From Sipunculus nudus (Eukaryota > Annelida > Sipuncula > Golfingiida > Sipunculidae), in contig CM049319.1 in NCBI GenBank assembly GCA_026874595.1, positions 39,129,473 to 39,193,472 of the forward strand: a stretch of DNA of 64,000 nt. Direction: 5' to 3'. Within the stretch, counting starts at the first letter, position 1. Each line of letters starts with the position of its first letter. Positions 1 through 64,000 of this stretch are shown here, in pieces. The translations under genes were made by a program, and so were the position numbers. The notes beneath the pieces are model-generated. The model did no database searches, was not told the origin of the DNA, and worked only from the letters and a program-made list of their open reading frames with translations.

Positions 1-62
1 GTCAGAAGACGGTGTGGCATCGACCACTAAACTGTGACATAATACCCCTCGCCAAGTTACAG
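1..62 (+). CDS. ARHGAP39: ARHGAP39 exon, end of second WW domain (cut by window start)
   Basis: This is the 3' part of a coding exon that begins left of the window. Read with position 3 as first codon base it gives 20 codons without a stop, including TVWHRP and CDIIPLAKLQ, and ends in phase 0 at CAG followed by GTAAGT. TVWHRP carries the second tryptophan and the proline that close a WW domain. The run TVWHRP..CDIIPLAKLQ, continuing into TLKQNTE in the next exon, matches what I remember of human ARHGAP39 just after its second WW domain. WW domains bind proline-rich ligands; in Drosophila the Vilse protein links this part to the Robo receptor (established knowledge). The only doubt is where the exon begins. 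Confidence 0.9.
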
Positions 63-94
63 GTAAGTGCCAGAGTCCTATAAGAACACTTGAC

Positions 95-1440
95 AACCTT
101 TGAAAATCTTCTTCTCTGAAATCTGAAATATTTCACAGAAATGATCCTAGAGACAAGCTCTCTCAAGTTTGTTCAATTGTTTTAAGTTTGATGAATTTTT
201 GTGGAGTTGCAGGAATTTGAACTTACTCATTTAGGCAAGAAAGCATACAAAAATAATCTCAGAAATGACAGGAGCTAGGTTCACCAAGTTCTGTGCATGG
301 TCACATGACTCATATTTGAAATTGCAGTTTTTGTGGTGCAACCTGCATCTATCTGTTTCATACGGGCAAAAACCTCATAATTTTAACCTCTTTCAGTTTA
401 AAAATGTTTTATGATGAAGCTGTCCAGCTGAATGGTTTAATTTTTCACAAGAATTATCCTAGTGTAGTGTCCTTTCAATTGTATAAGAATAGTTTTGGAT
501 TCATTGATTTTTGGTAAAGTCATAGAAAGCTGAAGTTGGTTTTGTGGCCATTAGTGAGCCTATTTCAAGCTGAGGGCTGCAATAGTCTTCTTCTATTGTT
601 TCAGCTTCTGTAATATTGCACAAAAACAATTCTTATATGGCCTTTGTTCAAGGTGGTCTTTTTTCAACAGGCCAAGCTTGTGTCTGTATCTATAAATAGC
701 TTGGCAGACTGCCAACTATTTCAGATTTGGCAACAGGCCAAAGGTCAGTCTTGATCTATTTATATAGCTTTGGCAGACTGCCAACTGTATCAGATCAGGC
801 AACAGTTCAAGAGTTCACTCAGTGCAGCTGGCTGCAGTTCAAGAGTTCACTCAGTCACGCCAGGTGTAGGTAAAGAGTTCACTCAGTGCAGTGGCTGCAG
901 CTAGCAATTTGTGCCGGTTCACTCAGGGCAACTGCCTCTCTCTACTGAGACTGGTCAGTCCAGTGCACCTGACTCAAGAGATGTTTGATGTATTGGCCTG
1001 ATATTTTGATGGCTTTCTCGTACACAAGACTGGTTTCAACACCTACAATGACTTTTGCACTGTGTTTGTACCTGCTTATTTCTCAGGATGGATTTAATAT
1101 ATCAGCCTGAAATTGTGCATATTTATACAAATTGAATAATTTCATTGTACACAAGACTGGTGGCGCCACCTTCAGTAATTTTTGCACAGTGTATGTCCCT
1201 GCTTATTCCTCAGGAGTGATTTGACAAATCAGCCTAAAATTATACATGTCGATACATCTCAGATAGTTTGTTGTATACAAGACTTGTGGCGCCACCTACA
1301 ATTGTTTCATTCATCTGTGCACATAGCAGAAGAGTAGTTTGAAGTATCTGTCTGAATATTGCATGTCCATACATCTTTGAGGGCTTCTCCTACACAAGAC
1401 TGGTGATGCCACCTTCAATCATTTTTGTGTTGTAATTAGT
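95..1440 (+). repeat. Family 1 (GCGAACCTGTG) element fragment
   Basis: Intron sequence closely related to the second half of the family 1 elements at 20500-23069 and 27923-33465. It has the same order of blocks: TTTCACAGAAATGATCC, then several copies of a CAAGAGTTCACTCAGTGCAG unit (about 780-910), then repeated blocks with ACAAGACTGGTGGCGCCACC. Neither the 5' GCGAACCTGTG terminus nor the 3' CACAGGTTCGC terminus is present, so it is truncated at both ends. No coding potential is seen. Confidence 0.7.
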
Positions 1441-1453
1441 GCATGTACTAATT

Positions 1454-2045
1454 GTATCCCCAGACAAAGTGGGGATACTATGGTTTCACGACGGTCCCGC
1501 CGCCGCAGAAAAACCTTGTGAGCGGGATAACTCAAAAAATATTCCACTGATCTTTTTCAAACTTTACATTTGTATAGATATAGGTAAGGGGACGAAGCCT
1601 ATTTAAAATGGGGTCATGACCTATGCTAGGAGAGTGACCTTGACCTTGAATAGGTCCATTTTTGCTGAAAATAACACAAATTCTTAAATATCTCAAGTAA
1701 GCTTGCATGGACTTGACTTGTATATGACCCATTGGAAAAGCAAGACCCAGATTGATTTTGGGGTCATGAGGTCAAAGGTCAAGGTCACAGGACACATCTT
1801 TAAAAAGATTGTGGATGCATTTTCAGCCAAATAATTCATTTCAGATCATTCATCTTGCACATATAGTTCACCTGCCAAGAGTGGAAGACCCCTATCAATT
1901 TTGGGGTCACAAGAACAAAGGTCAGGGCCTTAATGGATCTAATAAGGTTTTTACAACAAACCAGGAGAGAAAAACTTTTAATCAGTTGCTGTGCAAATAC
2001 AGACAGGATATTATTGCCAGATCTGCAGACAATGATATTTGAAAA
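1454..2045 (+). repeat. Family 3 (GTATCCCC) element, 5' fragment
   Basis: It starts with GTATCCCC-N9-GGGGATAC (1454-1478), a perfect 8-bp stem, followed by a GC-rich block GGTCCCGCCGCCGC and then AGGTCA-rich sequence. The same start opens the full-length family 3 element at 49479. This copy lacks the 3' TGTCTGGGGATAC end and fades out near 2045. It carries AGGTCAAAGGTCAAGGTCA near 1770. Confidence 0.75.
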
Positions 2046-2910
2046 TACTGATACCTTGAACAATACAATAATGTCAATCCACTGTGATATTTAAAGTAAT
2101 CCTTAAAGGAAACATCAGCTTGGCATCATGATCCATTAGTCACTTGCATTCATTTCAACTGTGCCATATTTGTCTGTGTCATATTTGTCCTTGCTGTCTT
2201 TTTGAGTGTGTCACTTGTGCATATATACAATTTTTTGCCCCACCCCTCTATACCATGTGTGCATATGTGTGTGCTGGTGATGCTGCGTGACCCTTCCATA
2301 ATGTGTCCCTCAGGTTTGATTGAATCATGCCAACATTTGTACACCATTCCCAAACATACTTGTAAAAATAAAGTGAAGACTGGAACAAGACTAATGAGTG
2401 TTTGTTCACCCCGGTCCTCATCAGAGTGGCCAGACTTGTGATGGAGAAGTCTCTCGGTCGCTGATGCTAATTGGAAGGGTGAGACAATTATACGGAGGCC
2501 ATTCATCAGCTCGTTTAGATGGCAGGTCTTTGTCTGAGACCATATGAGTCAGTCGGTCTTTGCATGATGATAGTCTCAGTGTCCAGTATAAATAGCAGTA
2601 CAATGCATAGGAAGACACTAAACAGATGGGGGACAAAAGCTCACTACAATAAGACCCTGCACCACGTCAGGAGAAGCCTTTCTCTCGCCATGATGACTAT
2701 TGGAGCATATCAGAGAAGTCACCATCAACACCAGCATAGTTTAAAAAGTGAGAGCTGGGACATGCCATCACTGGTACCAAGGGAGTTCCCAGGATTGGCA
2801 TTTGTAACTATTCCTTTGTACATTATATCTGTTGTACCGTGCTTGTTTTCTTCATAAGAGATGGGTTCTTTCTTACATGGTTGTATCTGTTCATGTTCAT
2901 TCATGACTTT
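2046..2910. other. Intron sequence, no gene or known repeat recognised
   Basis: Moderate-complexity intron DNA between two repeats. Open frames of 70-120 codons overlap on both strands here, but none shows a recognisable domain, splice context or homology to the surrounding gene. This is one of the few stretches of the first intron that does not match another part of the window. Confidence 0.5.
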
Positions 2911-3350
2911 TTAGCTCAGCTGACTTTAAGTCATCTGAGGTACAGTCATGGTCCGTCTGCCGTCCGGGCACCCTTCTGTTAACAGGGCACATTTTGAAAC
3001 TGTTGGACCTACATAACCAAAATTCGCCATACAGTTAGATGTCCCCAAAATATCAATATCACTGAACTGTATTTGATCATATATAATATTAGTATTCCTC
3101 TATCCATTTCCTATGTACAGACCAGGAAATATATTTACTCACTTAACATGAGAATTGCTGAAGCTAGAGACTTTTTTTTCAGGGATATAACTTTATTTTA
3201 TAAAGATTTAATTGTATACAAAAAATTAGATCTGAATTTTGCAAATTTTTTAAGTTATTAGCATTAATAAAAAATCAGTACCTTAAATTTTGTCCAACTT
3301 TGGCCACAGCAGGATTTTTCCCTGTATACATTGTTAATTTAATTTTCACA

Positions 3351-3352
<2 letters not shown>

Positions 3353-3392
<40 letters not shown>
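3353..3392. repeat. (TA)n microsatellite
   Basis: About 20 uninterrupted TA dinucleotides inside the family 2a element, at the place where related copies read CACAGCATGTACACATAAGG. Confidence 0.95.
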
Positions 3393-3397
<5 letters not shown>

Positions 3398-3483
3398 TTT
3401 AATCTTTTTAAATCTGAAATTTCAAAGGAATTTATTGAAAAGAGTAGCTAATATTCAAGTTTTTAGACACCATGTCAAATATT

Positions 3484-4925
3484 GTTCATATCAGGCCAAC
3501 CAGATTAAGAAATTAATATTTCAATTATTTGGAACAACCAGCCAGATAAAGTTAAAAGATTTACAATCCTTGCACCAAGAAATAAAGGAGAGCTCAATAT
3601 GATTCATTTTCTATCTAAGATACAATCTTTAAATATTTCATGGGTTAAACGGTTCCTCAGGGGCCCTTTAGAAGATGGATGGAGACAGATTATAAACGTA
3701 CAATTTAAAAACCTTGGTTCAGTTATTTTTAAATGTAATTTGAAAGAACGTGTCATACATACCTTTAGCGACTCATGCGATCCATTCTGGAAAGATGTGC
3801 TTTACCATTGGTGCAAATATAATTTTAACAAGACAGTTAAACCAGATGAAATTCAATCACAAACATTATGGTATAACTCTCATATGAAGGTTAAAGATAA
3901 AGTAATTTTTTATAAGAAATTGCAACAATCTTTCTGACATAACAAAAAAATTGGTTAACTATCTAGAATTTAAGAACATATATCTAGAACGTATAAAGAA
4001 TTCATTAACAAATACAAAGTTAGTACAAACTTTATAAAATATGCAGGTTTAGTGAACTCAATTCCAGCTTGTTGGAAAAGAGAGGTAAAAAATAACCCTA
4101 GAAGCACAAGAATATATGGTGGACAAAATAATAAATAAGAAAAACACGGCACAGTATGTATACTTAAATATAATTTAATATATCTATGAAAAACTAGAAA
4201 AGCAAGCAGAGAAATGGATTGGTGAACTAAGATTACAAAATAAAGAAAATATCTTTAAGGCATTCAAGAATATTGTCATGATCACTTTTTCAGAGAAACT
4301 AAGAATCCTTCAATTTTACCACTCAATCCACTTCTTTATAAACTGAAAATAAGCGAAACTGAACTTTGTTCTTTTTGTAAAAAGGAAAAAGAAACTTACT
4401 TACATATATTTTATCGCTGTGAGGTAATCCATAATTTATTAGTAACATTTAAGAGCTGGTTAAAAGACCTGGAACTACTTTCAAACTTAGGTAATACATT
4501 AACAGAAACAATATTAATTCTCAACACCTCAGGGGACAGCTTACTGGATATATACTCTATTACTGTTACTAAAACATTATATATATACATGTAAATGCAG
4601 AGGGAAATTACCAGTATTCTCTGTGTATAAAACATATGTCACACAAATTTATAAAATTGAAGAACATATTGCAAGGACGAAAGGTAAAATGGTGACACAT
4701 ATTCAAAGGTGGAAAACTTTCAAACCATACACATAGGAAACGAATAATAAAGTATAAAAAAAACAAAATATTTACCCTACATTTCAAATCACAAGAACAT
4801 TTTTACTTCTGTTATGTACCTTGTCATTTGTATTTGTATGTATGTATGTATTGTCACTGTCATCACACTGTCACGATGTACAATGTACTTTGCTATATGT
4901 AACTTATGTTAATAATAAAAAAAAA
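3484..4925 (+). mobile_element. Decayed LINE (non-LTR retrotransposon) 3' end
   Basis: Translation in shifting frames gives the carboxy-terminal part of a non-LTR retrotransposon ORF2. It includes SLNISWVKRFL and DPFWKDVLYHWCKYNF (3599-3937), LWYNSHMKVKDKVIFYKK, then a zinc-knuckle-like segment ISETELCSFCKKEKETYLHI followed by F-YRC (about 4340-4420). This order resembles the region after the reverse transcriptase in L1/Tx1-type LINEs (from memory of the family). Reading frames change near 3590 and several stops follow 3937, so it is dead. The 3' end is marked by AATAATAAAAAAAAA (4911-4925). The endonuclease and reverse transcriptase are absent, as expected for 5' truncation. It is not a host gene. 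Confidence 0.7.
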
Positions 4926-5605
4926 GTATATCATGCCAACCAAGTACAGTGTGGAATGCACAGCTGGTAACACAGCCCTGGCCTCCCCAAGCTATAACAT
5001 AATGCCCTTCATGCCTGGCTCCCTTTGCCTAGCTGAGTCTGGGTGTCTCCGAGTTCCACATGTTTTCCTGTTAGCATTGTTGATTTAATTTCATAGGATG
5101 CACTTTTATGGATTTAAGCTTTTAATGTCTTAAATATGAAAGGAATTGATAAAAATTGTAGCCTTATATCTAAGTTTTTTTAAGATGATGTCATTAAAAT
5201 ATCTGCTATTTATATCAGACATGGCTTATGCCATAGATAGTGTGGCTACCTGAGGGGGTTTATAAAACAATTGACAGGTCAAATAAACAAGATTAATCTT
5301 ATAATTTCAAAGTTAAATCAAATTTTTGTTCAGACTGGAAAAATTTTGGATATTTTTAACCAAATAAATTTTCAGCTCTACATATTGCAAATTTATGTTT
5401 GAAAATATAATAAGGTGCAAATACTTTGCTGCATTTCATTGAAAATTTCATGCTTATCTCTTAAAGTCGGGTAAACCTGGCTTTGAATAACATTGAAACA
5501 ATAAATTAATCAGGTATATTGGGCAAATTTTCATGGGATATAATTTTTAGCTCACATGGCCATATATTTAACTGTGGAGAACTATTACTTTTACACAATT
5601 TTTAT

Positions 5606-7570
5606 TAGCTCAGCTGAATGAAAATCAACTGAGGTATAGGTATGGCGCTTTTTCCGTTGTCTGTCAGGCAGTCCATCAGTCCAGCTGTCCATTAGCAGGG
5701 CACAAATAACAGCTGAGCCTGGAAACCTGTATCTAAATATCCAAGAAGGGTAATAAAAAATCTCCTTTAAAACCTGAAAATAAGGTCACTATGACCTATA
5801 TCCTCCAAACTATGGGGCTTGCAGGCATGGCCAAATTGGGCGAACGATCGTTTCGTTCGCCCGGAGGTAACCCTAACTGGATTTAGGGCGAACGATTTTT
5901 CGTTCACCTAAATTTCCTGGACAAAATCTATGGAAATGGATGATATATATTAATATTTCTCGCAGAAAAAATTATCCTGAATATATTTTTTCAACTATAC
6001 CGGTCATTTTGTGTTCAATTTAACCAAAATATACCCTTTGCATGCAGAACAACTGGGCTTAACCGCATATTTACGGTAACCAATTGCAGCATAATAGAGC
6101 AGGGTACCAGTCTATGCCGTGTCATGATTTACTTCAACTCCCGGTATGACATGGTATAGAGACAGCCATACAGGGGGTGTGTTCGTGTGCTGGAATAGCC
6201 AAAAGAAACTTGGTTGTTCTCGAATGGTGTACTGACAAACTTTGTGACAATGACAAATTCCCTCGCTTTAATTTCCCGCGAAAATTGACAGTAGTGTGAG
6301 TTTGTATGCATTCCCATACGATATCTTCAGAGATATTTTTGCCTCACCGCTCATTCACGGGGCAAGATCGTTTTCAAATGCACACCAAAGAAGTGACATA
6401 GAACGAGTGATCTTTCAACGAAGTGGATTATCTTCACGGTCTATGAGTTATTTTATCTTATATTAATAAACTTTCAGACACAAAAACGGATAAGAATTGT
6501 TTTATAATTTTGAAAATCAGCAAAAATAACAAATATCATATTTGGATTATCAGGGTTTTTTTTTTTAGATTATCAGTTTTTTGAGAATTTTGACACAGAC
6601 AAGCCTCTTTTGACTACTCGTACTTCACCGGCCGACATCATTACTTTCCAATGACTTCATTTTATAACATATAATTTCAAATAACAAATCAGAGAGAAAA
6701 GTTTGTTAACGATTGGTACAATTTCAATGAATATAATTGAACCTTTGCTTTTTTTTTAGACACAGAATATGTTGTTAGCATTATGTATTTTAAATTGAGA
6801 CAAAAAAAGTGCACACGATCAGGAATCAAAAGGCAAAAAATGTAAATTTGTTGGTCTTCAAATGAACTTTATTTATAATTAAACAGAAAAAGTGCAGATA
6901 GTCTTAATTTTCAGCATTTTCACAAATTTGTAATGCATTGGGGAGGCAGCTTTCATCTGTCCAGTTTGCTTAAATAAGCTGGTGCACATGTTTTACATAG
7001 AGATTTTTACTTTTAAATAACACCAGCTGCTACTTTATCAGCATGCTTTAGAGTTACACAAATGGGGTGGGTACTGATAGATGTTATGTAAGAAAACCCC
7101 ACTATATGCTTAATTCAGGCAATTTAAGGTATATTTCTACCCTGTTGACAGTTTATTGAATAAACAGTATGAAACAAAGTTTCTTTAATGAATCTTTATT
7201 TCTACCTTTGAGTTATAACAATCACTGGCTCAATCACATATTTGCTTGTTGGAGTTCAGTGAGTTGAATGTTCCAAGTCAATGTGATCTGAAACATGGAA
7301 TGGGTCACCCTAACAAAATGGGTTACCCCATTGCAAAATTGGGTAACCTGAAAATAGGTTACCCAAATTTGAAATTTTCCCATGCCTGGGCTTGCAAGCC
7401 CCCAAGAATAATTAAAAATCTGATACAAAACCTCCAGTCCCTTAATAATTAATGCATGGATTGTCTTGAAACTTGCCATGAATATGGACCATGATTAGTT
7501 TTGTAAGTTCCTGAAAGCTGGTGGCGCCATCTGTATTTTTTTCTTATTTTTACGAATATTTTTCTATTTT
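5606..7570 (+). repeat. Family 2b element interrupted by a hAT-like insertion
   Basis: It starts AGCTCAGCTGAATG with the family 2b variant (TCAACTGAGGTATAGG, then ATGGCGC). It proceeds through GGGCACAAAT, CTGGAAACC and AAGGTCACTATGACC to CTATGGGGCTTGC, where a 1565-bp element intervenes, and resumes with AAGCCCCCAAGAATAATTAA, matching 57110-57260. A degenerate palindrome (GGTGGCGCCATC, about 7520) sits near its end. It has no 3' hairpin terminus before the next 5' end at 7571. Confidence 0.65.
5815..7395. mobile_element. hAT-like non-autonomous DNA transposon with 8-bp TSD
   Basis: The element proper is 5823-7387 (1565 bp). It is flanked by GGGCTTGC at 5815-5822 and 7388-7395, an exact 8-bp target-site duplication as made by hAT transposases. 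The ends are short inverted repeats AGGCATGG / CCATGCCT. Removing the element and one duplication restores a continuous family 2b sequence, which supports the boundaries. Hairpins lie inside both ends: GGGCGAACGA-TCGTT-TCGTTCGCCC (5838-5862), a weaker second one (5886-5909), and GGGTAACCT-N6-AGGTTACCC (7341-7364). No transposase frame is visible, so it would need a partner in trans. Confidence 0.75.
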
Positions 7571-7850
7571 AAGCTCAGCTGTCATCTAAGCTATAGTGAT
7601 GGTCCTTTGTCCGTCGTCCGTTTACAGGGCAAGTTTTGAAACAGTTGGATCTACAAATCCAAAATTCTACAAAAAGTTAGCCGTCCCCAAGTTCTCCTAC
7701 CATACCAAAAATGGGTCACTGCAACTTTTTTCCTTTGAGAAATTAAGCAAAAACCTCTGTTTTCCAGTAAAAACCTATTGTTACACTTCAAAACTGCCAA
7801 CTTTGAAAACCACTGGTGTTATTGTATTCATGTATTTCTGTAGATTCAGA

Positions 7851-8478
7851 TAATATGGTGGGCTTAAAATTTTTGTGGTTTTTTAACAAAATGCATATCG
7901 TGGGGTATATGAATTTGTGGAAAGACAATGACAGTTATAGGAAATCATGGTTATTAACATCACACGCAAGGGAGAAGAGGACATATGTACTCAGGTATAG
8001 TACACCGTTGGCTCGACTCGGATGCATATCACATGGTGCACCTGTACCACAGTTAATTGGGATAGTGTTGAGCAAACAACCTTGGCCCTACCTGAGCCTA
8101 ACAAAGGAATTAATCAGCCGTGACCAACACTTGACAGGGCTCACTTTTATGCATGCAACTATATGGTCTGCAATATTCAGAATAAGTTCAATTTACATTC
8201 GCTTCCCGTGGTAATGCAAATGAGTTAACATGGCCCTTGACTTTTAAGCCAATAGGGAACTTATAAGTCTGGTTTTATCTCTACTGAAAGAGAGTAGAAA
8301 AGGCTGGTTCGAAAAAAAGGCTGTGCCTCAGTAACTGTGGTTACAACATAGGAACATGTGTACCGTTCTTGTCCTGCCAGAAATACCACTTTGCAGTATT
8401 GTTCTATTTCACCCGAAATGTTGAAGGAGGAAATATGGAAATATGTTTTCAGTTTAAAGTAAATTTTGATATCGTTTT
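7851..8478. other. Unassigned insert, no gene recognised
   Basis: This sequence breaks the family 2a element and is not repeated elsewhere in the window. It has an open frame of about 130 codons (7816-8214, + strand), but its start lies in repeat DNA and the translation shows no domain I recognise. It may be a fragment of another mobile element. Confidence 0.35.
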
Positions 8479-10516
8479 TAGCTCAGCTATAGCTATCACT
8501 CTTCAGAAGCCGTCTGGCTGTCTGTCTGTCTGTCTTAATAGGGCACAAATGGTAACCACTGGACCTGGAATCTTCCAACTTTACATCCAGAGAGGTTAAT
8601 GAAAATCTCCTTGGAAACCTGGAAAGAGGTCTCTGTTACCCATATTCTTCAAGCTATGGGGCTCCGAAGTACCCCCCCCCCCAAGAATAATGAAAAATTT
8701 GATACAAAACTCAAGTTTCTGACCAACTAATATATTAATTACCATGATTCTTTGCATGGATATTGATCATGGAGTGTTTCATCAGTTTCTGCAGACTGGT
8801 GGTGCCACCTGTATTTTTTCAATTTTTTACGATATTTTTTCTCTATTTTTGAGACTTTAAAAGATGCGGTCATCTGTTAACAGGGCAAAAATCATAACTG
8901 CTGGACCTGGAATCTTGTAACTTTACATTCAGAGAGGTCCTTGAAAAGTCTCCTTGGAAATCTGGAATAAGGTCTCTGTTAGTCATATTCTTCAAGATGT
9001 AGGGCTCTGAAGTACCCCCCAGAATAATGAAAAATTTGATACAAAAGCTCAAGTATCTGAACAACTAATGCATTGATTACCTTGATTCTTTGCATGGATA
9101 TTAATCATGGAGTGTTTCATCAGTTTCTGCAGATTGATGGCACAACCTGTATTATATCGATTTTTTATGATTTTTTTCTCCATTTTTGAGACCTTAAAGG
9201 GGCTCAATCACCTATCTGACCTTTATAAACTTAAAAGGTAATCCCTTGGAGCTTTTATAAAAATAGGCCAGAAAAAATGGATATTACCTCACACAGGCTG
9301 CTTGTTTCGTTTCTATCAGTGTGTTTGTAATATGTGCGGGCCCGCTAAAATAACCAAAACAAATTCAACAAGGGCGTCTGGCAGCAAGTCAGATAAGCCA
9401 GAACTTAGCGAATAGGCGTTTTGCAACAAGTGACCTTTCTACCTCCGCATATATGAACCCTGAACCCTACCACCTTAGGTTATGCGTTTTCCTGTTTGTC
9501 AACATTGCTGTGTTTACAAACATGTAGTTGATAAACAAGCTCCTACATCCTTCACGCAGCCCTGATAAGAACTTTTCAAAACCAAAATTACCCTTAGATC
9601 ATTAATATATACACAGAGCAAGCCAGATATTGCATAAATTCTTTTTCAAAATGTAGGTGAATGGGCACCTTTAAAAGATGCGGTCATCTGTTAACAAGGC
9701 ACAAATTGTAACCGCTGGACCTGGAATCTTCTTACTTTACATCTAGAGAGGTCCATGAAAAGTCTCCTTGGAAATCTGGAATAAGGTCTCTGTTACCCAT
9801 ATTCTTCAAGGTATAGGGCTCCGAAGTACCCCCCAGAATAATGAAAAATTTGATACAAAAGCTCAAGTATCTGAACAACCAATGTATTGATCACTATGAT
9901 TCTTTGCATGGATATTGATCATGGAGTGTTTCATCAGTTTCTGCAGACTGGTGGTGCCACCTTTATTTTTAAGATTTTTTACGATTTTTTTCTCAAATTT
10001 TGAGGTCTTTAAAGATGCAGTCATCTGTTAAAATTGCACAAATCGTAACTGCTGGCCCTGGAATCTTCTTACTTTAAATCCAGAGAATTACATGATAATT
10101 CTCCATGGAAACTTGGAATTAGGTCTCTGTTACTCATATATCAAGTATCTGACTAACTAATACATTGATCACCATGATTCTTTGCATGGATATTGGTCAT
10201 GGAATGTTTCATCAGTTCCTGCAGACTGGTGGGGCTACCTAAAATTTTTTCGAATTTTTACGCATTTTTATCTTTATTTTTGAGACCCTCAAAATTATGA
10301 GCACCCAAGAAATAATGCAAAATACACACAAATTGCTAGATTCCTCAGGAAAGGTTGGTTGGATTGTCATCAAATTTGTTGAGCTTATGGGTCTTGATGA
10401 ACTTAAGCTAAGATGCATGAACAATGATGCCACCTACATTATCTTAATTAGCTGCCTGTGCAAGGACATATTGTCAACGTGTCAGTCAGCTGAGCGTCAT
10501 GACCAATGGGTCACTC
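8479..10516 (+). repeat. Family 2c element with ~340-bp internal units
   Basis: The 5' end is TTTTTAGCTCAGCTATAG. The body is several units of about 340 bp, each running from GTCATCTGTTAACAGGGCAC through CTGGACCTGGAATCTT, GGTCTCTGTTACCCATAT, AAGTACCCCCCAGAATAATG and CAGACTGGTGGTGCCACCT to TTTTTGAGACC. The 3' end is GTCAGCTGAGCGTCATGACC followed by AATGGGTCACTC, the inverted complement of the 5' end plus the family 2 hairpin; here the hairpin centre has one mismatch. A TTAA-targeting MITE is nested at 9198-9670. Confidence 0.75.
9194..9674. mobile_element. TTAA-site MITE (piggyBac/Kolobok-like)
   Basis: The element is 9198-9670 (473 bp), flanked on both sides by TTAA (9194-9197 and 9671-9674). 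The ends are imperfect inverted repeats: AGGGGCTCAATCACCTA on the left, and TAGGTGAATGGGCACCT on the right, whose complement starts AGGTGCCCATTCACC. Excision with one TTAA gives GAGACCTTAAAAGATGCGG, nearly identical to the uninterrupted sister unit at about 8850, so the boundaries are well supported. No open frame of size; it is non-autonomous. Confidence 0.8.
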
Positions 10517-10682
10517 AATTTTTTTACTAAAAATCTATTTTCACACTTCACGCCTAATATCAAAACCACTCATCTGGTTTTCTTCATATTTACCATGAAT
10601 ATTCCTCTATATGTTCCTAGTTCCTATGTACATGCCAGAAGTTAAGTCAGTATTTATACAATTGTATCCACTAAAAACGCCG

Positions 10683-11526
10683 CCGTGTTTGTTTCCGGAG
10701 AACTCCTCTGAGACTACTGGATGGATTATTCAGAAACTTACACCAATTATCGGGTCACATGTGAACTGGTGCCTAACCAATAAGCCTTGACCCCTGACCT
10801 TTCCTCTCTGCCCAGTGTCCGTTTGTGCGTCTGTTTCCACACGTAAACCCACGTATCTCGGGAACCGTTTGACCAATCAGGAAAAAAAAATTACAAAAAT
10901 GTAGCCCTTGCATAGCTTTATAGCATACACAAAAAATGGTGGCGCCACCTGCAGCCATTTTTGCATAGCATCCATCTGTTTGTCTGCCTTGGGTTAAAAT
11001 CACTCATATCTCTGCAGTGGTTTGACCAAATTACTTGAAATTCGGCATGCGTATACATCCCACATAGCTTACTTGATTTTATGACAGGTGGCACCACCTA
11101 CATTCATTTTTACGCTGTAGACATCCATGCTTATATCTCCGGACTCGTTCGACCAGTCAGGAAAAAATGTTTACACAAATGTAGCCCTTGGATAGCTTTA
11201 TAACATATACAAAAATGTTGGCGCCACCTGCAGCCATTTTTGCATAGCGTCCATCTGTTTGTCTGCTGTGGGATAAAATCACTCATATCTCTGCAGTGGT
11301 TTGACTTTTCAACCTGAAATTTTGCATGTGTATACATCTTGGATAGTTTCTCGTTCAAATAACAGAAGGCACCACCTACAATCATGTTAACGTGGCAGAC
11401 ATCCATTCTAATTTGTAACACATCTCACTCTATTTCCCCTTGCCGCCTAATCTATGCCTCACTTCACCCGTTCCTCTCTTATTTTGGCAAATACATGTAG
11501 TCGCTTGTTGACTACCCATATTCTAG
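10683..11526 (+). repeat. Family 5 element, short copy
   Basis: It contains GGTCACATGTGAACTGGTGC, CCGTTTGTGCGTCTGTTTCC, then two ~285-bp units with ATATCTCGGGAACCGTTTGAC and GGTGGCGCCACCTGCAGCC. It ends GTAGTC-N7-GACTAC, then CCATATT and CTAG (11523-11526) followed by T. The same end occurs at 19567-19570. The hairpin-spacer-CTAG end fits a Helitron-type 3' terminus. The 5' boundary is approximate. Confidence 0.65.
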
Positions 11527-11915
11527 TTTTTATGTGTTTCAGTTTATGAACTGGAGCCACCAATTATCCTGTTTGTTCACCTGCATTAATTGATACACTG
11601 ATTAATTACACCAGCCAAGATACAATCAAGTCATGGTGTTTTTAGCCAGGGTATCCAGTTTAGTTTTGAACAGTAGTCAAGAATGTATGCAAAATAGTGT
11701 TATGGTTGCTGTTCTATTATCTGTAGTGCACTACAGTTGAGGGACCCTCATGAATATATTGGCAACTGCTGCATGAACATGACACAACATGACCACTTAC
11801 ACATTGAAGCAACATACAAGATAATCCTGTATAAAGTAATCATCCGTGGAGCTTTTCATATTCAGGAACCAAAAGTGTCATGTTATAACTTATGTGTTAT
11901 TATTATTCATTTCAG
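11527..11915. other. Intron upstream of exon 2
   Basis: Intron sequence leading to the 3' splice site of the next exon. The acceptor is preceded by TTATTATTATTCATTTCAG. No other feature is recognised. Confidence 0.6.
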
Positions 11916-12005
11916 ACACTCAAACAGAATACTGAAGTGCCACTTGATGATGGGGATAGGAAGGTGAAGCGTGAGATCTCCACACAGACCCCTTCAGCTC
12001 AGCCA
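11916..12005 (+). CDS. ARHGAP39: ARHGAP39 exon 2 in window
   Basis: A 90-nt exon, phase 0 in and out, bounded by TTCATTTCAG and GTAAGTGATAG. It encodes 30 residues starting TLKQNTEVPLDDGDRK and ending STQTPSAQP. TLKQNTE directly continues CDIIPLAKLQ from the preceding exon and matches the human protein across the same junction, which fixes both the splice and the frame. The segment lies just after the second WW domain and is probably a disordered linker. It lies almost 12 kb from the previous exon because of repeat insertions. Confidence 0.92.
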
Positions 12006-12869
12006 GTAAGTGATAGTACCAGCATGAATGAATACATGAGGATAACAAAAATATAAACATTTGTAACAGTTAAATGTGTAAATACAATGTCATTCCTCAT
12101 TAAAAAAAAACTAAGAATTAATATTGTTTCACCTGAATAAAGAAAAGTTTATCAGGTTACACAGAAGATTTGCAGATTTGTCATTGAGCAAATATTAACA
12201 TATTGACAAGTGTTTCAGTTACACCTGGAACTAGGTCACTGTGGCTTCATTTCCACAATACAAACTGAAAACAACAATATAGATATTACCTGGATCAACT
12301 GAACCATACCAGATACTGTATTTCGTCTAATTTTTCGATCCCTCTAATGATATGACCTCCAAAAAAATTCTGTGTTAATAATTTCTAAATTTCCTCTGTT
12401 TTTTGGACCACTTGAAAAGTTTTTCAATTCACTAAATTCATGTCCAAACTGGTGGACATGGTGACGAAAGAAAGATCAGCCATATCCAGCAATGTAAGTG
12501 TTTGATGAATAAAATAAATAATATACATAACATACCACCCAAGTGTTTGCTTCATTCATCAAGGTATATCCAAAAGTGTTTTCTATATATAAAAATGTGA
12601 TTTGCTTTGTATTTTTTTACAAAAGTGATCACTTCAACAATGTTTGAAACTGCTCATGACTGTAGGCTCAGACCCCTGACCTAGTTGCCTTAAATACTCC
12701 AAAGATTGACAACAAGATATCTCTAACACTAGCTCGATAGTATTTGATAACTGACGGAAGGTAATAATATTAATTAGATCAATTATATTATTTTCACATT
12801 TGTCAGATCTCTTGGCAGCCCTATCACCATGTAAGGCGTCAATAGCTCACCGGTAAAATAAACTCAGAA
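12006..12869. other. Intron, no gene recognised
   Basis: AT-rich intron sequence following the exon 2 donor. It contains no recognised repeat terminus, RNA gene or coding exon. The 180-bp satellite begins just downstream. Confidence 0.5.
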
Positions 12870-13760
12870 ATTTTCATGACAAATACACATGTACAGACTT
12901 TTTTTCGCAGTGCCTTCAGATATTGGCCTGATTTTTGGTGTGTTGGCAGATAATGACTAGTTACAGATCGAGTTTGCATTTCGTCTCAGTAGACCTACTT
13001 TTGACCGTTTTACGGCTCCTGAACATAGAAAATTTCATGAAAAATAGAAATTTTCATGACAAATACACATGTACGGACTTTTTTATGCAATGGCTGCAGA
13101 TATTGACCTGACTTTTGTTGTGTGGGCAGATAATGACTAGTTACAGATCGTGTTTGCATTTCGTCCATGTTGACCTACTTTTGACTGTTTTACGGCTCCT
13201 GAACATAGTAAATTTCATGAAAAATAGAAATTTTCATGACAAATACACATGTACGGACTTTTTTATGCAATGGCTGCAGATATTGACCTGACTTTTGTTG
13301 TGTGGGCAGATAATGACTAGTTACAGATCAAGTTCGCATTTCGTCCATGTTGACCTACTTTTGACTGTTTTACGGCTCCTGAACATAGAAAATTTTATGG
13401 TAAATAGAAATTTTCATGACAAATACACATGTACGGACTTTTTTTCGCAATGCCTGCAGATATTGGCCTGATTTTTGGTGTGTTGGCAGATAATGACCAG
13501 TTACAGGTAGAGTTCGCGTTTTGTCCCAATTGACCTACTTTTGACTGTTTGACGGTGCCCTAACATAGAAAATTTCATAAAAAATAGAAATTTTCATGAC
13601 AAGTGCATGTTTACGGACTTTTTTTTGCAATGTCTGCAGGTATGGGCCTGATTTTTGGTGTGTGGGCAGATTTTGACCATTTACAGATCCATTTCATGTT
13701 TTTCCCAGTTGACCTACTTTTGACTGTTTGACGATGCCCTAACATAGAAAATTTTTTACA
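12870..13760 (+). repeat. 180-bp tandem satellite, about 5 copies
   Basis: Units begin at AAATTTTCATGACAAATACA near 12870, 13047, 13227, 13407 and 13587, an almost constant 180-bp period. Each contains TGCAGATATTG(A/G)CCTGA, TGGGCAGATAATGACTAGTT, GTTGACCTACTTTTGACTG and GGCTCCTGAACATAG. Fragments of the same unit lie at 15630-15770 and 16225-16320, next to family 4 sequence, so the array was broken and dispersed. Core repeats of about 160-180 bp are known in bivalve 'pearl' elements (established knowledge); identity with them is not shown here. Confidence 0.85.
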
Positions 13761-13764
13761 ATTT

Positions 13765-15622
13765 TTTTTCTCTATTTTTGAGACCTTTAAAAATGTGGGC
13801 ATATGTTAAAAGGGCACAAATCATAAAGACTGGACCTAGAATCTTCATTCTTGACATTCTGATAGACCTATGAAAAGTCTCCATGGAAACCAGAAAGTAA
13901 GTCTCTGTTACCCATATCCTTCGAGCTATGGGGCCCAAAAGTACCCCCCAGAATAGTGAAAAATTTCATACAAAAACTTTAATATCTCATTTACTACCTC
14001 ACTGATGGTCATGATTTTTGGCATACATATTGATCATGAGATGTTTCATCAGTTTCTGCAGACTGGTGGCGCCACCTATATTTTTTTATTTTTTATGAAC
14101 TGTTTTCTCTATTTTTGAGACCTTTAAAAATGTGAACATCTGTTAACAGGGCACAAATCGTAAAGACTGGACCTAGAATCTTCATTCTTGACATTCTGAG
14201 AGACCTATGAAAAGTCTCCATGGAAACCAGAAATTAGGTCTCTGTTACCCATATCCTTTGAGCTATTGGGCCCCAAAGTACCCCCCCCCCCCCCAGAATA
14301 GTGAAAATTTTCATTAAAAAACTACAACATCTCATTAACTACATCACTGATGGTCATGATTTTTGGCATACATATTGATCATGAGATGTTTCATCAGTTT
14401 CTGCAGACTGGTGGCGCCACCTGTATTTTTCAAATTTTTACAATTTTTTTTCTCTATTTTTGAGACCTTTAAGGATGTAGTTATCTGTCAACAGGGTTCA
14501 AATTGTAATGACTGGACCTAGAAACTTCATTCTTGACACACAGGGAGACCCATGAAAAGTCTCCATGGAAACCTGAAATTAGGTCTCTGTTACCCATATC
14601 CTTTGAGCTATGGCACTCCAAAGTACAGCTCAGAATAATAGAAAATTTGATACAAAAGCTGAAGTATCTGCACAACTAATGCAGAGATCACCATAATTGT
14701 TTGCATGGATATTGATCATGGAGTGTTTCATCAGTTTCTGCAGCCTGGTGGCACCACATGTATTTGTTTGGGTTTTTTTTCGATTTTTTTCCCTCTATTT
14801 TTGAAACCTTTAAAGATATGAACATCTGTTAACAGGGCACAAATCATAACAACTGGACCTAGAATCTTCATTCTTTACATACAGGGAGACCCATGGAAAA
14901 TCTCCATGGAAACCTGAAATAAGGTCTCTGTTACCCATATCCATTAAGCTGTATGGCTCCAAAGTACCCCCCAGAATAATGAAAAATTTGATACAAAAAC
15001 TCCAGTATCTCAATAACTACAACACTGATGCTCATGATTTTTGGCATACATATTGATCATGACGTTTTCCATCAGTTTCAGCAGACTGGGTGCGTCACCT
15101 CAATTTTTTTTCAAATTTTTACAATTTTTTAGCTCTATTTTTGAGACCTTTAAAGTTGTGGTTATCTGTCAACAGGGTACAAATTGTAACAACTGGACCT
15201 AGAATCTTCATTCTAGTCATGCAAGGAGGCCCATGAAAAGTGTCTGTGGAAACCTGAAATTAGGTCTCTGTTACCCATATCCTCCAAGCTAAAGGACTCC
15301 AAAGTATCCCTCAGAATAATGGAAAATTTGATACAAAAGCTGAAGTATCTGAACCACTAAACCAGAGACCACTATGCTTCTTTGCATGGATATGGACCAT
15401 TAAGTGTTTTTATTAGTTTCTGCAGACTGGTGGAGCCATCTGTATTTTTTTAAAGTTTACGCATTTTTCTCTATTTTTTAGATATATTAATACAGACACA
15501 GCCTGTTGGTTAATCTGTTTGATGCTTCAGTTGAATGGGTATATACTACCATTCAGATGATAAAATTTCCTTTTGCAAATCTCTTCCCAGTCAGCTGAGC
15601 GTCATGACCCATGGGTCACTTG
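13765..15622 (+). repeat. Family 2c tandem units with 3' hairpin end
   Basis: Five units of 338-342 bp start near 13795, 14133, 14475, 14815 and 15155 at GAGACCTTTAAA..ATCTGTTAACAGGGCAC. Each has a CAGACTGGTGGCGCCACCT-like palindrome and CCCAGAATA. The 3' end is CAGTCAGCTGAGCGTCAT, the hairpin GACCCATGGGTC (15606-15617) and ACTTG (ending 15622), followed by a T-run. A 14-base C-run at 14280-14293 lies in one unit. Confidence 0.8.
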
Positions 15623-15771
15623 TTTATTTGTGGGCAGATAATGCCCAGTAACAGATCAAGTTCGCGTTTCGTCCTGGTTGACCTAGTTTTGATTGTTTTA
15701 CGGCTCCTAAACATAGAAAATTTCATGAAAAATAGAAATTTTCATGACAAATGTACATGTACAGCCTTTTT

Positions 15772-16220
15772 TAAGCCCTCAGCTCATAGGCTGATGGGCT
15801 ATTGTCGTCACCCAAGCTGTCCGTCTGTCCATCCGTCTGTCCATCTGGCGTCCGTCGGTCCCGCGTCCGTTTACTTTTACCTTGTGAGCGTGATATCTCT
15901 AAAAGGATTCACCGTTGGAATTTTATTTCATCAGTGAAGATGTACATCGATTAAATCTCGGTCAAGTTGGAAGATTGGTGACCTTGACCCATTTTTCTGT
16001 ATTTTAGAGCTGATTATAGAAAAACACTCAGAAGCTTTTATCTCCAGAACCATTGTGTGGATTTTCACAAAGCGTACTATGATCATTGGGACTGATGGTC
16101 TGTAAGTGCTGCACAATTTTGGTGGCACCACCTGCAATTTCTGATTTTTTAATTAATTTTTATCCGATTTTTCAATTTTGGCATTGTGAGCAGGATATCT
16201 ACAAAAGGATTCAACACAGG
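15772..16220 (+). repeat. Family 4 (GAGCCCTCAGCC) element, 5' fragment
   Basis: It starts AAGCCCTCAGCTCATAGGCT after a T-run, followed by CTGTCCGTCTGTCCATCCGT-type sequence and one unit (GGATTCACCGTTGGAATTTT to GGTGGCACCACCTGCAATTT). It matches 27251-27900. The second unit stops abruptly at about 16224, where 180-bp satellite sequence resumes. Confidence 0.75.
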
Positions 16221-16330
16221 AACTTTGTTGCTTGATAATGACCCGTTACAGATTGAGTTTGCATTTTGCCCATGTTGACCTACTTTTGACCATACAACAC
16301 CTCCTGAACTTAAAAAATTTTACAAAATTT

Positions 16331-16755
16331 TACAAATATTTATAATTTGCTCCAGGCGGGGGCATTTGTGTCCTTCCAACACATCAAGTTTTCAATTTTT
16401 TAGGCATTTTTTCTCTATTTATGAGACCTTCAAATGAAGTGGTCATCTGTTAACATGGCACAAACTGAAACTGCTGAACCTAGAATCTTCTTACTTGACA
16501 TCCAGGGAGACTAATGAAAAATCTCCTTGGAAACCTGAAATAAGGTTCCTGTTACCCATGTTCTCCAAGCTATAGGGCTCATAAATACCCCCAAAAATAA
16601 TTAAAAATTTTATACAAACCAAAGCTCCAGTATCTGAATAACTAATGCCTTGATAGCCATGATTCTTTGGTTAATATTGAACTTGGAGTGTTTCATCAGT
16701 TCCAGCAGACTGATCGCACTTCCTGTATTTTTTTCAAATTTTTACGCATTTTTTT
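16331..16755 (+). repeat. Family 2c unit fragment
   Basis: It contains TTTATGAGACCTTCAAATGA, GTCATCTGTTAACATGGCAC, GAATCTTCTTACTTGACATC and related family 2c blocks. It is interrupted at TTTACGCATTTTTTT by the family 1 element that begins at 16756. Similar sequence resumes after 19742. Confidence 0.7.
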
Positions 16756-17540
16756 AGCGAACCTGTGAGCTTATGCGATGGCGCATTGCATCCGTCCATC
16801 GTCAGCCGTCCGCCGTCAGCCGTCCAGGGTTTGCTTTCCGCCGTCCATGGCTGTAAGTCAGAAACCGTTGGAGCTAGCAGCTCCAAATTACATGTAGGAA
16901 TTAGTCATGTGTGAAACTTGGTGCCCTGGAGCTTTTTATTGGGTATCTGCATTTATTTAGAAAAGCTTAAAAACCTTTAAAAATCTTCTTCTCTGAAACT
17001 GTCCAACCAAATTGTCCAATATTTCACAGAAATGATCCCTGGAACAATATCTCTTAAGTTTGTTCGAATGGTTCGGAGATTTTTGGCCGAGTTACAGGAG
17101 GTTGAACTTAGTCATCTGTCCAAAAAAGCACACTAAAATTAAAATCTCAGAAACGGCTAGAGCTATAATCACCAAATTTTATACCAATGTTTGTCACATA
17201 TGTCATATCTGATTTTGAGGTATTGGTGGCGCCACCTACATTGATGTGTTTTTTACAAGTGAAAATGTAATTTTAAACTCTATTAGCTAATACACTGATT
17301 TATGATGAAACTGTTAAGCTGATTGGTTTAAACTTTACAAGAATTATTCTATGGTAGGGTTCTGCCAGTTTTATAAGAATAGATTGGGTAAATACAGTTT
17401 AAAAAAAAAACGTAGCCAATTGAAAAAGGCTTTCTGTATTTGAAAACAGATTTGAGTTTCAGCAGCCAAGTCAAGAGGTCACTCAGTACCAACAGGTGGG
17501 GTCCAGACATCACCATGGCAACTGACCTGGCTGGGGGGGG

Positions 17541-17592
17541 GTGTCTAGACAGTGTCTAGACGTCTAGACACAGCGTCTAGACGTCTAGACAC
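17541..17592. repeat. Cluster of TCTAGA palindromes
   Basis: Within about 50 bp TCTAGA occurs six times, including the perfect 18-bp palindrome TGTCTAGACGTCTAGACA (17553-17570). It lies directly after a run of nine Gs inside the family 1 element. Confidence 0.9.
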
Positions 17593-17689
17593 AATGTTTA
17601 GATGCAGAATTCCCAGATTATTGGAACTATATGTTTCAACTGTTTAAAAAAACTTGGTTAGCATTTTAAGTGAATTGGGTTTATCATCA

Positions 17690-19570
17690 GGTCACATGTG
17701 AACTGCTGCACCCTCATTTTTGGTTGACCTCTGACCTTTTTTTGCTGCCCAGCTTCCATTTGTGCGTCTGTTTCCACACATAAACCTGTATATCTCGGGG
17801 ACCGTTTGACCGATCAGGCTAAAAAATTTGCACAAATGTAGCCCTTTGATAGCTTTATAACATACACTAAAAATGGTGGCGCCACCTGCAACCACTTATG
17901 CACAGCGTCCATCTGTTCATCTGCCTAGGGATAAAATCACTCATCTCAGCAGTGGTTTGACATATCCACCTGAAAATTTGCAGGTTTATACATCCTGGAC
18001 AATTTTCTCGATTTTATGACAGGTGGCGCCACCTACATTTACGTTTACTCTGCTGACATCCAAGCTCATATCTCAGGAACAGTTTGACTGATCAGGCTAA
18101 AAATTTTGCACAAATGTAGCCCTCTGATTGCTTTATAACACACACTAAAATGGTGGCGCCACCTGCAACCACTTATGCACAGCATCCATCTATTCATCTG
18201 CCTTGGGATAAAATCACTCATATCTCAACAGTGGTTTGACTTATCCACCTGAAATTTTGCAGGTTTATACATCCTGGACAGCTTTCTCGATTTTATGACA
18301 GGTGGCGCCACCGACATTCACGTTTAATCTGCAGACATCCAAGCTCATATCTCAGGAACCGTTTGACCGATTGGGCCAAAATTTTGCATGTGTATAGATC
18401 TCACATAGCTCTTTATCATAGGCAAAACTGGTGGCGCCACCTGCAACCACTTATGCACAGCGTCCATCTGTTCATCTCCCTTGGGATAAAATTACTCATA
18501 TCTCAGCAGTGGTTTGACTTATCCACCTGAAATTTTGCAGGTTTATACATCCTGGACAGTTTTTCGATTTATGACAGGTGGCGCCACCTACATTCTGGTT
18601 TACTCTGCAGACATCCAAGCTCATATCTCAGGAACCGTTTGACCGATTTGGCCAAAATTTTGCATGTGTTTAGATCTCACATAGCTCTTCATCATAGGCA
18701 AAACTGGTGGCGCCACCTGCAGCCATTTATGCACAGCATCCATCTGTTCATCTGCCTTTGCATAAAATCACTCATATCTCATCAGTGGTTTGACTTATCC
18801 ACCTGAAATTTTGCAGGTTTATACATCCTGGACAGCTTTCTCGATTTTATGACAGGTGGCACCACCTCATTCATGTTTACTCTGCAGACATCCAAGCTCA
18901 TATCTCGGGAACCGTTTGACTGATTGGGCCAAAATTTTGCATGTGTTTAGATCTCACATAGCTCTTCATCATAGGCAAAACTGGTGGCGCCACCTGCAAC
19001 CATTTATGCTCAGCATCCATCTGTTCATCTGCCTTGGCGTAAAATCACTCATATCTCAGCAGTGGTTTGACATATCCACCTGAAATTTAGCAGGTTTGTA
19101 CATCCTCGAAAGCTTTCTCGATTTTATGACAGGTTGCGCCACCTATATTCACGTTTACTCTGCAGACATCCAAGCTCATATCTCGGGAACAGTTTGACTG
19201 ATTTGGCCAAAATTTTGCTTGTGTATAGATCTCGCATAGCTCTTCATCATAAGCAAAACTGGTGGCGCCACCTGCAACCACTTATGAACACCGTCCATCT
19301 GTTTATCTGCCTTGGGATAAAATCACTCAAATCTCAGCAGTTGTTTGATTTATCCACCTGAAATTTTGCAGGTTTATACATCCTGGACAATTTTCTCGAT
19401 TTTATGACAGGTGGCACCACCTGCATTCACGTTTATGCTGCAGAAATCCATGCTAGTATGCAACACACCTCACTCTATTCCCCTTGCCACTTAATCCATG
19501 CCTGACTTCACCCGTCCCACTCTGATTTCTGTGGATACACATAGTCGCTTGTCGACTACCCATATTCTAG
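17690..19570 (+). mobile_element. Family 5 element, long copy with ~278-bp units
   Basis: It starts near GGTCACATGTGAACTGCTGC and holds about six units of 275-280 bp (palindromes at about 17875, 18152, 18432, 18708, 18985 and 19262). Each unit contains CTGGTGGCGCCACCTGCAAC, TTATGCACAGCGTCCATCTG and TATCTCAGCAGTGGTTTGAC, and a second palindrome half a unit away (for example AGGTGGCGCCACCT at 18021-18034). The 3' end is AGTC-GCTTGTC-GACT, CCATATT and CTAG (19567-19570), before TTTT. Small open frames in it are repeat translations. Confidence 0.75.
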
Positions 19571-19742
19571 TTTTAAAATTTCCTAGTCTGAAACTTGCAG
19601 GTCCGAAATGTCCATTTTGCTGAAATCATAATGACTAAGGTAGATATGCAGGACTTAAAAGGATCAATATTAAATTTAAAAAATAAACCTCCATTCATAC
19701 TCCCAAACTTTGCACAGGTTCGCATTAGGCCTGTAGGCCTTG

Positions 19743-20499
19743 TTTCTATTTATGAGACCTTCAGATGAAGTTGTCATCTATCCAAAAGCCCACTGAAATC
19801 CATTTCTAAGGACTCATCACAGAATTCATGATTTGTTTGCACTCTGGCAGTCATTTTGCTCATTGTTCAACATTCCTTGAATTCAGCTGAGTGTCATGGC
19901 CCATGGGCCACTTGTTTTATTTTTACATTTTTTTTCTCTATTTTTGATACCTTAAAAGATGCAGTTCTTTGGTAACAGGGCACAAATTGTAATTTGTGGT
20001 AATAGGTTCGAAGTACCCCCCAGAATATAGGAAAATTTGATACAAAAGCTCAAGTATCTAAACAACTAATTCATTGATCCTCATGATTCTTTGCATGGAT
20101 ATTGATCATAGAATGTTTCATCAGTTTATGCAGACTGGTGATGCCACCTGTATTTTTTTTGGACAATTTTTATGATTTTTTTTGTGTTTTTGAGACCTTT
20201 AAAGATGTGGTCGTCTGTTAATAGAGCACAAATAGTAACCATTGGACCTGGAATCTTCTTACTTGACATCTTGGGAGGTCCATAAAAAATCTCTGTGGAA
20301 ACCAGAAATTAGGTCTCTGTTACCCATATCCTCCGAGCTATGGGTCTCAGACATACCCCCCAGAATAACTAAAAATTTGAAACAAAAGCTCCAGTATCTG
20401 AACAACTAATGCATGGATCACCATGATTCTTTGCCTAGATATTTGTAATTGAATATTTCATCAGTTTCTGCAGACTGGTGGCGCCACCTGCATTTTTTT
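19743..20499 (+). repeat. Family 2c remnants with one 3' hairpin end
   Basis: Family 2c sequence resumes after the family 1 insertion and reaches a 3' end at TTCAGCTGAGTGTCAT, the hairpin GGCCCATGGGCC (19898-19909) and ACTTG (ending 19914). A further family 2c unit follows (CAGTTCTTTGGTAACAGGGC to GGTGGCGCCACCTGCATTTT) and is itself interrupted at 20500. Confidence 0.7.
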
Positions 20500-23069
20500 A
20501 GCGAACCTGTGAGCTTATGCGATGGTGTGGCGTCGTCTGGCGTTCGTCATCCGGCGTCTGTACGTTAACCCATACTATCTTGAAAACGGCAAGAATTAGC
20601 ATCACGAAATTTTATGCAAAAAATTAGTCATCTAAAAAACTCTATCGGATTTTGCTTATTTTTCAGCTAACTGCATTTTCTTAGATTTTATAAGGAAAAA
20701 GTTAAAAAAAATCTAAAAAATCTTCTTCTCCGAATCTGTTCAGCCAAATTGTCCAATATTTTACAGAAATGATTCCTGGAACAATCTCTCTCAAGTTTGT
20801 TCGAATGGTTTAAGTTCGGTGATTTTTGGCCAAGTTACAGGAAGTTGAACTTAGTCATCTGTCCAAAAAAGCATTCTAAAATTACAATCTCAGAAATGGC
20901 TTGAGCTATCATCACCAAATTTTATGCCAATGTTGGTCACATGAGTCATATCTGAAATTGAGGTATTGGTGGCGCCACCTGGATCAGCCTTTTTTGTACG
21001 GGGGTCATCAGTGCCAGTATCATACTGACAGCTACAAATAACTTCTTCTCTGAAACGATATGGCCAAATTGGTTAATATCGCACAGAAATGATCCTAGGG
21101 TAGTGCTTTCTGAAGTTTGTTCAAATGGTCTCAGTTCAGTGACATTTGGCTAAGTTATGGGAAGCTGAATTTAGTCATATGCCATAACAGCCCATATTAG
21201 CTAAGTGGCTACAAAAATCTTCTTCTCAAAAACCACTGGGCCAAATTCTTAAATCTCACACATTAATTATCCTTACATGTTGATAATTCAAGTTTGTTCA
21301 AATGGTCTCAGTTTGGTCATATGCCATAACAGCCCATGTTATCTAAGTGGCTACAAAAATCTTCTTCTCAAAAACCACTTGGCCAAATTCTTAAATCTCA
21401 CACATTAATTATCCTTAGATGTTGATTATTCAAGTTTGTTCAAATGGTTTCGGTTCAATGATTTTTGGCTGAGTTATGGGAAGCTGAACTTTGCCATTTT
21501 GCTGTTATTTTCCCATATTAGTTATAAACCTACAAAATGTTTTTCGACTGATGATTCTGAGGCCAGTTTTTTTAATATTTTGCAAGAACAATTCCCTGAA
21601 TAATTCTTATCATAATTGTCTTTTATGGTTCTAAAGAATGAATTTTGGCTGAATTATAAAGATTGAATTGAGTCAATTTACCATATATATTAGCTGTGTG
21701 AAGCAGATACATCTAGCCTGGCACCAGTTTATCAGCATCCATTACATCATGCCTCTAGACATTTAGATTTCAGGTTATCTATGGAAAATATTGACAAGAA
21801 TGTTTTTTTGAAAGCTTTTAAAATATGTAGATTTATGATATTATATATCATCTGTACACTAACTCATAATTTCTCAGGAATAGCAGGAGCTACTTTCCCC
21901 AAAATTTATGCAATAATCTGTCACATATCAAATGTGGTGGTATTCAGCTTATTTTTTTGCTATCTGCATTTACTTAGATATTACAGGGAAAAAGCTGAAA
22001 AAACTTTAAAAATCTTCTTCTTGTAAACGGTCCAGCCAAATTGTTCAATATTTAACAGAAATGGTCCAAGAGGCGAGCCCTCTAAAGTTTGTTCAAATGG
22101 TTTGTGTTGGATAAATATTAGCAGAGTTACATAACAGGCCAAGATTGTATATGTTTCTTGAATAGGTTGAGAAACTGCCAACTGTTTCAGATTTGGCAAC
22201 AGATCAAGAGTTCATTCAGTGCAACCAAATAAAGGTCAAGAGTTCAATCAGTGCAGCCAAGCACAAGGCAAGTGATCACCTCAGGGGCAGCATGTGATCA
22301 TCTCATGGGTAGCATGTGATCACCTCATGAGTATCATGTGATCACCTCATGGGTGTCATGCCACTCAGGGCTGCATATGGAGCCAATCTGTGAGCTTATG
22401 CAGTTGTGTGCCTACTATTTCAGATTTGGCAATAGGCAAAAGGTCAGCCTGGATTTATTTATAGCTTTGGCAGACTGCAAACTGTGTCAGATTATGCAAC
22501 AGGTCAAGAGTTCACTCAGTGCAGCCAGGTAGAGGTCAAAAGTTCACTCAGTCTAGCCAGGTGCAGGTCAAGAGTTCACTCAGTGCAGTAGCCTGAGCCA
22601 GTAATTTGTCACAGTACACTTGGGGCAACAGCCTTTCTCACCTAAGCCTGGTCAGCCCCGTGCATCAGACTTAAGGTAAGTTTGATGTATTGGCCTGATA
22701 TTCTGACCTGTCTATGTGTCTTTAATGGCTTTCTCGTTCACAAGACAGGTGTCGCCATCTACAATGACTTTTGCAAAGTGTATGTGCCTGCTTAATTCTA
22801 AGGAATTTGATATATCAGCCTGAAATTGGGCATATTTATACATGTCAAATAGCTTTGTCGTATACAAGACTGGTGGTGCCACCTACAATAATTTTTTCGT
22901 TGTGTGCACCCATGCCAGAATTTCAGCAGTGATGTTTGTGTATTTTTTCTTGTTCAAAATGTTTAGCACTTGCATTGTTCATATATATGAAAAGTAGTGG
23001 TTCAGCATTGAAGTGTTATACCTGGTGTATATCCATATGCACAGGTTCGCATTAAGCCTGTAGGCCTTG
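20500..23069 (+). mobile_element. Family 1 Helentron-like element, full ends
   Basis: The 5' end AGCGAACCTGTGAGCTTATG follows TTTTTTT. The 3' end is CACAGGTTCGCATTAAGCCT, then GTAGGCCTTG ending at 23069 before TTTT. The interior has repeated TTCTTCTC..AAACCACT..CCAAATTCTTAAATC blocks of about 120 bp, a set of 24-bp repeats containing TGTGATCACCTCATG (22267-22352), and CAAGAGTTCACTCAGTGCAG units. Its removal joins ACCTGCATTTTTTT to TTTCAAATTTTATGCATTTT, a normal family 2c sequence. Confidence 0.75.
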
Positions 23070-23200
23070 TTTTCAAATTTTATGCATTTTTTTCTCAATT
23101 TTTTTATACCTTCAAAGATGTGGTTGTCTGTTAACAAGGCACAAATCATAACCATTGGACCTGGAATCTTTTAACTTTACATCCAGTTTTACCATATATG
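23070..23200 (+). repeat. Family 2c unit remnant
   Basis: Continuation of the host repeat after the family 1 insertion: ATTTTATGCATTTTTTTCTC, GTTGTCTGTTAACAAGGCAC, GGACCTGGAATCTTTTAACT. Similarity ends at ACATCCAG near 23198. Confidence 0.65.
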
Positions 23201-25429
23201 AATAAAAAAATATTATTCAAATGCAAAAATGCAAATTAACATGATTATATATGATAAAATAATAACATTAATATAAACTTTTAATATTTGAAATGTTTTT
23301 AGTAAACTGTTTAATTATAAAAGTTGCATCCAAGCAGCTCTCAATTCTGATCTGTTTATAGCAAATATGTGACATTATGACCTTGTGTTCTATGAACTTG
23401 TATACAGCTGATTTATTGTGAAAATAACTCCAAATATCATAACATGACAATTATTAACAGTGCTTAACCGGTTGCTGTTTGGGACGCCCCCTGGACACCC
23501 GTCACAAAACTAATACGCTGTATTCATAAGCCATGATAACGCACGATGGACTCACCGTCCTAATCCAATTTTCCATGCTAATTATTTGCATTAAATATCT
23601 ATGCCACACCATTGAACACATTTCCATATGGTTCAAGGACACCCCTACCGTAAAGTTGATAATTTGTTATTTATTTACATGGGAATTTCTCATGAATATT
23701 AATTAAATTCTAATTAGGACTCTGTTGGCAAGCCGATTGGTTGAATTGAGTCGGCAAGTGTCACAAGGTCCGCCAACAAGCGCAAAGTTTAACTGACCGT
23801 GCCGTGTTGTTATGACAATAACTCATGTAAAACTTCCACAAATGTTTAGTATCTATCTAATTATTATCATTTTGGACTTAAAATGTAAATATTTCTCATT
23901 CCTAAAGCTATTTTCTGTGTTTATGATGCCTGTTATGAAGGCCGAGCGATGTCACAAATTTTCAAGATGGCGGCCGTCGGACTTGCCGCTCGATAGACCT
24001 TGTGCTTTGACAAATCTCAGAATATGTTTTGAACAAAATAGATATGAAAAGATGTTCAATAAAATTTACTTACTGAAATTCAAGAATGTTTATTATGTCT
24101 TAAGATAAAATAAGACGTCTGACATCGTTTTCACCCTGTTAACCATCATGCAATTCCACGGGGATTCCCCGAAAAAAACTGTCACCGGGCGACAGAACGG
24201 GAAATACACACTTTACCGGGAGTACCAAAATGATCTAAGTTAACATTACAAAGGTTGAAATACGTATATAAATGTTAGATTTTACCATTCTGGTGGACTT
24301 CTGGCTACTTTCATAGGGTTTAATACATATTTGATGGATAAATCTGTGAGTTTACATTTTTTTATCACCTTTCTTTGAAGTTCACCTGGTCTTAATTAGT
24401 TCTTCATACCTGAACAGGTAGGCAATTGCAATTTACCCTTATTTTTAATCAACATGATATTTCTTGTCAAATATACAAGTATTATTTTTTTTATAAATTT
24501 CTATGAACAAATCTTATATGGTTTTGTCCTAATTTATTTCAGGACTCCCCACTTATAATAACTTAAATAACCTTAATCATATTTCATTAACCTGTTTTAC
24601 CTAGATCCTCTATGACAATACACCAGGTACCGGCGGATGATAATTCCCTTATTGTTCCTAAATGCTACAATGTCTTCACTGGGATATACTGTAGACATTC
24701 ATGTAGAAATATGCTAAAACAACAAAGACAATATACTTACCTGAATTTACATAATTTACCTGGTTCTACTAATAGATATATGTGAAATTTATGATTGGTT
24801 AAGTCATTAACCTCTTGCTTGGTATTTCTGTAATATGTGTTTAAAATTTCATAAGGATCCACCAAAAATTGATCACATTATCAATCATAACAATAATGTA
24901 CAGTGTGTCAAAATTGAAAGTGTGAGAAACCTAGAATTAACCTGAACAGTAAGGGGGGTGTTTTGTGACAACCAAATACAAACAGTAAAGGGTTAATCGG
25001 CAGTGTGCCATTGTATACTTCAAAGAGCCCCTTAAAATGATTGCCAGTTTCCATGGTACCTAGAGTCTGATATAACCCAGGTTCCTTTTGACACAAAAAT
25101 GGCCACCCGGGTAAAATTAAAGAAAAGCACTGCAGCTATCATCACCAAAGTTATATCGATTATTTTATCAATAAAAGTAGTCTCATTAATTAAACTGTCA
25201 TTCAATCATTAGAATGTCACAACTTTTGCAGAGCTGTAAGCTCCATATTAAAATTTATGTTTGAAATGGTAAGTAATTAACAACCAGAAATTACCCTTAT
25301 AACATCAAATTTGTAAATGAACAAGCTGGTTATTCGTAGCATCACTACTTCATATGGGTCACTTGTTATATTATTACTGTACTAACAAGCTTCAGTTTAT
25401 TCATCTTCATTTCTTGTGTTTTCTTTCAG
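23201..25429. other. Intron with CpG-richer patch, no gene recognised
   Basis: This 2.2-kb stretch upstream of the next exon does not match the repeat families here. Between about 23460 and 24200 CpG is clearly commoner than elsewhere, and AAGATGGCGGC occurs at 23964-23974. No exon with matching splice phases was found. The end runs into the acceptor TTCTTGTGTTTTCTTTCAG. Confidence 0.45.
23964..23974 (+). promoter_or_regulatory. YY1-like motif AAGATGGCGGC
   Basis: AAGATGGCGGC is an exact match to the YY1 core known from many animal promoters. It lies in the CpG-richer patch of the third intron, which makes an internal promoter or a former promoter of a mobile element possible. There is no supporting TATA box, open frame or transcript evidence in the sequence. 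Confidence 0.3.
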
Positions 25430-25519
25430 AAGCGAGAACATTCACGCACTGCTTCCCTGCGATCCCATCATTCAAACAGTTCCTCAACTCAAACTAGTCC
25501 CAGGCATCCCCGTAAACAT
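25430..25519 (+). CDS. ARHGAP39: ARHGAP39 exon 3 in window
   Basis: A 90-nt exon, phase 0 in and out, with a strong acceptor (TTGTGTTTTCTTTCAG) and donor GTGAGT. It encodes 30 residues, KREHSRTASLRSHHSNSS followed by STQTSPRHPRKH. RTASL fits a basophilic kinase site (R-x-x-S type), and the segment is basic and Ser/His-rich. I recall no close human match for this part, so assignment rests on splice quality, phase agreement with both neighbours, and composition that runs smoothly into the His-rich start of the next exon. Function: disordered linker between the WW and MyTH4 domains (inference). Confidence 0.85.
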
Positions 25520-25829
25520 GTGAGTGATGATTTTGAGATTATCAGTGATAGTTCTTACACTCATTCCTGATTATACACTGTATATTATAAATAGTAGTAG
25601 CAGATATTAGTGTTGCATTCTAAATACAGAACACAGATTATCTCTAGCTATTTAAAGTGAGCATTTGTTGCTCCTCATTGAATAGCCCCAGTCCTCAGCA
25701 GAAGTTAATAAACACAAATTAGCCCAAACCATTTATGGAAATAGCAGTTCCTCCCCAGATATTGATCCTCCACATAGAGAGCCCCTAGACATTAGTGGAA
25801 GTTCACAGTTCCTCCACATGGATCAGCTC
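25520..25829. other. Intron, no feature recognised
   Basis: Short intron stretch after the donor. Early diverged copies of the 44-bp minisatellite (TCCTCCCCAGATATTGATCC, about 25750) appear near its end. Confidence 0.5.
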
Positions 25830-27250
25830 ATATATAGTTCCTAATATGAATCACCCCAAGGCATCAATTTAAGTATATAGTTCCTCAGCATGGATCACCC
25901 CAGAGCATCAATTTAAGTATATATTTCCTCCGCATGGATCACCTCAGAGCATCAATTTAAGTATATAGTTCCTCCTTACGGATCACCCCAGACCATCAAT
26001 TTAAGTTTATAGTTCCTCCACATGGATCGCCCCGGAGCAACAGTTTTGGTATATAGTTCCTCCGCATGGATCACTCGAGAGCATTAATTTGAAGTATATT
26101 GTTCCTCCGCATGGATCACTCCAGAGTATTAATTTAAGTATATAGTTCCTCCACATGGATCACCACAAGGCATTAATTTGAAGTATATAGTTTCTCCGCA
26201 TGGATCACCCCAGAGCATCAATTTAAGTATATAGTTCCTCCTCATGGATCACCACAAAGCATCAATTGAATTATACAGTTCCCCAACATGGATCATCCCA
26301 GAGCATCAATTTAAGTATTTAGTTCCTCCTTACGGATCACCCCAGACAATCAATTTAAGTTTATAGTTCCTCCACATGGATCACCCCAGAGCATCAATTT
26401 AAGTATAAAGTTCCTCCACATGGATCACCCCAGAGCATCAGTTTTGATATATAGTTCCTCCGCATGGATCACTCGAGAGCATTAATTTGAAGTATATAGT
26501 TCCTCCGCATGGATCACTCCAGAGTATCAATTTTAGTATATAGTTCCACCACATGGATCACCACAAGGCATCAATTTAAGTATGTAGTTTCACCGCATGG
26601 ATCACCCCAGAGCATCAATTTAAGTATATAGTTCCTCCACATGGATCACCACAAGGCATCAATTAAATTATACAGTTCCTCCACATGGATCACCCAAGAG
26701 CATCAATTTAAGTATATATTTCCTCCACATGGATCACCACAGAGCATCAATTTAAGTGTATAGTTCCTCCACATGGATCACCACAAGGCATCAATTTAAG
26801 TGTATAGTTTTCTTCACATGGATCACCCCTAGCCATCAATTTAAGTATATAGTTCCTCCGCATGGATCACTCCAGAGCATCAATTTAAGTATATAGTTCC
26901 TCCACATGGATCACCACAAGGCATCAATTTAAGTGTATAGTTTTCTCCACATGGATCACCCCTAGCCATCAATTTAAGTATATAGTTCCTCCACATGGAT
27001 CACTCCAGAGCATCAATTTAAGTATATAGTTCCTCCACATGGATCACCACAAGGCATCAATTTAAGTATATAGTTTCTCCGCATGGATCACCCCAGAGCA
27101 TCAATTTAAGTATATAGTTCCTCATGGATCACCACAAGGCATCAATTTAAGTGTATAGTTCCTCCACATGGATCACCCCAGAGCATCAATTTAAGTATAT
27201 AGTTCCTCCACATGGATCACCACAAGGTATCAATTTAAGTATATAGTTTT
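25830..27250 (+). repeat. 44-bp minisatellite, left part
   Basis: About 32 copies of a unit of about 44 bp: AGTTCCTCCACATGGATCAC followed by CCCAGAGCATCAATTTAAGT and ATAT. Variants (CACAAGGCATC, CCCTAGCCATC) occur in recurring groups. The array is cut at 27250 by the family 4 insertion and resumes at 33820. Confidence 0.93.
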
Positions 27251-27922
27251 TTGAGCCCTCAGCCCTTAGGCTGATGGGCTATTGTCGTCACCCAAGCTGT
27301 CCGTCCGTATGGCGTCTGTTAACTTTAACCTTGTGAGTGGGATATCTTGAAAAGCATTCACCGTCAGAATTTTATTTCCTCGGTAAAGATGTATATCGAC
27401 AAAATCTCTGTCAAGTTCGAAGATGGGTGACCTTGACCTATTTTTCTACATTTAAGAGCTGATTATAGAAAAACACTTAGATGCTTATTACTCAGGAACC
27501 ATTTGGTGGATTTTCACAAAACTTACTATGGTTATTGGGACTGATAGTCTGTACCTGTTACACAAGTTTGGTGGCGCCACCTACAATTTCTGATTTTTAA
27601 TGAATTTTTATCGGATTTGTCAACTTTGGGCTTTTGAGCGGGATATCTCTAAAAGGATTCACCGTAGGAACTTTATTTTTTCGGTGAAGATGTATATGGA
27701 CAAAATCTCGGTCAAGTTAGAAGATGGGTGACCTTAACCTATTTTTCTACGTTTTAGAGCTGATTATAGAAAAAACATTTAGAAGCTTATTTCTCAGGAA
27801 CCATTGGGTGGATTTTCACAATACTTACCATGATCATAGGGACTGATGGTCTGTAACTGCTGCAAAAGTTTGGGGGTGCCACCTACCATTTCTGATTTTT
27901 AATGAATTTTTCTTGGATTTTT

Positions 27923-30900
27923 AGCGAACCTGTTAGCTTATGCGATGGTGTGGCGTTGTCCGGCGTCCGTCGGCCATCGTCCGTCGTCTGTACGTTAACC
28001 TATACTATCTTGAAAATGGCAAGAGTTAGCATCGCGAAATTTTATGCAAAAAATTAGTCTTTGAAAAAACTCTATCGGATTTTGCTTATTTTTTGGCTAA
28101 TTGCATTTTCTTAGATATTATAGGGAAAAAGCTAAAAAAGCTTTAAAAAATTTTCTTCTCCAAAACTGTTCAGCCAAATTGTCCAATATTTCACAGAAAT
28201 GATTCCTGGAACAATCTCTCTCAAGTTTGTTTGAATGGTTTAAGTTCGGTGATTTTTGGCCAAGTTACAGGAAGTTGAACTTAGTCATCTGTCCAAAAAA
28301 GCATACTAAAATTACAATCTCAGAAATGGCTGGAGCTATCATCACCAAATTTTATGCCAATGTTGGTCACATGAGTCATATCTGAAATTCAGGAATTGGT
28401 GGCGCCACCTGCATCAGCCTTTTTTGTATGGGGGTCATTAGTGCCTGTATCATACTGACTGCTGCAAAAAACTTCTTCTCTGAAACCATATGGCCAAATT
28501 GTTAAATATTGCACAGAAATGATCCTAGGGTAGTGCTTTCTGAATTTTGTTCAAATGGTCTTAGTTCAGTGACTTTTGGCTGAGTTATGGGGGGCTGAAT
28601 TTAGTCATATGCCATTACAGCCCATTTTAGCTCAGTGGCTACAAAGAAATTCTTCTCAAAAACCATCGGCCTTTTTTGTATGGGGGTCATTAGTGCCTGT
28701 ATCATACTGACTGCTGCAAAAAAATTCTTCTCTGAAACCATATGGCCAAATTCTTAAATCTCACACATAAATTATCCTTAGATGTTGATAATTCAAGTTT
28801 GTTCAAATGGTTTTGGTTCAGTAAATTTTGGCTGAGTTATGGGAAGCTTAACTTAGCCATTTTGCTGAATTTTCCCATTTGTAGAGCCAATGATTTTCCG
28901 TGATCGCGGGAAACGGACGGAATTCGCGGAAAACGCATTTTGAAACGGAATTTGCAACTTGACACGGAGTCTGGGTAACCTGGAAAAAAATTAGAATTTT
29001 CTTCACTAAGTAACATGATATCGGCATTTCCAATTCCTAAGAGCTTTCAGAAATCCAGAATCGTTTAATATCAGTTTGCCATGGTGACCTGCACCACATT
29101 TACTGTCAAATAGAGGCCCCTGCGTTGGCTATCAAACATCGTAGCTCGCATGACTGTATGTAGTGACCCATGGCTTAACGTAACAGGCGTCAGGTGTGAC
29201 CCGCGAGTCGACCGTAAAACATGCAATGTGCCTGACCTTTAGGCTTATTAATATTCAGACACGCGACCCCTTACGATTCAGGGGAATCCCCTGCTTTCAA
29301 ACGGCAATGCCCAGAACGCAGTGCGCCCGACTTTGTAATGCATGCAAAATGTCAAAGGTCTGCCTTTTTGGGAAAATAATCACGCTGAATGCAAACTTTG
29401 TCCAGTTTAATCAAAACTAAAGCGGTATTCTAACTCATCTATACGCCCACGTCATAACTGGTCAAACAGGAGGCATTCTTCAAAGCCTTCTCCGCTAGAA
29501 AGCGATAGAGTCACGTGAACTTTTGTCAAAAATAGGAGTAGGTACTTTGCATAATTTATGCGTTGACCTTAATTAATATGCCCAAGAACAAGCTGTCCCC
29601 GTTTCCTTGACAGCGCATTCACTTGTGTTCGTTTTCAAAGTAAGCTCGCTTGTGTATCATATCGCCGCGCGCAGTGAATCTCTTACATGCCCGCGCTTGA
29701 CATGTCACAGAGGAACCGGCACTTTCTTTTCACAGAAATATAACGCCAGTTTTTGCGAAATCGTATTTAATTGAATGAAACCTGGGTTTTGTTCACTTTG
29801 CAACAATTTTTATATAACTTGAGTCGACAGAATGATGTCGTGCCCATGTAAGTTAATATACTTTGACAGTATAAACAGTCAATGAGATCGTCGATCGTGA
29901 AGTTTTATGATTCAGATTGGGAACGGTGTAAATGCAAATGCCCAATAAAGATAGACAGAAGCCTGAAATTATGAGAGTAAATATAAAAAAAAGAATTATG
30001 TTGTTTTATTTTTTTTTCTTTGGTAATTTTATTTTACTTTACACACAATTTGTTACAATATGTGCCACCACAAATTTCATTGAGAACTGGCCATTGCTGA
30101 GAGTGCTACCATGTACATGTGTGCAGCTGAGCACTTCAGCCTCTTAACAGTCCTTGTTGACAGCATGTCATTTATTATCCTTGGCTGGGGAACTACTTGC
30201 TGATTCATGGAACACGTTTAACATGTGCAGGAATGCACCGACACCTAATAAATACTGTTGTAATAATTAATTTATAAATGTTACCTGTAAATTCAGAGGG
30301 TCAGAATTGGAAAACTAAATTAGCATGAGCAGTTCTGAATACACTAAACAGTCGGGCCTAACTTGAATATCGCATTCTTGTCATAATGTAACATGTCACA
30401 TTAAAAGATTAAATATGAACTGTTTTTTCTTTTTTATTTTTAATAAGAATAATGAATGAGCAGATTATATACAATAATTGTTCCTGTTACAGTCTCAGCT
30501 AAGGTACTGGTAATAAAATCTGCAATTGGCTTGAACTGAATTTTTAGCAATGAATGAAATTTTACATACACAACATTTTTCCCATTCCATTAGATCTGTT
30601 CACAGTAGTGTAAAAATGTGCATTACAAGTTACATTAAGACGACATATATTTATATCTTTTTATATGATTTAAAAACAGTAAAATAAACTAATCTTTACA
30701 GCAAAAATAATAGATCTGGTTCCCAGGAATATGAAACGGAATTGAAACGGAATTTGGTGATGAATGAAACGGAAAAGCCTGGTTTTTGAAACGGAAAATC
30801 ATTGGCTCTACATTTGAGACCTGCAAAACATTTTTGACTGACGCCACTGAGGCCAATTTGTTTAATATTTTACAGGAATGATCCCCTGAATAATTCTTAT

Positions 30901-33465
30901 AATAATTGTCTTTTATGGTTCCAAAGAATGAATTTTGGCTGAATTATAAAGATAGAATTGAGTCATTTTACCATATATGTTAGCTGTGTGAAGCAGATAC
31001 ATCTAGCCTGGCACCAGTTTATCAGCATCCATTACATAATGCCTCTAGACATTTAGATTTCAGGTTATCTATGGTTAATATTGACAAGAATGTTTTTTAA
31101 AAGCTTTTAAAAAATGTGTATTTATGCTAAATAAATGCTGTGTTTACAATCACAGGTATACAGCTCTCTGTGGGTGTATAAAGATGGCTGTACATGGATT
31201 ATAAATAATTGGTATCTATACTCAACTTTATTCAAGATTTTGCCATCAGTGAGATGTATCTGAATTATAATTTTGCATTCAATATGCATCTGTAGTAATT
31301 TTTAGCGAACCTGTGAGCAAATGCGATGGTTTGGCATCGTCTGTCGTCGTCGTTAACCCATACTATTTTGAAAACAACTATTGCTAGTATCATGAAATTT
31401 AATGCCAAAAATTAGCCATCTGAAAAACTCTGCATTTTCTTAGATTTTATAGAGAAAAAGCTAAAAAACCTTTAAAAATCTTCTCCTCCGAAACAGTCAA
31501 GCCAAATTGTTCAATATTTCACAGAAATAGTCTTTTATACCATCTCTCTCAAGTTTGTTCGAATGGTTCAAGTTTGGTGAATTTTGGCCAAGTTACAGGA
31601 AGTTAAACTTAGCTAACTGTCCAAAAAAGCATACTAAAATGGCAATCTCAGAAATGGCTGGAGCTATCAACACCAAATTTTTATGCCAGTGTTGGTCACA
31701 TGAGTCATATATGAAATTCAGGTATTGGTGGCACCACCTGCATTGACCTTTTTTTGTACAGGGGTCATTGGTCATCTGTACATTAACCCATAATTTCTCA
31801 GGAATAGCAGGAGCTACCATCCCTAGATTTAATGCAATAATCTGTCATATATCAAATGTTGTGGTATTCAGCTTATTTTTTTTGCTATCTGTATTTACTT
31901 AGATTTCATAGGGAAAAGGCTGAAAAAACCTTTAAAAGTCTTCTTCTTGTAAATGGTCCTGCCAAATTGTTCAATATTTTACAAAAAATGATCCAAGAGG
32001 CAAGCCCTTTCAAGTTTGTTCAAATGGTTTGCATTTGATGAATGTAAGTGGTGTTACATGAATTTGTACAGTCATTTGGCCAATTAAGCATACTGACATA
32101 GTAATCTCAGAAATGACAGAAGCTAGCATTACCAAGTATTGTGGAAATGTTGGTCACATGACTCATATTTGAAGTTGCAGATTTTGTGGTGCCATCTGCA
32201 TTGACCTGTTTTTTATTAGCAAAAACCTCATAATTTTAGCCTCTTTCAGTGTAAAATGTTTATGATGAAACTGTCAAGTTGAATCATTCAATTTTTCAAA
32301 AGAATTATCCTAGGACATGGTTCTTTCGATCATATCAGAAAAGCTTAAGTTGGTCTTATGGCCATTATTATGTCTATTTCAAACTGAGGACTGCAAAACT
32401 GTTCTTCTACAAAATTTGTTTCAATTATAACTTCTGTAACATTGCACAAAAATTATTCTTAGGTGGCCTTTGTTCAAGTTTACTTGAATGATTTTTGGCA
32501 GAATTATTGGACCTTTCACAATGAAAGAACTGCATCTTTTGTTATTTTAGATATTTTGATAATAAGTTATGAATATGTCAGCTTGAAAAAAAGCATTTCA
32601 GCCAAAGTCTTTCAGTATGTGTAAACAGATTGACCAACAGACCAAGATTGTGTTTGTATCTTTAAATAGGTTGAGAAACTGCTAACTGCTTCAGATTTGG
32701 CTCGATCAAGAGTTCATTCAGTGCAGTTAGATATAGGTCAAGAGTTCAGTCAGTGCAGCCAAGCACAAGGCATGTGATCACCTCATGGGTGACATGTGAA
32801 CACCTCATGGCCACCATGTGATCACCTCATGGGTGTCATGCCCCTCAGGGCTGCATGTGGACTACCAACTGTGTCAGATTATGCAACAGGTCAAGAGTTC
32901 ATTCAGTGCAGCCAGGTACAGGTCAAAAGTTCACTCAGTCTAGCCAGGTGCAGGTCATGAGTTCACTTAGTGCAGTAGCCTGAGCCAGCTAGCAAATTTG
33001 TCACAGTTCACTCGGGGCAACTGCCTTTCTCACCTAAGCCTGGTCAGCCCCATGCATCAGACTCAAGGTAAGTTTGATGTATTGGCCTGATATTTTGACC
33101 AGTCTATGTGTCTTTGATGGCTTTCTCGTTCACAAGACAGGTGTCGCCACCTACAATGACTTTTGCACAGTGTATGTGCCTGCTTATTTCTACAGAGGAA
33201 TTTGATATATCAGCCTGAAATTGGGCATATGTATATATCTCTGATAGCTTTGTTGTATACAAGACTGGTGGTGCCAGCTACAATCATTTTTGTGTTGTGT
33301 GCACCCATGCCAGAATTTTAGCAGTGATGTTTGTGTAATTGTTTCTTATTCAAAATGTTTAGTACTTGCATTGTTCATGTATGTGAGAAGTAATGGGCCA
33401 GCATTGAAGCATTATACCTGGTGTATTTTCTAATGCACAGGTTCGCACTAGGCCTGTTGGGCTTG
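27923..33465 (+). mobile_element. Family 1 composite element, nested in family 4
   Basis: The 5' end AGCGAACCTGTTAGCTTATG (27923) follows GGATTTTT. The 3' end is CACAGGTTCGCACTAGGCCT, then GTTGGGCTTG ending at 33465. A second 5' end (AGCGAACCTGTGAGCAAATG, 31304) lies inside, so two copies share one 3' end. The interior has ~120-bp repeated blocks (GCCAAATTGTCCAATATTTC and others), TGTGATCACCTCATGGG repeats near 32770-32840, and CAAGAGTTCACTCAGTGCAG units. A TIR transposon is nested at 28882-30810. Confidence 0.75.
28876..30816. mobile_element. DNA transposon with perfect 20-bp TIRs
   Basis: The element is 28882-30810 (1929 bp). Its ends, TAGAGCCAATGATTTTCCGT and the exact inverted complement at 30791-30810, are perfect 20-bp TIRs. 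CATTTG flanks both sides (28876-28881, 30811-30816), a 6-bp duplication if the TIR starts at TAGAG; alignment allows 4-6 bp. Excision restores the family 1 sequence seen at about 44850. GAAACGGAA-like motifs cluster inside both ends (28908-28950; 30730-30795). Small open frames occur, but none resembles a transposase I know, so superfamily is undetermined and it is probably non-autonomous. It is GC-richer at about 29100-29700 than its surroundings. Confidence 0.8.
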
Positions 33466-33819
33466 TTCAATTTTGGCCTTGTGAGTGGGATATCTAAAAG
33501 GATTCACAATAGGAATTTTATTTCTTTGGTGAAGATGTATATCGACAAAATCTCGGTCAAGTTCGAAGATGGTTGACATTGACCTCCTTTTCAAGATCAC
33601 AGAGCTTATAATAGAATAAAACTTAGAAGCTTATGTTCAGGAAGCATTTGATGGATTGTTATGAATCATGGTACATACCTCTCCATTTTAAATTTATAAC
33701 TGAGACATGTACAGATATACATCCTTGTGAGAACAGATATTTAGTACTTGTTACTGTTACCACCTCTAAACACTATTCTTTTGGCTGAGGGCTTTTGTCA
33801 GCTTCTGCTGATATTCTAG

Positions 33820-34795
33820 TCTCCACATGGATCACCCCTAGCCATCAATTTAAGTATATATTTCCTCCTCATGGATCACTCCAGAGCATCTATTTAAGTA
33901 TATATTTCCTCCACATGGATCACCCCTAGCCATCAATTTAAGTATATAGTTCCTCCACATGGATCACCCCAGAGCATCAATTTAAGAATATATTTCCTCC
34001 ACATGGATCACCACAAGGCATCAATTTAATTGTATAGTTTTCTCCACATGGATCACCCCTAGCCACCAATTTAAGTATATATTTCCTTTTCATGGATCAC
34101 CCATAGGCATCAGTTTAAGTATATAGTTCCTCCACATGGATCACCCCAGAGCATCAATTTAAGTATATTGTTCCTCTACATGGATCACACGAGAGCATCA
34201 ATTTAAGTATATAGTTCCTCCACATGGATCACCCCAGAGCATCAATTTAAGTATATAGTTCCTCTACATGGATCACCCCAGAGCATCAATTTTAGTATAT
34301 AGTTCCTCCACATGGATCACCCCAGAGCATCAATTTTAGTATATAGTTCCTCCGCATGGATCACCCCAGAGCATCAATTTTAGTATATAGTTACTCTACA
34401 TGGATCACCTGAGAGCATTAATTTGAAGTATATAGTTCCTCCGCATGGATCACTCCAGAGCATCAATTTAAGTATATAGTTCCTCCACATGGATCACCAC
34501 AAGGCATCAATTTAAGTATATAGTTCCTCCACATGGATCACCCCTAGGCATCAGTTTAAGTATATAGTTCCTCCTCATGGATCACCACAAGGCATTAATT
34601 TAAGTATATAGTTCCTTCACATGGATCACCCTAGAGCATCAATTTAAGTGTATAGTTCCTCCACATGGATCACCCCTAGGCATCAATTTAAGTGTATAGT
34701 TTTCTCCACATGGATCACCTCTAGGCATCAATTTAAGTATATAGTTCCTCCTCATGGATCACCACAAGGCATTAGTTTAAGTATGTAGTTCCTGG
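33820..34795 (+). repeat. 44-bp minisatellite, right part
   Basis: About 22 more copies of the unit in 25830-27250, starting within a unit at CTCCACATGGATCACCCCTA. Together the two parts make one array of about 2.4 kb. Confidence 0.93.
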
Positions 34796-34979
34796 AAAAT
34801 GGTGTTCCGGATTTGCTTCTTAATATAGGACAGACAGGTCATTATGGTATGATTGCAATTTAGTTTAAGGTTTATGATTTAGCTTTCAAGGTGAAGTAGA
34901 CTATGTTGTGTTAATATTTAATATTATATTCTTTTCTATCTACTTTTGTTTAAATGGAATACAATATTTCTGTTTTTTT

Positions 34980-37192
34980 TAGCTCAGCTTATTAAAGTCA
35001 TCTGAGCTATAGTCATGGTCCATTGTCCTTCGTCCGTCTGTCTGTTAGACTGGCACATTTTGAAACCATTAGACCTAAGAATCCAAAATTTGGGATTCTG
35101 TTAGATGTCCCCAAGATCTACCAAACCAGAAACTGGGTCACTGTGACTTTGTTTCTTCGAGAAATTAAGGAAAATCTCAATTTTCCATTAAAAATCTATT
35201 ATCACACTTTAGGACTGTCTAATATGAAAACAACTCATCTGTTTTTCTTTATATTTACCATAGATATTCCCCTATCTAGTTCCTATGTACATGCCAGAAA
35301 TTAGGTCAGTATCAGTAATTTTTAGCTCAGCTGACTATAAGTCATCTGAGCTGTAGTCGTGGTCCTTTGTCCGTCAGCTGGCCGTCCGTCTGTCCGTCCA
35401 TTAAACTGGCACGTTTTGAAACCGTTGGACCTACGAATCTGAAATTCAGCATACATTTAGATGTCCCCAAAATCTCCTACCATACTGAAAATTGAGTCAC
35501 TAGGACTTGGTTTCTTCGAGATATTAAGGAAAAACCTCTGTTTTCCATTAAAAACCCATTGTTACACTATAAGACTGCCTAATATCAAAACCACTGTTAT
35601 GCATGCTTGAAGCGAGGCATACACTGCAGCCAGACAGCTCTTGGGTGGCTTCAGCTGGATCTAACTGTCCAACCCCCTCCTCTAGTAGTTGTTTGGCCAA
35701 AAACATAATAATAAACATTAATTTAAAAAAATTTTGGTTTATAATAACAACTTTAAGAAAAATTAATGGAAAAGGAATTTTATTGTTAATGAGTAACAGG
35801 GAATTACCTTGCAATTACTGATGTTTTATGCAGCATCCATGGATGGCCAAAAATGTATTCCAAATGACACCATGCAGTCATCATTGGTTATTTTTTCATT
35901 TCAGTCATAAAAATGAAAAATAAATAATTAAATAAAATTGTTGTTTACTATAAGGAATTATATGAAGCAAGTTAATGATAGACAACTATGAAGTTGATTA
36001 TATTAAATTAATCTGAATTTCCAGGTATTTTACTGGTGTTTAATTTGTTGGTTTACATTTATTACAAAATTTAAAAAAAAATTGAAATATGTCAAAAATT
36101 GAAAATATTACTCAGACAAGTGCTCATTAAAGATGTCAATTTGATTGACTAATGACATTAAGACTTGTGGCTGTATCAGCTGTTACATGATACTGGGTAA
36201 ATAATCAAAATTTGTATTACTGATTCCTTTATTTTAATAAATTATTTATTTTATTATTTATTTAATGTATTAGTTTAGTAACTGAGATAACTTTCTTGTT
36301 TTTCTGATACATATTTTAAAAAAATTAAAAAAAATTCAGAATTTAACAGATTAAATCCTTAAGTGTTCCTGCTGTGAAAATTAAATCAAATGTATTTACA
36401 GGAAAAAGTTAGTGCTGTAAATTAACCCAACAGTAGGCCAAATTTGATAATATATGAGCCAAATCATGGATAAATAAAGATGCAATTTAGAATTGTGAAT
36501 TCTGAATCAAGTGTTTTCAGATATTTATTGTTTTGCAAATTTGAAAAATATATTTAATAAAAAAAATAAATACATGTGTGCATAATGTGATGTTACATGA
36601 CCAAACAAGCTATTAATGTTGATGCAATTTAGAATTGTGAATCATCTTAAATATTTAGATATATATATATATATATAATTTTGTAAATGTATAGTAAAAT
36701 TTGTAAACTGATATAAAATTTATAAAACATTAATGGAATTAAAAAAATGAGGATCTAATGCAAACATTTGTTCATTATTTCCTGCCTCAGTAAAATGGGA
36801 ATAAAAGTGTTTTTTCATCTCTCTGGCTGTTTTTAAATATTTAAAAATAATGAAAAAACTTTTTTCCTGTAAGCACTGTTGAACTGAATTTCATATCCTG
36901 TATGTATATGCATGTGTGTTGTAACTCCCACCATCTCCTCCCCCCCCCCCCCCACCCCGCCATTCAGTCCTTGCACCTGAGCACTGGAACAGCAGTTTTA
37001 TTGCATCGCATAAAATTTAGGAAACACATGGTCAGATCACAAAATATTATTTGCAAAAATTTCTTCAATCATATCAACCAACCATGGCCTATATTACCAT
37101 CTTTTTCTAAGACTTTATTTCCATTTGATATTATTTTATATTTTTACCTTCAAGGTCAATTGAGCTGAGCACAGTCACCCATGGGTCCCTTG
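34980..37192 (+). mobile_element. Family 2a elements, with 3' hairpin end
   Basis: The 5' end TTTTTTTTAGCTCAGCTTATT and a second 5' end TTTAGCTCAGCTGACTATAA (35323) each precede a CCGTC block. One 3' end follows: TTGAGCTGAGCACAGTC, ACCCATGGGT and CCCTTG (ending 37192), before TTTG. The interior from 35600 to 36900 is strongly AT-rich, with a (TA)n run (36659-36678) and a 17-base C-rich run (about 36938-36954). The open frames here are not conserved between copies. Confidence 0.7.
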
Positions 37193-37324
37193 TTTGTAAT
37201 TTGATAAGAGAATCAGTTGTGTATTGTGTTTGTTGCGTTGTTATAATTTTAGTCTAATGAATGCTAAATTCTAGTGACACCATTTTGTACTGTATATTTA
37301 AAGATGGTGTTTGTAATCTAACAG

Positions 37325-38663
37325 CATCATCATCATCACAAGCATCATCACCATCACCACCATCACCAGCGTCAGGACTCCGCCCCCCAGCCCTCCAGAC
37401 ATGACAGAGACAAGGTAGACCCTCATCTAAACGGCGAAGAATCCAGCTCAGAATCCAGGAGCCACAGGAGGCGGGGCAGCCACTCATCACAGACCTCATT
37501 TACATATGCACGACAGGAACCGATTGAAGTGTACCAGAGGTCGCTAGAGTCCCCTACAGCTCAGCGGCATTTTGACAGGCGGCAGGGATCAGTTAGGGAA
37601 ACAGGATCAGTTGGTAGGCATTATCATTACCCAGAAGTGTACACTCACCAGATGGGGCCAGTGTCGCCCCATCATCGCTGTGAAGGGTACAGTCATGATG
37701 ACTATATAGTCGGTTTACATAGTCCTGAGGTGGCTGCTGTTAGGTACACCCAAAACATGCCTGATGTCTCCCAAATCACTGCAGTGCAGGTTACACCTAG
37801 ACCAAAACCTCGTAGCTTCCCCAGAACAAACCCTGCTTACGTGGGAGTCCACCGGAGGGATGGGCAGCAGTCATACAAACGCATCAATATAGACCAACAG
37901 CTCCCCCCGGGGCTGGCTTTAGAACAAAGGTTACTGGGAGATTTACACTTAAGGGACCCATTCATTACACAGCATAGTCATAGTGTACAGACTTCTCATT
38001 TAGGAGACTTGAGACATGACCGCTCAGACAGTGATACCTCGCATTCATCATATGGGCGTTTACGAAATGAAATGACAGACAGCACGATATCTCGAGGCTC
38101 CCAGGGCTCCACGGCAGTAGTCACAAAACTGCAGAGAGAACACTCTGATAGCCATTCTTCACAAGGGTCATTAAAAAACTTACAAAACTGTCACTCGTCA
38201 CAAGGCTCACTCAGAGGTGGAGCCAGTGACAAAGAATTGCTGCCTGATAGCTCACAGGACCGGCAGGATGCGACATCAGTGTCATCTCATGGATCAGGTC
38301 ACAGCAATGTCAGCAAACACAGGACGGACCCTGTCATGGACACGGTGCATGAAAACACAGGTAGTGTGGACTCTGGTGTGGTAAAAACCATGCAGAGGAG
38401 GAATTCTGAACCAGATTATGCAAACTTGCCGATGATTGCTCATGTGGAGGGAGGTAAGATCATGACGATAGAACAACAACTCAACCCCAGCAACAGTAGA
38501 GACACTCAAGCATATCCCGGTGAGGAGCATCTGACAGACGATGTACCAAGTGGGGACAGCTTGTCACCACATGACTTTGTGAATCGACAAGATACACCCA
38601 GCAGCATGCGATCTGTCACAACACAGAACTCCAGTCACACATCAGAAGGAGGAGAAATCATAT
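37325..38663 (+). CDS. ARHGAP39: ARHGAP39 large central exon
   Basis: A 1339-nt exon. The acceptor is TTGTAATCTAACAG and an in-frame stop lies just before it; the donor is GTAAGC at 38664. It enters in phase 0 and leaves in phase 1. About 446 codons are open throughout. The start is His-rich (HHHHHKHHHHHHHHQRQD), then Ser/Arg-rich (ESSSESRSHRRRGSHSSQTS). Other features are a proline-basic stretch TPRPKPRSFPRTNP, repeated HSSQGSL motifs (twice, plus GSQGS), and RRNSEPDY. The composition indicates a long disordered linker between the WW and MyTH4 domains, as in vertebrate ARHGAP39; KPR(S/P)F resembles a short human stretch (GRKPRPF). RRNSEP looks like a basophilic-kinase or 14-3-3 type site (inference). 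Confidence 0.92.
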
Positions 38664-39380
38664 GTAAGCATCTCCAAACTTGTATCATACAGACCCAGTC
38701 ACATGTAGCCTTCAGAAGGAATAAGGCCTGAATAAGGCCTAAATGTTTAATAAGTAGCACCTGATCGTTTTGTAAACATTCAGTTAACTCATGGAAATAT
38801 TTTTTCCTTTTTAAGACGTATTATGATATACCACGTCTGTCCTTTTACTTTTAGTGTCCCAACAATAACTTGCCAGGGCTTTGATGGATCTTTGCGAAAC
38901 TCACCAATAAGTACTTACCAACAGATTATCTTGCTCAAGTATGATTATAGGCAACATTGACGCATATTTAATAAGGTCACAGGTCACTTGGCTACTTTGC
39001 AGTGTCACCGCAATAACTTAAGAAGAATAAAAAGGATTTTGATAAAGCTCATCAGAAATATTAATCCATAAAGTTTCACTCACCTTAGTTCGAATTCCAG
39101 TGAAATCAATGCATATTTAATGAGGTCAGAGGTCACCACACTTTGGAGGCACCTTGGTGACTTACCAAAAATCCTATGGATTTTCATGAAACTCATTATA
39201 CATATTTACCAATAGACTTTCTCACCTGATTTAAATTCTCATCAGAGTTTACACATATTTAATGAAGTCAGAGGTCACCAGATATATGACGGGCATATTA
39301 TGCACGTTTGCAGTGCTCTTGTGTTGGAATTATATATAGACTTGGGGAAATATATAAATATGTGTATGCATTGTCTACAG
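38664..39380. other. Intron with three ~130-bp repeats carrying AGGTCANAGGTCA
   Basis: Between about 38860 and 39290 three diverged units contain CA(C/A)ATAACTT, GATTTT(G/C)AT(A/G)AA(A/G)CTCAT, GCATATTTAAT and AGGTCACAGGTCAC or AGGTCAGAGGTCAC. The AGGTCA copies are spaced by one base. The unit is not one of families 1-5. No coding exon was found before the candidate microexon. Confidence 0.6.
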
Positions 39381-39395
39381 GGTTTCCAGATCATT
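39381..39395 (+). CDS. ARHGAP39: Candidate 15-nt microexon of ARHGAP39
   Basis: GGTTTCCAGATCATT is bounded by TTGTCTACAG and the strong donor GTAAGTATAC. It is phase 1 on both sides, so it fits between the neighbouring exons without a frameshift and would add five residues (FPDHW when spliced after the T that ends the previous exon). Its first 13 bases and acceptor (CTACAGGGTTTCCAGATCA) are identical to the start of the next exon at 39785. It therefore arose by local duplication and may be used alternatively, or be silent. There is no transcript evidence. Confidence 0.4.
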
Positions 39396-39424
39396 GTAAG
39401 TATACAAGATCTGTTAATATCCTT

Positions 39425-39690
39425 GTGGAGCGTCGTTGCCTAATGAGTAAGGGCGCTGAACTTGTGACCACAAGGTTGTGGGTTTGTGTCCCATTCTGAC
39501 TGCTGTCTGCGCAAGGACTCCTAGGCAAAGTCTTTGCCACAAGGGTGTGCTCTCACAACCCAGGAGTGAATAGGTACTGGTCTGAGGAGGGAGGCAGATG
39601 TAGAAAGAATAACCTTCTAGCACCTGATTTGGCTACTCCCAGGAAGGCAAAGTGTAAAGTCAAATGAGACTGACAGTGACATGCATTGTC
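39425..39690 (+). mobile_element. tRNA-derived SINE
   Basis: The sequence has tRNA-like promoter boxes: GTTGCCTAATGAGTAAGG (A-box-like, 39435-39452) and GGTTTGTGTCCC (B-box-like, 39481-39492). GGG-TTTGTGT-CCC gives a T-arm-like hairpin. An unrelated body follows (CCCAGGAGTGAATAGGTACT, GCACCTGATTTGGCTACTCC). This fits a tRNA-head SINE, not a functional tRNA gene, because the acceptor stem does not pair. Boundaries are approximate. It separates the candidate microexon from the next exon. Confidence 0.6.
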
Positions 39691-39729
39691 AGTGATATCA
39701 GAATTTAAACCCAAACCTTTTTACCTTTA

Positions 39730-39773
39730 ATATATATATATATGTTTGTATGTATGTATGTATGTATGTATTC
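39730..39773. repeat. (TA)n and (TGTA)n simple repeats
   Basis: A short TA run followed by TGTATGTATGTATGTATGTA, ending only about 12 bases before the acceptor of the exon at 39785. It may therefore affect the polypyrimidine region and branch-site spacing. Confidence 0.9.
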
Positions 39774-39784
39774 AATTTCTACAG

Positions 39785-40077
39785 GGTTTCCAGATCAGGG
39801 CTATGATGAATCAGAAGACAGCAGTGTTTTCTCTACACCTTCCCCCAAGACGAAATCTAGAAACAGCCAGCCCACACTGCCAATGGAAACGCAGCACGCT
39901 TCACTCAAACGGAAGAAGGTACCTGAAAAGCAGGAGACAGCTCGCACTCCCACCCTGGAGAAGAGCCAGTCACTGCTGGCAGAGCTGGCACAGCAGCGCC
40001 CTCTATCTCTGGTGCTGGCTTCTCAGTCTGAGGCTAACGTAATTGTGAATCCTAACATGGGCTCCCTCCAGCGACAG
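39785..40077 (+). CDS. ARHGAP39: ARHGAP39 exon before the MyTH4 domain
   Basis: A 293-nt exon with acceptor TTCAATTTCTACAG and donor GTGTGT, phase 1 in and phase 0 out, matching both neighbours. It encodes about 98 residues: FPDQGYDESEDSSVFSTP, then SPKTKSRNSQPTLP, a basic stretch LKRKKVPEKQE, and TPTLEKSQSLLAELAQQRPL. GYDESE resembles GYESD in the human protein in the same relative place (from memory). The segment is mostly disordered and acidic then basic, with a possible short helix (SLLAELAQQ). KRKK could act as a nuclear or membrane-lipid targeting signal (inference). Confidence 0.9.
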
Positions 40078-41014
40078 GTGTGTAGCTTACTAATTTTCAC
40101 TCACTAATGGTGATGGTCATATTGTTCAGTGGATTATATCTTTTAAATGTTTGACTAAGAAAATCCCCTTGTAATACAGACTTTTCAGTGACAGTTTTAT
40201 TTACAGACAGGATATTGACAACTTTGTCTGTACAGGATATTGTTTGGTATTCCTTTTGATTGCAGGATACCTTTCGGGGTTTTGAATTCAGAACATTTAT
40301 CTCCCTTTTGGGGGTACAACTTTGTTAACCTATTGTCTGTTATACATCTCCTGTCATTTGTTTGCTGGGCCCTTTTCACCAAAGAACATATTCTGTGGCA
40401 CCAGTCAATTTTTCACCTTTTAAGAGGGTTCCTGTCAGAACTATTAGAAAATCAAGTCCTGTTCACTTGCTTTTACTAAAAAAAGTGATTTTGTGACACT
40501 TACCCCATGTTCCTGAAAGCTATCACAAAATTTGTCATGGCTAATCTATTGGTTAATTTGGTGGCACCACCTTTATTTTCCACAGTTTTTTGGCTGTCAA
40601 CGTTTGGTCTCTAAGACTTGTAGCACTAGTGTTATTTACAACATTTTAATGGATATTTACACTGATGAATCACATAATTAGAACTGCTTTTCTTGAAAAA
40701 CATGCGAATCTTTTCACTTTGGTATCAAAAATTTATTACTTCTTATAAGCTTCAATTGTGATCCAATTTGATACAAGGTCTGAATTTCACAGAAAACTCA
40801 TCAATGGAGCTTCATGACCCAAAGCTTGTTTGAAAAACTTCATGGTGAAAATTGGGTTCTTGGGTCCTTTTAGTTTGTTTGGGGAAGGGCCAGTGAAATA
40901 TTGGCCTTCTTTGAATGCTGATACTTTCGGTTGCTAGCATTGTGGCAACAAAACTTAAAAAAAAACAGGATATATGTCCTGATATGAATCTCTGTCACAG
41001 TCTCATTCAGTTTT
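40078..41014. other. Intron, no gene recognised
   Basis: AT-rich intron after the donor at 40078. One degenerate GGTGGCACCACC (about 40560) marks an old repeat remnant. An open frame of 79 codons (40240-40479) shows no recognisable domain. Confidence 0.5.
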
Positions 41015-41980
41015 ATAGCTTAGCTGACTAAGTCATCTGAGCTATAGCAATGGCCCTTTGTCTGGATGTCCTTTATAGGACACAAATCAAAGCATTTGTT
41101 GTTTAAAATCTGAAACTGTGTATACAAATATTAATACCTTATCTGAAACTAGATCAATGTTACCTCATTCTGCTGAAAAATTAAGCTAAAACACTGTTTT
41201 ACATTGAAAACCTATTATTACATTTCAAGATGGCCTAATATCAAATCCAATGGGTTTATAGCCTTTACAGTTGGCATATAGGCTCTTCAATATGTTTTCT
41301 GTGTGTATGTGGGGAATTTGGTCAGTATTGTGTAATTTGTAGAAGTTACTGGATGGGACAAAATGTACTTAGTTAAAACAGCAGGAAAGAAATCTACTCA
41401 ATTAATTTAACTGTTGATGCTAGGAAATTTATTTTTCCAGAAAGTAAATGTATTTAATTTACATTCAAGTGTACATCCGAAATTAGATCAGGATTTTGTA
41501 ATTTTTTGTAAGTTTTTCATAATTTAGCTTAAAAATAAAATCACTACCATACAGTTTGTCCTGTAAGCACTGTGACCAGCACTTGTGAAGTTCCACCTGA
41601 AAAAAAAATTATTTTCAGTAAAAATTCAACACAAAAGGCAACTATTTCATAATAATGGTAAACCATGCGTTAATTGCCCTGAATTTTGCTATTTACGTTG
41701 ATATGGATAGCTTCATGAATATGCAACTGGTGCTTTCCACTTTATCCATTAGTAAAATAAAACTGCCAATTTGGTTTGTTTTGTCAAAATAGATAGACCT
41801 ACTCATTGAGAGTTTATTTTCCTAAACTTAATGTTGCTTAAAACTATCAGGCTTATCCCTGGCTCCTTTATGTGTATTTGTTTCATAATCATAGGGAAAT
41901 AACAGTCATTTAATATATATCTATACTAGAGCGATTTATCCCTGATAGACAGCTGAGCACTGTTACCCATGGGTTCCTTG
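41015..41980 (+). mobile_element. Family 2a element, compact full-length copy
   Basis: The 5' end is ATAGCTTAGCTGACTAAGTC. The 3' end is CAGCTGAGCACTGTT, ACCCATGGGT and TCCTTG (ending 41980), before TTTC. At about 966 bp this is the shortest family 2 copy with both ends. The body shows the AAAACCTATTATTACATTTC and CTGTAAGCACTGTGACCAGC blocks of family 2a and lacks the 340-bp tandem units of family 2c. Confidence 0.75.
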
Positions 41981-42705
41981 TTTCACATGTATATGTGTTA
42001 TATTTTTCATTCTTCATAAAGATTATGAACTAATAACCTGGACAGTGACCACACTATTACAATCAGTGACCAAGCCAGCCATGGTATGTCAAATGGATTT
42101 CCTAAGTGCTCTAAGTTTCTACATATAATGTGTTCTCTGTTACCAGATATCTCTGGAACAGATGCAGCCCCCACACTAAATGTTTTAGGCTCACTTATTA
42201 ATATATAACTGGTATGCAGTTGTGAGATGCCGTTGGTGCCATCCATGCTTACCTACTTTCTGACATCAGATAGCCAAATTAATATTTGAATATGCAGAAG
42301 TAACCTTCAGTTTTGGATTCTTTTGAGAAACGCATGAAATAAATGAGCAGCACCCAACCAGTTGTAATTTTTGCATATTTCAAAATTTTAAATGTATGAC
42401 TTGCACAACTGGCTTTGACACTGAATTGATTGCACTAGATACATTGTAGTTGTACATAAATTTTCTAACAGAACACTTGTCTTGTGTTTGACATCATATA
42501 TAGATCTGTCATTCATGCTGCTTTTAGAAAGTCACAGTTCCAGGAAGTTGGTGTTTACCAAATGTGGAATTGCATTATGTACTCTTTTTAATGTAAATAT
42601 ACTATTTTATGGTGGAAAATGTGTAAACATAATTTTCTATTCAAATTAGTATCATGGATTGTCTAGCACAAACTCTTAATTCTGATTACAATTGAAATTT
42701 TTATT
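41981..42705. other. Intron, no feature recognised
   Basis: Intron sequence between two family 2a elements. It shows no recognised repeat terminus or exon. Confidence 0.5.
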
Positions 42706-43983
42706 TTTAGCCCAGCTGACTATAAGACATCTGGCTATGCTGATGATCCTTTGGCCATTGTCCATAAGGCTGGGATGTTTTGAAATTGTTGGACCTGCAA
42801 ATCCAAAATTTGACATATAGTTAGATGTCCATAAAATCTCCTACCAATCCCAAAACTGGGTCACTGCAACTTCGTTCCTTCAAGATATTAAGGAAAAACC
42901 TCAATTTTCCATTGAAAACCTATTGGTACAGCTCAGGGTTGCCTGATATCAAAACCAATTTTTGTTTTTGATCATACTTTGGTATAAAGAATCCTCTATA
43001 TGTACATGCCCAAATTAAGTCAGTATTACATAATTGGTAAAAGTTTTGAACTGGAACATTAGCTTATCAAAACGGCAAGAAATATATTTTTTATTACTGA
43101 ACATGGAAAAAATTTGGAGCTACAGACTTGTTTTCAAAGGATATAACTTTATTTAATCAATCTTTAATTGTATACCAGAAATTTTTAGCAAAATCTCCAA
43201 ATCAATACATTAACTTTTTCCCAAATTTGACCATGGCACATTTTTTCCTGTAAGCACTGTTTAATTTACACAGCATGTACTGATTTAATTTACACAGCAT
43301 GTTCACAAGGATTTAATATATTATAATCTGAAATTTGAAAGCAATAGATTGATAAAAACTAGCTTTTTTTAAGTTTTGGGTGACCTTGTCAAATATAGAT
43401 ATAAAAATCATTTGCAGTCAATGGTGTAGGCCCACTTGGCTTATGATATCCGCTTCACTCCCTTACTCAGCTGGGCAAGGCTTCCCCTCTGCCCCCTTCC
43501 ATTAAGTGGATGCAGAAACAACATGAATGTTATAATTTTCTATTTTTAATTCATTTTTCCTAGACTTTTGCAACATTTTGGATTTTATTTTGTATTTCAA
43601 AATTCAAGATCTTGGATAGCATCGTACGGGAGACTGGTGGCACCACCTATTATCCTTTTCTCGTTTCTGCACCTTTTAATACCCTCTTCATTGCCACTTG
43701 ACATTACTGTGAGCATTATAAGTCAAAAACTAATCAACAGATTTCTTTCATATTATGCACATGCACACATATGGGTTATAAGATGAAGTCTATTTAAATT
43801 GGGGTCATGGCCCTTACTGTGAAAGTGGCCTTGACCTTGAATTTTTCCATATTTCGGGAAAACAAACAAAAACATTGTTTCTCAAGGATTCTTAATGTAT
43901 ATTCCTATAAAATCAAAATGAAAGATGTCAGTTGTTGAAAGAGACCTTCCTGACATCCTCCACCATGACTCATGGGTCCCTTG
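42706..43983 (+). mobile_element. Family 2a element with a family 3-like segment near its end
   Basis: The 5' end is TTAGCCCAGCTGACTATAAG. The 3' end is GACTCATGGGTC and CCTTG (ending 43983). Between about 43595 and 43925 lies family 3-like sequence (GGTGGCACCACCTATTATCC, TTTAAATTGGGGTCATGGCC, GTGGCCTTGACCTTGAA) that matches 49790-50020. Confidence 0.7.
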
Positions 43984-44008
43984 TACTTTATTGCAAATGT
44001 TTTTTATT

Positions 44009-46835
44009 AGCGAACCTGTGAGCTTATGCGATGGTGTGGCGTTGGCCGTCGTCCGTCGTCTGTATGTTAACCTATACTATCTTGAAAACAAAAATTTATG
44101 CAAAAAATTAGTCTTTGAAAAAACTCTATCAGATTTTGCTTATATTTTGGCTAACTGCATTTTCTTAGATTTTATAGAGAAAAAGCTAAAAAACCTTTAA
44201 AAATCTTCTTCTCCGAAACCGTTCAGCCAAATTGTCCAATATTTGACAGAAATAATTCCTAGAACAATCTTACTCAAGTTTGTTCAAATGGTTTAAGTTT
44301 GGTAATTTTTGGCCAAGTTACAGGAAGTTGAACTTAGTCATCTGTCCAAAAAAGCATACTAAAATACAATCTCAGAAACAGCTGTAGCTATCATCACCAG
44401 ATTTTATGCCAATGTTGGTCACATGAGTCATATCTGAAATTGAGGTATTGGTGGCGCCAGCTGCGTCGGCCTTTTTTGTACGGGGGTCATCAGTGTCCAT
44501 ATCATACTGACGGCTACAAAAAACTTCTTCTCTGAAACCATATGGCTAAATTGTTTAATTTCGCATAAAAATGATTCTAGGGTAGTGCTTTCTGAAGTTT
44601 GTACAAATGGTCTCAGTTCAGTGACTTTTGGCAGAGTTATGGGAAGCTGAATTTAGTCATATGCCATAACAGCCAATTTTGGCTCAGTGGCTACAAAGAT
44701 CTTCTTCTCAAAAACCACTGGGCCAAATACTTAAATCTCACATATTAATTATCCTTAGATGTTGATAATTCAAGTTTGTTCAAATGGTTTTGGTTTAGTG
44801 ATTTTTGGCTAAGTTATGGGAAAATTTTACTTAGCCATTTTGCTGTATTTTCCCATATGAGTTATAAACATGCAAAACTTTTTTTGACTGACGCCACTGA
44901 GGCCAATTTGTTTAATATTTAACAAGAATAATCCCCTGAATAATTCTTATAATAATTGTCTTTTATGGTTTCAAAGAATGAATATTGGCTGAATTATAAA
45001 GATTGAATTGATTCATTTTACCATATATGTTAGCTGTGTGAAGCAGATACCTCTAGCATGGCACCAGTTTATCAGCATCTGTTACATCATGCCTCTAGAC
45101 ATTTAGATTTCAGGTTATCTATGGTTAATATTGACAAGAATGTTTTTATAAAGCTTTTAAAAAATGTAGATTTTTTATTTTAGATATTCCTCATGCCAGG
45201 CAATGTTTACAATCACAGGTATACAGCTCTCTGTGGGTATATAAAGACGGCTGTACATGGATTATAAATAATTGGTATCCATACTCAGCTTAATTCAAGA
45301 TTTTGCCATCAGTGAGATGAATCTGTATTAAAATTTTGCATTCATTGTGCATTTGTAGTAATTTTTAGCGAACCTGTGAGATAATGTGATGGTGTGGGAG
45401 CGTCCGTCATCTGTATGTTAACCCATACTAATATTTCAAAAACGACTGGGGCTAGCATCATGAAATTTAATGCAAAAATATGCCATCTGAATAACTCTGC
45501 ATTTTTAGCGAACCTGTAAGCTTATGCTTTGGTGCGGTGTTGTCCATCGTGCGTCGTCTGTTGTGCGTCGTGCGTTGTCTGTACATTAACCATAGCTAAT
45601 TCAAAAACGGCAGGAGCTAGCATCACCAAATATTTTGCAAATAATCAGTCATCCAAAAAACTATATCAGATTTTGTTTATTTTTTTTCTAACTGCATTTT
45701 CTTAGATTTTATAGGGAAAAGGCTAAAAAAGCTTTAAAAATCTTCTTCTCCGAAACTGTCCAGCCAAATTGTCCAATATTTCACAGAAATGATCCCTGGA
45801 ACAATCTTTCTCAAGTTTTTTCGAATGGTTTAAGTTTGGAGATTTTTGGCCGAGATACAGGAGGTTGAACTTTGTTAACTGTGCAAAAAAGCATATTAAA
45901 ACTTCAATCTCAGAAACGGCTGTAGCTATCATCACCAAATTTTATGCCAATGTTGGTCACATAGGTCATATCTGAAATTGAGGTATTGGTGGTGCCACCT
46001 GCATCGGCCTTTTTTGTACAGTGTCATCAGTGCCTGTATCACACTGAGGGCTACAAAAAACTTCTTCTCTGAAACCATATGGCCAAAATGTTTAATATCG
46101 CACAGAAATGATCCTAGGGTAGTGCTTTTTGAAATTTGTTCAAATGGTCTCTTTTCAGTGACTTTTGGCTAAGTTATGGGAAGCTGAATTTAGTCATATG
46201 CCATAACAGCCCATTTTAGCTCAGTGGCTACAAAGATCTTCTTCTCAAAAGCCACTGGGCCAAATTCTTAAATCTCACACATTAATTATCCTCAGATGTT
46301 GATTATTCAAGTTTGTTCAAATGGTTTTGGTTCAGTGCTTTTTGGCTGAGTTACGGGAAGCTGAACTTAGCCAGTTTGCTGTATCATCCTATATGAGTTA
46401 TAAACCTGCGAAACGTTTTTCGACTGATGCCACTGATGCCAGTTTGTTAAATATTTTACAAGGATGATTCCTACAATAATTCTTATAATAATTGTCATTA
46501 ATGGTTCCACCTGAATGATTTTTGGCTGAATTATTGAGATTGAATTGAGTCATTTTACCATATATGTTAGCTGTGTGATGCTGTTACATCTAGCCTGGCA
46601 CCATTTTATCAGCAAGTTTTTAAAAGCTTTTAAAAAAATAGATTTATGATTTAAGTTATTCATCATACCAGGCAATGTTACAATCATGGATATTCAGCTC
46701 TCTGTGGCTATATAAAGACAACTGTATGTGGATTATAAATTATTGGTATCCCTACTCAACTTAATTCAAGAATTTGCTATCAATGAGATATATCTGTATT
46801 TTAAATTTGCATTCAGTATGCATCCGTAATAATTT
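44009..46835 (+). repeat. Family 1 elements with three 5' ends, no 3' end
   Basis: AGCGAACCTG-type 5' ends occur at 44009, 45367 and 45507, each after a T-run and each followed by a CGTCCGTC-like block. The interiors match 20500-23069 and 27923-33465. The stretch ends near GCATCCGTAATAATTTTACA without the CACAGGTTCGC terminus. The repeated 5' ends with loss of 3' ends suggest tandem insertion of truncated copies. Confidence 0.7.
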
Positions 46836-47768
46836 TACATATATTCCTGATTTCTTTTTTGGCTCAGCTGACTATAAGTCATCTGAGCTATAGTCGTGGT
46901 CCGTTGTCCTTTGTCTGTCTGTCTGTCCGTCCGTCCAGATGTCCGTCCGTAAGACTGGCATGTTGCGACACCATTGGACCTACGGATCTAAAATTCAGCA
47001 TACAGTTATATGTCCCCAAAATCTCCTACAATGCCGAAAATTGGGTCAATAAGACTTCGTTCCTTCAAGATATTAAGGAAAAACCTCAATTTTTGTATTA
47101 GAAATCTATTTTTACACTTAAGGACTGCCTAATTTCAAAACCACTCATCTGGTTTTCTTCATATTTACCATAAATATTCCTCTATATAGTTCCTATGTAC
47201 ATGCCAGAAATTAAGTCAGTATTATATAATTTAAAAAAGTTATGGGCCCAAACATATGCATTTTGTAAAAAATCATGAAAGATATTTGGTCACTTAAGAA
47301 CAAAAGTGTTAAAGGTAGGGACTTTTTTCAGTAATACAACTTTAATTAATCAGAATTTAATTGTATACCAAAAATTAGATCAAAATCTGTTAAATTTTTT
47401 TAAATATTGGCAAAAATATAAAATTGGTACCTTAAATTTTGCCCAACTTTGGCCACAGCACGTTTTTTTCCTGTAAGTACTGTGGATTTAATTTTCACAT
47501 CATGTACACATAAGGATTTAATCTGTTAAAATCTGAAATTTGAAAATAAAAGCTGCAAAATTAGGCTAGTTATTGAATTTTTTGGAGGCTCTTGTTGTAT
47601 TCCCTTACATTGTCAACCAGTCCACTTTGGTGACTGTAGGTCATTCAGTGCATATCTCTGTGCTCCCCAGGCTGTTGGCATAATGTTAGATGTCCCAAAG
47701 ATCTCCTACAAAGCTGAAAACTGGGTCTTTGTTCCTTTGAGAAATTAAGGAAAAACCTCAATTTTTTA

Positions 47769-50700
47769 TTAGCTCAGCTGACTTTCAGTCATGCTGGGCT
47801 ATAGCGATGGGTCTTTGTCTGTTGTCCTTCCGTCTGTCAGTCCGGCCGGCCGGCCGGCCGTCCGTTAGCAGGGCACAAATCGTAACCGTAGGGGCTAGGG
47901 CCATGAACCCTATGCAGTCTTAGAGGTTATAAAAAGATCTCCTTGCAAACCTGAAATTAGGTCACTGCGACCTATATTCTCGAAGTTATGGGGTGTGTTT
48001 GCACCCCCCAGAAAAACTCTTTGAGACAAAATTTTCATCCCAAACCTTCCATCTTTCACATACGGCTCACCTACCAACAGGGGAAGAACCATAATTTTTT
48101 TTAGGTCAAAAGGTCAAAGGTCAAGGTCACAGGAGCCTCTTCTTTGAAAAGCCTGTGGATGCATTTTAAGCCAACCCTTTCATCCCAATTCTTTGATTTT
48201 TCACATATAGCTCACCTACTAAGTTGGAGAAGAATCCTATAGATTTTGAGGTCACAAGGTCAAAGGTCAGGGTCACAGGATCCACTTCTTTGAAAAGGTT
48301 GTGGACACATTTCAAGCTAGACTTTTCATTCCAAACCTTCCAGCACTGATATCGCTTCTCTGCCAACAGGGGAAAAGACCTGTTGATTTTGAGGTCAAAG
48401 GTCAAGTTCACAGCACCCACTTCTTGCGTGGAGTCATTTTCAGGCAAACTTTTCAATCTGTACCTTCCATCTGTCATATATGGCTTACCTACCAATAAGG
48501 GAAGAAGCCTATTGATGTTGAGGTCAAAAAGTCAAAGGTCAAGGTCACAATATTTAATTATTCTAAATGCTTGTGAGCATATTTCAAGTGTAACTGTTCA
48601 ACCCAAACCTTCAGTCTTTCACATATGCCACATCTATGCATCACTCAATTTGACTCAAACTTCATATTTATGGGTCTTTTTGCTTGAATAAATAACTAAT
48701 TGATTTTGGGGTCAGCTGGTCAGCAGGTTAAAGGTTGCAGGTCAAAGTTATTCACCCATTGGTTGCCAAGTAATTACACCAGATTTAAGTGGTTAATAGT
48801 TACCCATCATTTAGAAAGAATCCAGTTGATATATGGGCAAAAGGCCAAGGTCATAGGTCAGGGATGTTCACAATTACTTATTTTATAGACCATCTCTATT
48901 TTTCTTGTATACATAACCATCCCACTCCAGCTGGTACATCTCCCTGTGTGGCTGTAATTGTGAGTGACACTGGTGACATATGACTCCCTTTTGTATCAGC
49001 CTATTAAGTGATAAGGCTCAGTGATAAGTACCTCGTTACTTCATAACAAAAACACTGTTGTCAGAATGCTTCAGCCAGGCATTAAGACTATGAGAGTATA
49101 GTATTAAGGTTTAGCTACTGATTTATAAGATGATGGGAACATTTTGCAGTTTATTTTATGGAATCCTAGCAATAAACTTAGTTTCCTAGATATCTGAATA
49201 TTTAAATATATATCACCACATATAAAAGCAAGTGTTTGTTCTCATAATATGTGGATGTGTACCTTGATTTAGGATGGCTTTTTGTTTTATTTCAAGACTC
49301 TTAGTCATGCTTTCTGCATTTCTTTTCTTTCAGGTTTGGCAGTTTACCTACCCTGCTGACCCCATTGAAAAGCAGAGTGATAATAAAAAATATTGGACTT
49401 ACACTTTTTGTAATTGCATATCTATAAATCTGATATGAGGGCCTGGACATGCCTTTTGAATTATTTTGGGCATTCATTGTATCCCCAGACAAAGTCGGGG
49501 GATTCAATGTTTTCTTACCGGTCCCGCCGCCGCGGCGTATAAATCTTGTTGGCGCGATAACCCAAAAAATATTTCACGGAACTTTACCAAACTTGTATAG
49601 ATATGGGTAAGAGGACGACGCCTATTTAAAATTAGGTCATGACCTTTACTAGGAGAGTGTCCTTGACCTTGAATAGGTCCAATTTTGGGGAAAATCACTC
49701 AAATTCTTTAATATCTCAAGAAATCTTGCATTGATTTATCCCAAAATCAAGTTGATGGAAGATCATGGATTGGGTTGTCATGTTTCCAGAAACTGGTGGC
49801 GCCACCTATTATTCTTTACTTGTTTTCATGCCGTTTAATACCCCCAAAATTGCCACCTTACAGTACTGTGAGCATTATAAGTCAAAAACTAATGGACATA
49901 TTTCTTTTATATTATGCATATACATAGGTATGGGTTATGGGATGATGTTTATTTAAATTGGGGTCATGACCTTTCCTATGATAGTGGCCTTGACCTTGAA
50001 TATTGCCATATATGGTGAAAATCACACACCTCTTATGATATCTCTAGTGTTAATAGCCATATGGATTTCAAACATGACTTATGTATGGCCCACCACTAAA
50101 GTAAGAACCCTATAGGTTCTAGGGTCATGAGGTCAAAGGTCAAGGTCACTGGACTGGCATTTTAAAAGATCTATACTGTGGATGCATTTTAAGCCAAACT
50201 TTCATCCCAGGTCTTCCATCTTGAATATATAGCTCAAGGTCAAGGTCAAGGCCACAGGAGCTATCTGTCCAAAAATTAGTTTCTGGATGATAATTCCTGC
50301 TTTTATTGATGTATTGATTTCAAATTAGACTTATATATGTCCCATTGAAAAAGCAAAACTCCAATTGTTTTTCGGGTCATGAGGTCAAAGGTCAAGGTCA
50401 CAGGACACATCTTAAAAAAGATTGTGGATGCATTTTCAGCCAAACATTTCATCTCAGACCTTTCATCTTGCACATATAAGTCATCTGCCAATAGAGGAAG
50501 ACCCCTATCAGTTTTGAGGTCACAAGGTCAAAAGTGAAGGTCACAGGAGCCATCTGTCCAAAAATTAGTTCCTGGATGATAATTCCTGCTTTTATTGATG
50601 TATGGATTTCAAACTTGACTTGTATGTGTCCCATTGGAAAAGCAAGACCCAAATTGATTTTGGGGTCATGAGGTCAAAGGTCAAGGTCACAGGACACATC

Positions 50701-52767
50701 TTTAAAAAGATGTTGATGCATTTTAAGCCAAACTTTCATCCCAGGTCTTCCATCTTGAATATAAAGCTCACTTGCCAGTAGTGGATAATCCATATAAATT
50801 TTGGGGTCACAAGGTCAAAGGTCAAGGCCACAGGAGCTATCTGTCCAAAAATTAGTTTCTGGATGATAATTCCTTCTTTTATTGATGTATGGATTTCAAA
50901 CTTGACTTGTATATGTCCCATTGGAAAAGCAAGACCCAAATTGATTTTGGGGTCATGAGGTCAAAGGTCAAGGTCACAGGACACATCTTTAAAAAGATGT
51001 GGATGCATTTTCAGCCAAACATTTCATCTCAGATCTTTCATCTTGCACATATAGTTCACCTGCCAAGAAAGGAAGAACCCTTTCAATTTTGAGGTCACAA
51101 GGTCAAAGGTGAAGGTTACAGGAGCCATCTGTCCAAAAATTAGTTTCTGGATGATCATTCTTTCTTTTATTGATGTATGGATTTCAAACTTGACTTGTAT
51201 TTGACCCATTGGAAAAGCAAGACCAAAATTGATTTTGGGGTCATGAGGTCAAAGGTCAAGGTCACAGGAAACCTCTCTATAAAGATTGTGGATGCATTTT
51301 CAGCCAAACAATTCATCTCAGATCTTTCATCTTGCACATATAGTTCACCTGCCAAGAGTGGAAAACCCCTATCAATTTTGAGGTCACAAGGTCAAAGGTG
51401 AAGGTCACAGGAGCCATCTGTCCAAAAATTAGTTCCTGGATGATAATTCCTGCTTTTATTGATGTATGGATTTCAAACTTGACTTGTATATGTCCCATTG
51501 GAAAAGCAAGACCAAAATTGATTTTGGGGTCATGAGGTCAAAGGTCAAGGTCACAGGACACATCTTTAAAAAGATGTGGATGCATTTTCAGCCAAACATT
51601 TCATCTCAGATCTTTCATCTTGCACATAAAGTTCTCCTGCCAAGAAAGGAAGAACACTATCAATTTTGAGGTCACAAGGTCAAAGGTGAAGGTCACAGGA
51701 GCCACCTGTCAAAAAAAAAATTAGTTTCTGGATGATAATTCCTGCTTTATTGATGTATAGATTTCAAACTTGACTTGCATATGTCCCATTGGAAAAGCAA
51801 GACCCAAATTGATTTTGGGGTCATGAGGTCAAAGGTCAAGGTCACAGGACACATCTTTAAAAAGATCAAGGTCACAGGACCAACATCTTCAACAAGATTG
51901 TGGATTGTTAGATGGAAGAAACAATAAATATGCCAAGTGTCAGTATATGCTGCTAATAATGGGGGTCTGTTCTTAAAGGGCGGGGAGGGCTACTATGTCT
52001 GGGGATACTCTGGCACCTCCGGTGCCAAGAAATGTCTAGTTACTGGATAATTTGCCCCAAGTTTGGTCTCTTATTGGAGAATGTGGGATATCAAATGTCT
52101 TACTTGTCAGAAATCCATTATGTCTGCCAGTTAGCCACCTTAGAAATTCTTTCTTCAGTGCAGTTTCAGTAATTTTTCTTTAATGTTTGGTCCGTTTTAG
52201 AGAATGTTTGTTGTCTGATTTCAGACTTGTCAGAAGTCCAATATGGCCACCAGGCAACCATCTTTTAATTCCTTTTGATCATAATATCTCAAGAACAGTT
52301 AAAGTGAATGCAGTTGGATGTATATTTATGTAATCTTGTAAAGGATTGGGTCAAATATTTCTGAATAAATATTACCATCATTTATAAAAGTGCAGTACAG
52401 TTGGCTTGTATTGAATAAAAATTCATACAGAAGCACCTGTTTCTCAATAATTCTTGCATGTATTTCCTTGATTTTTGCTATATATTTTGATCTTATATTT
52501 GCCCTTTGTGGTGTTCCTTTGAGACTGACAGGTTTCAAGCAAGCTGTCGGAATAGTTCCTGATAGCTTAACAATCATGCATTTTCCTCAGACCATCAATT
52601 CACTGTGTTGTAACCAGACATAGGTGATATATATTTCTGTTGTCATAGAAAGTTTTCAACAAATTGGCAAATTGGTTCTTCAAAATTTGACTGGAAGTTG
52701 TGAATCTCAGTCCATGATGTCACAGGTCATGCTTGGCAACTGAGCGTCATGACCCATGGGTCACTTG
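47769..52767 (+). mobile_element. Family 2b element with AGGTCA units, holding family 3
   Basis: The 5' end TTAGCTCAGCTGACTTTCAG is followed by CCGGCCGGCCGGCCGGCCG (a pure CCGG run, about 47843) and CCGTTAGCAGGGCAC. The 3' end is CAACTGAGCGTCAT, GACCCATGGGTC and ACTTG (ending 52767). The region from 48050 to 48900 holds four or five units of about 130-145 bp, each with AGGTCAAAGGTCA(A/G)GGTCAC and TTCCATCTTTCACATA(T/C)GGC. The family 3 element is nested at 49479-52039. Confidence 0.7.
49479..52039 (+). mobile_element. Family 3 Helitron/Helentron-like element, full ends
   Basis: The 5' end GTATCCCCAGACA (49479-49491) has its exact inverted complement at 51996-52008. This is followed by the hairpin TGGCACC-TCC-GGTGCCA (52011-52027), AGAAATGT and CTAG (52036-52039), before T. 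A GGTCCCGCCGCCGC block lies inside the 5' end. The body has about six units of about 290 bp with TTGGGGTCATGAGG, AGGTCAAAGGTCAAGGTCA, ATGCATTTTCAGCCAAAC and TTTCATCTTGCACATATAG. One palindrome (GGTGGCGCCACC) is at about 49797. Many 60-75-codon frames on both strands are translations of the tandem unit, not genes. Confidence 0.8.
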
Positions 52768-53898
52768 TTAAAAACATATTTTCACACTTCAGGACTGCCT
52801 AATATCAAAACCACTCATCTGTTTTTCCTCATATTTATTATAAATATTCCTCTGTATATTTCCTATATACATGTCAGAAATAAGGTCTGTATTATATAAT
52901 TTAAAAAAGTTATGGGCTCAAACATATGCATTTTGTAAAAAATCAGAAAATATATTTGATCGCTTGACACAAAACATCTTAAAGCTAAGGACATTTTTCC
53001 AGTAATATAACTTTAATTAATAAAAATTAAATTGTATACCCAAAATTAGATCAAAATCTTTTAAATTTTTTAAAATAATAGCTAATAAAAATTGGTACCT
53101 TAAATTTTGCCCAACTTTGGCCACGGCATGTTTTTTTCCTGTAAGTACTGTGGATTTATAGCATGTGCACATAAGGATTTAATCTGTTAAAATCTGAAAT
53201 TTGAAAATAAAATTAGGGTAGTAATTGAATTTTTTTTGGAGGCTCTTGTTGTATTCCCTTACATTGTCAAGCAGTCCACTTTGGTGACTGTAGGTCATTC
53301 AGTGCAGCTCTCTGCACTGAGTTGAGCTTGATCAGGCTGTCTGCAGTTAATACCATACCGCAGGGAGCCTTTTTCTCTTCCAACACCCCCCATTCTGTTG
53401 ACAGACCTGTACTATGAACTAGATGAATCTTAAAATTAACATTTTTTCAGCAACGAGCAGTAACGGAGACCCCTCCCCCCACCCACCCCTTCAATACACA
53501 GGACTAATAAACAAGATGAATCTTACAATTTTAATGTTTAATACATTCTTTTTGATGAGACTTGGACAATTTTGATTGTTTTAAAGAAAAAAAATTCAGG
53601 AATTTAATCCTAATATTCAAATGCTTTTGAAAACTTAATTACCTTCACACATTATTTGTTTATGAAATGTTACTTTTATATAACACTTACCGTAGGTCTA
53701 TTGTTCCCTTTGTGCATCACTAAATGGTTTAGCTCATGTCCATTATTCTATAATTTACAGAGTTTCATTTTAGCAGGGCCATTTTCTCATAGCTTTTCTA
53801 ATGATAATATACATGAAAAACTAAAAGAAATAAAAATATTTTGCAGTTACTAATATTTTCCAAAATTCAGCTGAGCGATGTGACCCATGGGTCCCTTG

Positions 53899-56800
53899 TT
53901 TATAAAAAGTCAGCTGAAAAGCATTTTGTATTGGGAAAATAAATTTCAAAGTTATTTCAAGTAGGGACCACTTTTGTGTTCAGATGGCAGCACTTGGTTT
54001 ACCATTGGCAGATTGCCAGTGCCTTGATGTTGGCCATAAGCCAAGATGATGTCAGCTCTATAAATAGTTTTAGCACAATGCCAGGATTGGAAGAAGTGCA
54101 GCCAGGTATAGGTCAAGAGTTCACTCAGTGCTATAGCTGCATTCTATTTATAGCTTTGGGAGACTGCTCACTGCATCATATTTGGCACCAAAGTTCAGCC
54201 TGAATCTATTTATAGCTGTGGCAGACTGCCAGCTGTGTCAGATTATGCAACAGGTCAAGAGTTCACTCAGTGCAGCCAGGTACAGGTCAAAAGTTCACTC
54301 AGTCTAGCCAGGTGCAGGTCAAGAGTTCACTCAGTGCAGTAGCTTGAGGCAGCAATTTGTCACAGGTCACTTGGGGGCAACTGCCTTACTCACTTAAGCC
54401 TTGTCAGCCCAGTGCATCAAACTCTGGGAAAGTTTGATGTATTGGACTGATATTTTGACCTGTCTATGCCTCTTTGATGGTATTCTCATTTACAAGACAT
54501 GTGGTGCCACGCACATTGACTTTTGCACAGTGTATGTGCCTGCTTATTTCTACAGAGGAATTTGATATATATCGGCCTGAAATTGGGCATATTTATACAT
54601 ATCCAATAGTTTTGTCGTATACAAGAGAGGTGGTGCCACCTACAATAATTTTTGTACAATACGTGTCCCTGCTTATTTCTCAGGAGAGGTTTGATATATC
54701 AGTCTGAAAATTGGCATATGTGTATATCTCTGATAGCTTCGAAGTATACAAGACTGGTGGTGCCAGCTACAATCATTTTGGTGATGTGTGCACCCATGCC
54801 AGAATTTCAGCAGTGATGTTTGTGTAATTGTTTCTTATTCAAAATGTTTATTACTTGCATTGTTCATATACATGAAAAGTAATGGTCCAGCATTGAAGCA
54901 TTATACCTGGTGTATTTCCCAATGCACAGGTTCCCATTAGGCCTGTAGGCCTTGTTTCAGATTTTATAGAGAAAAAGCTAAAAAAAACTTTAAAAATCTT
55001 CTCCTCCAAAACTGTCAATCCAGTTTATTCAATATTTCACAGAAATAATCTTTTATACCATCTCTCTAAAGTTTGTTCAAACGGTTCAAGTTCGGTGAAT
55101 TTTGGCCGAATCACAGGAAGTTGATCCTAGTCATCTGTTCAAAAAAAGCAAATTAAAATGACAATTTTAGAAACGGCCAGTGCTATCTTCACCAAATTTT
55201 GTGTCAGTGTTGGTCACATGAGTCATATATGAATTTCAGGTATTGGTGGCGCCACCTGCATTGACCTTTCTTTGTACGGGGGTCATTGGTCATCTGTACA
55301 TTAACCCATAATTTCTCAGGAATAGCAGGAGCTATCATCCCCAGATTTTATGCAATAATCTGTCACATATCAAATGTTGTGGGATTCAGCTCATTTTTTT
55401 GCTATCTGCTTCTTGTAAACGGTCCAGCCAGATTGTTCAATATTTTACAGAAATGATCCCAGAGGCAAGCCCTCTCAAGTTTGTTCATATGGTTTGCTTT
55501 TGATGAATTTTAGTGGAATTTCACTAATTTGAACAGTAATTTGGCCAAGTAAGCAACTGACATAGTTATCTCAGAAATGACAGAAGCTAGGATTACCAAG
55601 TATTGTGCAAATGTTGGTCACATGACTCATATTTGAAGTTGCAGATTTTGTGGTGCCACCTATTTTTATGGGCAAAAACCTCATAATTGTAGCCTTTTTC
55701 AGCTTAAAATGTTTATGATGAAAATGTCAAGTTGATTCGTTCAATTTTTCAAAAGAATTATCCTAGGACATGGTTCTTTCAATCATATTAGAAAAGCTTA
55801 AGTTGGTCTTATGGCCATTTTTATGTCTAACTCAAACTGAGGACTGCAAAACTGTTCTTCTACAAAATTATTGTTTCAATTATAACTTCTGTTACATGGC
55901 ACAAAATTTATTCTTTGGTGGCCTTTGTTCAAGTTTACTTGAATGATTTTTGGCAGAAATATTTGACCTTAACAATGAAAGAACTGCATTTTTTATTAAT
56001 CTAGATATTTTGATAAAAAGTTTATGAATATTTCAGCTTGAAAGAAAGCATTTTAGCCAAAGTCTTACAGTATGTGTAAACAGATTTGGCAACAGGCCAA
56101 GATTGTGTCTGTATATTTAAATAGGTTGAGAAACTGCCAACTGTTTCAGATTTGGCAATAGATCAAGAGTTCATTCAGTGCAGCCGGATATAGGTCAAGA
56201 GTTCAATCAGTGCAGCCAAGCACAAGGCATGTGATCCTCTCATGGGTGACATGTGAACACCTCATTGGCACCATGTGATCACCTCATGGGTGTCATGCCG
56301 CTCAGGGCTGCATGTGGAGCCAATCTGTTTATAGCTTTGGCGGACTGCCAACTATCAGATTAGGCAACAGGTCAAAAGTTCACTCAGTGCAGCCAGGTAC
56401 AGGTCAAAAGTTCACCCAGTCTAGCCAGGTGCAGGTCATGAGTTCACTTAGTGCAGTAGCCTGAGCCAGCTAGCAAATTTGTCACAGTTCACTCGGGGCA
56501 ACTGCCTTTCTCACCTAAGCCTGGTCAGCCCCATGCATCAGACTCAAGGTAAGTTTGATGTATTGGCCTGATATTATGACCTGTCTATGTGTCTTTGATG
56601 GCTTTCTCGTTCACAAGACAGGTGTCGCCACCTACAATGACTTTTACACAATGTATGTGCCTGCTTATTTCTATAGAGGAATTTGATATATCATCCTGAA
56701 ATTGGGCATATTTAAACCTATCGAATAGCTTTGTCATATACAAGACTGGTGGTGCCACCTACAATAATTTTTGCACTGTGTGTGTCCCTGGTTATTTCTT

Positions 56801-58016
56801 AGGAGGGGTTTGATATATCAGTCTGAACTTGGGATATGTATATATCTCTGATAGCTTTGTTGTATACAAGACTTGTGGTGCCAGCTACAATCATTTTTAG
56901 CTCAGCTGACTGTAAGTCAACTGAGGTATAGGAATGGCGCCTGTCCGTCGTCCGTCCAGACGTCCTGGAGTCCAGCAGTCCATTAGCAGGGCACAAATCG
57001 TAACGGCTGGTCCTAGAAACATCTGAGTGAAGATCCAGGGAGGTCAATAAAAAATCTAATCGGAAACCTGAAATTAGGTCACTGCCACATATATCCTTTG
57101 AGCTATGGGGCTTGAAAGTACCCCCGAGAATAGTAAAAAATATGATACAAAACCTCGAATATCTTGATAATTAATGCATGGTTTGTTGTGAATCTTGCCT
57201 TGAATATTGACCATGACTAGTTTTGTCAGTTCCTGAAACTTGGTGGCACCACCTGTATTTTTTCCTATTTTAACAAATATTTTTCTATTTATTTACTATA
57301 AAATGACAACAATCATGTCAGTTTCTCAGCTGTGATTATATCTGGTGTCCCAAAAGCTGGTGTGTTTATTGATCACAAGTGGATGCCCTATCACTCTGTC
57401 TGTCTGTCTGTTTGTATGTTTGTGTGTCTGTCAATCCGTCCATTTACACAAATTTGTTTCCAGACGATAACTCCAGGTTGGATTGGCACATGGATTTTAA
57501 ACTTGACTTACACATGGCCCACCACTAAAGCAAGAACCTATATGATTTTGGTGTCATGAGGTCTTTGGTCAAGGTCACAGGACTCAATTAAAAAGATTAT
57601 GGCTGCATTTTAAGCCAAGCTTTTCATCCCAAACTTTCCATCTTGCACATTTAGCTGACTTGCCAGTATAGGGAGAGCATAAATTAATTTGGGGTCACAA
57701 GGTCAAAGGTACAGAGGCCATCTGTTCACAAATTAGTTTCCAGATGATAACTCCAGTTTAGTTTGACATATTGGTTTTAAACTTAACTTATAAATGGCCC
57801 ACCACTAAAGTGGTGAGCGTCGAGACCCATGGGTCCCTAGTTGTGTTGTGTGCACCCATGCCAGAATTTAAGCAGTGATGTTTGTGTAATTGTTTCTTAT
57901 TCAAAATGTTTAGTACCTGCAGTGTTCATATACATGAGAAGTAATGGTCCAACATTGAAGCATTATACCTGGTGTATTTCCCAATGCACAGGTTCGCATT
58001 AGGCCTGTAGGCCTTG
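53899..58016 (+). mobile_element. Family 1 copies, composite, with nested family 2b
   Basis: Family 1 interior sequence reaches a 3' end at CACAGGTTCCCATTAGGCCT, then GTAGGCCTTG (about 54955), and continues with other family 1 interior sequence from TTTCAGATTTTATAGAG. A second 3' end, CACAGGTTCGCATTAGGCCT then GTAGGCCTTG, closes at 58016. No 5' AGCGAACCTG end is visible, so copies are 5'-truncated or inserted into each other. A family 2b element is nested at 56899-57840. Confidence 0.65.
56899..57840 (+). mobile_element. Family 2b element, full ends, nested in family 1
   Basis: The 5' end AGCTCAGCTGACTGTAAGTC follows CAATCATTTTT. The 3' end is GTGAGCGTCGA, GACCCATGGGTC and CCTAG (ending 57840), before TTGTGTTGTG. 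Excision restores CAATCATTTTTGTGTTGTGT, as seen uninterrupted at about 33283, so the insertion used a T-run and left no target duplication. This copy ends in CTAG where most family 2 copies end in CTTG. Confidence 0.85.
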
Positions 58017-59280
58017 TTTCAATATAAACTTTTCATTGGTGTTTAGACTGATTTGGTTTTGTAAAAATTAAAATGTCTTTCCGGTCAGAAGCCTAAACAA
58101 AAAAGTTGATCCAGTATAACTGGCCAAGGACTGACTCTGATTGGATATTGTCCAGGAAAGATCATCAGACCTGATGTTGCTTCCACAGAGAACATTTACA
58201 CAACCATAAAAATAACCATCTCTTTTTTTGCTTAAATGAGCCAAACATTCAGTTCACCATGTGTCACTTTTCATATGATGTCATTACTATCTTTATCATC
58301 TCAATTTACTCTCCCTTTTTGAACTCCTTGACATATTTTTGTGAAAGTCAACTTGTGAAATGTCTCTACCAATACCTCTTTTATCTACCAACAATAAAAT
58401 TAAAATAAACAGTGACCTTGACCTTCATCATAAAGGTCAAATTAGGTGAAATTTAAATTTTTTGTGAACCCGATAACTTTTGAAGTGTCTCATAGTTTTT
58501 CCTCAAATTTGAAACACTAATTCTTTTTATAAAACTCCAAACACTGGTGACCTTGACATGGATCTTCAAGGTCAAATCAGCAAGAACAGAAATTATTTGT
58601 GAACGCTGTGACTTTTGAAGAAGTCTGAATTTACTCCCTTCATGTTTATGCACAATATACGCTCTCCATCAAACTATATTTTGCAAAACCATCCAACATG
58701 TCAATGTGCCCTACTAAGCATATTTACAAAGCTGCACTGGGGAGGGGAGAAATCATATTGTTTTTGCCTCCAAAAACAAACCAATTCTAGTTAATATTCT
58801 TTATAATATTCTTTGATTATCTTGTAGACTAACACATAGGGAGGAAAAAGTTTTTGCTCTGAAAATAATTAATGAAATCACAAAGGAATTAATTTATTAA
58901 AAATTAATAAATGGTAACCACAGATTTGAAAGAAGTCTGTCCCATATATTGCTCACTTGAATTTAGGCTGTAGTTTTTTCACATTTCATGAAGAGCACTT
59001 AAAAAATAGAATTCTGCCATCTGTGTACATTCTGCATTAATGTGGGAGCTTGCTTACTATTCCATTAATGACACTTGTTAGTTATCACCAACTATATTGC
59101 TGTTATTCATAACATTTTATAGTAAGAAATATTTGTATTAGTTCTTACATATTTAGATGATTATTTCTTAATCCAGTTTATCTCTTAATTGTACCTTGTA
59201 TTTATGCTGTAACACATATCATAATTGAAATCTGATGGTGGAGGTGTTAACAGAAATGTTCCACAGTAGGTTTGAAGTAA
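58017..59280. other. Intron, one two-copy AGGTCA-bearing repeat
   Basis: No gene recognised. At 58405-58640 a unit of about 135 bp occurs twice (GTGACCTTGACCTTCATC and GTGACCTTGACATGGATCTT, each followed by TTTTTGTGAAC- or TATTTGTGAACG-type sequence and ACTTTTGAAG). TGACCTTGACCTT is AAGGTCAAGGTCA on the other strand. Confidence 0.5.
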
Positions 59281-59570
59281 TTAACAAAAATATTCTTCTG
59301 TAAGATGAAGTCTGTAACAAAAATATTCTGCTGTAAACATGAAGTAATAAACAAAAATATTCTTCTGTAAGATGAAGTCTGTAACAAAATATTCTGCTGT
59401 AAACATGAAGTAATGAACAAAAATATTCTTCTGTAAGATGAAGTCTGTTACAAAAATATTCTGCTGTAAACATGAAGTAATAAACAAAAATATTCTTCTT
59501 TAAGATGAAGTCTGTAACAAAATATTCTGCTGTAAACATGAAGTCATTAACAAAAATATTCTACAGTAAG
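59281..59570 (+). repeat. Minisatellite of alternating ~33-bp units
   Basis: Two related units alternate: AACAAAAATATTCTTCTGTA + AGATGAAGTCTGT, and AACAAAAATATTCTGCTGTA + AACATGAAGTAAT. There are about four A/B pairs, and diverged units continue to about 59700. Open frames on the minus strand reflect the repeat period, which is near a multiple of three. Confidence 0.9.
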
Positions 59571-59850
59571 GATGAATTAATTTCTGCTTAAGAAAAAGAT
59601 TGTAGAGTAAACATGAAGTCATAAACAAAAACATTCTGGACACAGTAATGGTGTAGACCTTAAGCTTAACAACAATATTCAGCTGTAAGGATTGATAAAA
59701 TCAAATGCATTCACACTCATCTTTGTTTCATTATGTTTGCAGGAGAAGGCGTTATAATTTTAATTCTTTTCACACATATTAGTGCATATTGATTAGGATA
59801 AATATTTAAGGATATACAAGAACAACATTTAATGAGTGTTATACCAACAG

Positions 59851-60030
59851 ACTTGGTCAGCACCGGTGAGCAGCGCGCCACCAGGCACTCTGACAGCAAT
59901 GCCTTGGTTAAGACACAAACCTCTGTCTGATAGTACCATTGAAAACTATGCCAGGGAACACTTCAGCTGTCATCGCCAAGGGCTGTTCCGAAAGAAAGTA
60001 TCCCTGGATATCATGATGGTGCACTCACAG
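59851..60030 (+). CDS. ARHGAP39: ARHGAP39 exon, MyTH4 amino-terminal segment, version A
   Basis: A 180-nt exon, phase 0 in and out, bounded by AGTGTTATACCAACAG (weak pyrimidine tract) and GTAACC. An in-frame stop lies just before the acceptor, so the exon must begin after 59835. Residues 1-29 are linker (TWSAPVSSAPPGTLTAMPW and so on). Residues about 30-60 read IENYAREHFSCHRQGLFRKK followed by VSLDIMMVHSQ. The first part matches human ARHGAP39 ([20 protein letters not shown]), the first helix of the MyTH4 domain, a microtubule-binding module in myosin tails. After VS it departs from the human SIANMLAW pattern and lacks the tryptophan, which the next exon supplies. Confidence 0.9.
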
Positions 60031-60850
60031 GTAACCATGTCACTGCGCCACCTGGTGATGTTTGTGGTTTGGTGCTTCACTTATAACAAAGGTGGTGGGT
60101 GGCTTTGTTTCATGTTTTGTATTCAACCTGCGTAAACCCTGACTCATCAGGGTCTGAAACCTAAGTGTCGAGATGGGGAGAGGATGACAGGCCGAGTGAA
60201 GACTCACATCTCATGTTGGTTATAAATGCTAGAGATTGCTGTAGTCAGGACACAGTCATGCTGCTGTTAATGTCAAATTATCAGGAGATCATCAGGAGAT
60301 TTTTAATTGAGCAAGTATCGATAGTGTTTATAAAGTTAAAGGTATTCATCGAGTAATGATTTAAAAATCATTTTTGCTTATTAATGAAGTCATGTGTTTG
60401 CAAAAAATATCCCTACGACCTGTTACTCACAGAAAGCTATTAATAAAAAAGGACCATGTGATATAAAGAACTGTTTTTCTAGCATATCATACAGAATGTC
60501 CCCATCAGAATGTGTCATTGAATGAATTTGAGATTGTGCTGACATGCAATTGTCTCACTGTAAATAGAAAATACTGTGATGCAGCATGCACCCTAGATGT
60601 TCTATGTAATGGTTCAATTAATTGGACTCCGCTGTTAAACTTATGTGGATGTCTTTACAGCAGTAAACCTTTCATTTGTTCAGTTCTACAGTAAACTCTA
60701 GCATGTATAATGAACACTGAGAACTGTTGCTCAGTGTATATACCATGCTGCTACCTGTTGGGGTTTCCCAGGGGTACTGGTAATGTGGTGTCTTGCCTTT
60801 GTGTCACCTCTTGACTCATGCTTTCTCCTTTACTCTTCTGTTGGCTATAG
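60031..60850. other. Short intron between MyTH4 exons A and B
   Basis: An 820-nt intron with no recognised mobile element. The frame of exon A stays open for 35 codons past the donor, so retention would end the protein there. The acceptor side reads TTACTCTTCTGTTGGCTATAG. Confidence 0.6.
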
Positions 60851-60946
60851 ACGGAGATCTCATATGCACAAGAGAATCTGAATCGTCACAAGAAAGGGTT
60901 GCTGGGAAAAAGTGTTCCCATTACTAACATGCTGGAGTGGACCAAG
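60851..60946 (+). CDS. ARHGAP39: ARHGAP39 exon, MyTH4 amino-terminal segment, version B
   Basis: A 96-nt exon, phase 0 in and out, between TTGGCTATAG and GTAAGC. It encodes 32 residues, TEISYAQENLNRHKKGLLGK followed by SVPITNMLEWTK. YA.E....H..GL..K.V....M aligns without gaps to version A (9 identities in 31, plus many similar residues). ITNMLEW corresponds to human IANMLAW, the start of the second MyTH4 helix, so this exon joins naturally to the rest of MyTH4 expected right of the window. The two exons look like an old tandem exon duplication. Whether they are spliced together or alternatively cannot be told from sequence. Confidence 0.9.
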
Positions 60947-60954
60947 GTAAGCTG

Positions 60955-61099
60955 TTTATGTTGACTGACCTCAGGTATACAAGTTTATGTTGACTAACCT
61001 CAGGTACATGAGTTTATGTTGACTAACCTCAGGTATACAAGTTTATGTTGACTAACCTCAGGTATACAAGTTTATGTTGACTAACCTCAGGTATACAAG
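60955..61099 (+). repeat. 29-bp tandem repeat next to a splice donor
   Basis: Five copies of TTTATGTTGACTAACCTCAG + GTATACAAG, starting eight bases after the donor of exon B. Four of the five contain CAGGTATAC (the other CAGGTACAT), each a fair match to a splice donor. Confidence 0.93.
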
Positions 61100-61752
61100 T
61101 TTCAGCTTCATCTTCACTTGGCTTCAATAATCTCTTACAACAAGGAGTATTGAATTTAATTATTCACTCACTTTATTTGCTGAAGCTTAATACATTGTTT
61201 ACAAGCTTATGCAGAGATCAGCTTAAATATTTTGATGTTCCGCTACAGGGAGAAGGGGGGGGGGAGGACACAAGTACTAGAAGCCTAGCTGGCATTATTT
61301 ACTAACTAGCATATTTCATTACCAACTACACACACAAAGATCCAGATCCTCATCTTTTCCTGTGTGTGTGTGTGTGTGTGTTCACCTGTAAATACCATCC
61401 TGGGAAAAAAATCTGTAGATAGGGAAAATGGTAAGAACTAGGTAAAACCTCATTGTGGTAGAGTAAGAAAGAACTTTTGTGTGTTCATAATTTTGAAAAC
61501 ACTACCACTCAGTGTACAATTTTCAAGTTACATTCACAATGTTACAAACATACCAAGTTTTATGAAAAATACCTAGTATTTCATCCTTTACAATAAAAAT
61601 GAGAAATGAAAGCATTACGTTGCACCATGCATATTGGCTGGGAAGAAAAGTGAGGTTATGATGGCTCATCCCTTACTTTCCTAATGTGATTTCCTCCTGG
61701 TGGAGGTGGGGGTGCTTATTACAGGTGGGGAGCTTGTTACGTCAAATACAGT
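61100..61752. other. Intron with simple repeats
   Basis: It holds a run of ten or more Gs (about 61254-61264) and a (GT)n run (about 61362-61381). No gene recognised. Confidence 0.6.
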
Positions 61753-64000
61753 ATTATATTGACTCTCAGGACCAGATCCCTTGGGCATACAGAATAAATA
61801 TTATCCTTATATTGACTCTCAGGACCAGATACCTTGGGCATATAGAATAAATATTGTCATTGTATTGGCTCCCAGGACCAGATACCTTGGGCATACAGAA
61901 TAAATATTATCCTAATATTGACTCTCAGGACCGGATACCTTGGGCATATAGAATAAATATTGTCATTGTATTGGCTCTCAGGACCAGATACCTTGGGCAT
62001 ACAGAATAAATATTATCCTTATATTGACTCTCAGGACCAGATTCCTTGGGCATATAGAATAAATATTGTCATTGTATTGGCTCTCAGGGCCAGATCCCTT
62101 GGGCATACAGAATAAATATTATCCTTATATTGACTCTCAGGACCAGATTCCTTGGGCATATAGAATAAATATTGTCATTGTATTGGCTCTCAGGGCCAGA
62201 TACCTTGGGCATACAGAATAAATATTATCCTTATACTGACTCTCAGGACCAGATACCTTGGGCATATAGAATAAATATTGTCATTGTATTGGCTCTCAGG
62301 GCCAGATCCCTTGGGCATACAGAATAAATATTATCATTATATTGACTCTCAGGACCAGATACCTTGGGCATATAGAATAAATATTGTCATTGTATTGGCT
62401 CTCAGGACCAGATACCTTGGGCATACAGAATAAATATTATCCTTATACTGACTCTCAGGACCAGATACCTTGGGCATATAGAATAAATATTGTCATTGTA
62501 TTGGCTCTCAGGGCCAGATCCCTTGGGCATACAGAGTATATATTATCCTTATATTGACTCTCAGGACCAGATACCTTGGGCATATAGAATAAATATCGTC
62601 ATTGTATTGGCTCTCAGGACCAGATACCTTGGGCATACAGAATAAATATTATCCTTATATTGACTCTCAGGACCAGATACCTTGGGCATATAGAATAAAT
62701 ATTGTCATTGTATTGACTCTCAGGACCAGATACCTTGGGCATACAGAATAAATATTATCCTAATATTGATTCTCAGGACCGGATACCTTGGGCATATAGA
62801 ACAAATATTGTCATTGTATTGGCTCTCAGGACCAGATACCTTGGGCATACAGAATAAATATTATCCTTATATTGACTCTCAGGACCAGATACCTTGGGCA
62901 TATAGAATAAATATTGTCATTGTATTGGCTCTCAGGGCCAGATCCCTTGGGCATACAGAATAAATATTATCCTTATATTGACTCTCAGGACCGGATACCT
63001 TGGGCATATAGAATAAATATTGTCATTGTATTGGCTCTCAGGGCCAGATACCTAGGGCATACAGAATAAATATTATCCTTATACTGACTCTCAGGACCAG
63101 ATACCTTGGGCATATAGAATAAATATTGTCATTGTATTGGCTCTCAGGGCCAGATCCCTTGGACATACAGAATAAATATTATCCTTATATTTACTCTCAG
63201 GACCAGATACCTTGGGCATATAGAATAAATATTGTCATTGTATTGGCTCTCAGGACCAGATCCCTTGGGCATACAGAATAAATATTATCCTTATATTGAC
63301 TCTCAGGACCAGATACCTTGGACATATAGAATAAATATTGTCATTGTATTGGCTCTCAGGACCAGATCCCTTGGGCATACAGAATAAATATTATCCTTAT
63401 ATTGACTCTCAGGACCAGATACCTTGGGCATATAGAATAAATATTGTCATTGTATTGGCTCTCAGGACCAGATCCCTTGGGCATACAGAACAAATATTAT
63501 CCTTATATTGACTCTCAGGACCAGATACCTTGGACATATAGAATAAATATTGTCATTGTATTGGCTCTCAGGACCAGATCCCTTGGGCATACAGAATAAA
63601 TATTATCCTTATATTGACTCTCAGGACCAGATACCTTGGGCATGTAGAGTAAATATTGTCATTGTATTGGCTCTCAGGACCAGATCCCTTGGGCATACAG
63701 AATAAATATTATCCTTATATTGACTCTCAGGACCAGATACCTTGGGCATGTAGAGTAAATATTGTCATTGTATTGGCTCTCAGGACCAGATCCCTTGGGC
63801 ATACAGAATAAATATTATCCTTATATTGACTCTCAGGACCAGATACCTTGGGCATGTAGAATAACTTTTGTCATTGTATTGGCTCTCAGGACCAGATCCC
63901 TTGGGCATACAGAATAAATATTATCCTTATATTGACTTTCAGGACTGGATACCTTGGGCATGTAGAATAAATATTGTCATTGTATTGACTCTCAGGACCA
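61753..64000 (+). repeat. 53-bp minisatellite with alternating A/B monomers (106-bp dimer)
   Basis: Two monomers of 53 bp alternate: A = TATTGACTCTCAGGACCAGA + TACCTTGGGCATATAGAATA + AATATTGTCATTG, and B = TATTGGCTCTCAGGACCAGA + TCCCTTGGGCATACAGAATA + AATATTATCCTTA. About 42 monomers are visible and the array runs off the right edge. The A/B alternation is kept almost without exception, so the amplified unit is the dimer. It lies in the intron after MyTH4 exon B. The 53- and 106-bp periods are not multiples of three, and no long frame crosses it. Confidence 0.95.

Follow-up and report, generated by a model that had tools for sequence, protein, structure and literature searches.

Proteins of the ARHGAP39/Vilse type have an N-terminal pair of WW domains. 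Mouse Arhgap39 is described in PMC6220574 as a gene of 13 exons, the seventh of which is in-frame, encodes 31 residues of the MyTH4 domain, and is found in isoform 1 and missing from isoform 2. Isoforms 1 and 2 that are verified in humans, like the verified rat isoform, also lack exon 7, which is described as an alternative exon of which the function is not known (PMC6220574). A more general arrangement (e.g. PMC9013439, PMC9741552) is that of tandem duplicated mutually exclusive exons, which are adjacent, homologous and of one phase. Here we describe a window of 64,000 nucleotides from Sipunculus nudus (the whole stretch of DNA that was analysed), in which two adjacent exons, A and B, precede the MyTH4 core of a gene of this family. 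The pair shares adjacency, likeness and phase with mutually exclusive exons, but its members differ in length, and the mammalian use reported for this place is skipping or inclusion (PMC6220574).

Two related exons in an ARHGAP39-type gene

Judged by its domains, the gene is a RhoGAP of the ARHGAP39/Vilse type, with a MyTH4 domain followed by a RhoGAP domain. The latter, near the C terminus, was recognized by Pfam with 115.1 bits (PF00620; cut-off 24.5), and the former with 84.6–85.4 bits in all three spliced forms (PF00784; cut-off 27). The best stretch of the MyTH4 model begins in exon C and the hairpin described below lies outside the model, so that A and B are indistinguishable by Pfam. 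Six exons, C to H, were found downstream of exon B; their phases are consistent, the last of them contains a stop, and together they encode 359 residues. Exon C starts 208 bases past the window end (position 64208), in the next 10 kb, where it follows CCCAG and begins DQIQKPMIRTNDKMVKKEAPEIF. A provisional human ARHGAP39 sequence, in which the letters before IENW were contaminated by the window itself, agrees with the gene exon by exon, at 62% for exon C and at 73% for exons G and H. At the other end of the window lies just the final part of one WW-like exon (bases 3–62), which agrees at 85% over 20 residues with the provisional human protein. Between D and E the provisional human protein also has a linker of about 32 residues, for which an exon was sought and not found.

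A search of the animal's own genome with the A-B-C peptide (E up to 10) returned five rows, exons C, A and B and two weak ones elsewhere (E 0.095 and 3.9), so that nothing points to another copy of the gene. The exon C peptide found no relative among prokaryote contigs (78 pattern stretches) and viral contigs (17), collections that hold no animals and in which misses are uninformative. As a separate observation on the assembly, nine COX1 matches of near-equal score are present on contigs C60, C61, C62, C66, C72, C74, C75 and C89 (two), with stop-free frames of 577–578 codons in the standard code; they may come from bacterial contigs or represent copies within the assembly.

Table 1. Features of the window around exons A and B (a slash marks the splice border)
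Feature	Position	Strand	Description
Upstream coding open frame	39709..40077	+	Ends at donor CAG/GTGTGT, phase 0; 5' edge provisional
Exon A	59851..60030	+	180 nt, 60 codons; 29-residue linker and hairpin copy 1; phase 0/0; open frame
Hairpin copy 1	59938..60030	+	31 codons, IENYAREHF...VHSQ; ungapped alignment with exon B
Intron A-B	60031..60850	+	820 nt
Exon B	60851..60946	+	96 nt, 32 codons, TEISYAQ...LEWTK; hairpin copy 2; phase 0/0; open frame; probable counterpart of mouse exon 7
Intron B-C, start	60947..64000	+	3,261 nt in all, ends past the window
29-bp tandem array	60954..61102	+	5.1 copies, immediately behind the exon B donor
53-bp array (106-bp dimer)	61753..64000	+	Runs on through bases 1–207 past the window; carries copies of the exon C 3' splice site

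Both exons have AG upstream and GT downstream: exon A lies between CCAACAG and the donor CAG/GTAACC, and exon B between GGCTATAG and AAG/GTAAGC. With a rough vertebrate matrix, the 3' and 5' sites of exon B score 8.2 and 11.0, and those of exon A 0.0 and 7.1. The acceptor of A (59831–59850) has a poor pyrimidine tract, and the acceptors of B, C and D score 8–12 on the same rough scale.

The last 31 residues of the two exons, IENYAREHFSCHRQGLFRKKVSLDIMMVHSQ in A and EISYAQENLNRHKKGLLGKSVPITNMLEWTK in B, align without gaps with 9 identical and 19 positive pairs and a total BLOSUM62 score of 41, and this repeat takes up 31 of the 32 codons of exon B. None of 20,000 shuffles of exon B scored as high at this fixed register. 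When whole A was compared with whole B at any offset, the best ungapped local score was 49, which none of 3,000 shuffles equalled. Helical composition is ruled out as the cause of the likeness by a control within the same gene, in which 31-residue windows from the 359 residues of exons C–H were compared with one another wherever they did not overlap; the best of these 44,551 pairs reached 15 against 41. BLAST by itself reports a weak match (E 0.016–0.047). The DNA of the two copies is identical at just 45 of the last 93 nt, most often at codon position 2 (20/31, with 12/31 and 13/31 at positions 1 and 3), which indicates that the duplication is old. The likeness is uneven along the repeat, with eight of the identities in the first 22 residues and a single one in the last nine, where it has nearly gone. 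No third hairpin copy was seen by tblastn in the 104-kb joined region, the next rows after A and B having E values of at least 0.36.

These comparisons show that exons A and B are diverged tandem copies of one small protein hairpin, exon B being best read as an old tandem copy of the last 31 codons of exon A. A preliminary description had proposed tandem duplicate exons of phase 0, ungapped over their last 31 residues with nine identities; the alignment and the shuffles bear this out, and the window pairs from the same gene add support to the duplication. It was also right in noting that A is without the tryptophan and B without the linker: the motif with the closing tryptophan is found in B alone, and the linker in A alone.

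Hairpin structure and vertebrate counterparts

Each copy is predicted to fold as a pair of helices. Single-sequence models, of low confidence, place helices at residues 3–17 and 24–31 of exon B (32 residues) and at 7–18 and 28–38 of a 40-residue piece with hairpin copy 1; the two pieces, modelled alone, have mean pLDDT values of 69.4 and 66.6 and are too short and too uncertain for a fold search. The earlier designation of the segment as a first helix is too narrow by these models, which give two helices per copy. Searches of the PDB with C+D, A-C-D and B-C-D gave myosins in 12 of the 12 matches listed for each, none of them named ARHGAP39. A-C-D and B-C-D scored nearly alike, the top chain giving 48.5 and 47.2 bits and 5ejr 43.9 and 45.8, and the canonical copy is therefore not discriminated by these scores. 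A+B alone matched no MyTH4 chain in the PDB and gave one row, 1jjr (E 0.0063), which is unrelated.

The canonical isoform of human ARHGAP39, in its provisional sequence, has the same order of MyTH4 and RhoGAP domains but a single hairpin instead of the two found here, which we take to end in IANMLAWSS. Its hairpin is A-like at the start and B-like at the end. Over the first 22 residues of the repeat, A agrees with the provisional human segment at 15 of 22 positions and B at 6 of 22; over the last nine, B (ITNMLEWTK) agrees at five and A (LDIMMVHSQ) at two. The first 22 residues of A joined to the last nine of B are thus nearer to the provisional human segment than either copy alone. The same split had been pointed out in the preliminary description and is reproduced in these counts with the provisional human segment. 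Six peptides of the provisional human ARHGAP39 sequence had no occurrence in the literature search, and none of the matches listed in a wide literature search mentioned ARHGAP39.

The closest described feature is mouse exon 7. Exon B, 96 nt long and of phase 0 on both sides, lies directly before exon C and in frame with it. Like exon 7 it is in-frame and belongs to the MyTH4 region, and the six exons after it equal in number mouse exons 8–13; it differs in having 32 codons against 31 residues (PMC6220574). The count of six would not match the mouse if a seventh exon exists between D and E. By place, frame and size, exon B is probably the counterpart of mouse exon 7, which would make the exon duplication described here a largely precedented case. 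The passages cited here do not term exon 7 a copy of exon 6 (PMC6220574).

Tandem arrays in the flanking introns

The introns on both sides of the exon pair contain tandem arrays. The intron before exon A holds a 67/133-bp array (59273–59576), the end of which is 274 bases upstream of A. Five units of the 29-bp array behind exon B contain CTRACCTCAG/GTA, in which an acceptor is followed directly by a donor, an arrangement that resembles zero-length recursive splice sites. The 53-bp array forms the end of intron B-C and was resolved by TRF as a 106-bp dimer with 21.2 copies up to the window end and 96% matches. Its unit contains the acceptor of exon C itself, CTCAG/GACCAGAT. When four spellings were allowed, 46 copies of this acceptor were counted, including the real one, from 61770 to 64208, at a spacing of 53 with a last step of 106. 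By the rough vertebrate matrix, the real acceptor scores 9.65 and the other 45 score 5.5–10.45, a single one of these equalling or exceeding the real site. From no upstream copy does an open frame lead into exon C; the 11 listed stop at codon 27. A search of the animal's own genome, which skips very common words, gave 23 rows, all inside the array. To judge from its unit, the array looks like the product of repeated duplication of 43 intron bases together with the first 10 exon bases, and one may ask how splicing selects the last among 46 similar acceptors.

Inclusion of exons A and B

We consider it likely, with some reserve, that exon A encodes the opening hairpin of the MyTH4 region and that exon B is an old copy of this hairpin, matching mouse exon 7 and used as an add-on exon. 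The frames A-C, B-C and A-B-C are all open. Exon A would supply the linker and the opening hairpin; with B included, two consecutive hairpins would precede the MyTH4 core, and with B skipped, one. Whichever exon precedes C would have to supply the end of the hairpin running into it. The tail of A is without the closing tryptophan motif and that of B has it, which points to inclusion of B as the rule in this animal. With B regularly placed between A and C, the tail of A would have been released from its role beside exon C and that of B kept. Because of this pattern of tails relative to the provisional human segment, together with the strong splice sites of B and the weak 3' site of A by the rough matrix, our preferred main form is A-B-C, in which both exons would be part of the main transcript; A-C may occur as in the mouse. 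A second hairpin would presumably alter the packing or the partners of the MyTH4 region.

Three other explanations were weighed. It is possible, but unlikely, that A and B form a constitutive ancestral stretch in which the hairpin is repeated, without any regulated choice in this animal; the skipping of exon 7 in mammals would then remove one period of the repeat, with borders that may lie nine codons away (after KVS and SVP). The composite of the first 22 residues of A and the last nine of B, nearer to the provisional human segment than either copy, speaks for this, and the splice sites of B are strong by the rough matrix. Both vertebrate introns would, however, have to differ by nine codons from those of this gene, and yet the number of later exons agrees with that in the mouse. 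Mutually exclusive use of A and B, by which one MyTH4 hairpin would be exchanged for another, appears improbable. Their likeness, their equal phase and the open frames of B-C and A-C are in line with it, and A could be skipped, its 3' splice site being weak by the same matrix. The two exons are nevertheless unequal in length (180 versus 96 nt, or 60 versus 32 codons), where similar lengths would be expected; the choice of B would lose the linker and that of A the tryptophan motif, and the published mammalian pattern is one of skipping or inclusion (PMC6220574). Taken together, the distribution of linker and motif and this mammalian pattern speak against mutual exclusion. The preliminary description had offered two options, inclusion of both exons or their use as alternatives: the former is the one favoured here, and the latter is disfavoured if it means mutually exclusive exons. 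Convergence of two amphipathic helical pairs would account for the low DNA identity and for the modest E values of BLAST, but we regard it as very improbable in view of the shuffles and of the window pairs of the same gene, none of which approached the observed score, and of the phase-0 donor that ends both copies.

Under the preferred reading, with B as an add-on copy of the hairpin of A, a further step can be put forward tentatively, as a possibility about which we have more doubt than confidence: the doubled hairpin may be an ancient regulated cassette, its exon pair already present in the common ancestor with vertebrates and its second copy retained in frame since then. Whether B is included would then decide if the MyTH4 region of this Rac/Cdc42 GAP carries one hairpin or two, and the two-hairpin form, as the default in this animal, would have let the tail of A decay. 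That the pair predates the split from vertebrates rests on the match in place, frame and size. If exon B is not the counterpart of mouse exon 7, the locus would represent one more tandem exon duplication. If it is, the exon would be old and born as a copy of the exon preceding it, and the function of a two-hairpin MyTH4 region would be worth testing in the brain and in other tissues in which ARHGAP39 acts.
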